From the NCBI GenBank assembly GCA_014803525.1, contig JAAVBP010000026.1, positions 1 to 37,845 on the forward strand: DNA of 37,845 nucleotides, written 5' to 3'. The position numbers were made by a program, and so were the translations under genes. The DNA comes from a bacterium (GTDB lineage: Bacteria > Pseudomonadota > Alphaproteobacteria > Rs-D84). Numbering within the stretch: position 1 is the first letter of the stretch; each line of letters begins with the position of its first letter. The notes under the pieces are model-generated. The model had not been told where the DNA came from and made no database searches. It was given only the letters and a program-made list of their open reading frames with translations. Shown here in pieces: positions 1-37,845 of this stretch.

Positions 1-2886
1 AGCTTCGAGGCCTTCATGAAATTGTTTTCACGGCGGAGCATGGATGGTCACGGGATGCTTGAGCAGGAGTTTATTCCTCGGTTGAATGAGGCGAGCGGGA
101 GGGAGTATCTCGGGGTAAAGGAGAAGCAGGCTCGGCTTGGGGAGAAGGTAGAGGAGATTTTCGGGGGCGAGGGAGGAAGCAGATTTTATGGCGGCCGGGA
201 TTCAGGAGAAAGCAGAGCTTCAGGCGGAAACAGCTTCGCGAGGGTTGGGGAATCTTCGGAAGTGCGGAAGGAGGGGAAGAGGATTAGGAAGCGGAATCAG
301 GGATTGCGAAAGAGTTGGGTTAAGCTTGCGTCTCAGGTACGTAAGATGGAGCTGACCAACGGGGAGCGGAATGTTAAGGTGAAGTTCCGGAATGGGGATT
401 GCGAGCGTGATTATGAGCTTGGATTGGGTGAGCTGATGTATATCTATGCTGCGGGTAGGAGCATAGACGGTTCGGTGAAGTTGCACCGGATGGGGATAAC
501 TGATGCGAAACTTGAGGAGATAAAGGCACTCATCCCGGATAAACTTTTGAAGCTTGTTGATTGGGTTCAGGAAGAATTCCTTGTAGATTGCCGGGAGGAG
601 TATAATATGGTTCATGAGCGGATGTTCGGGGCACCGATGGCTGCCAATGAGCATTACATTCCGCTGCGAATAGATAAGAACTCGATACCGCGGGATGAGG
701 ATATCAACAATCCGGTGGGACAGCGGACGACTTCATCTGTATCGACTGGGGCAGTAGTGAAGCGCACGTTCAACTCGCTGCCACTTGATATATTGCACAC
801 GAATTTCTTTGATGTGATAAATGATCATATCAAAGAGATGGAGCATTGGGCTGCGTATTCGGAGGTAGCAAGGGACCTGAATACATTGATCTCTCACAAC
901 CGATTCAAAAATCAGGTTAAGGGGATGAAGAGCTTTTTGGGCAATGGAGAAGACTTATGGGAAAGTTTTGTGGCTTCCTGTAGGATCGCAACCGGAAATT
1001 ACGATAAGGTGAAGAATGATCGTTGGATTCTTGGTGCATCGTCGGCTATGGTAACAGCTAAAGTTTCTGGGCGCCTCTATACTGCGTTCAAACAGTTAAG
1101 TTCCTTCCCCGCATATTTAGCAGAGGCAAATTTATTATCTCTTGGTAAGAATGCCCTTATGATAGGGGAGAGTTTTGAGTGGGCACGCCAGAACTTACCG
1201 CAATTCGAGAAGCGATGGGGCGGCCGCATGGCCGGGGATGAGAAATTGGAGAGTGCGGCACGAGACGGTAAATGGATGAAGAAATATTTGAATTCTCAGA
1301 TTGCAAAAGGCGGTATGTGGGCGAATGCCCTTGTCGATGCGTGCACAGTCGCAATGGGAGCCAAGGCTGTATATGAGACAAAGTTGAAAAGGTATAAAGA
1401 GCAGGGGTATTCGCCGGAGGATGCCCGTAAGAAAGCTCTTGCAGACGCCTCCAACATCTACAACAAGACCCAGCAATCAAGTGAGGGTGCATATCTTTCA
1501 GAAATGCAGGCGGAGAGAACATTTCTATCCACCATGTTCACGGCATACCGGAATTCTCCGATTTCATACCAGCGAATGTTGTTGGAATCCTTGCGAAATA
1601 TCAAACGTAAATGTAGTGTGGAACGGCGAGAGGATATGATATATCAACGTCAGCAACAGATCATGCGCGAATGGGGATATGACACTGAAACCGAGACAGG
1701 GGAATATATGGGGAGGTCATACGAAGAGAGTGAGGCGATGGCAAGGAAAGCGGCCGAGAGAGATATGCGTACATCATGGAAACGCGATATCATGAATGTG
1801 GCAAATTTCGGATTCCTCATGCAGTTGGCATGGAATGTATTCGGTCATCTTCCGTATTATATATTCGGGAGTGATTCGGAAGATAAAGATGAGATGCTTG
1901 AAGATGATTCCTTACATGCTGTGATCGGAGGTTGGGTCGAGGGTTTGACCGGAGGTGACATTCTTTCAGACGGACTGAATAATATCCGAAATATGGTATT
2001 CGGAGATGAAGACTGGAAAACGGAACTTGGTAAACAGCATCCTCTTTTTCAAGATCTCGACAGACTTGGGGATACCTTCAAGTATGATTGGGTTGCAGGC
2101 GCAAACGAAGTTCTCAATATCTGTATAGCTTCCGGGGTCGGTATGGCACCGAGTACACTTACAGATGCAGCGGTAGCGGTTAATGATCTTTATCATGCCG
2201 ATAAGAGTTCAATCAAAGAATGGGGATTGCTTATGATGCGTATCGCACAGATACCCCAGAGTCAACTCGATAAGATCTGGTTTGACGAATTTGACTGTAC
2301 AGGGGCACAGGCATTAAGACTCTCACCCGCTGAATCGGCACGAAGATATGCACGCTACAAGGTAATGAAGGGTTATGGATTTACCGGCATGTGTATGAGT
2401 GAAGAGGATGGATCGTTTTTTGACGGTGCCGTGAATAAGAGACAGGAGAAAATTCGGCAGGAGTATAAGAAACGAATCGATAAACTATGGAGCAAGGAGG
2501 AGAATGAGAAATTCGCCACTATATCTGATGCCATGGAAGCAATCAGGAAAAAGGAGAAATCTTTGGAAGAGAGGGCAGATCTATTAAATGATATTGAAGC
2601 CCAAAAGGACTTGGAGATTCTTTATAATGATCCACAGTATATCAAATATGAATACTATAAGACCATGAAGCCTTTCATAAAAGGATTGGCGGATAACTAT
2701 CTTGACGCTCTTACTCCAGAAGAGGCGGAAAAGAGTTTGCAGACTCTTATCAAGGTAAAGAAAATTATGGTTGAACAGCTTACCGGAGGTGAGATTCCTG
2801 AAGAGAGATGGGAGGAACAGGAGCGGATGATTGAGGAGTGGAAAGAGGGGGAGAGGAAGAAGAGGGTAGAGGCGATAAAAGAATAG
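1..2886 (+). CDS. Polyvalent/ejection-type phage protein, C-terminal part (5' partial)
   Basis: The frame is open to the left edge, so the start lies outside the window; the ATG at 16 is probably internal. About 961 residues are visible. Residues 60-85 are a Gly/Ser/Arg linker made by a repeat element. From about residue 205 follows a long helical region with a block around 480-530 (KTQQSSEG, LSEMQ, FTAYRNSPISYQRM) that I recognise from large polyvalent proteins of Bacteroidales phages; an LPD38-like assignment is tentative. Near residue 600 there is a hydrophobic stretch (FGFLMQLAWNVFGHLPYYIF), and the C-terminus is charged and coiled-coil-like. It lies 9 nt upstream of the portal gene, where ejected or portal-associated proteins are often encoded. 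Likely role (inference): a virion protein delivered with the DNA. It may be the 3' end of the gene that begins at the right edge of the window. Confidence 0.7.
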   Translation, partial: SFEAFMKLFSRRSMDGHGMLEQEFIPRLNEASGREYLGVKEKQARLGEKVEEIFGGEGGSRFYGGRDSGESRASGGNSFARVGESSEVRKEGKRIRKRNQGLRKSWVKLASQVRKMELTNGERNVKVKFRNGDCERDYELGLGELMYIYAAGRSIDGSVKLHRMGITDAKLEEIKALIPDKLLKLVDWVQEEFLVDCREEYNMVHERMFGAPMAANEHYIPLRIDKNSIPRDEDINNPVGQRTTSSVSTGAVVKRTFNSLPLDILHTNFFDVINDHIKEMEHWAAYSEVARDLNTLISHNRFKNQVKGMKSFLGNGEDLWESFVASCRIATGNYDKVKNDRWILGASSAMVTAKVSGRLYTAFKQLSSFPAYLAEANLLSLGKNALMIGESFEWARQNLPQFEKRWGGRMAGDEKLESAARDGKWMKKYLNSQIAKGGMWANALVDACTVAMGAKAVYETKLKRYKEQGYSPEDARKKALADASNIYNKTQQSSEGAYLSEMQAERTFLSTMFTAYRNSPISYQRMLLESLRNIKRKCSVERREDMIYQRQQQIMREWGYDTETETGEYMGRSYEESEAMARKAAERDMRTSWKRDIMNVANFGFLMQLAWNVFGHLPYYIFGSDSEDKDEMLEDDSLHAVIGGWVEGLTGGDILSDGLNNIRNMVFGDEDWKTELGKQHPLFQDLDRLGDTFKYDWVAGANEVLNICIASGVGMAPSTLTDAAVAVNDLYHADKSSIKEWGLLMMRIAQIPQSQLDKIWFDEFDCTGAQALRLSPAESARRYARYKVMKGYGFTGMCMSEEDGSFFDGAVNKRQEKIRQEYKKRIDKLWSKEENEKFATISDAMEAIRKKEKSLEERADLLNDIEAQKDLEILYNDPQYIKYEYYKTMKPFIKGLADNYLDALTPEEAEKSLQTLIKVKKIMVEQLTGGEIPEERWEEQERMIEEWKEGERKKRVEAIKE
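177..243 (+). repeat. Dispersed repeat (family 1), in-frame copy inside the polyvalent gene
   Basis: An incomplete long-form unit (AAGCAGATTTTATGGCGGCC) is followed by a short-form unit (AGCAGAGCTTCAGGCGGAAA, then CAGCTTCGCG). The same long-then-short order occurs at 12556-12650. Here the element is translated and gives the linker peptide ESRASGGNSFA. Related copies lie at 23751-23800 and 37497-37530. Confidence 0.7.
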
Positions 2887-2895
2887 AAATATTGG

Positions 2896-4917
2896 ATGAA
2901 GCATAAAGTAATGGATATGAAGCTATATAGGAAGCGAGGCGGGATATCAAAGGGGGGAGATATGAAAGGAGAGGCATTTGACAGTGTGAACCGGGCACGG
3001 AGGGAAGAGCGAGGGGATAGGGCGCGGGGGATGAGATTGCTGCGTGAGGCGGAGGTTCATTATACGGGGATGTCGAAATTCCGGAGGGATAGGGAACGTA
3101 ACAAGCGATACACGTATGGAGACCAGTGGGGAGATATGATCTGCTATGAGGGAGTCAGGATGCGTGAGGAGGATTATATAAGGCGTCAGGGTAACACGCC
3201 GTTGAAGAACAATCTTATCCGGAGGCTTGTCAGGAACGTGATAGGAGTTTACCGGAGCCAGAGCAGCGAGCCGATCTGCATAGCGAGAGACAGGGAGGAG
3301 CAACGGCTTGGGCAGACGATGAGCACAACCCTACAGTATAATATGCAGCTTAACCGTCTGTCTGGATTGAACGCACGGGCGATGGAGGAGTTTCTGATCA
3401 GCGGTTTTGTGGTTCAGCGGAAGAGCTATGGGTGGAGGAACGGGAAGGAGGATTGCTGGACGGATCTTGTTCAGCCAAACAATTTCTTCATAGACTGCAG
3501 GATGCGGGACAGCCGTGGTTGGGACTGTTGTATTTTGGGTGAGATACATGATATAGGATTTGAGGATCTTGTTTCGGAATTTGCGAAGACTCCCGGGGAT
3601 TATGACCGTCTTTCCGGGATATATCGGACAGCACGTGACTGTATGTCACTAACTTCGCTATGGGAAGACTTCGGGTATGGTGGTATTGGTCGGGACAAGA
3701 GTTTTCTTGTTCCCCTTGACGAGCGCCTGTGCCGGGTTATCGAGATATGGAAGCTTGAGAGCAAGCCGCGCTACCGGTGCCATGACTGGAACAGCGGAGA
3801 GATCTATAAGGTAGATGCAGAAGACCTTGAGGAGCTTGTACTGTCCGAGAACTGGAGACGCGGGGAGACTGGCCGGAGTGTTGGGATGCGGGAGGACGAG
3901 ATTCCTTATATAGATTATGAGTGGACGATAGACCGTTATTGGTACTATTATTATGTGAGTCCTACGGGAGATATAATAGCTGAGGGGGAGTCTCCCTACG
4001 AGCATAAGAGCCATCCTTACGTTTTCAAGGCTTATCCCTTCATCGACGGAGAGATCCATTCGTTTGTTGGAGATGTGATCGATCAGCAGCGCTACACGAA
4101 CCGATTGATCACGATGTATGACTGGATCATGCGCGGGAGTGCCAAGGGTGTTCTGATGATACCCGAGGACACAATCCCTCAGGGGATGGGGCCGGAGGAT
4201 TTTGCAGATACATGGACACGTTTCAACGGGGTGATCATTTACAAGCCCTCGACACGTCACAGCAACATACCTCAGCAGGTGAGCCAGAACAGCACGAACA
4301 TAGGGATCAGCGAATTGCTGAACGTTCAGCTGAAATTTTTCGAGGATATCACCGGGGTAAACGGAGCGTTGCAAGGGAAGCCCGGCTACAGCGGGATGTC
4401 GGCAGCGCTCTACAGCCAGCAGATGCAGAACGGGACTACGTCGCTACTTGACATATTGGAAGCCTTCAGCGAGTTCACGCTTGACGGAGCGTATAAGGAT
4501 GTGAAGAATATCCAGCAGTATTACACGAGCCGGAGGGTTATGAACATAGCGGGGAGGAAGGCGATGGTGGAGTATGATCCGGATAAGATCAGGGATGTGG
4601 AGTTTGACTTGTCGGTTGTTCCGAGCACGGCGACACCGGTTTACCGTGCTCTTGCGAATGATTTTCTGATGCAGATTTTCAAGACGGGGAAGATCACGCT
4701 TCAGCAGATGCTTGAAGTTGGGAACTATCCATTTGCGGATGAGCTCCTGCAGCTTCTGAAGAGCCAGGAGGAGCAGACACCGACGGGTGAGGGAGGAATG
4801 ATGATTCCGGAAGAGATAAAGGCGGCCGCCGCCGAGGGTGCCGATGGACAAGCGGTGGAAGCGCTTTATGCCGCTCTACGCGGAGACGGTCAGAAAGATG
4901 CGTATCCGACGGACTGA
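2896..4917 (+). CDS. Portal protein (P22-like)
   Basis: 673 residues, a usual size for portals of P22-like podoviruses. The N-terminus has the basic helical start and the KRYTYGDQWGD segment common in these portals. The middle carries QPNNFFIDCRMRD, a long segment with many aromatic residues, and VIDQQRYTNRLITMYDW, which fits the wing/stem region. The C-terminus (about 470-640) is helical, includes GVNGALQGKPGYSGMSAALY, and ends with a Glu/Ala-rich tail. Twelve copies would form the ring at the packaging vertex that binds terminase. The gene starts 9 nt after the upstream stop; ATG 2962 (MKGEAFDS), preceded by a purine-rich GGGGGGAG, is an alternative start that removes 22 residues. Its last 28 nt overlap the converging large-terminase gene. 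The family call is by motif recognition only. Confidence 0.85.
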   Translation: MKHKVMDMKLYRKRGGISKGGDMKGEAFDSVNRARREERGDRARGMRLLREAEVHYTGMSKFRRDRERNKRYTYGDQWGDMICYEGVRMREEDYIRRQGNTPLKNNLIRRLVRNVIGVYRSQSSEPICIARDREEQRLGQTMSTTLQYNMQLNRLSGLNARAMEEFLISGFVVQRKSYGWRNGKEDCWTDLVQPNNFFIDCRMRDSRGWDCCILGEIHDIGFEDLVSEFAKTPGDYDRLSGIYRTARDCMSLTSLWEDFGYGGIGRDKSFLVPLDERLCRVIEIWKLESKPRYRCHDWNSGEIYKVDAEDLEELVLSENWRRGETGRSVGMREDEIPYIDYEWTIDRYWYYYYVSPTGDIIAEGESPYEHKSHPYVFKAYPFIDGEIHSFVGDVIDQQRYTNRLITMYDWIMRGSAKGVLMIPEDTIPQGMGPEDFADTWTRFNGVIIYKPSTRHSNIPQQVSQNSTNIGISELLNVQLKFFEDITGVNGALQGKPGYSGMSAALYSQQMQNGTTSLLDILEAFSEFTLDGAYKDVKNIQQYYTSRRVMNIAGRKAMVEYDPDKIRDVEFDLSVVPSTATPVYRALANDFLMQIFKTGKITLQQMLEVGNYPFADELLQLLKSQEEQTPTGEGGMMIPEEIKAAAAEGADGQAVEALYAALRGDGQKDAYPTD

Positions 4918-7112
4918 CGGGTTGCCGAGTCAAGGAATTTAGCGGAGTCTCTTTTGATTTCTACTGGGAGAGGCATTTCTTTGAAGCAGATGTGGAGACC
5001 GATGGCGCGAGTCATCAGGATGTCGTCGTGAGCCCCTTCGGCGGCTCCGTATGCTCCGTTTTGTTTCCTTTCGTATGATAGTAATTCGGAAAGCGCCTTT
5101 TCGTCAGCCTCGACCCATGCCTTTTCCCTGACGGCTTTTATGAGGCCGGAAATAATCATCGGCTTTGTGGCGGTGTTTGTATGGAATCCATATTTTTTTG
5201 GTATTCCGAGACGGACATCTTCCGGTGAAAGCCGTCGTGCATAAAGGTTTGGGTATTGATCTCGGATCTGGTCGAGGAGGAAAAGTGACTGGTCTCCTCC
5301 TTCGAGACTCCGGGAGGGGTCGTGCGTCTCTATGGTGTTTGATTCGATTACGAGCAGAGCGTTATCATAGAAGGCGGCGATCTGAGCCGCTTTCCATGCA
5401 AGGATGTCGATATCTGTGTGTCCCCGCCATTGTGCGACGACAGCCGGTGGCTCTCCATCGGCCATAGCAATGCGGTCGAAGACGGCGATTACAGACCAGT
5501 CAGCCCTTTGGGACCTGCCACCTATGTCAACGGCCACGAGATAACGGTCTGCAAAGAGAGGTTCGTCTGAGAGGTCTGAGGATGATAGCGAACACCATTT
5601 CCGGCGGGAGATTCCTCCGGCAGTGATGACAGGTATGGGGGATGAAACGGAGTCGGGGAGAGCCCAGATGTCAAGGTTTCCTGATGTATCTTCGATGAAT
5701 GCGAGCGAGGAAAGAGTGGAGGAAGGAGAGGAAGGAGAGGAAGGAGAGGTGAGAGATATGACTTCACCCGATAAAAGGGGTGGGCGGCAGGCATGCCGGA
5801 ACTCCTCGACAAGATATTTGTCGAAGACGGCGGCACCGGAATTTACGAATGCCTCAATATCATCGGATGGACATTCGGCTGCCATTGATGCGTGGGAAGT
5901 GTGTTTTGTGCGTTCCACAACATACCAGTTTATTGCTTCGAGAGTTGCTCCTTTCTGCCATAGCCACCAAAGGTATTTTCCGGATTCCTGACGGGAGGAT
6001 GGAGCTTCTGAGGCGTCTTTGCGCGCGAAGAGAGCACGGGCGAAATCCGTTTTTTCACATTCGGATTTGAAAGGGATGACATTCCAGTCGATTTCATACC
6101 AGGCGATGAAAAGGGCAGAGAACTGAGATGAAGGGTTATCACGGGCGTCGGTATATTCGTGATGGAAGAAATTTCCATGTCCGTTAGCAGTGGATTCATA
6201 TACGATCATTGTTCCCGGTTTATTCAGGACACCTCCGCATGCAGACCGTACAATATCAGTTGCTTTCTTTTTAGGAGAGTCGGGCCAGATGCCAACCTCG
6301 GAGAGATGAACAAGAGCGTAGTCGCCTCCTCGGCATGAATCGGGATTCTCTGCGGATCCGATTTTTATTTTGCAGTTTCTCTGCGGAATTCGGAAAATAG
6401 AACCCGAGCGGCCGACACCGACCAATTTAGGTTCATTATCCGGAAATTTGTCACCTGGACGGTGGAGCATTCCGAGGGGGTATGCCTTGATCATTCGGTC
6501 AAACATGTCCTTAATTTCGTCGGTAGCAGCACCGACATGAGCAATAATCAGAGAATTGAGACCCTGTCTATGGCATATCTGGAGCCACGCCATATAAAGC
6601 TGAGAAGTTGTTGAGCCACCCCATTGCCGGGCTTTGAGAAGTACGATTCTGATTGGAATCCCGGCAAGACGCTGGCGTTCGAGTTCGGAGACGAATTTGC
6701 GTTGCGGGGATGTGAGACGGAAAAGGATTTCAGGATTACCATCGAGATTTTTATTCTTGATATATACGAACATAGCCGCCCAGAAAGGAAAATCGAATTT
6801 TGCACGGATGCGGACAAAGCGATCTATGACCGCATTTCGAGCCTCCTCAAATGGGGATGAGGGGAGAGATTTACGGATGAAATTTTCGACTGAGCCTTCT
6901 GAAGCGAGAATCCTGACAAAAGGGATGTCCATCATCTGGCGTGGTATCCATTGTCGGCGGATAGGGAAATCGGGGATTTCGAGGAGCGATCTCTCCCCGA
7001 TTGAGCCCTTTCCGGAAATTGGATTGAACTCAGCATTCAGGATTTCATTTCTGCGGGTGTTTTCGTTGATAATTTCTTTAACTGACTGATCGAGACTTAC
7101 GGATGAGGTCAT
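4890..7112 (-). CDS. terL: Terminase large subunit (TerL)
   Basis: About 740 residues from the ATG at 7112 (MTSSVSLDQ); an upstream ATG at 7157 adds 15 residues. The ATPase half has an atypical Walker A (LLKARQWGGSTTSQ, lacking GK[ST]), a Walker B-like HLSEVGIW and a coupling motif ESTANG. The nuclease half has VAVDIGGRSQRADWSV, VIESNTIE and HDDILMT, which supply the acidic residues of the RNase H-like fold. This is the packaging motor and headful or site-specific cutter. RQWGGS-type Walker A motifs are usual in Bacteroidales phages, so this is not a defect. A Ser/Pro run near residue 450 looks like a flexible insertion. The gene is transcribed against its head-gene neighbours and overlaps both the portal 3' end and the upstream small gene. 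Confidence 0.93.
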   Translation of the reverse strand: MTSSVSLDQSVKEIINENTRRNEILNAEFNPISGKGSIGERSLLEIPDFPIRRQWIPRQMMDIPFVRILASEGSVENFIRKSLPSSPFEEARNAVIDRFVRIRAKFDFPFWAAMFVYIKNKNLDGNPEILFRLTSPQRKFVSELERQRLAGIPIRIVLLKARQWGGSTTSQLYMAWLQICHRQGLNSLIIAHVGAATDEIKDMFDRMIKAYPLGMLHRPGDKFPDNEPKLVGVGRSGSIFRIPQRNCKIKIGSAENPDSCRGGDYALVHLSEVGIWPDSPKKKATDIVRSACGGVLNKPGTMIVYESTANGHGNFFHHEYTDARDNPSSQFSALFIAWYEIDWNVIPFKSECEKTDFARALFARKDASEAPSSRQESGKYLWWLWQKGATLEAINWYVVERTKHTSHASMAAECPSDDIEAFVNSGAAVFDKYLVEEFRHACRPPLLSGEVISLTSPSSPSSPSSTLSSLAFIEDTSGNLDIWALPDSVSSPIPVITAGGISRRKWCSLSSSDLSDEPLFADRYLVAVDIGGRSQRADWSVIAVFDRIAMADGEPPAVVAQWRGHTDIDILAWKAAQIAAFYDNALLVIESNTIETHDPSRSLEGGDQSLFLLDQIRDQYPNLYARRLSPEDVRLGIPKKYGFHTNTATKPMIISGLIKAVREKAWVEADEKALSELLSYERKQNGAYGAAEGAHDDILMTRAIGLHICFKEMPLPVEIKRDSAKFLDSATRQSVGYASF

Positions 7113-7515
7113 TGTAGTAGCCGTTTTTGACTTTGTAAATAATTTCGAGAGCAGCACGGGGCATCATATAAAACTCCGGAGCAGGGGTATGGATGACCTT
7201 GGCTACGAGATGAGATACAGGTAAAGTGGGATTGCTGTGGCGTATTTCGAGAACTCTGCGTAGGATTTCGGAGAACATCCTGATTTTGGGAGGACGCATG
7301 TTTCTGGGAAATCCTTTGCCTGCAAGAAGAGCCGAGATGACGATTGCAGCTCTCTCTTCGGAGACATAGAATCTTTCGGCCGGCATTGCAACAATGGTCT
7401 GGGCAATTTCATGCATTCGGATTACCGGAACTGAACTTATAACAGCGCGATATGCTCTCATAAGGTCGTTACTGCGCTGGATTGTGAAGGCGAGAATTGC
7501 TCCGTATGGTTTCAT
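7078..7515 (-). CDS. Candidate terminase small subunit
   Basis: 145 residues, directly upstream of the large terminase and overlapping its start by 35 nt. No small-terminase signature is certain. The protein contains two similar segments: VAMPAERFYVSEERAAIVIS near residue 45 and KVIHTPAPEFYMMPRAALEI near residue 110. Both fit P-A-x-x-F-Y, then an Ala, then Ile/Val-Ile. A small gene with such PA(P)xFY segments beside terL is familiar to me from Bacteroidales phages. Position, size and basic character suggest DNA recognition during packaging; this is inference. The start ATG at 7515 is the first in frame, and a -7-like TATCTTTG lies about 47 nt upstream. Confidence 0.6.
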   Translation of the reverse strand: MKPYGAILAFTIQRSNDLMRAYRAVISSVPVIRMHEIAQTIVAMPAERFYVSEERAAIVISALLAGKGFPRNMRPPKIRMFSEILRRVLEIRHSNPTLPVSHLVAKVIHTPAPEFYMMPRAALEIIYKVKNGYYNDLIRKSRSVS

Positions 7516-7561
7516 AGACAGAGGAATAAAAAGATGGTGAAAGGGTCAAAAAGGTGTTACA

Positions 7562-7569
7562 CAAAGATA
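7562..7569 (-). promoter_or_regulatory. Putative -7 box for the terminase genes
   Basis: TATCTTTG on the minus strand matches the Bacteroidetes -7 consensus TAnnTTTG exactly, in the divergent gap between the small terminase candidate and the scaffold gene. I do not see a good -33 TTTG at the expected spacing. Confidence 0.45.
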
Positions 7570-7595
7570 ATGATATGAAACAGAAGTTAAAAAAA

Positions 7596-7622
7596 TTGAG
7601 TGTATTGGAGTGGCTAAATTTG
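7596..7622 (+). promoter_or_regulatory. Putative promoter of the scaffold/capsid operon
   Basis: TAAATTTG at 7615-7622 matches TAnnTTTG. A TTG at 7596-7598 lies 16 nt upstream, somewhat closer than the usual 19-21 nt. The scaffold ATG is about 60 nt downstream. Confidence 0.45.
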
Positions 7623-7681
7623 TGAAAACAAATCCGGAAATAAAACAATGATTGAGTCCGGAATTAAAAAATATTATAGTA

Positions 7682-8428
7682 ATGGCAGATAATCAGGGTA
7701 TTAAAAGTAAACGGGAGCTTTTTTCAGAGCGGCTGCGTGAGCGTTATCCGGATAAAGATTTTAGCGATGAAGAGGCATTATTCGGTCAGATAAGTGACGA
7801 TTACGACCAAAGTGAGCAAAAGGTTAAGGGGTTTGAGGATCGGGAGCAGGCATTGACAGGGATGTTCTCGAAATATCCGCATGCTGCCCGTTTTATCAGC
7901 GACATGGCGGCGGGGGTGAATCCATGGGTTGCGATGGTTGAGCAGATAGGAATGGACGGGATCACAGACATGTTCAAGAATCCGCGATATAAGGAGGAGC
8001 TTGCCAAGGCTCAGGAAGCGTATATAGAACGTCTTGCGAAAGAGGATGATCTTGAAAAGGAGTATAAGAAGAATCTTGGAGGATCTCTTAAGGAACTGCA
8101 GCAACTTCAGGAAGAGCGAGGGCTTAGTGACGAGGAGATAGATTCTGCGGTTGATCTTCTGATGGAGATCGCGAACAATGCGATTATGGGCAAGTTCAAC
8201 CGAGAGAGTCTTGAGATGGCACTAAAGGCACTACATCATGATTCAGCGGTGGAAAATGCACGGGCAGAGGGGAAGATCGAGGGGAAGAATGAGCGTGCGG
8301 TCGAGACGTTGCGCAAGCCGAAGCGTGGGGATGGACTTCCGCGGATCGGAGGGAACAACAACAGCGTCAGGAGTCCGCAGGCGATGAACAGCATTTTCAG
8401 CATAGCGGAGCAGGCACGTACACGATAG
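7682..8428 (+). CDS. Capsid scaffolding protein
   Basis: 248 residues from the ATG at 7682 (MADNQGIKSKREL); an in-frame TTG at 7652 is a less likely start. The product is highly charged and mostly helical, with a coiled-coil Glu/Lys/Gln-rich centre (residues 90-150) and a basic, low-complexity C-terminus, the typical build of a scaffold whose C-terminal end touches the coat protein. It lies 28 nt upstream of the major capsid gene, the usual place. Residues FSKYPHAARFISDMAAGVNP near 65-85 form a conserved-looking hydrophobic patch. Role: internal scaffold for procapsid assembly, then released or degraded. The assignment rests on position and composition. Confidence 0.78.
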   Translation: MADNQGIKSKRELFSERLRERYPDKDFSDEEALFGQISDDYDQSEQKVKGFEDREQALTGMFSKYPHAARFISDMAAGVNPWVAMVEQIGMDGITDMFKNPRYKEELAKAQEAYIERLAKEDDLEKEYKKNLGGSLKELQQLQEERGLSDEEIDSAVDLLMEIANNAIMGKFNRESLEMALKALHHDSAVENARAEGKIEGKNERAVETLRKPKRGDGLPRIGGNNNSVRSPQAMNSIFSIAEQARTR

Positions 8429-8456
8429 GAAATAATATACACCAAAAGAATAAAGA

Positions 8457-9968
8457 ATGGAGACAGTGAATTTAAGCAATGGCGGTGGGGCACAGCCTCA
8501 GCCGGGGAGCGCGGGGGTATCGACACAGCTTCCGGGACAGAGCACGACGATAAGCAATGTTGCGGGCGCAACGGGAGGGATCAACGGAGGGAATCTTGTC
8601 GAGACCGACATAGATGAACACTTATTCAGTTTTCAGAGTGAGGACACGGCATTGATGTCGCTAATGCTGAAATGCAAGAAGGTATCAGTGGATGCACCGG
8701 AGGTGGACCATTACATGATTGATGAGCAACGCTCTACACTTACTGTGGCGACAGCAGTGTCTGCCGGAGACGGCGGTGCGTTCGTTCTTCCTCTTGTATC
8801 AAAGGATCAGCAGATTCCACGTGATTTCCATACGCTTCTTGTGAAAGGTGTATGGGGTTATGCAGAAGACGGTACGACCCGAACACCAGGGAAAGACCTG
8901 ATGCTATTCGTTACCGGGCGCGACACGACAAACAATCCGGTGGTGAGAGCCGTAAACGGACCGAAGAGTCAGCCCGGGGATCTCTACTGCACAACGCCGG
9001 CGATTCCGGCAGGAAGCAAGATCAAGTTACTTGCGAATGCGTTGTATGAGACACAGAAAGAGGTTGATCCGGATCTGATAGTTCCCCAACCGACGCGAGT
9101 CTATCTTCAGAAGCGCGGGATGAACCAGATAGTGAGCGACTATTTCGACAGCGTAAAGAAGCGAATCCCCTTTTCACAGGCGATGATAGCCGAGCAGGCA
9201 ATCCTGAACTTCAAGCGAGCAGGCAACAGGACGTTATGGGCCGGAAGGAAAGGGAAGGTAGCAGTTACGGTCCCGAAACTCGGGGATCAGACAATCTACT
9301 TCACCGAAGGGATCCGCTGGCAGTTTAAGCGCGAGCTACAGCATACGGGTAAATGGAGCATAGAGAAATTCATAGCCCTTGCGAAGATGTTTTTCACCGG
9401 AGAGGATGTTCCCAAAAGCGCGATGCTTCTTGCGGGCAAGAACCTTCTCGAAGAGATACAGTGTATAGATTTCTCCAAACATCCGGAAATCCAGATCATG
9501 GCTACGACCAACAGCCTTGGTTGGGCGGTCACCCGGATTCATACGGTATTCGGGGATATAGATATCAAGCGCGAGCCAACCCTTGATACTTTGGGATGGA
9601 GCAATAGCGGAGCGCTGATTGGTGAAGACCGTCTCGTTCATTACACTTTCAGTCCGAAGCATGAGTTCAGTGACCGTGTGGAGGGAGAGGAGGCGACCCG
9701 AAAGGGAATCATCGTATGGGATGGTCTTGCACTCAAAGGGGCGTGCCATATATGGATTGATGGGGAAGGTAGCGAAGCGAACAGTGAGTCGACGGTCTAT
9801 ACGATATGGGACAGTCCGGATGCTCCGACCGAGGATGAACTGACAGAAGGAGCGGTCTATTATCTGATCCAGGATTGCCCCGGGATATCGGAGTATGCTC
9901 AGAACGGCCAGATGTGGCAGTATAAGAATGGAAACTGGAATGAGTTTTCAGGCGTGATTGTTGGATAA
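8457..9968 (+). CDS. Major capsid protein
   Basis: 503 residues, preceded by the scaffold gene and followed by a terminator-like hairpin. A Gly/Gln/Ser-rich N-terminal arm (1-50) leads into VETDIDEHLFSFQSEDTALM, a start often seen in large coat proteins of the N4 gp56-like/HK97-fold type. The middle contains EAIL-type helices and long beta segments (RIHTVFGDIDIKREPTLDTL). Residues from about 445 (WDSPDAPTEDELTEGAVYYL, then DCPGISEY and MWQYKNGNW) look like an extra surface domain beyond the coat core. Role: the icosahedral shell. The call is strong from size and context; the subfamily is less certain. Confidence 0.85.
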   Translation: METVNLSNGGGAQPQPGSAGVSTQLPGQSTTISNVAGATGGINGGNLVETDIDEHLFSFQSEDTALMSLMLKCKKVSVDAPEVDHYMIDEQRSTLTVATAVSAGDGGAFVLPLVSKDQQIPRDFHTLLVKGVWGYAEDGTTRTPGKDLMLFVTGRDTTNNPVVRAVNGPKSQPGDLYCTTPAIPAGSKIKLLANALYETQKEVDPDLIVPQPTRVYLQKRGMNQIVSDYFDSVKKRIPFSQAMIAEQAILNFKRAGNRTLWAGRKGKVAVTVPKLGDQTIYFTEGIRWQFKRELQHTGKWSIEKFIALAKMFFTGEDVPKSAMLLAGKNLLEEIQCIDFSKHPEIQIMATTNSLGWAVTRIHTVFGDIDIKREPTLDTLGWSNSGALIGEDRLVHYTFSPKHEFSDRVEGEEATRKGIIVWDGLALKGACHIWIDGEGSEANSESTVYTIWDSPDAPTEDELTEGAVYYLIQDCPGISEYAQNGQMWQYKNGNWNEFSGVIVG

Positions 9969-9978
9969 TGATAACTGA

Positions 9979-10013
9979 GGCTGCCGGGGAAGGATTGCTC
10001 CGGTAGCCTTTAA
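9979..10013 (+). terminator. Rho-independent terminator-like hairpin after the capsid gene
   Basis: GGCTGCCGG at 9979-9987 pairs with CCGGTAGCC at 10000-10008 (nine pairs including one G-U), with a 12-nt loop, followed by TTTAA. It could partly uncouple the highly expressed capsid gene from the genes downstream. Confidence 0.6.
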
Positions 10014-10026
10014 TATTAAGATAGCA

Positions 10027-10608
10027 ATGGGTTTAAAGACATATACAGTTAGCGGTCTGATGGACTGGGAGGCGGAGATACGTGCAGGGAAGGGGAGGGT
10101 CAAGATTCATTTCACGGGAGGGGCTATGACAGCCTACGGGGTAACGCCGGCAGAATATTCGACCAGGGATCCGTTTGTTCAGACCGTTATAGAGCGTAGC
10201 GAATATTTCAAGGAAGGGAGGATCCGTTTGCATAAAGAATATAAAGAGGAGGGGGTGAAGAATGCGTCTCAAAAGACTAAGAGTCGCGGCAAGCTATCTT
10301 CGCCGCCGACAAATCAGATCCAGGCTCCGGATACAGAAGGGGATAATATACCGGATACAGAAGGGGATAATATACCGGATACAGAAGGGGATAATATACC
10401 GGATACAGAAAGGGAGATCTCTGTTGAAAATGAGGAACCAGAGGATGGAGGAGGTGAAAGTGAGGTGAGGGTGAAGGTGAGTTGCCTGACAGAGGCTCAG
10501 AATTATTTGAAAGATCATTTTGGGATAGCTACAAGCCGTTCCCGAAGCCGCGAGCGTGCTCATGAGCTTGCTTTGCAGAACGGGGTTATATTTGAGGGGC
10601 TGGGATAG
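10027..10608 (+). CDS. Head-associated protein with DNA-binding-like C-terminus
   Basis: 193 residues in two parts. The N-terminus (1-65; TYTVSGLMDWEAEIRAGKGR) reads as a small beta domain. The C-terminus (about 150-193; LTEAQNYLKDHFGIATSRSR, ending GVIFEGLG) matches a short helical module that I recognise next to capsid genes in Bacteroidales phages. Between them is an acidic low-complexity linker with three exact PDTEGDNI repeats, encoded by a 24-bp tandem repeat. The gene starts 18 nt after the capsid terminator and precedes the adaptor gene. It is probably a minor head or neck protein; the exact role is unknown. The linker length is expected to vary between strains because the DNA repeat is perfect. 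Confidence 0.65.
   Translation: MGLKTYTVSGLMDWEAEIRAGKGRVKIHFTGGAMTAYGVTPAEYSTRDPFVQTVIERSEYFKEGRIRLHKEYKEEGVKNASQKTKSRGKLSSPPTNQIQAPDTEGDNIPDTEGDNIPDTEGDNIPDTEREISVENEEPEDGGGESEVRVKVSCLTEAQNYLKDHFGIATSRSRSRERAHELALQNGVIFEGLG
10327..10410 (+). repeat. 24-bp tandem repeat, 3.5 copies
   Basis: Three identical 24-bp units (10327-10350, 10351-10374, 10375-10398), each beginning CCGGATACAGAAGGGG, plus a 12-nt partial unit. The period is a multiple of three and the repeat is in frame, giving PDTEGDNI three times. Confidence 0.95.
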
Positions 10609-10681
10609 GGTTGGTCAGTTGGAAAAGAAGTGAGAGGGAATTCAGTGGGCAGGTAGGTGTAACGGATATAACGGGTGACAG

Positions 10682-11326
10682 ATGATTTACGGTGCGGAGG
10701 AAATGATACGGGATGTGCGTGTTGCGATCGACATGAATTGTGTTGAGAAGAGTCTTCTGGGTTCGGGGGATGAGGACACGTTGCGTCTGGATGAGATTAT
10801 TGGATCGAAGCTTTCTGAAGGTGCGCGTCTTGTGCTTGTGGAGGCGCCGTCGCGTCTTCTTGAGAGCGGGCATGATTTTGTGAACGAGGATCTGTCTAAT
10901 TTTTTTATGGGTGAGGATGGGAAGGGTTTTGTGATTCTGCCTGATGATTTCTTGCGTCTTGTGTCTTTCCGGATGAGTGATTGGAGCCGGACGGTGTATG
11001 ATGCGATAAGTGAAATTGATCCGAGGTATGCGTTGCAGTCGTCGCGTTGGAAGGGAATCTGCGGGAATCCGGAGAAGCCGGTTGCGGCTGTGGTGAGACG
11101 TAGCGAGGGTCTTGTGCTGGAGTTTTATTCGTGCAGGGATCGGGATGCTACGGTGGCTCAGGCGAGTTATGTGCCGGTTCCGCGTGTTGACGGAGCCGGG
11201 ATGATTGATATTTCAGAGGGTTGTTACCGTGCGGCGGTGTATAAGGCTGCGGCTCTGACGTTGGCGAGTTATGGGGATCAGGGTTTTCAGACTATGAACG
11301 AGATGGGGAACAGTTTGCTGAGGTAG
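10682..11326 (+). CDS. Head-tail adaptor/connector protein
   Basis: 214 residues. The protein has the build of a gp4/gp11-type adaptor that binds under the portal ring in short-tailed phages: an N-terminal helical part, a central DFLRLVSFRMSDWSRTVYDA block and a C-terminal helix (ISEGCYRAAVYKAAALTLAS). Mixed alpha/beta content and position after capsid and head genes support this. It probably closes the portal after packaging and docks the tail nozzle. The start ATG at 10682 follows a 70-nt gap. I found no catalytic motif. The call depends on gene order and general resemblance. Confidence 0.6.
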   Translation: MIYGAEEMIRDVRVAIDMNCVEKSLLGSGDEDTLRLDEIIGSKLSEGARLVLVEAPSRLLESGHDFVNEDLSNFFMGEDGKGFVILPDDFLRLVSFRMSDWSRTVYDAISEIDPRYALQSSRWKGICGNPEKPVAAVVRRSEGLVLEFYSCRDRDATVAQASYVPVPRVDGAGMIDISEGCYRAAVYKAAALTLASYGDQGFQTMNEMGNSLLR

Positions 11327-11366
11327 GCGGGACGGGTAATAATCATAAATATTAATAAGAGATGGA

Positions 11367-11771
11367 ATGAGTTCAGGAAACAAGGAGATACAGGGGAGTG
11401 TGAGTGTGAGCCGGCATGTAAACGTTGGTTCGAGTGCCCATGTCAACGGGGATGTGAGTGTGGGCCACAATCTGTTTGTGGAGGGGTCGATAGAGTCGAA
11501 GGGTGTCATGATGACGTGCAAGGGGATGTTCCGGAGTGTGGAGAGCCTGAAAGAGGCTTATCCTGATCCAGAGACGGGTTGGTGGGGTTTGGTAGGGACT
11601 GGTCTTCCGGCTCAGGTTTATGTGGCGGAGTCGGGACATTGGGTGGGGACCGGCGGGACGAGTGGTGTTATAATGGTTTACCGTGATATTCTGGATTCAC
11701 CTGATGATGATGTGAGGGTGATGGGGCGTGATGAGGCGGTGGCGATGGTGGATAAATATTTCAATTATTAA
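11367..11771 (+). CDS. Short tail-fibre/appendage protein
   Basis: 134 residues. Residues 8-50 are alternating beta repeats (GSVSVSRHVNVGSSAHVNGD, then VSVGHNLFVEGSIESKGV) resembling bactofilin-like or fibre shafts. The C-terminus has a small domain (YPDPETGWWGLVGTGLPAQVYV, read in two parts, then GHWVGTGGT), a pattern common at the tips of Bacteroidales phage appendages. It leads a group of short genes before the main receptor-binding protein. A trimeric fibre or adaptor for the tail is likely; the receptor is unknown. Confidence 0.55.
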   Translation: MSSGNKEIQGSVSVSRHVNVGSSAHVNGDVSVGHNLFVEGSIESKGVMMTCKGMFRSVESLKEAYPDPETGWWGLVGTGLPAQVYVAESGHWVGTGGTSGVIMVYRDILDSPDDDVRVMGRDEAVAMVDKYFNY

Positions 11772-11790
11772 TAATCAAAGTTTATAAGGA

Positions 11791-12273
11791 ATGTTGGTAT
11801 TAGTTGATTCAGAGGCTCTGGAAGCGGCCTTGAAGAGGATGAGTGAGAAGGTGGACAGTGCGGTTAAGAGTGTTCATCCTCAGCTTACGATGGCGCAGCT
11901 TGACACGCTGAAGACTGACGGTAGTTTGGAGGCGATGCGAGATTTCTTCAAGAATACGGTGAATACGCGTTTCAGGGTGTTTTCCGCTCCGGGGAAAATG
12001 GTCGGAATTTGCGAGGTTATCGGAGACAGTATGCAGCATGTGGTTACGGAGGTCATGACCACGCACTGCCTATTAAGGGATGATGGGAGTATAGATGAAG
12101 GGCATACGGATGAGGATATACGGATCATCTTCAGGAGCTACAATATCAATAGCCCTCATCTGACGAATGAGACGGGGACATGGACGAAATGGAGGGAGCT
12201 GAGCACGAGCGATAAGCGATTGATGGCAGCGGATGAGGCTACGGCGAAAGTGGATGAGGCTTTTACGAAATAG
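11791..12273 (+). CDS. Hypothetical structural protein of the fibre cluster
   Basis: 160 residues, not assigned to a family. The N-terminus (LVLVDSEALEAALKRMSEKV) could form a helix or trimeric coiled coil. The C-terminal half has FRSYNINSPHLTNETGTWTKW followed by the ending SDKRLMAADEATAKVDEAFT; the last segment resembles the end of the preceding protein (GRDEAVAMVDKYF). Such a shared A-x-A-x-x-x-VD ending suggests that both attach to the same partner. It lies 19 nt after the upstream gene in the same operon. A tail appendage role is inferred from context. Confidence 0.5.
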   Translation: MLVLVDSEALEAALKRMSEKVDSAVKSVHPQLTMAQLDTLKTDGSLEAMRDFFKNTVNTRFRVFSAPGKMVGICEVIGDSMQHVVTEVMTTHCLLRDDGSIDEGHTDEDIRIIFRSYNINSPHLTNETGTWTKWRELSTSDKRLMAADEATAKVDEAFTK

Positions 12274-12282
12274 GAGTGATTT

Positions 12283-12555
12283 ATGGATACGCAGGAGTTG
12301 ATTTTTGAGAAGACGGGGGCGGGCTTTACGGCTAAGTTCGATTGTCCGGGGGCATGTATGGTTCAGCTTATGAGGAGAAATAATGCTCCGAGGGTGCTTG
12401 TTTATGCGAATCTGCCGGGGATGGAGCCTGTGGTTGTGGATGAGCATCGCAGCGGTTTCTCGGGAGGGATTATTTTCGGGGTTGATCTTCCGGGAACTGA
12501 GATTACGGTGGCGAGCAGTTCGGAGGTTGAGAGCGGAATGGTTATGTTTTATTAG
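12283..12555 (+). CDS. Small beta-rich hypothetical protein
   Basis: 90 residues, unrecognised. It is beta-rich (AGFTAKFDCPGACMVQLMRR, FGVDLPGTEITVASSSEVES) with a Gly-rich centre and no membrane segment. The start is 9 nt after the preceding stop, so it is probably co-translated. The TAG stop is followed at once by a dispersed repeat pair. It could be a fibre tip or a chaperone for the fibre proteins; this is a guess from context. Confidence 0.5.
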   Translation: MDTQELIFEKTGAGFTAKFDCPGACMVQLMRRNNAPRVLVYANLPGMEPVVVDEHRSGFSGGIIFGVDLPGTEITVASSSEVESGMVMFY

Positions 12556-12650
12556 GAAAAGCAGAGCTTTGGGCGGCCGGAGTCCGGCTGACTTTTCTGG
12601 CTTCGCGAGGATTAGACAAAGCATAGCTTCGGGCGGAAACGGCTTCGCGA
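12556..12650 (+). repeat. Dispersed repeat (family 1), long plus short copy
   Basis: The long form at 12557-12610 has GCAGAGCTTTGGGCGGCCGG, a small hairpin GCCGGAGTCCGGC, then TTTTCTGGCTTCGCGAGG. The short form at 12618-12650 is AAAGCATAGCTTCGGGCGGA followed by AACGGCTTCGCGA. The pair begins directly after the stop codon of the previous gene. In the frame used by the coding copies, the long form would read SRALGG-PADFSGFAR and the short form SIASGGNGFA. Confidence 0.8.
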
Positions 12651-12707
12651 TTTCATTTTACTTTTTTTACTTTTACTTTTTATTGAGGAGGGCATTGTAG
12701 CATTGTT

Positions 12708-12896
12708 ATGGAGCATTTGTTGAAGACGACGCATGGGGCGCGGACGAGGATGGGGTGTGCGAAGGTTCATGAGGGATCGCAGGGGGGCGGCTCCGGTGGT
12801 GGGGAGGGGTGTGAGTGTGTGGATGCGACGGAGCAGGAGGTGAAGAGAGCCGTGGAGTCGGCGCTCGTGAGCTTCGAGGTGAGGGCGGATGAGTGA
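12708..12896 (+). CDS. Small hypothetical protein
   Basis: 62 residues: a basic start (MEHLLKTTHGARTRMGCAK), a Gly/Ser linker (GSQGGGSGGGEGCEC) and an acidic amphipathic helix (EQEVKRAVESALVSFEVRAD). The reading frame fits between two colinear genes without overlap, and the glycine linker is typical of encoded protein rather than a shadow. The function is unknown. The 150 nt upstream hold the repeat pair and an A/T-rich pyrimidine tract. Confidence 0.4.
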   Translation: MEHLLKTTHGARTRMGCAKVHEGSQGGGSGGGEGCECVDATEQEVKRAVESALVSFEVRADE

Positions 12897-12945
12897 CAAT
12901 TCAAACAGATTCTAAATTTAATTCATCAATTTTTAATTTTTATTT

Positions 12946-13401
12946 ATGGAGAAGAATTTGAAGTTGAGCCATGTGAGAGTTATTGTGCTTGCTTTGGCTG
13001 CGTGGGTGAGCGGTGTGGTGAAGGATGCTTTTGAGAAGGTAGAGAAGTATGTGCTTCCGGCTGCGAGCAATGAGACATTGGGTGGAATCAAGGCGGGGGA
13101 TGGGTTGCTTGTGGCTGCTGACGGCACGGCATCTGTGGATTTCTCTACTGCGAATGCTTATGCTGATGAGGCGGCTGCGGCAGCAGCGAAGTCTGCGACG
13201 GAGAAGGTTGATGCGATTCTTGAGGATGCGCCTGAGGCTTTCGATACTTTTAAGGAGGTGGCTGAGTATATTGAGAGCCATAAGAGTGTGAAGATTGCTC
13301 TTGAGGAGGCGATAGGGGCGAAGCTTGACAGGGATGAGCTTGTTTATGCGACTGATGAGGAGGTGACGGCGGCCGTTGAGGATGCTTTGACTTCTGATTA
13401 A
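12946..13401 (+). CDS. Head-fibre/tail-fibre-like protein
   Basis: 151 residues. The segment YVLPAASNETLGGIKAGDGL, then VAADGTASVD, is the typical ATxxxLGGIK-G-GL repeat of phage head-fibre and tail-fibre proteins. It is followed by an Ala-rich helical part (AYADEAAAAAAKSATEKVDA) and AFDTFKEVAEYIESH, a trimerisation and attachment segment seen in many fibre proteins (compare FDTLKEVADWI). The C-terminus (ATDEEVTAAVEDALTSD) is acidic. It is probably a trimeric decoration or short fibre upstream of the main receptor-binding protein. The stop is followed 2 nt later by a family-2 repeat. Confidence 0.65.
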   Translation: MEKNLKLSHVRVIVLALAAWVSGVVKDAFEKVEKYVLPAASNETLGGIKAGDGLLVAADGTASVDFSTANAYADEAAAAAAKSATEKVDAILEDAPEAFDTFKEVAEYIESHKSVKIALEEAIGAKLDRDELVYATDEEVTAAVEDALTSD

Positions 13402-13403
13402 GA

Positions 13404-13483
13404 TTCGGGCACCCGACGCCGGGACAGACAGGGACGGCTCTTGGATTGAGGATCGGAGGCACCCGACGCCGGGACAGACAGGG
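13404..13483 (+). repeat. Dispersed repeat (family 2), two copies
   Basis: Two copies with an identical 26-nt core (GGCACCCGACGCCGGGACAG, then ACAGGG) at 13408-13433 and 13458-13483, period 50 bp. They start right after the stop of the fibre gene. Downstream, to 13573, the gap also holds two copies of TTAAGGGGGTAA. Confidence 0.85.
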
Positions 13484-13573
13484 CAATTGAGGGGATTGGG
13501 GAGTTAAGGGGGTAAAGTAGAGATTAAGGGGGTAAGGGATTATTGATTAAAGAAATTCAATTGGAATGTAGAG

Positions 13574-15385
13574 ATGGCAGTTGAGAATAAGAGTCTGCAT
13601 TTGGGACATGTCGGTTTGCTGAGCCGGGGGATTCTGGCGAGGGCAGGGGCGATGGAGTGTCTGAGCTGGTCTGAGCTTAAGTGGAGGCGTGATCTTGGTA
13701 AGCTTGTGGCGGGACGTTTTTACCGTGTGACGGATTATCGTTGCACGACTGTTGCGGAGGATACGCGTAGCGTCGGTATTGATTTCGATATAATCTTACT
13801 TGCTGTTTCGGCTGACGCTCTTTCGGAGGAGGGGATGGCGGCCGGCAGGGAGGGTAAGGATTATTCTGATACGAGACTGGCCGGGGATGATTTCGCGGCC
13901 TGGAGGGTGTGGTATTGTGTAGATAATGATACGGATCGTTTCGCATGGGCTGATGCCGAGAACGGGCGCGGTGTGATCTATAGGATGATCGACGACAGGA
14001 GGAATGAGGCTCCTTATGATTTTAAGAATATAGAGTTTCGTCGGTATAAGGTGGTTGCTGACGGTGATTTCTTCAAGGGGACGTCGGCTGACGGGGGATA
14101 TTTCGGAATAAAGGGTTTCGCGGGTACGGGATTGAAGTTTTCTACCGGTGGTGAGAGCTCATGGTTCACTACGTTTGACGGGGGATATACTCATGATATC
14201 AGTACAGATAATGTGATAGAGGTTTTCATGTCATCCGGGAAGCAGACTTTGAATAATATAGTTTTTTTAGGATCAAATATGGGTTGCCGCGTGGGGAGAA
14301 ACTGCAGGGATTGCAGTTTTGGAAATTATCTGAACAATTTAATCATCGGTGCGGAGAATTGGCGGAATATAATAACAGGGGATATGTATCCGGGTGTGGA
14401 TGGTAATGTAATAGGGACCTATTGTCATGAGAATACTGTGATCGGTTATTATTTCCGTACAAATGTGATAGGAGACAGGTTCCATAAGAACAAGATTGGT
14501 AGCTATTTCCAGAATAATAGTGTGGATTCATCTTTTTATGGTAATGAGGTATCGATGTATTGTTCATCCAATGTATTCGGTAAGACCTTTCAGGATAATG
14601 TTATAGGGACGTCTTTCTATTCAAACATAATAGGGAATGATGTGGCAGAATGCGATTTCGGTGATAAGTTTTCGGAGAACCGGATAGGGAGCGGGTGCGT
14701 GGCCATCAGCGCGGGTGCCGAGTGCAGTAGAAATGATATAGAGACAGGGGTGAGTTGGATTCAGATACATGATAAATGTGAGAGGAACCGGATAGGGAAC
14801 GATTGTACCTATGTTGAATTGGGGGATGGTTGCACATATAATGAGATAGGGATAGGGTGCGACAGTATTGTATTAAAGGGAGATTCTCAGTTAAACGTTG
14901 TCGGCGGGGGGTGTGGTGATATATTCATAGACGGGAATAAAAACAAGATCGGTTCGGGATGCACGACGGTGTATCTTGAAAAAGGGTGTATGGCGAACAG
15001 TATCGGCTCCTATTGCGAATCGGTGTCTATGTATGAAAGTAAATGCAATGTTGTGGGGGAACTGAGCAGGCAGATCTATCTGGGAGGACTTGCGATGGGG
15101 TGTGAGATCGGGGCGGCGTGCGATACGATATGGTTCGGGGAAAACAATCGCGATTCGGTTAGATATGTATATGTGAGTGTGGCTGCTGGAGTTCAGGGGC
15201 TTTATCTTAAGAGGGAGAGTGGCGTGAGCGATACGCTGTATGTGGCGTATGTAACGGTGCATAAGAGAGTGACCGGTGATGTTGTGATAGAAAAGGATCA
15301 TCTCGGGGCCCGTTGCGAGATAGATGTGAAGAATGATGCGGACGGGCGTGTGCAGATATGGAGAGGGGATGTAAGAGTGTCATAG
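13574..15385 (+). CDS. Receptor-binding tail spike/fibre with beta-helix
   Basis: 603 residues. The N-terminal ~200 residues form a mixed domain (KLVAGRFYRVTDYRCTT, AWADAENGRGVIYRMIDDRR) typical of the anchoring part of Bacteroidales phage spikes. From about 220 to 530 there are repeated short turns such as NVIGTYCHENTVIGYYF, NKIGSYFQNN, NVIGTSFYSNIIG and NRIGSGC, an N-x-I-G-x-x-(F/C) pattern of a left-handed or pentapeptide-like beta-helix. The last ~70 residues form a capping domain. The protein probably binds a surface glycan or outer-membrane receptor and decides host range. It is the largest gene of the appendage cluster and lies just upstream of three small paralogues. No glycosidase motif is evident. 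Confidence 0.75.
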   Translation: MAVENKSLHLGHVGLLSRGILARAGAMECLSWSELKWRRDLGKLVAGRFYRVTDYRCTTVAEDTRSVGIDFDIILLAVSADALSEEGMAAGREGKDYSDTRLAGDDFAAWRVWYCVDNDTDRFAWADAENGRGVIYRMIDDRRNEAPYDFKNIEFRRYKVVADGDFFKGTSADGGYFGIKGFAGTGLKFSTGGESSWFTTFDGGYTHDISTDNVIEVFMSSGKQTLNNIVFLGSNMGCRVGRNCRDCSFGNYLNNLIIGAENWRNIITGDMYPGVDGNVIGTYCHENTVIGYYFRTNVIGDRFHKNKIGSYFQNNSVDSSFYGNEVSMYCSSNVFGKTFQDNVIGTSFYSNIIGNDVAECDFGDKFSENRIGSGCVAISAGAECSRNDIETGVSWIQIHDKCERNRIGNDCTYVELGDGCTYNEIGIGCDSIVLKGDSQLNVVGGGCGDIFIDGNKNKIGSGCTTVYLEKGCMANSIGSYCESVSMYESKCNVVGELSRQIYLGGLAMGCEIGAACDTIWFGENNRDSVRYVYVSVAAGVQGLYLKRESGVSDTLYVAYVTVHKRVTGDVVIEKDHLGARCEIDVKNDADGRVQIWRGDVRVS

Positions 15386-15400
15386 GAGGATAAGAATTAC

Positions 15401-15856
15401 ATGGATATTGAAAAGTTTGAGATAAGGAAGGGAATGGTTTATGAGGAGGTTGCGCAGACCTCATCCTATACCGGTAGCAAGATGACAGGGGATGAGAACG
15501 CCTATGAGAGGATCTTCACCACGGAAGATGACAGGAGTCAGCTTGAGAGGTTCTGGAGGGAGAGCTGCACGGCGGTTTGCGAGACAATGCGGCGATATCT
15601 TATATCAGATTATGCGACTGAGGAGGGACATGTGTTTGAATTTGAGTTTTCGCGCAGTTTTGATCAGGCCTTGATTCCGAGCATGCGGCAGGATCTATTT
15701 TCATTTTTTGTGATGAATGTATCGGCTAAATGGTTCGGATTTTGCAATAAGGGGGAGTCGGGAGAATATACTCAATCGGCGGCGGGATTGCTTGAAGGAT
15801 TCCACAGGAAAGCGTGTTTCAAAAGAAAGCCGACGCGCCCGGTATATAATAAATAG
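15401..15856 (+). CDS. Small structural protein, paralogue 1 of 3
   Basis: 151 residues, preceded by an AGGAGG Shine-Dalgarno. The C-terminal half matches the next two genes: a strand of F-E-F-E-F-S-R type, a helix (DLFSFFVMNVSAKWFGFCNK), a spacer of about 20 residues and a basic end RKPTRPVYN. The N-terminal half is less similar. The arrangement suggests a small neck or tail-completion family, or tail-tube-like subunits encoded in three versions. The function is not known. Confidence 0.6.
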   Translation: MDIEKFEIRKGMVYEEVAQTSSYTGSKMTGDENAYERIFTTEDDRSQLERFWRESCTAVCETMRRYLISDYATEEGHVFEFEFSRSFDQALIPSMRQDLFSFFVMNVSAKWFGFCNKGESGEYTQSAAGLLEGFHRKACFKRKPTRPVYNK

Positions 15857-15889
15857 AGCATGAAATAAACAAATTAAAAATATAATCGA

Positions 15890-16408
15890 ATGGCGGAGAG
15901 TAAGAAATCGTTGAAAGTGATCCTGGAGGTGAAGGAGCTTATTCATGATATCATGAATAAGGCTTATCTGACCGGACAGGCAAGGGAGGCCGAGGGTACG
16001 AAGAATTATGAGGCGGCGAGCAACATGCAGGCGTCGGAGGATGATGAGAACAGTTATCAGATCAGGCGAAGCCTTGCGAATGCCTATTCCTCGCTGAAGA
16101 GTCTACTGGGGGAATATCTTAAAGAGGATAAGAATGAGACCAAGAATTTGATTCAGGAGAAGATTGATGAGGATGGACAGCTGGAGCTTGAGTTCAGTCT
16201 TCCGAGCAATTATAACAATGCCTCGGCTGATTCCTTGGGAAATGGGATCCATGCGTATTTGGTAGATATGGCGGTATCGGAATGGTTCATGATAACTAAC
16301 AAGGCTGATGCGCAGGATTACATGAACCATGCGGCACAGAGTCTGGAGATAGTTAAACGAGCGTTGTATAAGCGGAGCCGACCGGTGAGGCCTTCATATA
16401 AAAACTAA
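15890..16408 (+). CDS. Small structural protein, paralogue 2 of 3
   Basis: 172 residues. It shares with its neighbours the segments ELEFSLPSNY, the helix IHAYLVDMAVSEWFMITNKA, AAQSLEIVKRALYKRSRPVR and the basic C-terminus. The N-terminus (KSLKVILEVKELIHDIMNKA) is helical and distinct. It is separated from paralogue 1 by an A/T-rich 33 nt and from paralogue 3 by only 2 nt, so translation is probably coupled. Function unknown. Confidence 0.6.
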   Translation: MAESKKSLKVILEVKELIHDIMNKAYLTGQAREAEGTKNYEAASNMQASEDDENSYQIRRSLANAYSSLKSLLGEYLKEDKNETKNLIQEKIDEDGQLELEFSLPSNYNNASADSLGNGIHAYLVDMAVSEWFMITNKADAQDYMNHAAQSLEIVKRALYKRSRPVRPSYKN

Positions 16409-16410
16409 TA

Positions 16411-16956
16411 ATGGATTGTTGTTGCAGTGGTGTAGAATTAAATGGGCGGGGAGGAGATCGCAGGGTTGTGAAGCTTTTATTCAGGCGTGAGAATCTTGAT
16501 TACAGCATAAAGAACTATGCCTATATAGAGCATGACGCACTTCCGGAGGATTCGGAACATACTCGGCATCTTGTGGCGGATATATGCGAGGAGGGGAACC
16601 GGGACCGGGTGACGAGCATATTGAGACTGATCCACTCAGACGTGGTCGAGATGCTGTATCCCTATACGAAGCGAGAAGTTGTTGAGGAGGTTGTTGATGA
16701 TTCTCTGTGGGAGCCTGAGAGCTACATGGTGGAGCTTAATGTGCCGGTTGGATTTTCGCAGACTTCAGTTCACCTGCTGTCGCCTCTGATACATGAATAT
16801 ATGGTTTGCCGCTGTCTGTATGACTGGCTCACGATCGCTCATGACGAGCCGGCGGCGGCGAAGTGGCTTGAAAAGGGAGAGGCAGCGCGGAGCGAGATAA
16901 TGAGGATTAAGAATATGAGGAGGGGAGTTCTGACCAGACCGCTGCAGCCGTTTTAG
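16411..16956 (+). CDS. Small structural protein, paralogue 3 of 3
   Basis: 181 residues, the most divergent of the three. The equivalent segments are YMVELNVPVGFSQ, LSPLIHEYMVCRCLYDWLTI and the basic end IKNMRRGVLTRPLQPF. The N-terminus (VVKLLFRRENLDYSIKNYAY) differs and begins with several Cys (MDCCCSG). Some phages use such genes as neck or tail-tip subunits of successive rings; here this is only a suggestion from tandem position between the spike and the lysis genes. Confidence 0.55.
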   Translation: MDCCCSGVELNGRGGDRRVVKLLFRRENLDYSIKNYAYIEHDALPEDSEHTRHLVADICEEGNRDRVTSILRLIHSDVVEMLYPYTKREVVEEVVDDSLWEPESYMVELNVPVGFSQTSVHLLSPLIHEYMVCRCLYDWLTIAHDEPAAAKWLEKGEAARSEIMRIKNMRRGVLTRPLQPF

Positions 16957-16981
16957 TGAGGATAAAATATAAATTAAAAAT

Positions 16982-17458
16982 ATGGGAGAGATATTACGGA
17001 ATATAATTACAGTTGAGAAGGTGTATCTTTTTGTCGGGGTGTTTTTTGCGGTTAGCATTCTTGTGATCATCGCGATAATTCTTGATTTATGGGATGGTGT
17101 TCACACGGCCAAGAAGAGGAAAGAGCGGGTTCATTCGCATAAGCTGAGGGTTACGATAGGGAAGATGAGCGAGTATTGGCGTTTTATCCTGATCGGTTTT
17201 CTTGTGGATTGTCTGGGTGTTTTCTTTTCCTTCTATATCCTGCCCTTTGTGGCGGTTCTTTTTGGAGCGGGCTTGATAGCTGTAGAAGCAAAGAGCATGT
17301 TTGAGCATGCGAACCGCAGGAAGAGCCATACTGCAGAATTGCCGGATATAGTGAGCAAGATTATCGCAGCCGTTAACAGTCAGGATGCACAGGAGATAAT
17401 AGAGAGACTGAGGTGTATTGAAAAAAAGGGGATCGAGGAGGAGGGCGTTGCGGATTAA
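16982..17458 (+). CDS. Holin (phage holin family 4-like)
   Basis: 158 residues with hydrophobic segments at about 14-35 (YLFVGVFFAVSILVIIAIIL) and two in the region 65-100 (FILIGFLVDCLGVFFSFYIL, PFVAVLFGAGLIAVEAKSMF). Between the first and second is a basic loop (HTAKKRKERVHSHKLR). The soluble C-terminus is charged. The LDLWDGVHTAKK segment, the loop and FGAGLIAVEAKSMFEHA are characteristic of the Bacteroidetes holin family near PF05105. It forms the inner-membrane lesion that releases the endolysin encoded 17 nt downstream. Confidence 0.8.
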   Translation: MGEILRNIITVEKVYLFVGVFFAVSILVIIAIILDLWDGVHTAKKRKERVHSHKLRVTIGKMSEYWRFILIGFLVDCLGVFFSFYILPFVAVLFGAGLIAVEAKSMFEHANRRKSHTAELPDIVSKIIAAVNSQDAQEIIERLRCIEKKGIEEEGVAD

Positions 17459-17475
17459 TTAAAACATTTATTGAG

Positions 17476-18057
17476 ATGGCAAATATTGAGATGATGGTGC
17501 CTCATATCCTGAAATGGGAGGTGGGGCTGAGGGATGGAGAGGATAAGCTGGGTGCGCGTGAACTTTACGGGCGTGTTTCGGTGCGTGGGTTTCATAAGGT
17601 GGCGGGTGATCGCGGAGGGGCGACTATGTGTGGTGTTACAATCGGGACTTTTACTGATTGGCGCAGACGAAAGGGTGGAGGTAAGCCCACGGAGGAGGAT
17701 CTAAAAAAACTTGGCTTCGATGAGTGGCTTAGTATAATGAAGGAGCTTTTCTGGGATCCGTGCAAGGGTGATAGTATAGAGAATGCGAGTGTGGCGATGA
17801 TGCTTGTGGATTGGCGTTGGGTGAATGGGACACAGGCGGTGAGAGACGCGCAGTCGGTTCTTTCATGTGTGGCTGACGGGATTGTAGGTCCAAAGACTTT
17901 GGCGGCTCTGAATGAGCATCCGGCTTCGGGGGTGTTTGCGCGTCTGAAGGCGGCCAGGGAACGAAGTTATCGCAGGATTGTGGAGAGGCGGCCGGATCAG
18001 AAGAAATTTCTGAAGGGATGGTTGAACAGAACTGGCTCAATCAGCTTTAAGGGCTGA
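17476..18057 (+). CDS. Endolysin, GH108-type N-acetylmuramidase
   Basis: 193 residues. The N-terminal domain (1-110) has ILKWEVGL with the likely catalytic Glu at about 15, then DRGGATMCGVTIGTF, the signature of glycoside hydrolase 108 muramidases. The C-terminal part (about 105-193; SVAMMLVDWRWVNGTQAVRD, VADGIVGPKTLAAL) is the PG_binding_3-type peptidoglycan-binding domain of the same family. It cuts the glycan strand of the cell wall. There is no signal peptide, so release depends on the holin. The usual EGG is EVG here, a mild variation. The start ATG at 17476 follows the holin closely. Confidence 0.88.
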   Translation: MANIEMMVPHILKWEVGLRDGEDKLGARELYGRVSVRGFHKVAGDRGGATMCGVTIGTFTDWRRRKGGGKPTEEDLKKLGFDEWLSIMKELFWDPCKGDSIENASVAMMLVDWRWVNGTQAVRDAQSVLSCVADGIVGPKTLAALNEHPASGVFARLKAARERSYRRIVERRPDQKKFLKGWLNRTGSISFKG

Positions 18058-18058
18058 G

Positions 18059-18150
18059 TTTCGGGCACCGGAGGCACCCGACGCCGAGACAAACAGGGGC
18101 GGCTTGTGGATTCGGGCACCAGAGGCACCCGACGTGGGGACAAACAGGGA
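18059..18150 (+). repeat. Dispersed repeat (family 2), two copies
   Basis: Copies at 18059-18098 and 18111-18150: TTCGGGCACCGGAGGCACCC, then GACGCCGAGACAAACAGGG, and a slightly diverged second copy. The first begins one base after the endolysin stop. They are the same family as at 13404-13483, 22521-22559 and 23699-23740. Confidence 0.85.
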
Positions 18151-18186
18151 TATTGGGACGTAATTACGGGGGCTTTTATATGAAGA

Positions 18187-18230
18187 GAGGGCATCGGTTT
18201 ATTGCGGATTTTGCAATTACCGGTGCCCTC
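18187..18230 (+). other. Long stem-loop between endolysin and spanin genes
   Basis: GAGGGCATCGGT pairs with ACCGGTGCCCTC (twelve pairs, one G-U), and inside it ATTGC pairs with GCAAT around a GGATTTT loop. No T-run follows, so it is not a standard terminator on the plus strand. It lies 36 nt before the spanin start and could moderate transcription or protect the mRNA end. Confidence 0.6.
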
Positions 18231-18266
18231 GGGGATTGGGGGGATTGGGGATTACAAATATGGTGA

Positions 18267-18752
18267 ATGATTATGAGAATTGCAAGTATTTCAATAGTTT
18301 TTTTTCTTTTTTTCCTCTTTTCTTTTTTTTCTTGCCGCAGTTGCAGAGAGACGATGGGAGGATTGGAGGATGTTTCTGTTTCGGTTGATTCGCTGACTGC
18401 ATTCCGGGGACGCTCTGATTCGGTGGTATCGGTGATGTGGAGGGTGGATTCAGTGATTGTGAAGGATTCGGTGGAGGTGATTGTAAGAGGGGATTCGGTG
18501 TTGAGGAGCGAGTGGCATTGGAGGGAAAGGGTGAGGCTTGCGGGTGATTCTGTGAGGATGTCGGAGCGTGATACTTTGTGGAGAGACAGGGTGAGGAATG
18601 TTTACAGGACGAAGAGGGTTACGCTGGTAAGGTATAAGGAGAAGATCCGCTCCATTGGTTGGCTGGAGCGGATCTTATGGATTATCGGAGTCTGTTTGTC
18701 AGTCTCGGTGTCAGTGAGACTGACGCGGAATGGATTGATTCGTCGGGATTGA
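18267..18752 (+). CDS. Unimolecular spanin-like lysis protein
   Basis: 161 residues. Residues 5-22 are strongly hydrophobic and end in SFFSC at Cys23, a lipobox-like site; residues about 130-150 (LERILWIIGVCLSVSVSV) form a second membrane segment near the C-terminus. Between them is a periplasmic part rich in VDSV/GDSV repeats, often predicted as extended strands or coiled coil. Lipoprotein at one end and transmembrane helix at the other is the layout of T1-type u-spanins, which join outer and inner membranes. Holin, endolysin and spanin are consecutive, supporting the call. ATG at 18273 is an alternative start. The last 71 nt overlap the converging tail gene. Confidence 0.65.
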   Translation: MIMRIASISIVFFLFFLFSFFSCRSCRETMGGLEDVSVSVDSLTAFRGRSDSVVSVMWRVDSVIVKDSVEVIVRGDSVLRSEWHWRERVRLAGDSVRMSERDTLWRDRVRNVYRTKRVTLVRYKEKIRSIGWLERILWIIGVCLSVSVSVRLTRNGLIRRD

Positions 18753-21700
18753 GCCGGCAAATGAGCAGGAGGCGGAAGTATTTGTAGGGAGTTCCACGGA
18801 ATGCACGCAGGATGTGGCTTTTCGACGACAGGAGAGGATGCCATGACAGCAGATCGCGTGAGCCGTAGAGGAGAGTGTTTACGTGACCTTTTATGAATTC
18901 CCCCCGGGTGATTACGGTATCGATAGTCTTTAAGATTTCGGGATCTGAGAGTTTGAGGGGGCGTGTGAGGAGTATGGCGGGGATTGTTTGCTGTGTTTCT
19001 TCTTCGGATGTATCTTCTTCTGAGAAAGAGATGAGATTTCCGGATCTGTCGATGGCGAGTGCGTCGGGGTATGTGTTGATTGTCGATTCGATTTCGGATT
19101 GGATCATTCCCCAGAGTTGGGAGCGGAAGGAGTAGACGTAGGCGTAACGGGCCGAGGGATTATACATGATTATGCGCTGGTGGAGGTAGTCGTAGATGAT
19201 TCCACAGGATGAGAGGAACCGGGAGAAGGGGAGAAGCTGGAGAGAACTTGGAAACAAGTTCTTTTCATCCGGAGACAAACTTTCTGAGACAAGAGCTGCG
19301 GAATGGATCGCTTCCTGCAGGGATGGGAGGGAAGATAGGGAAAATGGATATTCCGAGGAGATGGTATCGGTGATGCATCTGGTTTCGGAGCCTGCCAGTA
19401 GCATTATTCCGCGTGCTGTTGGGAAAAGTACCACGGAATCAATCTGAGTTATAGCCGCCGGGTTGGTGCAGATGTCACGGGTGATGGGTTGACGGGCTGA
19501 GTATGTACCGGTGGAGCTTATCTCCATAGCCCATACGCCTTCATCGGTGAAGGCGTAAAGGGGGAATTGTCCGAACTGTCCTTGCGACAGGGGCCGGACA
19601 GCGGATGTGAGTGCTTGGATGGCGGATGCACCGACGGAAACTACGGAGGAGTTGCGGAAAATAAAGGGATTGTTTACTTCAGATATATATATCGAGGAGT
19701 GGGCGCTTATTTTATCGTCGGGTTCGGGTGAGGTGTCGTTCTTATATTCGGCCAGCGCAACCAGCGATTCCTTGAAAGAACCGGTGATGGCATAGGCGCC
19801 GTTGAGGAATGGGTGGGATTTGAGGCGGAGAGTGAAGAATTTCTTTATGTTGTAGAGTGGGTCTTCGATTATGAAGGTTACTTCCTTAGCACGGGAATCG
19901 GGATAAAAGAACCAGAAGCTGCAATCGTTGTATATATCGAAAGGAGCTGCAGGGAGGATGGCCTTGACGGTCTTTTCTCCTTGGGATGTGGAGAGGGATA
20001 CGATTATTTCCTGATAAATGTCATTGTGTGTTGACATGTTTTCAAAAGGGTTGGTAGAGAATAGCGACTGGGGAGTAGGGAGAATCAGGGATGCGTCGAA
20101 GATGTGGAGACGGTTGTTGTAGACATGTGCTTTTGCATTGGAGAAACCGGCGGTGGATACCAGCGGCTCTTCAAGGACGGATCGCGCCTGAAGGGATGAA
20201 AGTGCGTTATCGGGAATATCAACGGGAGTGAATTGAGAAGAGGGTATTATGTCATCAAGATCGATGGTAGATATAAGATAGAAGGTGGATATCTCGGCGG
20301 AGGTGAAGCGGCTTATGTAATCTTCCTGTGTGCGCTCACCCAGACGGACTGCGGCGGGTTGGTAGGATGTGGTGTCGAGAAACTGAGTCGCGCGCTCCCG
20401 GAGGAAATATGTGTCATAACATTCGTTGTAATACTCCGCTATGGTGCTTTTAAAATTTATCATGCCTATTCCGAAGGATGAGACTGTTTCAAACGGTAGA
20501 TATGAGAAAGGCATTTTCTTGCTGTCGAATTCCACTCCTTGATCGTATGGCCATGCGGACGGAGATACGAAGATGTCGATGCCGGTTATTATGTCTTTCC
20601 AGTCGGAAAGGGATGCCGCGTCATTGATGTGGAATTTCAACTGTGCGGTGAACGCGAAGGCGTGCAGTTTCGGAGCTTCATCCCTGAAGAGAACGACCGG
20701 GACGAAATCGGAGTTGGGGATCATGAGTCGCGGGGCTGAGGGAGAATAGCTTGAGCCATCATAGAATCTTACTGCGTAACGGACGAAGAAAGGATATATG
20801 AAACGGTTTTTGGCGGTTGCTTCTTCGTTTATGACCAGATTCATTGCCGCAGCTACGGCGTTGACTGCTTCGGGGGTGTAGGATATGATCTTGCTTTCTA
20901 TATCTATGCGGTTTTCAAGACCTTCTTCAATTGTGAGAGTAACGGTATCTGAAGATGAGTAGCCATAAACAGAGAATACACAGAGCCAAAGGGTGTCTAT
21001 ATCTTCATCGGGGATAACTGTCCGGGGCCCGTCGTAATAGGAAAATGCGAGTATGCGTGAAGATGCGGCGGGGTTATCATATGAATCTGCATTCAGGATA
21101 TTTTTAATATCACTTGTATATACATACAGGGCGATCTTTTTACCGAATCTGTTGAGGGTGAAACGGTATTCTTTCCCTTTCTTTAAGCCGAGCTGTGAGA
21201 GTTTGATCATATGCCAGCGGGTTGGGGCTGTCCATTCAATGTCAAAAGGACCGGACAGATCGGCGGTGCGGATAGATGACCATGAGTTTTCGTAGCTTTG
21301 GATTGATGATGGATTCGCGAGTGCGATTTCACCGTCTGTTGTGCGTGATGCAAGTTCGAGTTCGAGTGCGAAATCGATGTCGGGACGCGGAATTGAGGAA
21401 CCGAGAGATTTGTATTTCATTGTCTCCGGATTCCAAAGGAGGTAATGGATAGGATTCTCAGATAGTATCAGGAGTGTCATTCCCATTGTCTTGCAGTCGG
21501 AAACCGGATGAGGGAGCGTTATTGCGCGGTATTCTTCGTTTTGTAGTGTTTTGGCAGTGATGAGGGTGTTCAGGTGAGGTGAGGCAGTGTCGGGGAGAAG
21601 GGAGGCGGGGAGGAACCATATTTCTGTGGCTGTGTCGATGGGGTGGACGATGATGTAGTTTTTGACTGTCGGTGACGGGTTGTGGATGCATAGGATACGG

Positions 21701-21858
21701 AATCCGTCGGGGAGTGTGAAGAGAGTGCGTGGGCTTGGGATGGGGTGAAGGTGCCCGTCTTCGTTGAGGAGGTTGACAGAGAGTGTCAGATCGCCGTCGG
21801 GTGAGATGCGGTCGGCCGGGACGGCTGTGTGGCCGGTGAAGTTAATTTCTTGTATCAT
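18682..21858 (-). CDS. Large tail hub/nozzle protein
   Basis: 1058 residues, the largest complete gene. The beginning (INFTGHTAVPADRISPDGDL, LNEDGHLHPIPSPRTLFTLP) is familiar from large tail proteins of Bacteroidales podoviruses. The C-terminal third has beta-propeller-like blades: SVGASAIQALTSAVRPLSQG, FPLYAFTDEGVWAMEISSTG, YSARQPITRDICTNPAAITQ, FPTARGIMLLAGSETRCITD. This resembles the gp10/gp12 nozzle or stabilisation proteins of P22/T7-like tails. Role: tail tube below the adaptor, with a DNA-retaining gate (inference). Odd: it is coded opposite to the other structural genes and heads the block that includes early genes; it starts by ATGA overlap with the gene upstream. Confidence 0.62.
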   Translation of the reverse strand: MIQEINFTGHTAVPADRISPDGDLTLSVNLLNEDGHLHPIPSPRTLFTLPDGFRILCIHNPSPTVKNYIIVHPIDTATEIWFLPASLLPDTASPHLNTLITAKTLQNEEYRAITLPHPVSDCKTMGMTLLILSENPIHYLLWNPETMKYKSLGSSIPRPDIDFALELELASRTTDGEIALANPSSIQSYENSWSSIRTADLSGPFDIEWTAPTRWHMIKLSQLGLKKGKEYRFTLNRFGKKIALYVYTSDIKNILNADSYDNPAASSRILAFSYYDGPRTVIPDEDIDTLWLCVFSVYGYSSSDTVTLTIEEGLENRIDIESKIISYTPEAVNAVAAAMNLVINEEATAKNRFIYPFFVRYAVRFYDGSSYSPSAPRLMIPNSDFVPVVLFRDEAPKLHAFAFTAQLKFHINDAASLSDWKDIITGIDIFVSPSAWPYDQGVEFDSKKMPFSYLPFETVSSFGIGMINFKSTIAEYYNECYDTYFLRERATQFLDTTSYQPAAVRLGERTQEDYISRFTSAEISTFYLISTIDLDDIIPSSQFTPVDIPDNALSSLQARSVLEEPLVSTAGFSNAKAHVYNNRLHIFDASLILPTPQSLFSTNPFENMSTHNDIYQEIIVSLSTSQGEKTVKAILPAAPFDIYNDCSFWFFYPDSRAKEVTFIIEDPLYNIKKFFTLRLKSHPFLNGAYAITGSFKESLVALAEYKNDTSPEPDDKISAHSSIYISEVNNPFIFRNSSVVSVGASAIQALTSAVRPLSQGQFGQFPLYAFTDEGVWAMEISSTGTYSARQPITRDICTNPAAITQIDSVVLFPTARGIMLLAGSETRCITDTISSEYPFSLSSLPSLQEAIHSAALVSESLSPDEKNLFPSSLQLLPFSRFLSSCGIIYDYLHQRIIMYNPSARYAYVYSFRSQLWGMIQSEIESTINTYPDALAIDRSGNLISFSEEDTSEEETQQTIPAILLTRPLKLSDPEILKTIDTVITRGEFIKGHVNTLLYGSRDLLSWHPLLSSKSHILRAFRGTPYKYFRLLLICRLNPDESIHSASVSLTPRLTNRLR

Positions 21859-22241
21859 CTGATTATGTTTTTTGTGATTATGGGGATACGGATTTTACCT
21901 TGGATAGTGATCGGTTCTCCGCATATGAGAGAGATTCTGGGGGCGTCGGTGTGGCAGGCGTCGAGCAGCGCGCGTGCGAGATTGACGGATGACAGGCGAT
22001 AGTGTGAGCCTCGTCTGTTGGCCGGATAGCATCGGGCGTGGTGCCGGCCGAGCAGGGATTCTGCGCGGGCACGGAGCGAGAGGTAGTATTCGTCTTTGTC
22101 GGTGTCAGTGTCGATGGAGACGGTGTCTCCGGGAGCGAGGGTGAGTATACGGACGATACGTGCCGAAAGCGATATGCGCCCGTTGCGATGTATGATTATA
22201 TCTGGTCGGCGCGTGGATTTAAGGAGTGGTTTCATTGGCAT
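21855..22241 (-). CDS. Hypothetical protein with AbrB-like start
   Basis: About 128 residues from the ATG at 22241 (MPMKPLLKST); a longer frame from 22295 would overlap the previous gene, so it is disfavoured. Residues 12-45 (RPDIIIHRNGRISLSARIVR, LAPGDTVSIDTDTDKDEYYL) have the strand-turn-strand look of a swapped-hairpin domain (AbrB/SpoVT type), often DNA-binding. The rest is basic (RHHARCYPANRRGSHYRLSS). It overlaps the tail gene start by an ATGA. It could be a regulator or a tail chaperone; I cannot tell. Confidence 0.5.
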   Translation of the reverse strand: MPMKPLLKSTRRPDIIIHRNGRISLSARIVRILTLAPGDTVSIDTDTDKDEYYLSLRARAESLLGRHHARCYPANRRGSHYRLSSVNLARALLDACHTDAPRISLICGEPITIQGKIRIPIITKNIIR

Positions 22242-22287
22242 GTGCAAATATAGGGGTATCGGGGGAGAAGTGTTTTTTAAGTGTTGA

Positions 22288-22506
22288 TTAGTCAAGACCG
22301 TGTTTGTGTCGGAGTTCGCGGAGGCGGTCGGGTGTGGCTGAGATTACGGTGCGTGGGTCGATGCGGCAGCTGCGGAGCTGCGATGCTTTCTGTTTTTCGA
22401 TTTCTTTCATTCGGGCGAGTGCGGCCAGATCGTTGGCTCTGCGCTCGTGGGCTTCGTTGACGAAGCGGAGTGTCATGGGGACTGTTTCTGATAATGGTTT
22501 TTTCAT
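22288..22506 (-). CDS. Small hypothetical protein
   Basis: 72 residues from the ATG at 22506 (MKKPLSETVP). A longer frame reaching 22614 would translate a repeat element and run into the upstream gene, so the shorter start is chosen. The protein is basic and helical (VNEAHERRANDLAALARMKE, ending PDRLRELRHKHGLD). It lies between the DUF4373 gene and the AbrB-like gene on the same strand. No family recognised. Confidence 0.45.
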   Translation of the reverse strand: MKKPLSETVPMTLRFVNEAHERRANDLAALARMKEIEKQKASQLRSCRIDPRTVISATPDRLRELRHKHGLD

Positions 22507-22520
22507 TTTCGGTTTTGGTT

Positions 22521-22559
22521 TTACGGGAGCCGGAGACTCCCTACGCATTGACAGACAGA
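22521..22559 (+). repeat. Dispersed repeat (family 2)
   Basis: TTACGGGAGCCGGAGACTCC followed by CTACGCATTGACAGACAG. GGAGCCGGAGACTCC can fold as a small imperfect hairpin. It ends one base from the stop codon (22560) of the DUF4373 gene and fills the gap to the next gene. Confidence 0.7.
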
Positions 22560-23681
22560 TTAATTTGATGGATTTCGGGAAGCGAATGACTCGGGAGGAT
22601 TGGCTTTGCGCCATTCTTCAGACATGACTTTCCAGATGGGGATATCGGGCGGATACCCGTATTTGCGGTGTAGGCAGAAACCATCTTCCTTTTCGCGTTC
22701 GATGCGGGCTTCTTCCTGTTTGCGCCGGCGCAGTTCTTCCTCTTTGCGTGTTTGATCGCGTTGCTTTTTTTGAGAGTCGGAGGAGGGTCTGGCCGGATGT
22801 GTGGTGTCGGTGCGTTTGGCGGATGAGAGCCAGTAGGTGAAGCGTCGTTTGGCGTCGGCGAGGGTGCGGATGGTGGATTCCTCTCCGATTGAGATGATCC
22901 AGTGGCGGAATGTGTGGAGAAGATCGGGGATGTCGGCAGGCGGGATGGAATGGGATGCTGAGACGGACTTGCGCCATGTTACGTCGGAGGCGAGTGTGTC
23001 GAGAAAAAATTTAAAATCTTTTTTCTGTCCGCTCTCGCTTCCCCCGCCGGGGGATATAGGGGGTGTTTTATTTAATTTTATTTTATTTACTTTACTTTGT
23101 GGCGTAAATTCTTCGGAAACTTGGGTTTCTGCGGAGGAAACCGCTGTTTCTTCTTCGGAAATGTGATTTTCTGTTTCGCGGGTTGATTTTTTCTTTGATT
23201 GCGGAGATGGGGGCATGAAGGGTGATGAATTTGCGTGTGTCGTTTCTTCGGAGGAAACGGAGGTTTTTTCTTCGGAAACGTTTGTTTCTTCGGAAGAAAC
23301 TGAGGGGATGAGATATGGCAGTGCGGAGCGTTGGATACGTTTTTTGGTGATTTCAAAGTATCGCGCCTGTATTCCGCGTGAGGTGAGTATTGCGGATGAG
23401 TGGAAAAGTTTGGGGTCGAAGAAACCCCAGTTGACGAGGCTTTCTACGATTTCATTAAGTTTTTGGGCTGTGATTCCCGGGAGATCGCGGAGCAGACGGT
23501 ATTGCACCATTTCATTCCATTCGATGTAATAACCGTTGCGGTATATTGCGCATAGGAGTGAAATGACAGTTATCTGGCCTTGGATTCCATGTTTGCCCGC
23601 GATGCAGACGATCTTCTCGTCGGAGAAGAGGTCTGTATCGAGGGGGAAGTAGTCGAGGCCTGTTTTCTTGGGGCGTGCCAT
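22560..23681 (-). CDS. DUF4373 (Lin1244/Lin1753-like) replication-type protein
   Basis: 373 residues. The N-terminal domain (1-120; LDYFPLDTDLFSDEKIVCIA, HGIQGQITVISLLCAIYRNG, YYIEWNEMVQYRL) is a clear DUF4373, a winged-helix-like module found in phage replication-initiation proteins. Residues 125-195 are a low-complexity linker with degenerate SSEET units. The second part (about 215-290; FFLDTLASDVTWRKSVSASH, FRHWIISIGEESTIRTLADA) is the associated DUF7833-type domain, followed by a basic Arg/Lys/Glu helix and a short end (KYGYPPDIPIWKVMSEEWRK). It is the only replication-type gene recognised here; no helicase or loader was found. It probably binds the origin and recruits host replication proteins (inference). 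Confidence 0.8.
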   Translation of the reverse strand: MARPKKTGLDYFPLDTDLFSDEKIVCIAGKHGIQGQITVISLLCAIYRNGYYIEWNEMVQYRLLRDLPGITAQKLNEIVESLVNWGFFDPKLFHSSAILTSRGIQARYFEITKKRIQRSALPYLIPSVSSEETNVSEEKTSVSSEETTHANSSPFMPPSPQSKKKSTRETENHISEEETAVSSAETQVSEEFTPQSKVNKIKLNKTPPISPGGGSESGQKKDFKFFLDTLASDVTWRKSVSASHSIPPADIPDLLHTFRHWIISIGEESTIRTLADAKRRFTYWLSSAKRTDTTHPARPSSDSQKKQRDQTRKEEELRRRKQEEARIEREKEDGFCLHRKYGYPPDIPIWKVMSEEWRKANPPESFASRNPSN

Positions 23682-23696
23682 GGATTAATTTTTTTA

Positions 23697-23800
23697 AAGT
23701 TTTCGGGAGCCGGAGGCTCTTTGGCTTGGACAAACTGAGAGAGACTTTTTGAAGCAGGGCTTCAGGCGGCCGGATTCCGGCTGACTTTTCCGGCTTCGCT
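23697..23800 (+). repeat. Composite repeat: family 2 then family 1 (long form)
   Basis: At 23699-23740 a family-2 copy (TTTTCGGGAGCCGGAGGCTC, then GGACAAACTGAGAG) with a perfect GAGCC-GGA-GGCTC hairpin. At 23751-23800 a family-1 long copy (GAAGCAGGGCTTCAGGCGGC, hairpin GCCGGATTCCGGC, then CTTTTCCGGCTTCGCT). Its end touches the stop codon of the DUF4406 gene at 23799. Its frame would read SRASGGRIPADFSGFAN. Confidence 0.85.
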
Positions 23801-24140
23801 AACGGATTTTTTGGTGGTGTTTGCCGAATATCAGTTTGATGGGCTTTTCACCGAGACTAATGCGTCGTGTGTTTATACGCCTGGCTACATCGAATTCGAT
23901 TCCGCATCCGGTGGATAGTCCCCATCCGGGGGCAAAGTAGACGGCATCGCATGTTAGCATCTGACGAAGATCGGCACATATGTAGTCTTCGTATCGCGGT
24001 TCTTTTACCCCGGGGTCGATGTTGAATGGATTGACTACGGTGTGGCCTTTACGAGAGAGTGTGCTCTGGATCATGTCGGCTGTTTCGCGGGCTTTCTTTA
24101 TGGGATGACCGGAGATGGGCAGTGAGATGTATATTTTCAT
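23799..24140 (-). CDS. DUF4406, nucleoside deoxyribosyltransferase-like
   Basis: 113 residues from the ATG at 24140 (MKIYISLPISGHPI); the longer frame upstream covers the lipoprotein gene in another frame and is rejected. The Rossmann-like start MKIYISLPISG, the ICADLRQMLTCDAVYFAPGW strand-helix, and STGCGIEFDVARR with a likely catalytic Glu are typical of DUF4406, a branch of the 2-deoxyribosyltransferase-like fold. Family members act on, or bind, nucleosides or nucleotide-like ligands; the substrate is unknown. It begins by ATGA overlap with the upstream lipoprotein, so the two are probably translated together. Confidence 0.8.
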   Translation of the reverse strand: MKIYISLPISGHPIKKARETADMIQSTLSRKGHTVVNPFNIDPGVKEPRYEDYICADLRQMLTCDAVYFAPGWGLSTGCGIEFDVARRINTRRISLGEKPIKLIFGKHHQKIR

Positions 24141-24379
24141 TTTTGTCCCCCTTTCTTTTTGCAAGGGCATTCGGGGGAGTGCATTATGCCTCCGTAACCT
24201 ATTTGGTTTGATCCTTCGGAGCGGATGAGGATTTCGTGGCGGTGGCCGTGGATTGTGATTGTGTCGATCTCCATTATGTGATGGTTTATTGATCGCGCCC
24301 GGTTGCGGGTGTAGGATTGGCACGAGAGGAGGAGAGAGGCGAGGAGGAGAGAGACGATTAGACAGATTGATTTATTCAT
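24137..24379 (-). CDS. Small lipoprotein
   Basis: 80 residues. The signal (MNKSICLIVSLLLASLLLSC) ends in a lipobox LLSC with Cys20, so the product should be lipidated and reach the periplasm or outer membrane. The mature part is short (INHHIMEIDTITIHGHRHEI), His-rich and ends in SPECPCKKKGG. Lipoproteins of this size in prophages often serve in superinfection exclusion or as outer spanins; here it is far from the lysis cassette and in an early operon, so a host-surface role is as likely. Not assigned to a family. Confidence 0.7.
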   Translation of the reverse strand: MNKSICLIVSLLLASLLLSCQSYTRNRARSINHHIMEIDTITIHGHRHEILIRSEGSNQIGYGGIMHSPECPCKKKGGQK

Positions 24380-24385
24380 ATTCTA

Positions 24386-24508
24386 TTATTTATTTGGTGT
24401 TATTATTACTTTGAGGGGTCTTTCGGGTGTGATATTAGGAATAAAGCTTTCGTCCAGCGTGTATGTGACTCCACGGCTTACCCAAAGACCGGTATCATTG
24501 GGATATAT
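24386..24508 (-). pseudogene. In-frame open tail after a stop codon (gene remnant)
   Basis: Directly after the TAA of the small Cys-rich gene, the same frame stays open for 40 codons and ends in TAA-TAG. The peptide is protein-like (NDTGLWVSRGVTYTLDESFI, then PNITPERPLKVIITPNK). There is no start codon inside. It is either a C-terminal remnant of another gene left by recombination or the true tail of the upstream gene cut by a stop mutation. Readthrough cannot be excluded. Confidence 0.5.
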
Positions 24509-24736
24509 TTATTTTTTATGGGGTTCATTTGTATGAAGAGAAATATCATCATTGGGAAAGTCTTTGGTAGCCCAACCTACTATTTTATCGGTTTTAGGGT
24601 TGAAATAATGACAATAATTGAATTTTGGGAATAGAGCATTTGCCAATCTGCAAGATACAAAATCATTGTTTGGGCAAAGACATCCTCCTATATCGTCATT
24701 AAACTTGCACTCTCGCGGGTCTTGGGTGGTCTCCAT
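24509..24736 (-). CDS. Small Cys-rich hypothetical protein
   Basis: 75 residues (METTQDPRECKFNDDIGGCL) with six Cys, five of them in CKF-9-C-x-C-N-11-C spacing, plus HYFNPK, suggesting a metal-binding or disulfide-stabilised fold. The ATG overlaps the stop of the ASCH gene by one base. It resembles short proteins that precede or follow ASCH genes in phage early operons. Downstream the frame continues open after the stop. Function unknown. Confidence 0.55.
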   Translation of the reverse strand: METTQDPRECKFNDDIGGCLCPNNDFVSCRLANALFPKFNYCHYFNPKTDKIVGWATKDFPNDDISLHTNEPHKK

Positions 24737-25374
24737 TATTTCACAAGTTTAAATTCGTAAGCGAAAACATAGGGATTGGATTTCCATGTGCCTTTGCCGG
24801 ATACTTTATCAATGAGAGATGCAAAGGCATCGCGGGGCGTAAAAAACCATTGTGGAGCATTCGGATATGTGTATATGAACGCTTGTGGATTCATAGGATC
24901 TTCATCCATATAGATACCCTCCTTGATGCAATCATCATCGGAAATATCCTGCAACCGCTCTACACGGACGTTGGTAATGCGTATTCGGTTGGGCATTAGG
25001 TCGGCACGGACACACATCTTGTTATTCCAACCATTTGTTTGTTCCGCAGGAAAGTCATAGCATCCGAACTCTTCATCCTCGCAAGGTATGGAATGAACAT
25101 CTGCATTCTTATAACTTTGCGCTATCGCTACGATTTCGCCAACCTTGTATTTAGGGAGAATATAACCTCCGTCTATAGTTGATTCATCGGCATCAAAAAG
25201 ACTCGGCCACTCAAGCATAGCACCATCGGACTGACGTTTGTAGACGTGGAATCCTGCAACCCATTCGCCTTTGAATGTTTTAGGGCAATCTATTATTCGT
25301 CTTGTCATTGTCTTGCGCCCATCCAGTACGGCTTGGGTGAGTCCGTATCGGTCGTTAAACATTATTTTTTTCAT
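24736..25374 (-). CDS. ASCH/PUA-like domain phage protein
   Basis: 212 residues. The start MKKIMFNDRYGLTQAVLDGR, followed by KTMTRRIIDCP, is the hallmark of phage ASCH-domain proteins. Further matches are YKVGEIVAIAQSY, NRIRITNVRVERLQDISDDD and WFFTPRDAFASLIDKVSGKG, typical of the same family. ASCH folds bind RNA or modified nucleotides; the phage role is not established. The 17 nt around its start codon (25371-25387) are repeated exactly upstream of the gene starting at 26104. Confidence 0.82.
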   Translation of the reverse strand: MKKIMFNDRYGLTQAVLDGRKTMTRRIIDCPKTFKGEWVAGFHVYKRQSDGAMLEWPSLFDADESTIDGGYILPKYKVGEIVAIAQSYKNADVHSIPCEDEEFGCYDFPAEQTNGWNNKMCVRADLMPNRIRITNVRVERLQDISDDDCIKEGIYMDEDPMNPQAFIYTYPNAPQWFFTPRDAFASLIDKVSGKGTWKSNPYVFAYEFKLVK

Positions 25375-25385
25375 TCGCTTTCGGT

Positions 25386-25847
25386 TTAAAATTCAAATTC
25401 AAGTTGCACAACCGGCTCCTTGTATTCAAGATGTGATGAAAGGTAACTCTCACGGAGTTTCTTCCTGATCGTCTCCCTTTCATCCTCCGATACATTGTTT
25501 TTATCCGATTCAAAGTTACACCTCAATACGAGTTCAAGGCTTCCCTGAAAATGCTTCTCTTCTAAGAAAAGGGAGTACTCGGTGAAACTCCTGGCATGTC
25601 CCTCGGCATCCATCTTCTCTTCTTCAGTCTGATCACGAACATACACGACATTCATCATCCTATTGATGAATTTCATCGTCCTTTCTTCCGGTTGACTGTC
25701 GTTCTCGAAGATTACGGAAATAGCCTCTTTCTTCCGGATCTTGTTGACCTTACACCATCCGTAAAAAACGCGTAGACGCTTGGAGGTCGGTTTGCGCTTG
25801 TGTTTGGCGTCAAGAGCGGAGAGCCGGTTCTGGAGTATCGGATTCAT
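25386..25847 (-). CDS. Hypothetical early protein
   Basis: 153 residues. The N-terminus is strongly basic (LDAKHKRKPTSKRLRVFYGW) and suggests nucleic-acid contact; the C-terminal half is acidic and helical (SEDERETIRKKLRESYLSSH) and ends VVQLEFEF. No family recognised. It starts by ATGA overlap with the gene upstream and stops 11 nt before the ASCH start. Confidence 0.6.
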   Translation of the reverse strand: MNPILQNRLSALDAKHKRKPTSKRLRVFYGWCKVNKIRKKEAISVIFENDSQPEERTMKFINRMMNVVYVRDQTEEEKMDAEGHARSFTEYSLFLEEKHFQGSLELVLRCNFESDKNNVSEDERETIRKKLRESYLSSHLEYKEPVVQLEFEF

Positions 25848-26104
25848 AGGCTTTCATATTCAAGCAAGAGGTTAAACTCATCATCTCCATTCTCGTCTCC
25901 ATAGATGCGTTCACGGGTGACATAAACAAGAGGAAGGACATAACGCCACTGCCCCTTATCTTCGTCCCATGCATCATCGGAAACCTTGTCAACGACAAGG
26001 TAAACCGGGGTGTCGTTGGGGATATTACGGATCTTCTTTTTCAGTTCTCCTGCTGTTATTGGAGTGGCATGAAGAATGTAGTTGGGGACTTCGTTAATAT
26101 TCAT
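25844..26104 (-). CDS. Hypothetical early protein
   Basis: 86 residues, acidic. The segment ITAGELKKKIRNIPNDTPVY, then LVVDKV and WRYVLPLVYVTRE, resembles small single-domain phage proteins in which a helix is followed by a beta hairpin (the order seen in 'ELxxxLxxxPDDTPV' families). The start is coupled by ATGA to the DUF551-like remnant, and its stop overlaps the next gene. Function unknown. Confidence 0.6.
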   Translation of the reverse strand: MNINEVPNYILHATPITAGELKKKIRNIPNDTPVYLVVDKVSDDAWDEDKGQWRYVLPLVYVTRERIYGDENGDDEFNLLLEYESL

Positions 26105-26211
26105 TCGCTTTCGGTTTTAGGGGGTTCGGGTATCGGCATCCAGTGGGTCACTTCATCGCCAACCTCATATTGGTAAACTATTATTATATGCTTTAAACTT
26201 GATTCTAATAC
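26101..26211 (-). pseudogene. DUF551-like C-terminal remnant
   Basis: The frame continues after the TGA of the 53-residue gene for 36 codons. It ends YEVGDEVTHWMPIPEPPKTE, then SE. The VTHWMPxPEPP motif is the C-terminal signature of DUF551 proteins, but the rest of that ~70-residue domain and any start codon are missing. Its stop overlaps the start of the next gene (ATGA). It is probably the 3' end left after gene replacement. Confidence 0.65.
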
Positions 26212-26373
26212 TCATCTTTTCTTACTTTTAAGTTGCTGCAATTCTTGTTTCTTTTGTTCGAGGTGCTGAGAAATATAGTCGGTGAAATATAATATATCTT
26301 CATTTGAGAGTATCATCTCATCTTCGGCTATCTCCCTTTTCAGCCTTTTCCTGGTCTTGCGGATGGAGGGCAT
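26212..26373 (-). CDS. Small helical hypothetical protein
   Basis: 53 residues (MPSIRKTRKRLKREIAEDEM, then a helix ending QELQQLKSKKR). The start is basic and the rest is an amphipathic helix or coiled coil. It fits exactly between its neighbours, 3 nt downstream of the membrane-protein gene. Function unknown. Confidence 0.5.
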   Translation of the reverse strand: MPSIRKTRKRLKREIAEDEMILSNEDILYFTDYISQHLEQKKQELQQLKSKKR

Positions 26374-26376
26374 AGG

Positions 26377-26619
26377 CTAAACCTTTTTTAAGACTATCTT
26401 TTCAACTATCCATGCGAGAAAATCCCACGCTTTCCAAAAGATAACGAACCATACCACATAGATGAAAATATCCTTATCTATACCTACCCATTTGCCGATG
26501 TAGACAAGCAACAATATTACTCCTAATGTTAAAGCGGAGGCTATGATGAGGAATATTGTAGCCAATACTACAAATAGCAATAACTCGCCTATCAATCTCA
26601 GTATTTTTCTCATAATCAC
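26377..26619 (-). CDS. Small membrane protein
   Basis: 80 residues with two or three hydrophobic segments (IGELLLFVVLATIFLIIASA, LTLGVILLLVYIG, IFIYVVWFVIFWKAWDFLAW). The C-terminus is basic (VEKIVLKKV). Not an obvious holin by position. It is probably an inner-membrane protein of the early operon, possibly acting on the host; the function is unknown. Confidence 0.6.
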   Translation of the reverse strand: MIMRKILRLIGELLLFVVLATIFLIIASALTLGVILLLVYIGKWVGIDKDIFIYVVWFVIFWKAWDFLAWIVEKIVLKKV

Positions 26620-26640
26620 TTCTTGTTAAAGTCCATTATG

Positions 26641-26988
26641 TCATATCTCATTCTTTTTGGGAAGTCTTTTACTGAACCTCCACCGTAGTTCGCTATCGCT
26701 CATTATCGATTCTCTGATGTCGTTAGAGTTTTTTGCAAATTCCACGAATATAGCAGTAATACATCCGGCTCGCTTATCGTCTTTACTGCCAGGGATAGCG
26801 TAAAACATAAAATTGCCAAGTGAGCCGTAAATGAAGCCATCTGCTTTCGTTGCTTCATGGTAGATAGGGTTGTCAATTTTTTCGATGTTCCTAAGTTCCT
26901 CTCTTGTGAATTTCCCGACAATCGGATATGCGAAGTGTCCGGACTTTCCTCTTGTCCCGAAGTAGCAAATTCTGTTTTCTTTTGTCAT
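26641..26988 (-). CDS. Hypothetical early protein
   Basis: 115 residues. The segment ICYFGTRGKSGHFAYPIVGK, then FTREELRNIEKID, and later SLGNFMFYAIPGSKDDKRAG look like a compact alpha/beta domain. The start overlaps the YopX gene stop by ATGA. The surrounding genes are small accessory early genes. No family recognised. Confidence 0.58.
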   Translation of the reverse strand: MTKENRICYFGTRGKSGHFAYPIVGKFTREELRNIEKIDNPIYHEATKADGFIYGSLGNFMFYAIPGSKDDKRAGCITAIFVEFAKNSNDIRESIMSDSELRWRFSKRLPKKNEI

Positions 26989-27386
26989 ATCTCTGTCGGT
27001 TGGTTATTCATTAGATCGGGATTATCGAAAATGGTGCCGACCACCTCAAATACTTCACTGGAGAAGTTACCCATCGGAATCAGGTAGTTTATATTTTTAA
27101 GGAGACAAAAATCACCATTCTCAAAAACCACAGGCGCGATAAGGTCATAGTGAAGGCCGGGATTTACGAAATGCACCATATCATCTTCGCATATCTCCTG
27201 ACCGTTCTTATCCTTAATTCCGGTGTACATACCTATTGTGGAATGGTCGAAAATGTCAGTCTCGATAACCTCTGAGTCCTTGCGCACCCATAATATTTGA
27301 GGCGACTCCACTCCATTGAAGCATAGATCACCGGTTGCCCACTCTCCATCAGTGGTTTTTGCTCTTAGTTTAATTGGTCGTATCAT
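26985..27386 (-). CDS. YopX family protein
   Basis: 133 residues from the ATG at 27386 (MIRPIKLRAKTTDGEWATGD). The longer frame above would extend far into the neighbouring ASCH-like gene. The central STIGMYTGIKDKNGQEICED, then DMVHF, and the closing VFEVVGTIFDNPDLM are the defining segments of YopX proteins (PF09643), common and of unknown function in phages of Firmicutes and Bacteroidetes. It overlaps the 3' end of the upstream gene by 17 nt and the next by ATGA. Confidence 0.9.
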   Translation of the reverse strand: MIRPIKLRAKTTDGEWATGDLCFNGVESPQILWVRKDSEVIETDIFDHSTIGMYTGIKDKNGQEICEDDMVHFVNPGLHYDLIAPVVFENGDFCLLKNINYLIPMGNFSSEVFEVVGTIFDNPDLMNNQPTEI

Positions 27387-27822
27387 ATATGCGGTTCCCA
27401 AGTTTAATGATGAATACTTTTCTGTCCTCCGGAGCGTTCCATTTAGTTTTGCCATAACCTATAGATATACTTTCAATCTCAAACATCATGTCTGGATCTT
27501 CACCTACACACTGATAGTGAAATTTCACATGAGTGTAGCCATTGACTATTTTTGTGAAATCTGAAAGATTGCCACATACGCACCCGCCGCTGTCCCCGTT
27601 ATAGCATAATTCCCGACCGGTCACAAGGTTGTCATAGCAATATCTGAATCCACGAGATGACTTATTATCTCTAATCACACCTTTACTGCACCATTTTACG
27701 CATTTCATAATTCGCTCAACCCAATAGGGGGTCAACTCACGGTAGGTTTCCAACCATATTCCCAATGCAATCATTTCAAACGCTTTGGGAGTCAGGGAGA
27801 GGTTTAATACCTTTCTTTTCAT
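27370..27822 (-). CDS. ASCH-like protein (second ASCH-type gene)
   Basis: 150 residues. The start MKRKVLNLSLTPKAFEMIAL, the block TYRELTPYWVERI, and the end SISIGYGKTKWNAPEDRKVF, then IIKLG, match a family of ASCH/PUA-like proteins common in Bacteroidales phages, where the pattern is EYRELKPYW followed much later by GIGKPEWGAP and FxIKLG. In between is a Cys-rich insertion (LCYNGDSGGCVCGN) that is unusual. It may bind nucleotides or RNA. It is distinct from the ASCH gene at 24736. Confidence 0.68.
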   Translation of the reverse strand: MKRKVLNLSLTPKAFEMIALGIWLETYRELTPYWVERIMKCVKWCSKGVIRDNKSSRGFRYCYDNLVTGRELCYNGDSGGCVCGNLSDFTKIVNGYTHVKFHYQCVGEDPDMMFEIESISIGYGKTKWNAPEDRKVFIIKLGNRIYDTTN

Positions 27823-28133
27823 ATTCCCTTCATTGTTCCTTCGTAAAACTTCATTTCTTCGATGCAGTCAATGCAGACTTTCTGTCTGTCCTCGGTATAG
27901 ATAAGCTCGTCTGACTTTTCTCCGCACCATTCACATTGGGCGGGGATGAGATCGAAGGGGACTTGTTCGCGCAGGTTGGTGATCCGGCCTGCGCGTTGCA
28001 GGATGCGGAGGGTGATGGCACGGCGGTGCTCTTTGCGTGAGGAGTGGCCTCCGGTGGGATGGTTACCGTATTTATTTGCCCTTTTCTTTGCTACGGAGGG
28101 GGTGGAGGTGGAATTGAGTCGGATTGGTTTCAT
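27819..28133 (-). CDS. Small zinc-ribbon-type protein
   Basis: 104 residues. The N-terminus is basic (SVAKKRANKYGNHPTGGHSS). The C-terminal half has CEWCGEKSDELIYTEDRQKV followed by CIDCIEEM, a CxxC-x(17)-CxxC zinc ribbon. A DNA- or RNA-binding accessory role is likely. It is coupled to both neighbours by ATGA overlaps. The exact family is not recognised. Confidence 0.65.
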   Translation of the reverse strand: MKPIRLNSTSTPSVAKKRANKYGNHPTGGHSSRKEHRRAITLRILQRAGRITNLREQVPFDLIPAQCEWCGEKSDELIYTEDRQKVCIDCIEEMKFYEGTMKGI

Positions 28134-29170
28134 TTCTCTGTGTTTGAATATGTGGGTGGTGTGTCGATTGTGTATGAGCCTATGGGGAGAGAGCCGGATT
28201 GGTCGGACGGTTGGTTTGCCGGATCGTCGTAGTAGGAATAAGCGAGAGAGAATTCAAGTGGGATGTAGTGTCGGATGGGTACGACTTTGGATTCCTCAAC
28301 CTGTGAGAAGAATGTTTTCTCCTCAATGGTGGCTTCTGGATCCTTTGCGAGTTTTTTACGATTTTCATGAAGCAACCGTAGGCGGAGCCAGAAGAGGATG
28401 ATGCGGTTGGCTCGTGCGCAGGAGGATGTGCGGATGAGGAATGTCTGGTCTCTTTCTATTTTATCATCTTTACTCGGGGTGGAGGTGATAGTGGTTATGT
28501 GTGCGGTGATCTGGTAGAAACGATGGTTTTTTGTTTCGTCTTCTTCTCCTTCTTTATTTTCTTCGAAACATTTTCCTTTCACACAATGGGCTGAACCTGT
28601 TGATGCGTAATCAAAGAGAAGTGTTCCATCATCTTCATCGGTATCATAAGGAGGGTAGATATCTTCAGCTTCATCTTCGGGGAGGATATAACCGGGATCT
28701 GTAAGGATGGTTATGTAGTCGGTTGCCCGGATTTCAGTTATGGCGAAGTTCCCTTCAAAGTTAAGCTCAATATAGTCGGCCAGTATGAGTAGGGCTGTGC
28801 GTAGGGATTTGGCGTAAAATATGAATGTATGTGGCTTATGATTTATGATAGCCTTTGCCCGGAAAGGGAAGTGGGAATAGGAAGTTGATTCTTTTGCCTG
28901 TCGGCATTGGTTTGAGATTCGGATCCGGCGGATCTCTCCTGCCGCGAGGCTGAACCGGATTGATTCGAGAGTGTTCTGATCAATCAGGGTGCCGCGGTCG
29001 AAGAGTCGTTCGGAGCGTTCGATTTCGGTTGTTTCACCGGTTTCTTTGTTGATGAATGTCTGGGTATATGTTTTGATGACGGGTTCGGCTATGTATTTAT
29101 TTAGCATTGCTGCCGGGTCGGAGGTGTAGAAGGAGATCTCTGATCGGCGGGTGGGGACGTTCGTTTTCAT
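28130..29170 (-). CDS. DUF4494-like repeat protein
   Basis: 346 residues. Two segments have the same pattern: FPFRAKAIINHKPHTFIFYA, then SLRTALLILADYIEL (about 100-160), and RFYQITAHITT, then DQTFLIRTSSCARANRIILF (about 215-265). Each is a strand, an exposed hairpin, a strand, then a helix, as in DUF4494-type phage proteins. A highly acidic stretch (PEDEAEDIYPPYDTDEDDG) separates them. The start ATG at 29170 is one base from the upstream stop. Probable role unknown. Confidence 0.6.
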   Translation of the reverse strand: MKTNVPTRRSEISFYTSDPAAMLNKYIAEPVIKTYTQTFINKETGETTEIERSERLFDRGTLIDQNTLESIRFSLAAGEIRRIRISNQCRQAKESTSYSHFPFRAKAIINHKPHTFIFYAKSLRTALLILADYIELNFEGNFAITEIRATDYITILTDPGYILPEDEAEDIYPPYDTDEDDGTLLFDYASTGSAHCVKGKCFEENKEGEEDETKNHRFYQITAHITTITSTPSKDDKIERDQTFLIRTSSCARANRIILFWLRLRLLHENRKKLAKDPEATIEEKTFFSQVEESKVVPIRHYIPLEFSLAYSYYDDPANQPSDQSGSLPIGSYTIDTPPTYSNTEK

Positions 29171-29171
29171 A

Positions 29172-29669
29172 TTATTTGCTGTTATCGGTTTTCGGGGTGT
29201 TATTTTTGGATTGCTTTATTCTTCCGGGGAGGCATCTGATTGGTTCGCCTGAGAGTATTGTTGTTTTGGGACGCGGGTTGTAGGCAGGGTCTCCTTTGGG
29301 GAAGAGGAAGCGGTTGATGTTATAGGTTATGGCGGAGTGGATTGCATATGAGAGGGCAATCTTTTTCTGCTGCCGGGGTATGGGGCAGTCGTGTCCGCTC
29401 CATGAGTAGATTACGGGGCGTCCGTAGCTGTCGGGCATGGGGAAGCGTTCGGCGAGTTCTGGGGCTATGTATCGGCGCATGCGGTGGAGGTGTGGCCGGA
29501 GGAATGTGCCGTTGTTGGGTGTGCAGAGACTAGTGTTCTGCATTGATGGGTCGCCGCGGAGGAATTGATGAACGTCCGACAGGGAGTCGCGTATGAGCTG
29601 CAGTTGCTCTTCGGAGCATTCAATGAGCCAGCGGCGTGCGGGGTTGGGGGAGATTTCTTTTTTATCCAT
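29172..29669 (-). CDS. Conserved Bacteroidales phage hypothetical
   Basis: 165 residues. RRWLIECSEEQLQLIRDSLS, then DVHQFLRGD and a later SWSGHDCPIPRQQKKIALSY, then AIHSAITYNI, form a pattern I recognise from early genes of Bacteroidales phages (EEQL-x-LI ... SRFLAG ... SYGWSGxGCPN). The C-terminus is long and basic. It starts inside the upstream gene by 8 nt overlap. Function unknown. Confidence 0.65.
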   Translation of the reverse strand: MDKKEISPNPARRWLIECSEEQLQLIRDSLSDVHQFLRGDPSMQNTSLCTPNNGTFLRPHLHRMRRYIAPELAERFPMPDSYGRPVIYSWSGHDCPIPRQQKKIALSYAIHSAITYNINRFLFPKGDPAYNPRPKTTILSGEPIRCLPGRIKQSKNNTPKTDNSK

Positions 29670-29892
29670 GTTGGTTTATTCTTATTATGCGTCCTTGACG
29701 GAATGCGTTGCTTCTTTCGATGCTCCGGATTACGATGGGGCGCGTGGTGGTGAAGCGGGCGGGTTGTCCGCATGTGAGGTTTCCTCCACGGAAAGGGATG
29801 CGGATCAGCTGGCGTCGGGAGGGTGTCTCGGCTATGAAGGTTGTTTCTTCGTGGCCGGGGTAGAGGTAGGTTACGGGGGCGGTTGTTTCCAT
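29662..29892 (-). CDS. Small beta-rich hypothetical protein
   Basis: 76 residues from the ATG at 29892 (METTAPVTYLYPGHEETTFI). The longer frame would start inside the tRNA-like gene and is rejected. It contains beta-rich and basic segments (SRRQLIRIPFRGGNLTCGQP) with no known motif. It is the first gene of the leftward block below the tRNA. Confidence 0.5.
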   Translation of the reverse strand: METTAPVTYLYPGHEETTFIAETPSRRQLIRIPFRGGNLTCGQPARFTTTRPIVIRSIERSNAFRQGRIIRINQHG

Positions 29893-29917
29893 ATGTTTTT
29901 TGAGTGTTGTGCTTTGT

Positions 29918-29994
29918 TGCCGGAGAGGGGGTCGAACCCTCACCGTGCCGGAGTTTCTCAGGCTCCGGGTGCTCTACCATTGAGCTATCCGGCA
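29918..29994 (-). tRNA. tRNA-like gene, anticodon uncertain (GAG?)
   Basis: A 77-nt cloverleaf: acceptor TGCCGGA/TCCGGCA (7 pairs), D arm GCTC-AATGGTA-GAGC, T arm GAGGG-TTCGACC-CCCTC. The anticodon arm is CCGGAG...CTCCGG, six pairs, but encloses a 9-nt loop CCTGAGAAA instead of 7 nt. If the central T-GAG-A is read as positions 33-37, the anticodon is GAG (Leu), but a class II long variable arm is absent, so leucine identity is doubtful. CCA is not encoded. The sequence is well preserved in its invariant positions, which argues for a gene under selection or a recent acquisition. Confidence 0.75.
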
Positions 29995-30256
29995 GTTTTC
30001 GGCCTTGCTCCCTTCGCAGGGATTGGGGCCTTGGATTTCAAATCATCGAATGTATACGGCCTTGCTTTCCTCACGGATTCCGGGGCCTTACGCTTTATGC
30101 TTAACAAGATAGTATTTTCAGAATCTTACCTACATAAAGGATTACTACATTAGACCGGCGGCTCTCTCTCGTGCTCTCCCCCCGGAGGGGTGTTGGCCGG
30201 CAGAACAAAATCTAAGTCATGTTTTTATCATAAAGGAATCGCTTGTGAGCTCCGGA
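29995..30256. other. Structured non-coding region beside the tRNA
   Basis: No gene seen. Two related 35-nt units (29999-30033 and 30055-30092) share GGCCTTGCT ... GGGGCCTT, each with its own small internal hairpin (CCCT-TCGC-AGGG and TCC-TCAC-GGA). At 30155-30196 there is a G+C-rich inverted repeat (CCGGC...GCCGG outside, CCCC-CCGGA-GGGG inside). On the minus strand it is the leader between the membrane-protein gene above and the tRNA. Confidence 0.5.
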
Positions 30257-30574
30257 TTATGCCGGGCGTGCGGCCTCACGGCTTGTGACCGGTCCGGTAG
30301 CCTTGAATATTGTTTTATTTTTCTTTTGGGAGAGGCTGTTTTGCTGTGAGCCTTTCATGCTCCAGTTTTCGTATCGGAGAATCCAGGGATCGTTTTTCCA
30401 GTTGGAATAGAGGCGTCCGAGTGCGAAGAAGAGGAAGGCCCCTGTTGCTTTGGATAGTATCATGCTGCGGCACCATTGGCTGAGGGGAGCGTTATTGACG
30501 GGTTGGCAGAATGTGAGGTAGATTGCGGCCATTGCGAGGCTCATCAGGATTGCTATTTTGAGAATTGATTTCAT
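30257..30574 (-). CDS. Small membrane protein
   Basis: 105 residues with an N-terminal membrane segment (ILKIAILMSLAMAAIYLTFC) and a second hydrophobic part (LSKATGAFLFFALGRLYSNW). The C-terminus is polar. It is in the leftward early block after the HTH gene. Possibly a host-membrane-acting protein; no family recognised. Confidence 0.58.
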   Translation of the reverse strand: MKSILKIAILMSLAMAAIYLTFCQPVNNAPLSQWCRSMILSKATGAFLFFALGRLYSNWKNDPWILRYENWSMKGSQQNSLSQKKNKTIFKATGPVTSREAARPA

Positions 30575-30599
30575 TGTTTATGTTTTTTTTGGATGGTTA

Positions 30600-30803
30600 T
30601 CATGCGTTGCTTCTCCTTTCCGGTTTTGCGGGATTATTCTGCAGGCATGCTATTGCTTTGTCGAGATCGTATATTATGACGCGACCGCGTTCGGCTATCG
30701 TTGCTTGGCGGAGGATCCCTTTTTTACGCCATTTTTGTACTGTCTGGTGATGTACTCCAAGGGTTTGCGCGAGTGCTTTATTACCTTTTATTATTGTTTT
30801 CAT
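30600..30803 (-). CDS. DUF3853-type helix-turn-helix protein
   Basis: 67 residues from the ATG at 30803 (MKTIIKGNKALAQTLGVHHQ). The winged-helix segment GNKALAQTLGVHHQTVQKWR followed by KKGILRQATIAERGRVIIYD is a MerR/excisionase-like fold of the DUF3853 kind. Such proteins act as small DNA-binding regulators or excisionases. Its position in the early block near the repressor would fit a Cro- or Xis-like role; this is inference. The longer upstream frame overlaps the 46-residue gene and is not used. Confidence 0.75.
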   Translation of the reverse strand: MKTIIKGNKALAQTLGVHHQTVQKWRKKGILRQATIAERGRVIIYDLDKAIACLQNNPAKPERRSNA

Positions 30804-30814
30804 TTGCGTATGTA

Positions 30815-30955
30815 TTATTGGTGGATATTGCATTTCGGGGATGAGTAGTACTCTACATATCTGTTGATGATCCGGCAGAAGAGTCCGTTGAGGGATTGGT
30901 GGGAGTGTGTGCATTTAGAGCATTGTCCCGATGGAGTTACAGCGGATTCTTTCAT
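30815..30955 (-). CDS. Very small Cys-rich protein
   Basis: 46 residues (MKESAVTPSGQCSKCTHSHQ, then SLNGLFCRIINRYVEYYSSP, KCNIHQ). CSKC followed by a later C and C gives a CxxC ... C ... C zinc-finger-like spacing. It fits between its neighbours with no overlap and has a good start. Probably a small regulator. Confidence 0.5.
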   Translation of the reverse strand: MKESAVTPSGQCSKCTHSHQSLNGLFCRIINRYVEYYSSPKCNIHQ

Positions 30956-30974
30956 GAGATTTCATTTTGGGTGG

Positions 30975-31133
30975 TCATTGGCGTGTGAGAATGGTTATTC
31001 CGGTGCCGATGATGAAAATTGCGGTGAAGAATATTCCTGCGATGATGTCGCACGCGAATGCGATTGAGAGCAGGGTGAGGAAACCGATGAGGAGGCATAG
31101 GTATCCGATGAATGATATGGTGGATGGTTTCAT
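30975..31133 (-). CDS. Very small membrane protein
   Basis: 52 residues with two membrane segments (FIGYLCLLIGFLTLLSIAFA and IIAGIFFTAIFIIGTGITIL). It lies 6 nt below the leftmost-promoter gene's stop and is consistent with a small host-acting membrane protein. No family recognised. Confidence 0.55.
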   Translation of the reverse strand: MKPSTISFIGYLCLLIGFLTLLSIAFACDIIAGIFFTAIFIIGTGITILTRQ

Positions 31134-31139
31134 TTTGGA

Positions 31140-31340
31140 TCAGGCGATTCGGGTGACAGTTATAGTGCCCTTTTCTCGGTCTATTTTTGTTGTCAATGAT
31201 TTTTGGTTGCGAATTGCATTTATGTTGCTTGTCGCGGTGCGTATAGAGAACACTGATTCTATGGGAAAGGCTGCGCTCTCCTCAATTTCAAGGGATTTGA
31301 TTCTGGCAAGTGCAGAAATTTTATGGGCGTTATTTTTCAT
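31140..31340 (-). CDS. First gene of the leftward early operon, hypothetical
   Basis: 66 residues (MKNNAHKISALARIKSLEIE). The protein is small, ends with KIDREKGTITVTRIA and has the build of a small DNA-binding or antirepressor-type protein (helix, then beta). It lies 31 nt downstream of the presumed leftward promoter, where a Cro-like or early regulator is expected. No family recognised. Confidence 0.55.
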   Translation of the reverse strand: MKNNAHKISALARIKSLEIEESAAFPIESVFSIRTATSNINAIRNQKSLTTKIDREKGTITVTRIA

Positions 31341-31371
31341 AATTTGTTAGTTATTTATTAACTTAGTGATG

Positions 31372-31434
31372 CAAAGGTAATGTAAATTTTCGTACTAAAA
31401 TATATTTTCGTGTTAATAAAAGTTAAATACGAAA
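31372..31434. promoter_or_regulatory. Lysogeny switch: early promoter and three operator-like sites
   Basis: A -7 box TACCTTTG (minus strand, 31372-31379) matches TAnnTTTG. Three related sites lie next to it: TTTTCGTACTAA (31387-31398), TTTTCGTGTTAA (31405-31416) and, inverted, TTAAATACGAAA (31423-31434). The second and third form an imperfect inverted repeat. They sit between the diverging first early gene and the repressor gene, where repressor binding would switch the leftward operon. Confidence 0.6.
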
Positions 31435-31472
31435 TTATTTTTTCATTAAACTATTATAAGATATTGATAGCA

Positions 31473-31907
31473 ATGAATTTACAACTTATAAAAACTCTTG
31501 TTGAAAAAGAACGATATCCAGGAGGTGTAAAAGGCCTTGCTGAAGCGGTAGGTATGACTGAACAGAATCTGCATAGATGTGTACGTGAAAATAAGATTCA
31601 AGCTCAGGATTTAGAAAAGATTTCTATCGAACTCGAAATATCTATTTCTGAGTTCTTTAAAGAACGTGATTCCAAAATGGAAAGACTTAATTCTAAAATC
31701 GTTGCTGAGAAATCCAAGATTTTAAATGCAAACCAGATTAATGAGTTGGGTTCACATGATAATATCAATAGTATTGGGGACAGTGTCCTTCACGAACGTC
31801 TCAAGTCTAAAGACAAAGAAATAGAGAACAAAGATAGACTCATTGCTGAAAAGGATGCACGCATAGAGGAATTGAAGGATATGATAAACGAATTGAAGAA
31901 AAGATGA
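31473..31907 (+). CDS. Repressor-like HTH protein
   Basis: 144 residues from the ATG at 31473 (MNLQLIKTLVEKERYPGGVK). The longer frame from 31410 would translate the operator region. Residues 10-55 form a helix-turn-helix (GLAEAVGMTEQNLHRCVREN, KIQAQDLEKISIELEISISE), of the CI/XRE type. The remaining part is a charged coiled coil (KSKDKEIENKDRLIAEKDAR). There is no protease-like domain, so induction may not follow the RecA/LexA-type autocleavage route. It is probably the lysogeny repressor: divergent from the early block with operator-like repeats between them. The 160 nt after its stop show no gene. Confidence 0.78.
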   Translation: MNLQLIKTLVEKERYPGGVKGLAEAVGMTEQNLHRCVRENKIQAQDLEKISIELEISISEFFKERDSKMERLNSKIVAEKSKILNANQINELGSHDNINSIGDSVLHERLKSKDKEIENKDRLIAEKDARIEELKDMINELKKR

Positions 31908-32069
31908 AAGGAAATCTGATATGTGCTTGTAATGAAGATATAATTAATATATACAGTGTTTTAGAGTACATAGTGAATTATATATGATAAATAAGGCTTA
32001 TTAGGCCGAGATAGAAGAATTGAAAATTATAAATATACGAGAATTATAGCTGTAAAAAGGGGTTCTGAT

Positions 32070-33626
32070 ATGAAAGATATAAAATATTGGCATATCATTC
32101 GTAAAAGCCTATTTTATGCAGGTGCTTTTATTGTGCTTTTCTCTCCTTTTCATCTTTTAGTTGGTTACCTGCTATACGATCATATCAATGAACCTTGGAG
32201 ATTGCCATTGTTAATTATTATATGTTTGATCGTTTTGTTTATATCTTTTCTTTATGTATATGATAACTTATTAAGGAAAATTAGGGCAGAGAGTTTAAGT
32301 AGAATTTATGAATTGGAATATAGATATCCCGATAAAATATATGCAAAGGAGAAAGAATTGGCAGAATTGGAAAAGGCATTGGATAAAAAAAGAAATACCT
32401 TATATCACCTGGAAAAAAGATTAGATCAAAGGGAATATGATCTGATAAGAGAGAAGGATGAACTTAGATATAAAGAATCAAGATATAAAGAAGATTTAAA
32501 ATCTGAAAAGATAAAAGAGGTAGGAGAAATTAAGGAAGAGTATTATGAGAAAATAAATATTTTTAAGAATGCATGTAAGAAAAGAATAGAGGCAATCGAA
32601 AAGAAAAAAGAGGAGGCTGAATGGGAAAGAGATTCAATTGAAGCCTTCGTTGAGGACAGAGAACCTTTCGTTTCCTGTGCAGCTTATATATGCGATAGAA
32701 AAATTAGATTTCTTGAAGAATATGAGAATTTTCTAAGGAAGAAGAAGATACCGGCGGTTAAAGCTGCTGAACGGGTGACGGTGATTAAAAGGATGATTAA
32801 GGAAGAACTGGAGCAGGCAAAGGTTATTGAATACCGGATGTCTTATTTGATTAATAAATTTCCTGAGTTAGCCATGCTCCTTGAATCTGATGAGCAACTT
32901 CTTACTCTGAAGGACAGGAATGTTGGCGAATACAAGGCAAACTACGATTATACGCGTGATTACCTGAGCAAGGAGGAATGGGATAGATTATCTACAGCTG
33001 AACGGAATCAACTTGCTCTGGATCGCTATGTTTATCATCGTAAAAAAGATATCTTGTGGGTTGGTAGAGATTATGAGATGGCTTGTGGGCATATGTTGAC
33101 AAAAAGAGGGTATGAGGTGGAGTATCATGGAATAAAGAAGGGTTTTGCGGATTTGGGACGTGATCTTATAGCTCGAAGAAAGCGTCATCTTTTCTATGAT
33201 GAGCTGGAGAATGGGGAGGAGATCTTGATTATTCAGTGTAAGTACTGGTCGTCTCAACGTACCATAAGGGAGAATGTGGTGATGCAGCTTTTCGGTTCTT
33301 ATGTGTGTTTTCTGAATGAGAATAATTTTTCACGCAGGGTCAAGCACGTGAAGCCCGTACTTATGATACCGTCTATGTCGGTTCTTTCGGAAGAGGCATC
33401 TAAGTTCATTGAACTTCTGGAGATCCAGCTTGTCAGGTTTTCTGACATGCATTTCCCCCGGATTAAGTGTAACATAAATAACGGTGAGAAGATTTATCAT
33501 TTGCCTTTCGACCAGCAGTATGACAGGGCGGAGATAAAGAATGTCGGAGAGTTTTATGCTTATACTGTTGAGGAGGCTGAAAGAGCCGGTTTCCGGAGAG
33601 CTAAAAGGCATGTTATGAATGCGTAG
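32070..33626 (+). CDS. Membrane-anchored coiled-coil Mrr-type nuclease
   Basis: 518 residues in three parts. Residues 13-65 hold two membrane helices (FYAGAFIVLFSPFHLLVGYL, LPLLIIICLIVLFISFLYVY). Residues 75-210 are a long charged coiled coil (EKELAELEKALDKKRN, and so on). The C-terminal ~190 residues are a PD-(D/E)XK restriction-like domain of the Mrr kind: YEMACGHMLTKRGYEVEYHG, GFADLGRDLIARR with the acidic residues, IIQCKYW with the Q-x-K motif (about residues 386-392) and a later Gln (VVMQLFG). Codon use is A+T-rich at the front and changes near the nuclease part. It is separated from the repressor by 160 nt and is not coupled to any virion gene. A host- or prophage-protecting DNA-cutting function is a strong possibility; cutting of incoming phage DNA at the membrane is inference. 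Confidence 0.8.
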   Translation: MKDIKYWHIIRKSLFYAGAFIVLFSPFHLLVGYLLYDHINEPWRLPLLIIICLIVLFISFLYVYDNLLRKIRAESLSRIYELEYRYPDKIYAKEKELAELEKALDKKRNTLYHLEKRLDQREYDLIREKDELRYKESRYKEDLKSEKIKEVGEIKEEYYEKINIFKNACKKRIEAIEKKKEEAEWERDSIEAFVEDREPFVSCAAYICDRKIRFLEEYENFLRKKKIPAVKAAERVTVIKRMIKEELEQAKVIEYRMSYLINKFPELAMLLESDEQLLTLKDRNVGEYKANYDYTRDYLSKEEWDRLSTAERNQLALDRYVYHRKKDILWVGRDYEMACGHMLTKRGYEVEYHGIKKGFADLGRDLIARRKRHLFYDELENGEEILIIQCKYWSSQRTIRENVVMQLFGSYVCFLNENNFSRRVKHVKPVLMIPSMSVLSEEASKFIELLEIQLVRFSDMHFPRIKCNINNGEKIYHLPFDQQYDRAEIKNVGEFYAYTVEEAERAGFRRAKRHVMNA

Positions 33627-33770
33627 TCTTTGGTATAATGACCAGCTGATGTCCAAAGGGAAGGGGTATGGGTATTAATTTTTATATAATGACTTGAATC
33701 ATTCTTCGATGTTCCTCCAATAATATAGTTTCAACTGTTCTGTATTAGCTTGGGAATGTAGCCGCATGTT

Positions 33771-33802
33771 TTTGTATAAAATTAGCTGAACCAATAATTT
33801 CT
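33771..33802 (+). promoter_or_regulatory. Weak candidate promoter for the secreted-protein genes
   Basis: TTTG at 33771-33774, 20 nt spacer, then TAATTTCT at 33795-33802, a partial match to TAnnTTTG. It lies 23 nt before the next gene in an A+T-rich 198-nt gap that otherwise shows nothing. Confidence 0.3.
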
Positions 33803-33824
33803 TAACTTTAAATTATTAGGAAAT

Positions 33825-34835
33825 ATGAAACGATTGATAGGACTAATTATGATGATTGCCATATCTTTAAATGGATATGCGGAGTGGTTGTTTGTTTTTG
33901 AAGGTGATGAGGGATCATGGTACATTAACTCTGAAATCGAGGATGGATGGAATTATGGCGAGCATATTATAAGGGATTTGTTTGTTTATAATGAATTGCG
34001 TACTACATCCGATGGAATAAAGTATAAGGAATCAGAATTTTGCTCTTTAGTAGATAAGGATTGTGAGCGTCTCGGAACAATTTTACATAAGAATTATGAC
34101 GAGGAAGGAAGAGTTGTCCGTATTTATAAAAATGACAGTCCGAAGTTGGAATATCAAGATCCGGATAAAACTTGGACTGGTTGGTTTATGTCACTTGTGA
34201 GAACAGCTTTAAAGAAAGGAAGAAAGCAATTAAGGCAAAGTGATGTTGAATCAATGATTTCTTCTGATGAAACGGACGATACATATATAGAAAACCCACG
34301 TGGAGCTGATGAATATTCTTCAATTTCAGTATCTGATGATAGTTATTATATTGCGGAAGTTATAGCCAATAAGTTAACGGTGAGGAATGGTCCCGGTGCT
34401 AATTATGCAGCAGACGGAAGTTTAAGCAAAGGGAGAGAAGTAGTTGTTTCCGGTTCGGATCTTCTCTCCGAGAATTTTTGCCTTATGATGACTCTTGATG
34501 GGAAATATTATGGATATGTTGCAAAGAAATACCTTAAGGTGGTAGCTGAACTTACGGAGAACGTTGGAAATGTTCTTGAGGAGGCCGGCACACTTACAGA
34601 TATGCGAAATGAGTGTGAGATCAAGATAAGGAATGATGTCAGTAAGGAGATTACGGTACAGATTAATGGTAAGCCATATCATATTGCTTCAGGAAAGACA
34701 ATTACTGCAAAGGGAATCGCTCCGGGTAAAGTTCGGATGATTGCTACGGCTGCAGGTTTTAAGCCTTATTATGCCACTGATACGGTAAAGGGTGGTTACA
34801 TTTATGATTGGGTGTTCTATGAAGTAAGGAAATAG
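33825..34835 (+). CDS. Secreted SH3-domain/surface-adhesin E-like protein
   Basis: 336 residues with a signal peptide (MKRLIGLIMMIAISLNGYA). The N-terminal part (20-110; SWYINSEIEDGWNYGEHIIR, then DCERLGTILHKNYDEEGR) resembles surface-adhesin E-like domains (PF16747). Residues about 175-240 are a bacterial SH3 domain (AEVIANKLTVRNGPGANYAA, then YYGYVAKKYLKVV). The end (about 262-336; CEIKIRNDVSKEITVQINGK, then PGKVRMIATAAGFKPYY) is a PEGA-like beta domain. Domain order and signal peptide place it in the periplasm or on the surface. It looks like lysogenic-conversion cargo and may bind cell-wall or host surface components; the target is unknown. Confidence 0.68.
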   Translation: MKRLIGLIMMIAISLNGYAEWLFVFEGDEGSWYINSEIEDGWNYGEHIIRDLFVYNELRTTSDGIKYKESEFCSLVDKDCERLGTILHKNYDEEGRVVRIYKNDSPKLEYQDPDKTWTGWFMSLVRTALKKGRKQLRQSDVESMISSDETDDTYIENPRGADEYSSISVSDDSYYIAEVIANKLTVRNGPGANYAADGSLSKGREVVVSGSDLLSENFCLMMTLDGKYYGYVAKKYLKVVAELTENVGNVLEEAGTLTDMRNECEIKIRNDVSKEITVQINGKPYHIASGKTITAKGIAPGKVRMIATAAGFKPYYATDTVKGGYIYDWVFYEVRK

Positions 34836-34889
34836 GTAAAAGGATGGCTGACAATTTAATTATTGATTGTTGCCAATGTAGATGGAAAT

Positions 34890-35165
34890 ATGAGTGAGAT
34901 GAGTATTGGTTACAATGGGGTGTATGATGAGGATGAGTTTGCGGGATTAAGGATATCGGACAGGGTAAGGGATTATATGGATATGAGATTTGGCGCGGAG
35001 GAATATGAGAGGGCTCTGGAACGAGCCGGTTATGATCTCCTTGCTTTGATTGTTGAGATCAAAAGAGAGCGTCCGGGAGATTTTTACAGGTTTTTCCATG
35101 ACCTGCTTCATGAGAGAGAAATCGAGAGGTTCAGAAGAGAATATAATGACATGTTGCGCTTATGA
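34890..35165 (+). CDS. Small helical hypothetical protein
   Basis: 91 residues from the ATG at 34890 (MSEMSIGYNGVYDEDEFAGL); a TTG at 34863 is a weaker start. It is helical and charged (RDYMDMRFGAEEYERALERA, ERPGDFYRFFHDLLHERE). Its stop overlaps the next start by ATGA. It lies between two secreted-protein genes but has no signal itself, so it may act in the cytoplasm, for instance as an immunity or regulatory partner. Unrecognised. Confidence 0.55.
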   Translation: MSEMSIGYNGVYDEDEFAGLRISDRVRDYMDMRFGAEEYERALERAGYDLLALIVEIKRERPGDFYRFFHDLLHEREIERFRREYNDMLRL

Positions 35166-35419
35166 AAAGATTTATTTGTATACTGATCACCGTTGTGATC
35201 GCTCTGTCGGGGTCTATGGCCGACGGAAAGAGAAAGGGAAAGAAGCAGTCGGGCGAAGGTAAGCCGACAACAGGGTACGTGTATATATGCACCGGTCCGA
35301 AGGCCTCTACATATCACCGCACCCCGAATTGCTCGGGTCTCAACCGGTGCAGCACGAGTGTGAAGAAGGTTTCCGGATCATCGGTAAGCGGGCGAAGGCC
35401 GTGCCGCAAGTGTTATTGA
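35162..35419 (+). CDS. Secreted small Cys-rich protein
   Basis: 85 residues with a signal peptide (FICILITVVIALSGSMADG). The mature part contains VYICTGPKASTYHRTPNCSG, LNRCSTSVKKVSGSS and RRPCRKCY. The four conserved Cys (CxxL-N/S-x-C ... CRKC) and YHxTxNC form a small domain I know from secreted proteins and competence-like factors of Bacteroidetes; the metal or disulfide chemistry is not established. It is coupled by ATGA to the preceding gene and ends 24 nt before the integrase. It may be exported as a surface or effector protein. Confidence 0.65.
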   Translation: MKRFICILITVVIALSGSMADGKRKGKKQSGEGKPTTGYVYICTGPKASTYHRTPNCSGLNRCSTSVKKVSGSSVSGRRPCRKCY

Positions 35420-35442
35420 CAGACTGTTTTTAGATTGATGCT

Positions 35443-36753
35443 ATGACTCCGATAAAGCGAAAGTTGTTGTATATTTTCAGAGGAACTCTTCTCAGGCTTC
35501 GTGTGACTTGGAATCATGGAGAGTCTGTGACTTTTTCCATCGGGTATCATGTGGACCGTGAGGATAAACAGGGAAAACCCAAATGGGATGGTCAGCGTTG
35601 CCGTCCCAATACAACCCATGGAGAGGATAAAGTGACGGCCTCCACAATAAACAAGGTATTGGAAAAACTTGAGAACGAGATTGATGAGGCTTTTCTAAAG
35701 TTTGAGAAGCTTGATGCCATGCCATCTAAAAATCAGCTCAAATATGAAATTACTGGTGAGAAAAAGATATCAAAAAAGGAATTCTTTGATATTTTTGATG
35801 AATTCATGACGGAGGGCCAGACTATTGATCAGTGGTCGGTCAGCACGCAGAGAAAGATGAAGACCATGAAAAAACTTCTGTTGATGTTTGATCCAAGACT
35901 TGATTTCAAGGATATATCCACGGGATTGATAAACCGTTTCATGGCTTTTCAGACACACAATTCAGTTGGCGGAAAGAGTAAAAAGGAAGAGGAAGATGGA
36001 AAGGTACTTGTAAAATACAAGGGACGTTACCAGAATGACACGATCAACAGAAACATTAAGAACCTCAAGTGGTTCATGCAGTGGGCATACCAGAAAGGAT
36101 ATCACAATAATACTGCGTTCCGTGAGCATAAGACAAAATATAAGACACCGAAGCATCAAGTTGTGTTTCTCTCATGGGATGAGCTTATGAGGGTGCTCCG
36201 GTTGGATCTCAGTGGTCGTCCGGAGCTTGATTGCACGCGCGATATGTTCTGTTTTTGCTGTTTCACCTCTCTTAGGTATTCCGATCTTGTCAATCTGCGT
36301 TGGGATGATATTGGAACGGATTCCATAAGGGTGACAACAATAAAGACTGCCGATACTATCATAATCGACCTCAATGATTATTCCCGGGAGATTCTTGCCA
36401 AGTATTCGCGAGGAGAGCATAAGCCTGGTGAAATGGTATTCCCGGCTAAGAGCTCTCAAAAAATGAATTTGCGTTTAAAAGAGATTGGTAGGCTCTGTGG
36501 GATTGACCGTCCGGTGCATATCGTTCAAATGTATGGTTCGCAGAGAAAGGATATGAGTGTTCCCAAATATGAATTGTTGAGTACTCATTGCGGACGACGC
36601 ACTTTTATCTGTAATGCACTTGCCATGGGTGTTCCTCCGAATGTAGTGATGAAATGGACGGGGCATAGTGACTATAAAGCGATGGAACCATATATCGAAA
36701 TTGCAGATGAAGTAAGGAAGCGGTCAATGTCTGTATTCAATCGAAAGGAATGA
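35443..36753 (+). CDS. int: Tyrosine integrase
   Basis: 436 residues. The N-terminal arm and SAM-like core-binding domain (about 110-225) are followed by the catalytic domain. The active-site residues are visible: SLRYSDLVNLRW (Arg I), a Lys in the following strand (TIKTADT), STHCGRRTFI (His-x-x-Arg), and WTGHSDYKAMEPYIEI with the His and the nucleophilic Tyr. All are present, so the enzyme should be active. It integrates and excises the prophage; the att region is expected next to its 3' end. The arrangement is typical of Bacteroidales prophages and integrative elements. Confidence 0.93.
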   Translation: MTPIKRKLLYIFRGTLLRLRVTWNHGESVTFSIGYHVDREDKQGKPKWDGQRCRPNTTHGEDKVTASTINKVLEKLENEIDEAFLKFEKLDAMPSKNQLKYEITGEKKISKKEFFDIFDEFMTEGQTIDQWSVSTQRKMKTMKKLLLMFDPRLDFKDISTGLINRFMAFQTHNSVGGKSKKEEEDGKVLVKYKGRYQNDTINRNIKNLKWFMQWAYQKGYHNNTAFREHKTKYKTPKHQVVFLSWDELMRVLRLDLSGRPELDCTRDMFCFCCFTSLRYSDLVNLRWDDIGTDSIRVTTIKTADTIIIDLNDYSREILAKYSRGEHKPGEMVFPAKSSQKMNLRLKEIGRLCGIDRPVHIVQMYGSQRKDMSVPKYELLSTHCGRRTFICNALAMGVPPNVVMKWTGHSDYKAMEPYIEIADEVRKRSMSVFNRKE

Positions 36754-36901
36754 TCGCATTATAAATCTGTTACATCTCCGAGGAGTTTTATTTTGAGTGA
36801 GTAAAAAGTTTCGGTCAAATCAGAAGAGATTTATGACTTTGTAAAACAGTTCCGCTTTTAGTTCCGTTTGAAATATTTATTGTTTAATTATTTGATTATA
36901 A
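36754..36901. other. Presumed att region after the integrase
   Basis: 148 nt without a gene, A+T-rich, between integrase and the 5'-less polyvalent gene. It contains the direct repeat AGTTCCG at 36848-36854 and 36860-36866 and several A/T tracts (TATTTATTGTTTAATTATTT). The crossover core cannot be fixed from one sequence. Confidence 0.4.
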
Positions 36902-37845
36902 ATATATTATAAAGCAAATTTTCAATCCCCTCCAGAGGTTGGTGAGGTAGAGATAAACCGTAATTCGGTCGAGAGTTCTCTTGCACATAGATACGGACAA
37001 GCAAAACTTGACGCGATAACCTCTCTTGTCGATGGGTTTGAGAATGCTGTTTATCTCGGAACGATGCCTGATTTTACACGGCAGGAAGGCGTAAACAATC
37101 ATTTCTTTGCTTATCCTATAATGTATGATGGGAAACGTTGTTATGTTTTCTGCCGGGCAATGCAGGATGCCAATAAGAACCGGTTGTATGTGCACGAAGT
37201 GTTTGTAGGGGATAACATAAGAAAAGGGGACACCCTTCAAACCGCAGCGTCTCAGCCTCACGGAGGTATCGCCCTTTACAGGGATATTCTTGCGAATGTT
37301 TTAGAAACAGTAGCCAAGACCGAACTTCAGCAACCGAAGCAAGCCGTTTCAGGTGACTCTTCGCTTTCAGCAGCTGAGCAAAGCGGCACATCATCTGCTG
37401 AACCCAACGGTAAGTCAACCGTTTCCGATAGCAAAGTTAACACTTTATTATCAGAAAAACAAGAGATTGAGGGGGAAAGTTCGGAAAACGGGGATGGAAG
37501 CAGAGCTTCCGGTGGTAACAGCTCCGCGATAGCAGGAAAGATAGCAGAAGCGGAGGCGGATGTGAACCAGTCACCGACGGATGCACAGAAAGAGGCGGGG
37601 AACTACCGAAAGGGGCATGTCAGGATCGGAACGTTCGATATCACCATCGAGAATCCGAAAGGATCCGTGCGCAGGGGCACGGATGCAAAAGGGAAGCGAT
37701 GGGAGAGCACCATGAGCCATAGTTATGGTTATATCCGGGGCACGAGGGGCGTTGACGGCGACCATATTGATGTGTTCCTTTCCTCTGGGATAGAGGGATG
37801 GAAAGGGGAGAAGGTGTTTGTGGTTGACCAGTATAATCCAGACGG
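36902..37845 (+). CDS. Polyvalent protein fragment, LPD3 and inorganic pyrophosphatase-like domains (5' missing, 3' partial)
   Basis: An open frame (stop just before 36902) of 314 codons with no ATG before about 37067, running past the right edge. About residues 17-110 form an LPD3-like domain (INRNSVESSLAHRYGQAKLD, then AVYLGTMPDF, FFAYPIMYDGKRCYVFCRAM, RLYVHEVF). A low-complexity linker follows, with the family-1 repeat at 37497-37530 giving GSRASGGNSSA. From about residue 235 comes an InPase-type domain of polyvalent proteins (HVRIGTFDITIENPKGSVRR, MSHSYGYIRGTRGVDGDHID, VFVVDQYNPDG). The missing start suggests truncation, possibly at the att site. Fusion at the circular junction to the left-edge gene would make one giant polyvalent protein upstream of the portal, but the two edges are not in frame as given. 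Confidence 0.75.
   Translation, partial: MYYKANFQSPPEVGEVEINRNSVESSLAHRYGQAKLDAITSLVDGFENAVYLGTMPDFTRQEGVNNHFFAYPIMYDGKRCYVFCRAMQDANKNRLYVHEVFVGDNIRKGDTLQTAASQPHGGIALYRDILANVLETVAKTELQQPKQAVSGDSSLSAAEQSGTSSAEPNGKSTVSDSKVNTLLSEKQEIEGESSENGDGSRASGGNSSAIAGKIAEAEADVNQSPTDAQKEAGNYRKGHVRIGTFDITIENPKGSVRRGTDAKGKRWESTMSHSYGYIRGTRGVDGDHIDVFLSSGIEGWKGEKVFVVDQYNPD
37497..37530 (+). repeat. Dispersed repeat (family 1), second in-frame copy
   Basis: GGAAGCAGAGCTTCCGGTGG followed by TAACAGCTCCGCGAT. It is in the same reading frame as the copy at 208-243 and gives SRASGGNSSA. No hairpin core is present; this is the short form. Confidence 0.7.

Follow-up and report, generated by a model that had tools for sequence, protein, structure and literature searches.

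A nuclease gene in the lysogeny module of a temperate phage

The stretch of DNA analysed here (37,845 nucleotides, hereafter the window) belongs to a temperate phage, with genes for a portal, a replication initiator, an SU10-type capsid, a GH108 lysin and a holin. Its rightward module carries, in this order, a repressor, a nuclease, three small cargo genes and an integrase, and the prophage setting that the original prediction had assigned to the nuclease gene is borne out. The nuclease itself, a predicted membrane-anchored protein of 518 residues with an Mrr-type catalytic domain and a C-terminal "sunset" domain, is encoded from an ATG start on the + strand (32070..33626), as supported by the open reading frame list, by matches to PF04471 and NF051437 and by an AlphaFold model. 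Directly upstream lies an HTH repressor of 144 residues with a C-terminal coil (31473..31907, + strand), which scores 20.2 bits against HTH_26 (cut-off 22) and shares 25% identity (E 0.001) with the repressor of Bacteroides phage BS-TP4. Between the nuclease and the integrase, an SH3-like and apparently exported protein (33825..34835, + strand) shows a weak match to SH3_3 (E 0.007) and is taken as other cargo, with no demonstrated partnership with the nuclease; a further small exported protein (35162-35419) immediately precedes the integrase and ends in GRRPCRKC, weakly recalling the second half of the Ada zinc site. The tyrosine integrase (35443..36753, + strand; PF00589, PF13102, phrog_1) forms the downstream end of the lysogeny module. 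On the opposite side a divergent HTH protein (30600..30914, - strand; DUF3853 and several HTH families) starts the leftward module, and the phage also contains a tRNA-Leu (gag) gene (29916-29994, - strand), with the leftward genes on one side of it and the lysogeny module on the other.

A second contig of the same assembly, C27, is 99.98% identical to the window contig, C26, over window positions 24981-36935 and departs from it at 36935, after TTCAATCCCCTCCAG, where C27 continues into host-like genes and the window into phage DNA. We read this junction as the attachment site captured in its integrated and circular forms, with a probable 15-base core at 36921..36935 on the + strand (11941-11955 in L003) where the two contigs split. 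The presence of two nuclease copies in the genome was considered and rejected, the overlap of C27 and C26 being a single prophage assembled twice. The host side of the junction continues with CTCCACTTT, which resembles the 3' end of a tRNA or tmRNA gene and is likely the integration site. Just beyond the attachment site, positions 37064-37845 hold the start of a large polyvalent or DarB-like antirestriction protein, and the phage seems to carry such a protein and a restriction-type nuclease together.

The window portal is 64% identical to the portals of Bacteroides phages BS-TP4 and BKO1-TP3, so the host of the phage was most likely a gut member of the Bacteroidota. The 1.08 Mb genome that holds the contig is probably that of another bacterium, into which the contig would have been misbinned, since no real relatives were found among 398 sampled genomes of the phylum under which the contig is filed and the nearest relatives of the nuclease are in Bacteroidota.

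Domain organization of the nuclease

The AlphaFold model of the full-length protein has a mean pLDDT of 85.7, with the nuclease and sunset domains mostly above 90. Its N-terminus contains two predicted membrane helices, as originally proposed: the first at residues ~13-37 (32106..32180, + strand; hydropathy at most 1.91, AlphaFold helix 7-38) and the second at residues ~44-66 (32199..32267, + strand; hydropathy 3.06 at residue 45, AlphaFold helix 44-85), with 19-residue hydropathy peaks at residues 17-35 and 45-63. The K/R-rich flanks of the second helix predict a cytoplasmic location for the nuclease. Residues 87-194 (32328..32651, + strand) follow as a single modelled helix with a pLDDT of ~90 and 55% charged residues, which supports only in part the long coiled coil seen by the original prediction: one long charged helix is present and its heptad periodicity is locally significant (the best window, residues 74-115, was matched in 12 of 2000 shuffles), but periodicity over the entire charged stretch is not significant (p 0.61). 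Beyond this stalk, the family alignment delineates a conserved helical middle domain (residues 195-292; 32652..32945, + strand) and a conserved linker with an ERNQLALDRY motif (residues 293-330; 32946..33059, + strand).

The Mrr-type PD-(D/E)XK nuclease domain, defined by PF04471, a 66-sequence alignment and fold matches, occupies residues 331-460 (33060..33449, + strand). The Mrr_cat model PF04471 matches residues 332-410 at 23.3 bits, above its curated cut-off of 21; the GFADLGRD and QCKYW motifs are both present and the key residues E336, D365, Q389 and K391 are invariant in all 66 aligned sequences, in agreement with the complete Mrr-type core described previously. The sunset domain at the C-terminus (residues 461-513; 33450..33608, + strand) matches NF051437 at 32.8 bits (cut-off 27) over residues 465-512, and its region is also matched by phrog_21287, a family classed under moron and host takeover and described as membrane associated. 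This domain, the most conserved region of the protein, and the conserved middle domain had both been overlooked in the original prediction.

Fold comparisons

Sequence searches of the PDB returned no meaningful relatives. By structure (VIA-align), its closest match is AF1548 (Z 12.9, 140 residues, rmsd 4.1), with the match spanning residues 331-515 undivided by domain, followed by EndoMS (Z 11.1), FokI (Z 9.2), MspJI (Z 8.5; Foldseek E 2e-4) and AspBHI (Z 8.2); what is common to these five enzymes and the window protein is the PD-(D/E)XK core, aligned over 105-140 residues at Z 8.2-12.9. All five are soluble and carry specificity domains of other kinds, and to our knowledge none of them features the arrangement of membrane anchor, stalk and sunset domain.

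When modelled alone, the sunset domain reaches a Z of at least 2 with just two PDB entries, both of them N-Ada structures with low scores (Z 5.0 and 4.0). The better of the two, 1u8b, aligns over 48 residues with an rmsd of 2.7. For the N-Ada fold Foldseek gives an E of 1.1, and a profile comparison by hhalign with 20 Ada domains reaches 71% across 17 columns. The sunset sequence FYAxTVxEAExAGFRRA parallels Ada FxxxxxAExAGFRPCxRC, the likeness being weak and confined to this half of the domain. The four zinc cysteines of Ada (PF02805) are absent, with RRA standing where Ada has RPC, and in the window protein's sunset region C467 is the only cysteine; since these cysteines are not kept, Ada-type methyl transfer is unlikely. 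Taken together, sequence and model suggest that the sunset domain is probably a zinc-free relative of Ada and, as such, might contact DNA.

A widespread but sporadic family

A search seeded with an alignment of the window protein and three Hymenobacter plasmid proteins recovered 86 relatives, 17 from IMG/VR and 69 from GTDB loci, and as all have the same design, the organization of the window protein is not a chance one. Sixty-five of them were aligned with the window protein (n=66). Conservation rises steeply toward the C-terminus, the mean frequency of the top residue being 0.13 in the membrane part, 0.17 in the stalk, 0.36 in the middle domain, 0.53 in the nuclease and 0.70 in the sunset domain. 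Besides the four catalytic-core residues named above, G332, G354, D361, G363, W393 and E401 never vary in the nuclease domain, nor do K466, C467, H477, P479, Y484 and A503 in the sunset domain. PF04471 and PF13156 match 56 and 62 of the 66 members, respectively (E <= 0.1), and NF051437 matches 50 (E <= 1e-3).

A membrane helix is predicted within the first 110 residues in 58/66 members, compared with 31% of 529 neighbouring open reading frames, and beyond residue 110 in a single member. In all 51 members with a single helix the K/R count is higher after the helix than before it, with some bias to be allowed for as the preceding stretch is often short, and this asymmetry predicts a cytoplasmic nuclease in each of the 51. 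The Bacteroidota relatives nearest to the window protein (L016, L029, L030 and L031) have two or more helices. A multi-phylum clade (L055, L067, L074, L091, L093 and L095) keeps the nuclease and sunset domains and has no predicted membrane helix; with eight of the 66 members lacking a predicted helix, anchoring is, judged from these predictions, not essential to every member of the family.

The named hosts in the family tree represent ~19 phyla and are mostly metagenome-assembled genomes. Because a member was present in only 2/395 sampled Bacteroidota genomes, one of the two having been chosen for carrying it, the gene is accessory rather than housekeeping; its occurrence is sporadic and it has no fixed chromosomal partner, at odds with the exclusively housekeeping contexts that would have spoken against the original prediction. 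Annotated plasmid members are labelled "restriction endonuclease" only. Searches of annotated INPHARED phage records with the nuclease (tblastn) found no direct relatives, a near-identity search of phage records with the window DNA found no match, and IMG/VR scans with the integrase and the repressor as queries found no relatives.

A recurrent position between repressor and integrase

The original prediction had suggested looking for this architecture beside other prophage repressors, and here the result is clearly positive: among the 17 IMG/VR loci, whose contigs are viral by selection, an HTH repressor lies upstream on the same strand in 15, within 400 bp in 13 and often at 5-40 bp. An integrase or recombinase follows shortly downstream in 11/17, and a tyrosine integrase within 2.2 kb in 10/17, on the opposite strand in two. 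In L019 a serine recombinase begins 5 bp downstream of the nuclease, and in L026 and L027 the recombinase comes right after the nuclease on the opposite strand; the position thus persists despite a change of recombinase. Our in-house HTH search was seeded with the upstream genes themselves, and PHROGs therefore served as an independent check; repressors and integrases dominate the PHROGs matches of 125 neighbours, which supports the in-house result. The 69 genome loci were not chosen as viral and offer a fairer sample, in which an integrase is found directly downstream in six and a repressor within 400 bp upstream in eleven. On the family tree the prophage label changes 12 times, eight of these changes being forced by well-supported branches, against a shuffle mean of 22, and phages thus appear to have taken up the nuclease gene repeatedly.

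Phages BS-TP4 and BKO1-TP3 (~64-65 kb each) keep the order of repressor and integrase with unrelated cargo between them, a PsbP-like exported protein in the former and a lipoprotein-like protein in the latter. As these named relatives hold other genes in the gap, it is best read as a cargo slot. Apart from repressors and integrases, no recurring partner gene was found among the neighbours, and scans for promoters and terminators stayed at chance level. Clustering in defence islands, where the original prediction had also suggested looking, is not evident outside prophages, where reverse transcriptases occur three times and helicases twice among 142 neighbours.

Comparison with SNIPE and other known systems

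SNIPE, a GIY-YIG nuclease bound to the membrane, cleaves the DNA of phages as it is injected (PMC13190303, Nature 2026). Defence by E. coli SNIPE requires its catalytic residue and its DUF4041 domain, the protein is toxic without its membrane helix, and lambda DNA is cut while being injected and not afterwards; the SNIPE family, according to its authors, combines a variable N-terminus with a conserved nuclease (PMC13190303). The layout predicted for the Mrr-sunset family is the same, with an N-terminal membrane helix, a cytoplasmic helical stalk and middle domain and a C-terminal nuclease, and both families consist of a single gene scattered over many phyla with a fast-diverging N-terminus and a conserved nuclease. 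The parts differ, SNIPE being built from DUF4041 and GIY-YIG, whereas the family described here combines an Mrr-type PD-(D/E)XK nuclease with a sunset domain. The DUF4041 profile (PF13250) has no match in the window protein and is not one of the 25 families that occur most often across the 66 members, and hhalign of the whole family against seven DUF4041 proteins gave a probability of 13% over 14 columns, no detectable similarity; neither the middle domain nor the nuclease is related in sequence to its SNIPE counterpart. Membership in SNIPE was consequently rejected, there being no DUF4041 and no GIY-YIG, and the protein is a look-alike only; as DUF4041 is not detectable, no link to tape measure proteins may be assumed. 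By analogy of layout, the nuclease likely works as SNIPE does. The text of the SNIPE paper never mentions Mrr or restriction endonuclease (PMC13190303).

Precedents for the genomic arrangement are found in Gordonia phage CarolAnn, in which genes coexpressed with the repressor defend against unrelated phages (PMC6426606). CarolAnn gp43/44 and lambda RexAB are, as here, lysogeny-module cargo read together with the repressor (PMC6426606). They differ in being unrelated proteins whose presumed mechanism is membrane depolarisation. Against PADLOC-DB 2.0.0, the window protein has one match at E 0.4 and none at E <= 0.01, and no model matches more than one of the 66 members. In the PMC literature that could be searched, no description of a membrane-anchored Mrr-sunset nuclease was found, the "sunset domain" is not treated in any biological text, and no paper links Mrr to superinfection by prophages or, in the sense meant here, to SNIPE.

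A proposed model: cleavage of incoming DNA at the membrane

The reading that we favour, and hold to be rather probable from sequence and analogy, is that the protein is a lysogeny-module nuclease acting on incoming DNA at the membrane, with host and prophage spared by its tethering; as part of this reading, the gene is best explained as cargo of the lysogenic state in a temperate phage of Bacteroidota. The nuclease would be made together with the repressor during prophage dormancy, as suggested by the recurring order of repressor, nuclease and integrase and by the many loci in which it begins 5-40 bp after the repressor. Foreign DNA would then be cut at the inner membrane upon entry, and the host chromosome and resident prophage would be spared by an enzyme tethered away from the nucleoid. 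Stalk, Mrr-type domain and Ada-like sunset tail are all predicted to be cytoplasmic; the variable N-terminus may serve for docking at entry sites, and contacts with the arriving DNA or with the injection machinery may be made by the middle and sunset domains. Speaking for cutting at the membrane are the nuclease core invariant in 66/66 members, its restriction/repair nuclease fold, the anchor in 58/66 and the sporadic spread of the gene. Speaking against it are the 8/66 members without a helix, the lack of a strong defence-island signal outside prophages, and the fold shared with MspJI and AspBHI, which are modification-dependent and make DNA modification an alternative cue. On balance, the interpretation given with the original prediction finds partial support.

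That alternative, restriction of a Type IV-like kind in which a modified base or backbone is the cue, possibly recognised through the sunset or the middle domain, with the anchor of secondary importance, is the main rival because MspJI and AspBHI share the nuclease fold and because the related phages BS-TP4 and BKO1-TP3 encode DNA methyltransferases, though none was found within the 37.8 kb of the window, in agreement with the absence of an adjacent methylase noted in the original prediction. The resemblance of the sunset domain to N-Ada, a binder of methylated-backbone DNA, and the members without a predicted anchor fit it as well. We nevertheless consider it unlikely: most members do have a predicted anchor, neither SRA nor winged-helix domains nor any other known reader of modifications was detected, and N-Ada's zinc cysteines are lost. 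Less probable still is an abortive-infection nuclease, whose stalk or N-terminus would sense infection and unleash destruction of host and phage DNA alike. Such a sensor could lie in the long stalk and the variable N-terminus, and the signal-activated nucleases Can2 and Card1 have the same fold, but neither the chain nor a recurring neighbour provides a separate sensor, nucleotide-binding or ligand domain, and a membrane tether suits spatial control better than whole-cell cutting. Exclusion of close relatives only, or a lytic-stage role in host takeover, would suit the prophage location (exclusion) or the moron and host takeover class of phrog_21287; both are very improbable given that the gene is oriented like the lysogeny module and points away from the leftward early genes, and that the family occurs far outside phages. 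Finally, an accessory role in prophage integration, excision or replication, which the nearby integrase and the same nuclease fold in XisH-type excision factors (Z ~9.6) might suggest, is hardly credible, as many relatives lie on plasmids or at chromosomal positions near which no integrase was found, related phages of the same layout lack the nuclease, and a membrane anchor suits such a role poorly.

A broader form of the membrane-cutting reading is possible, and we advance it tentatively: the family may represent a second class of injection-site nuclease that was built independently, in which an anchored Mrr domain is joined to an Ada-derived, zinc-free, DNA-reading tail, which extends over ~19 phyla and has been captured repeatedly by temperate phages between repressor and integrase, and in which self and non-self would be told apart by place alone. 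Discrimination by place was demonstrated in 2026 for one membrane-bound nuclease, SNIPE (PMC13190303). The nuclease family is widespread, and no description of it was found in the searchable literature. If the proposal is true, an unrelated nuclease with the same layout would mean that discrimination by place has arisen repeatedly in evolution and that many prophages carry it, and the gap between repressor and integrase in prophages of Bacteroidota and Bacillota would be a place to look for defence cargo missed by defence-island searches.
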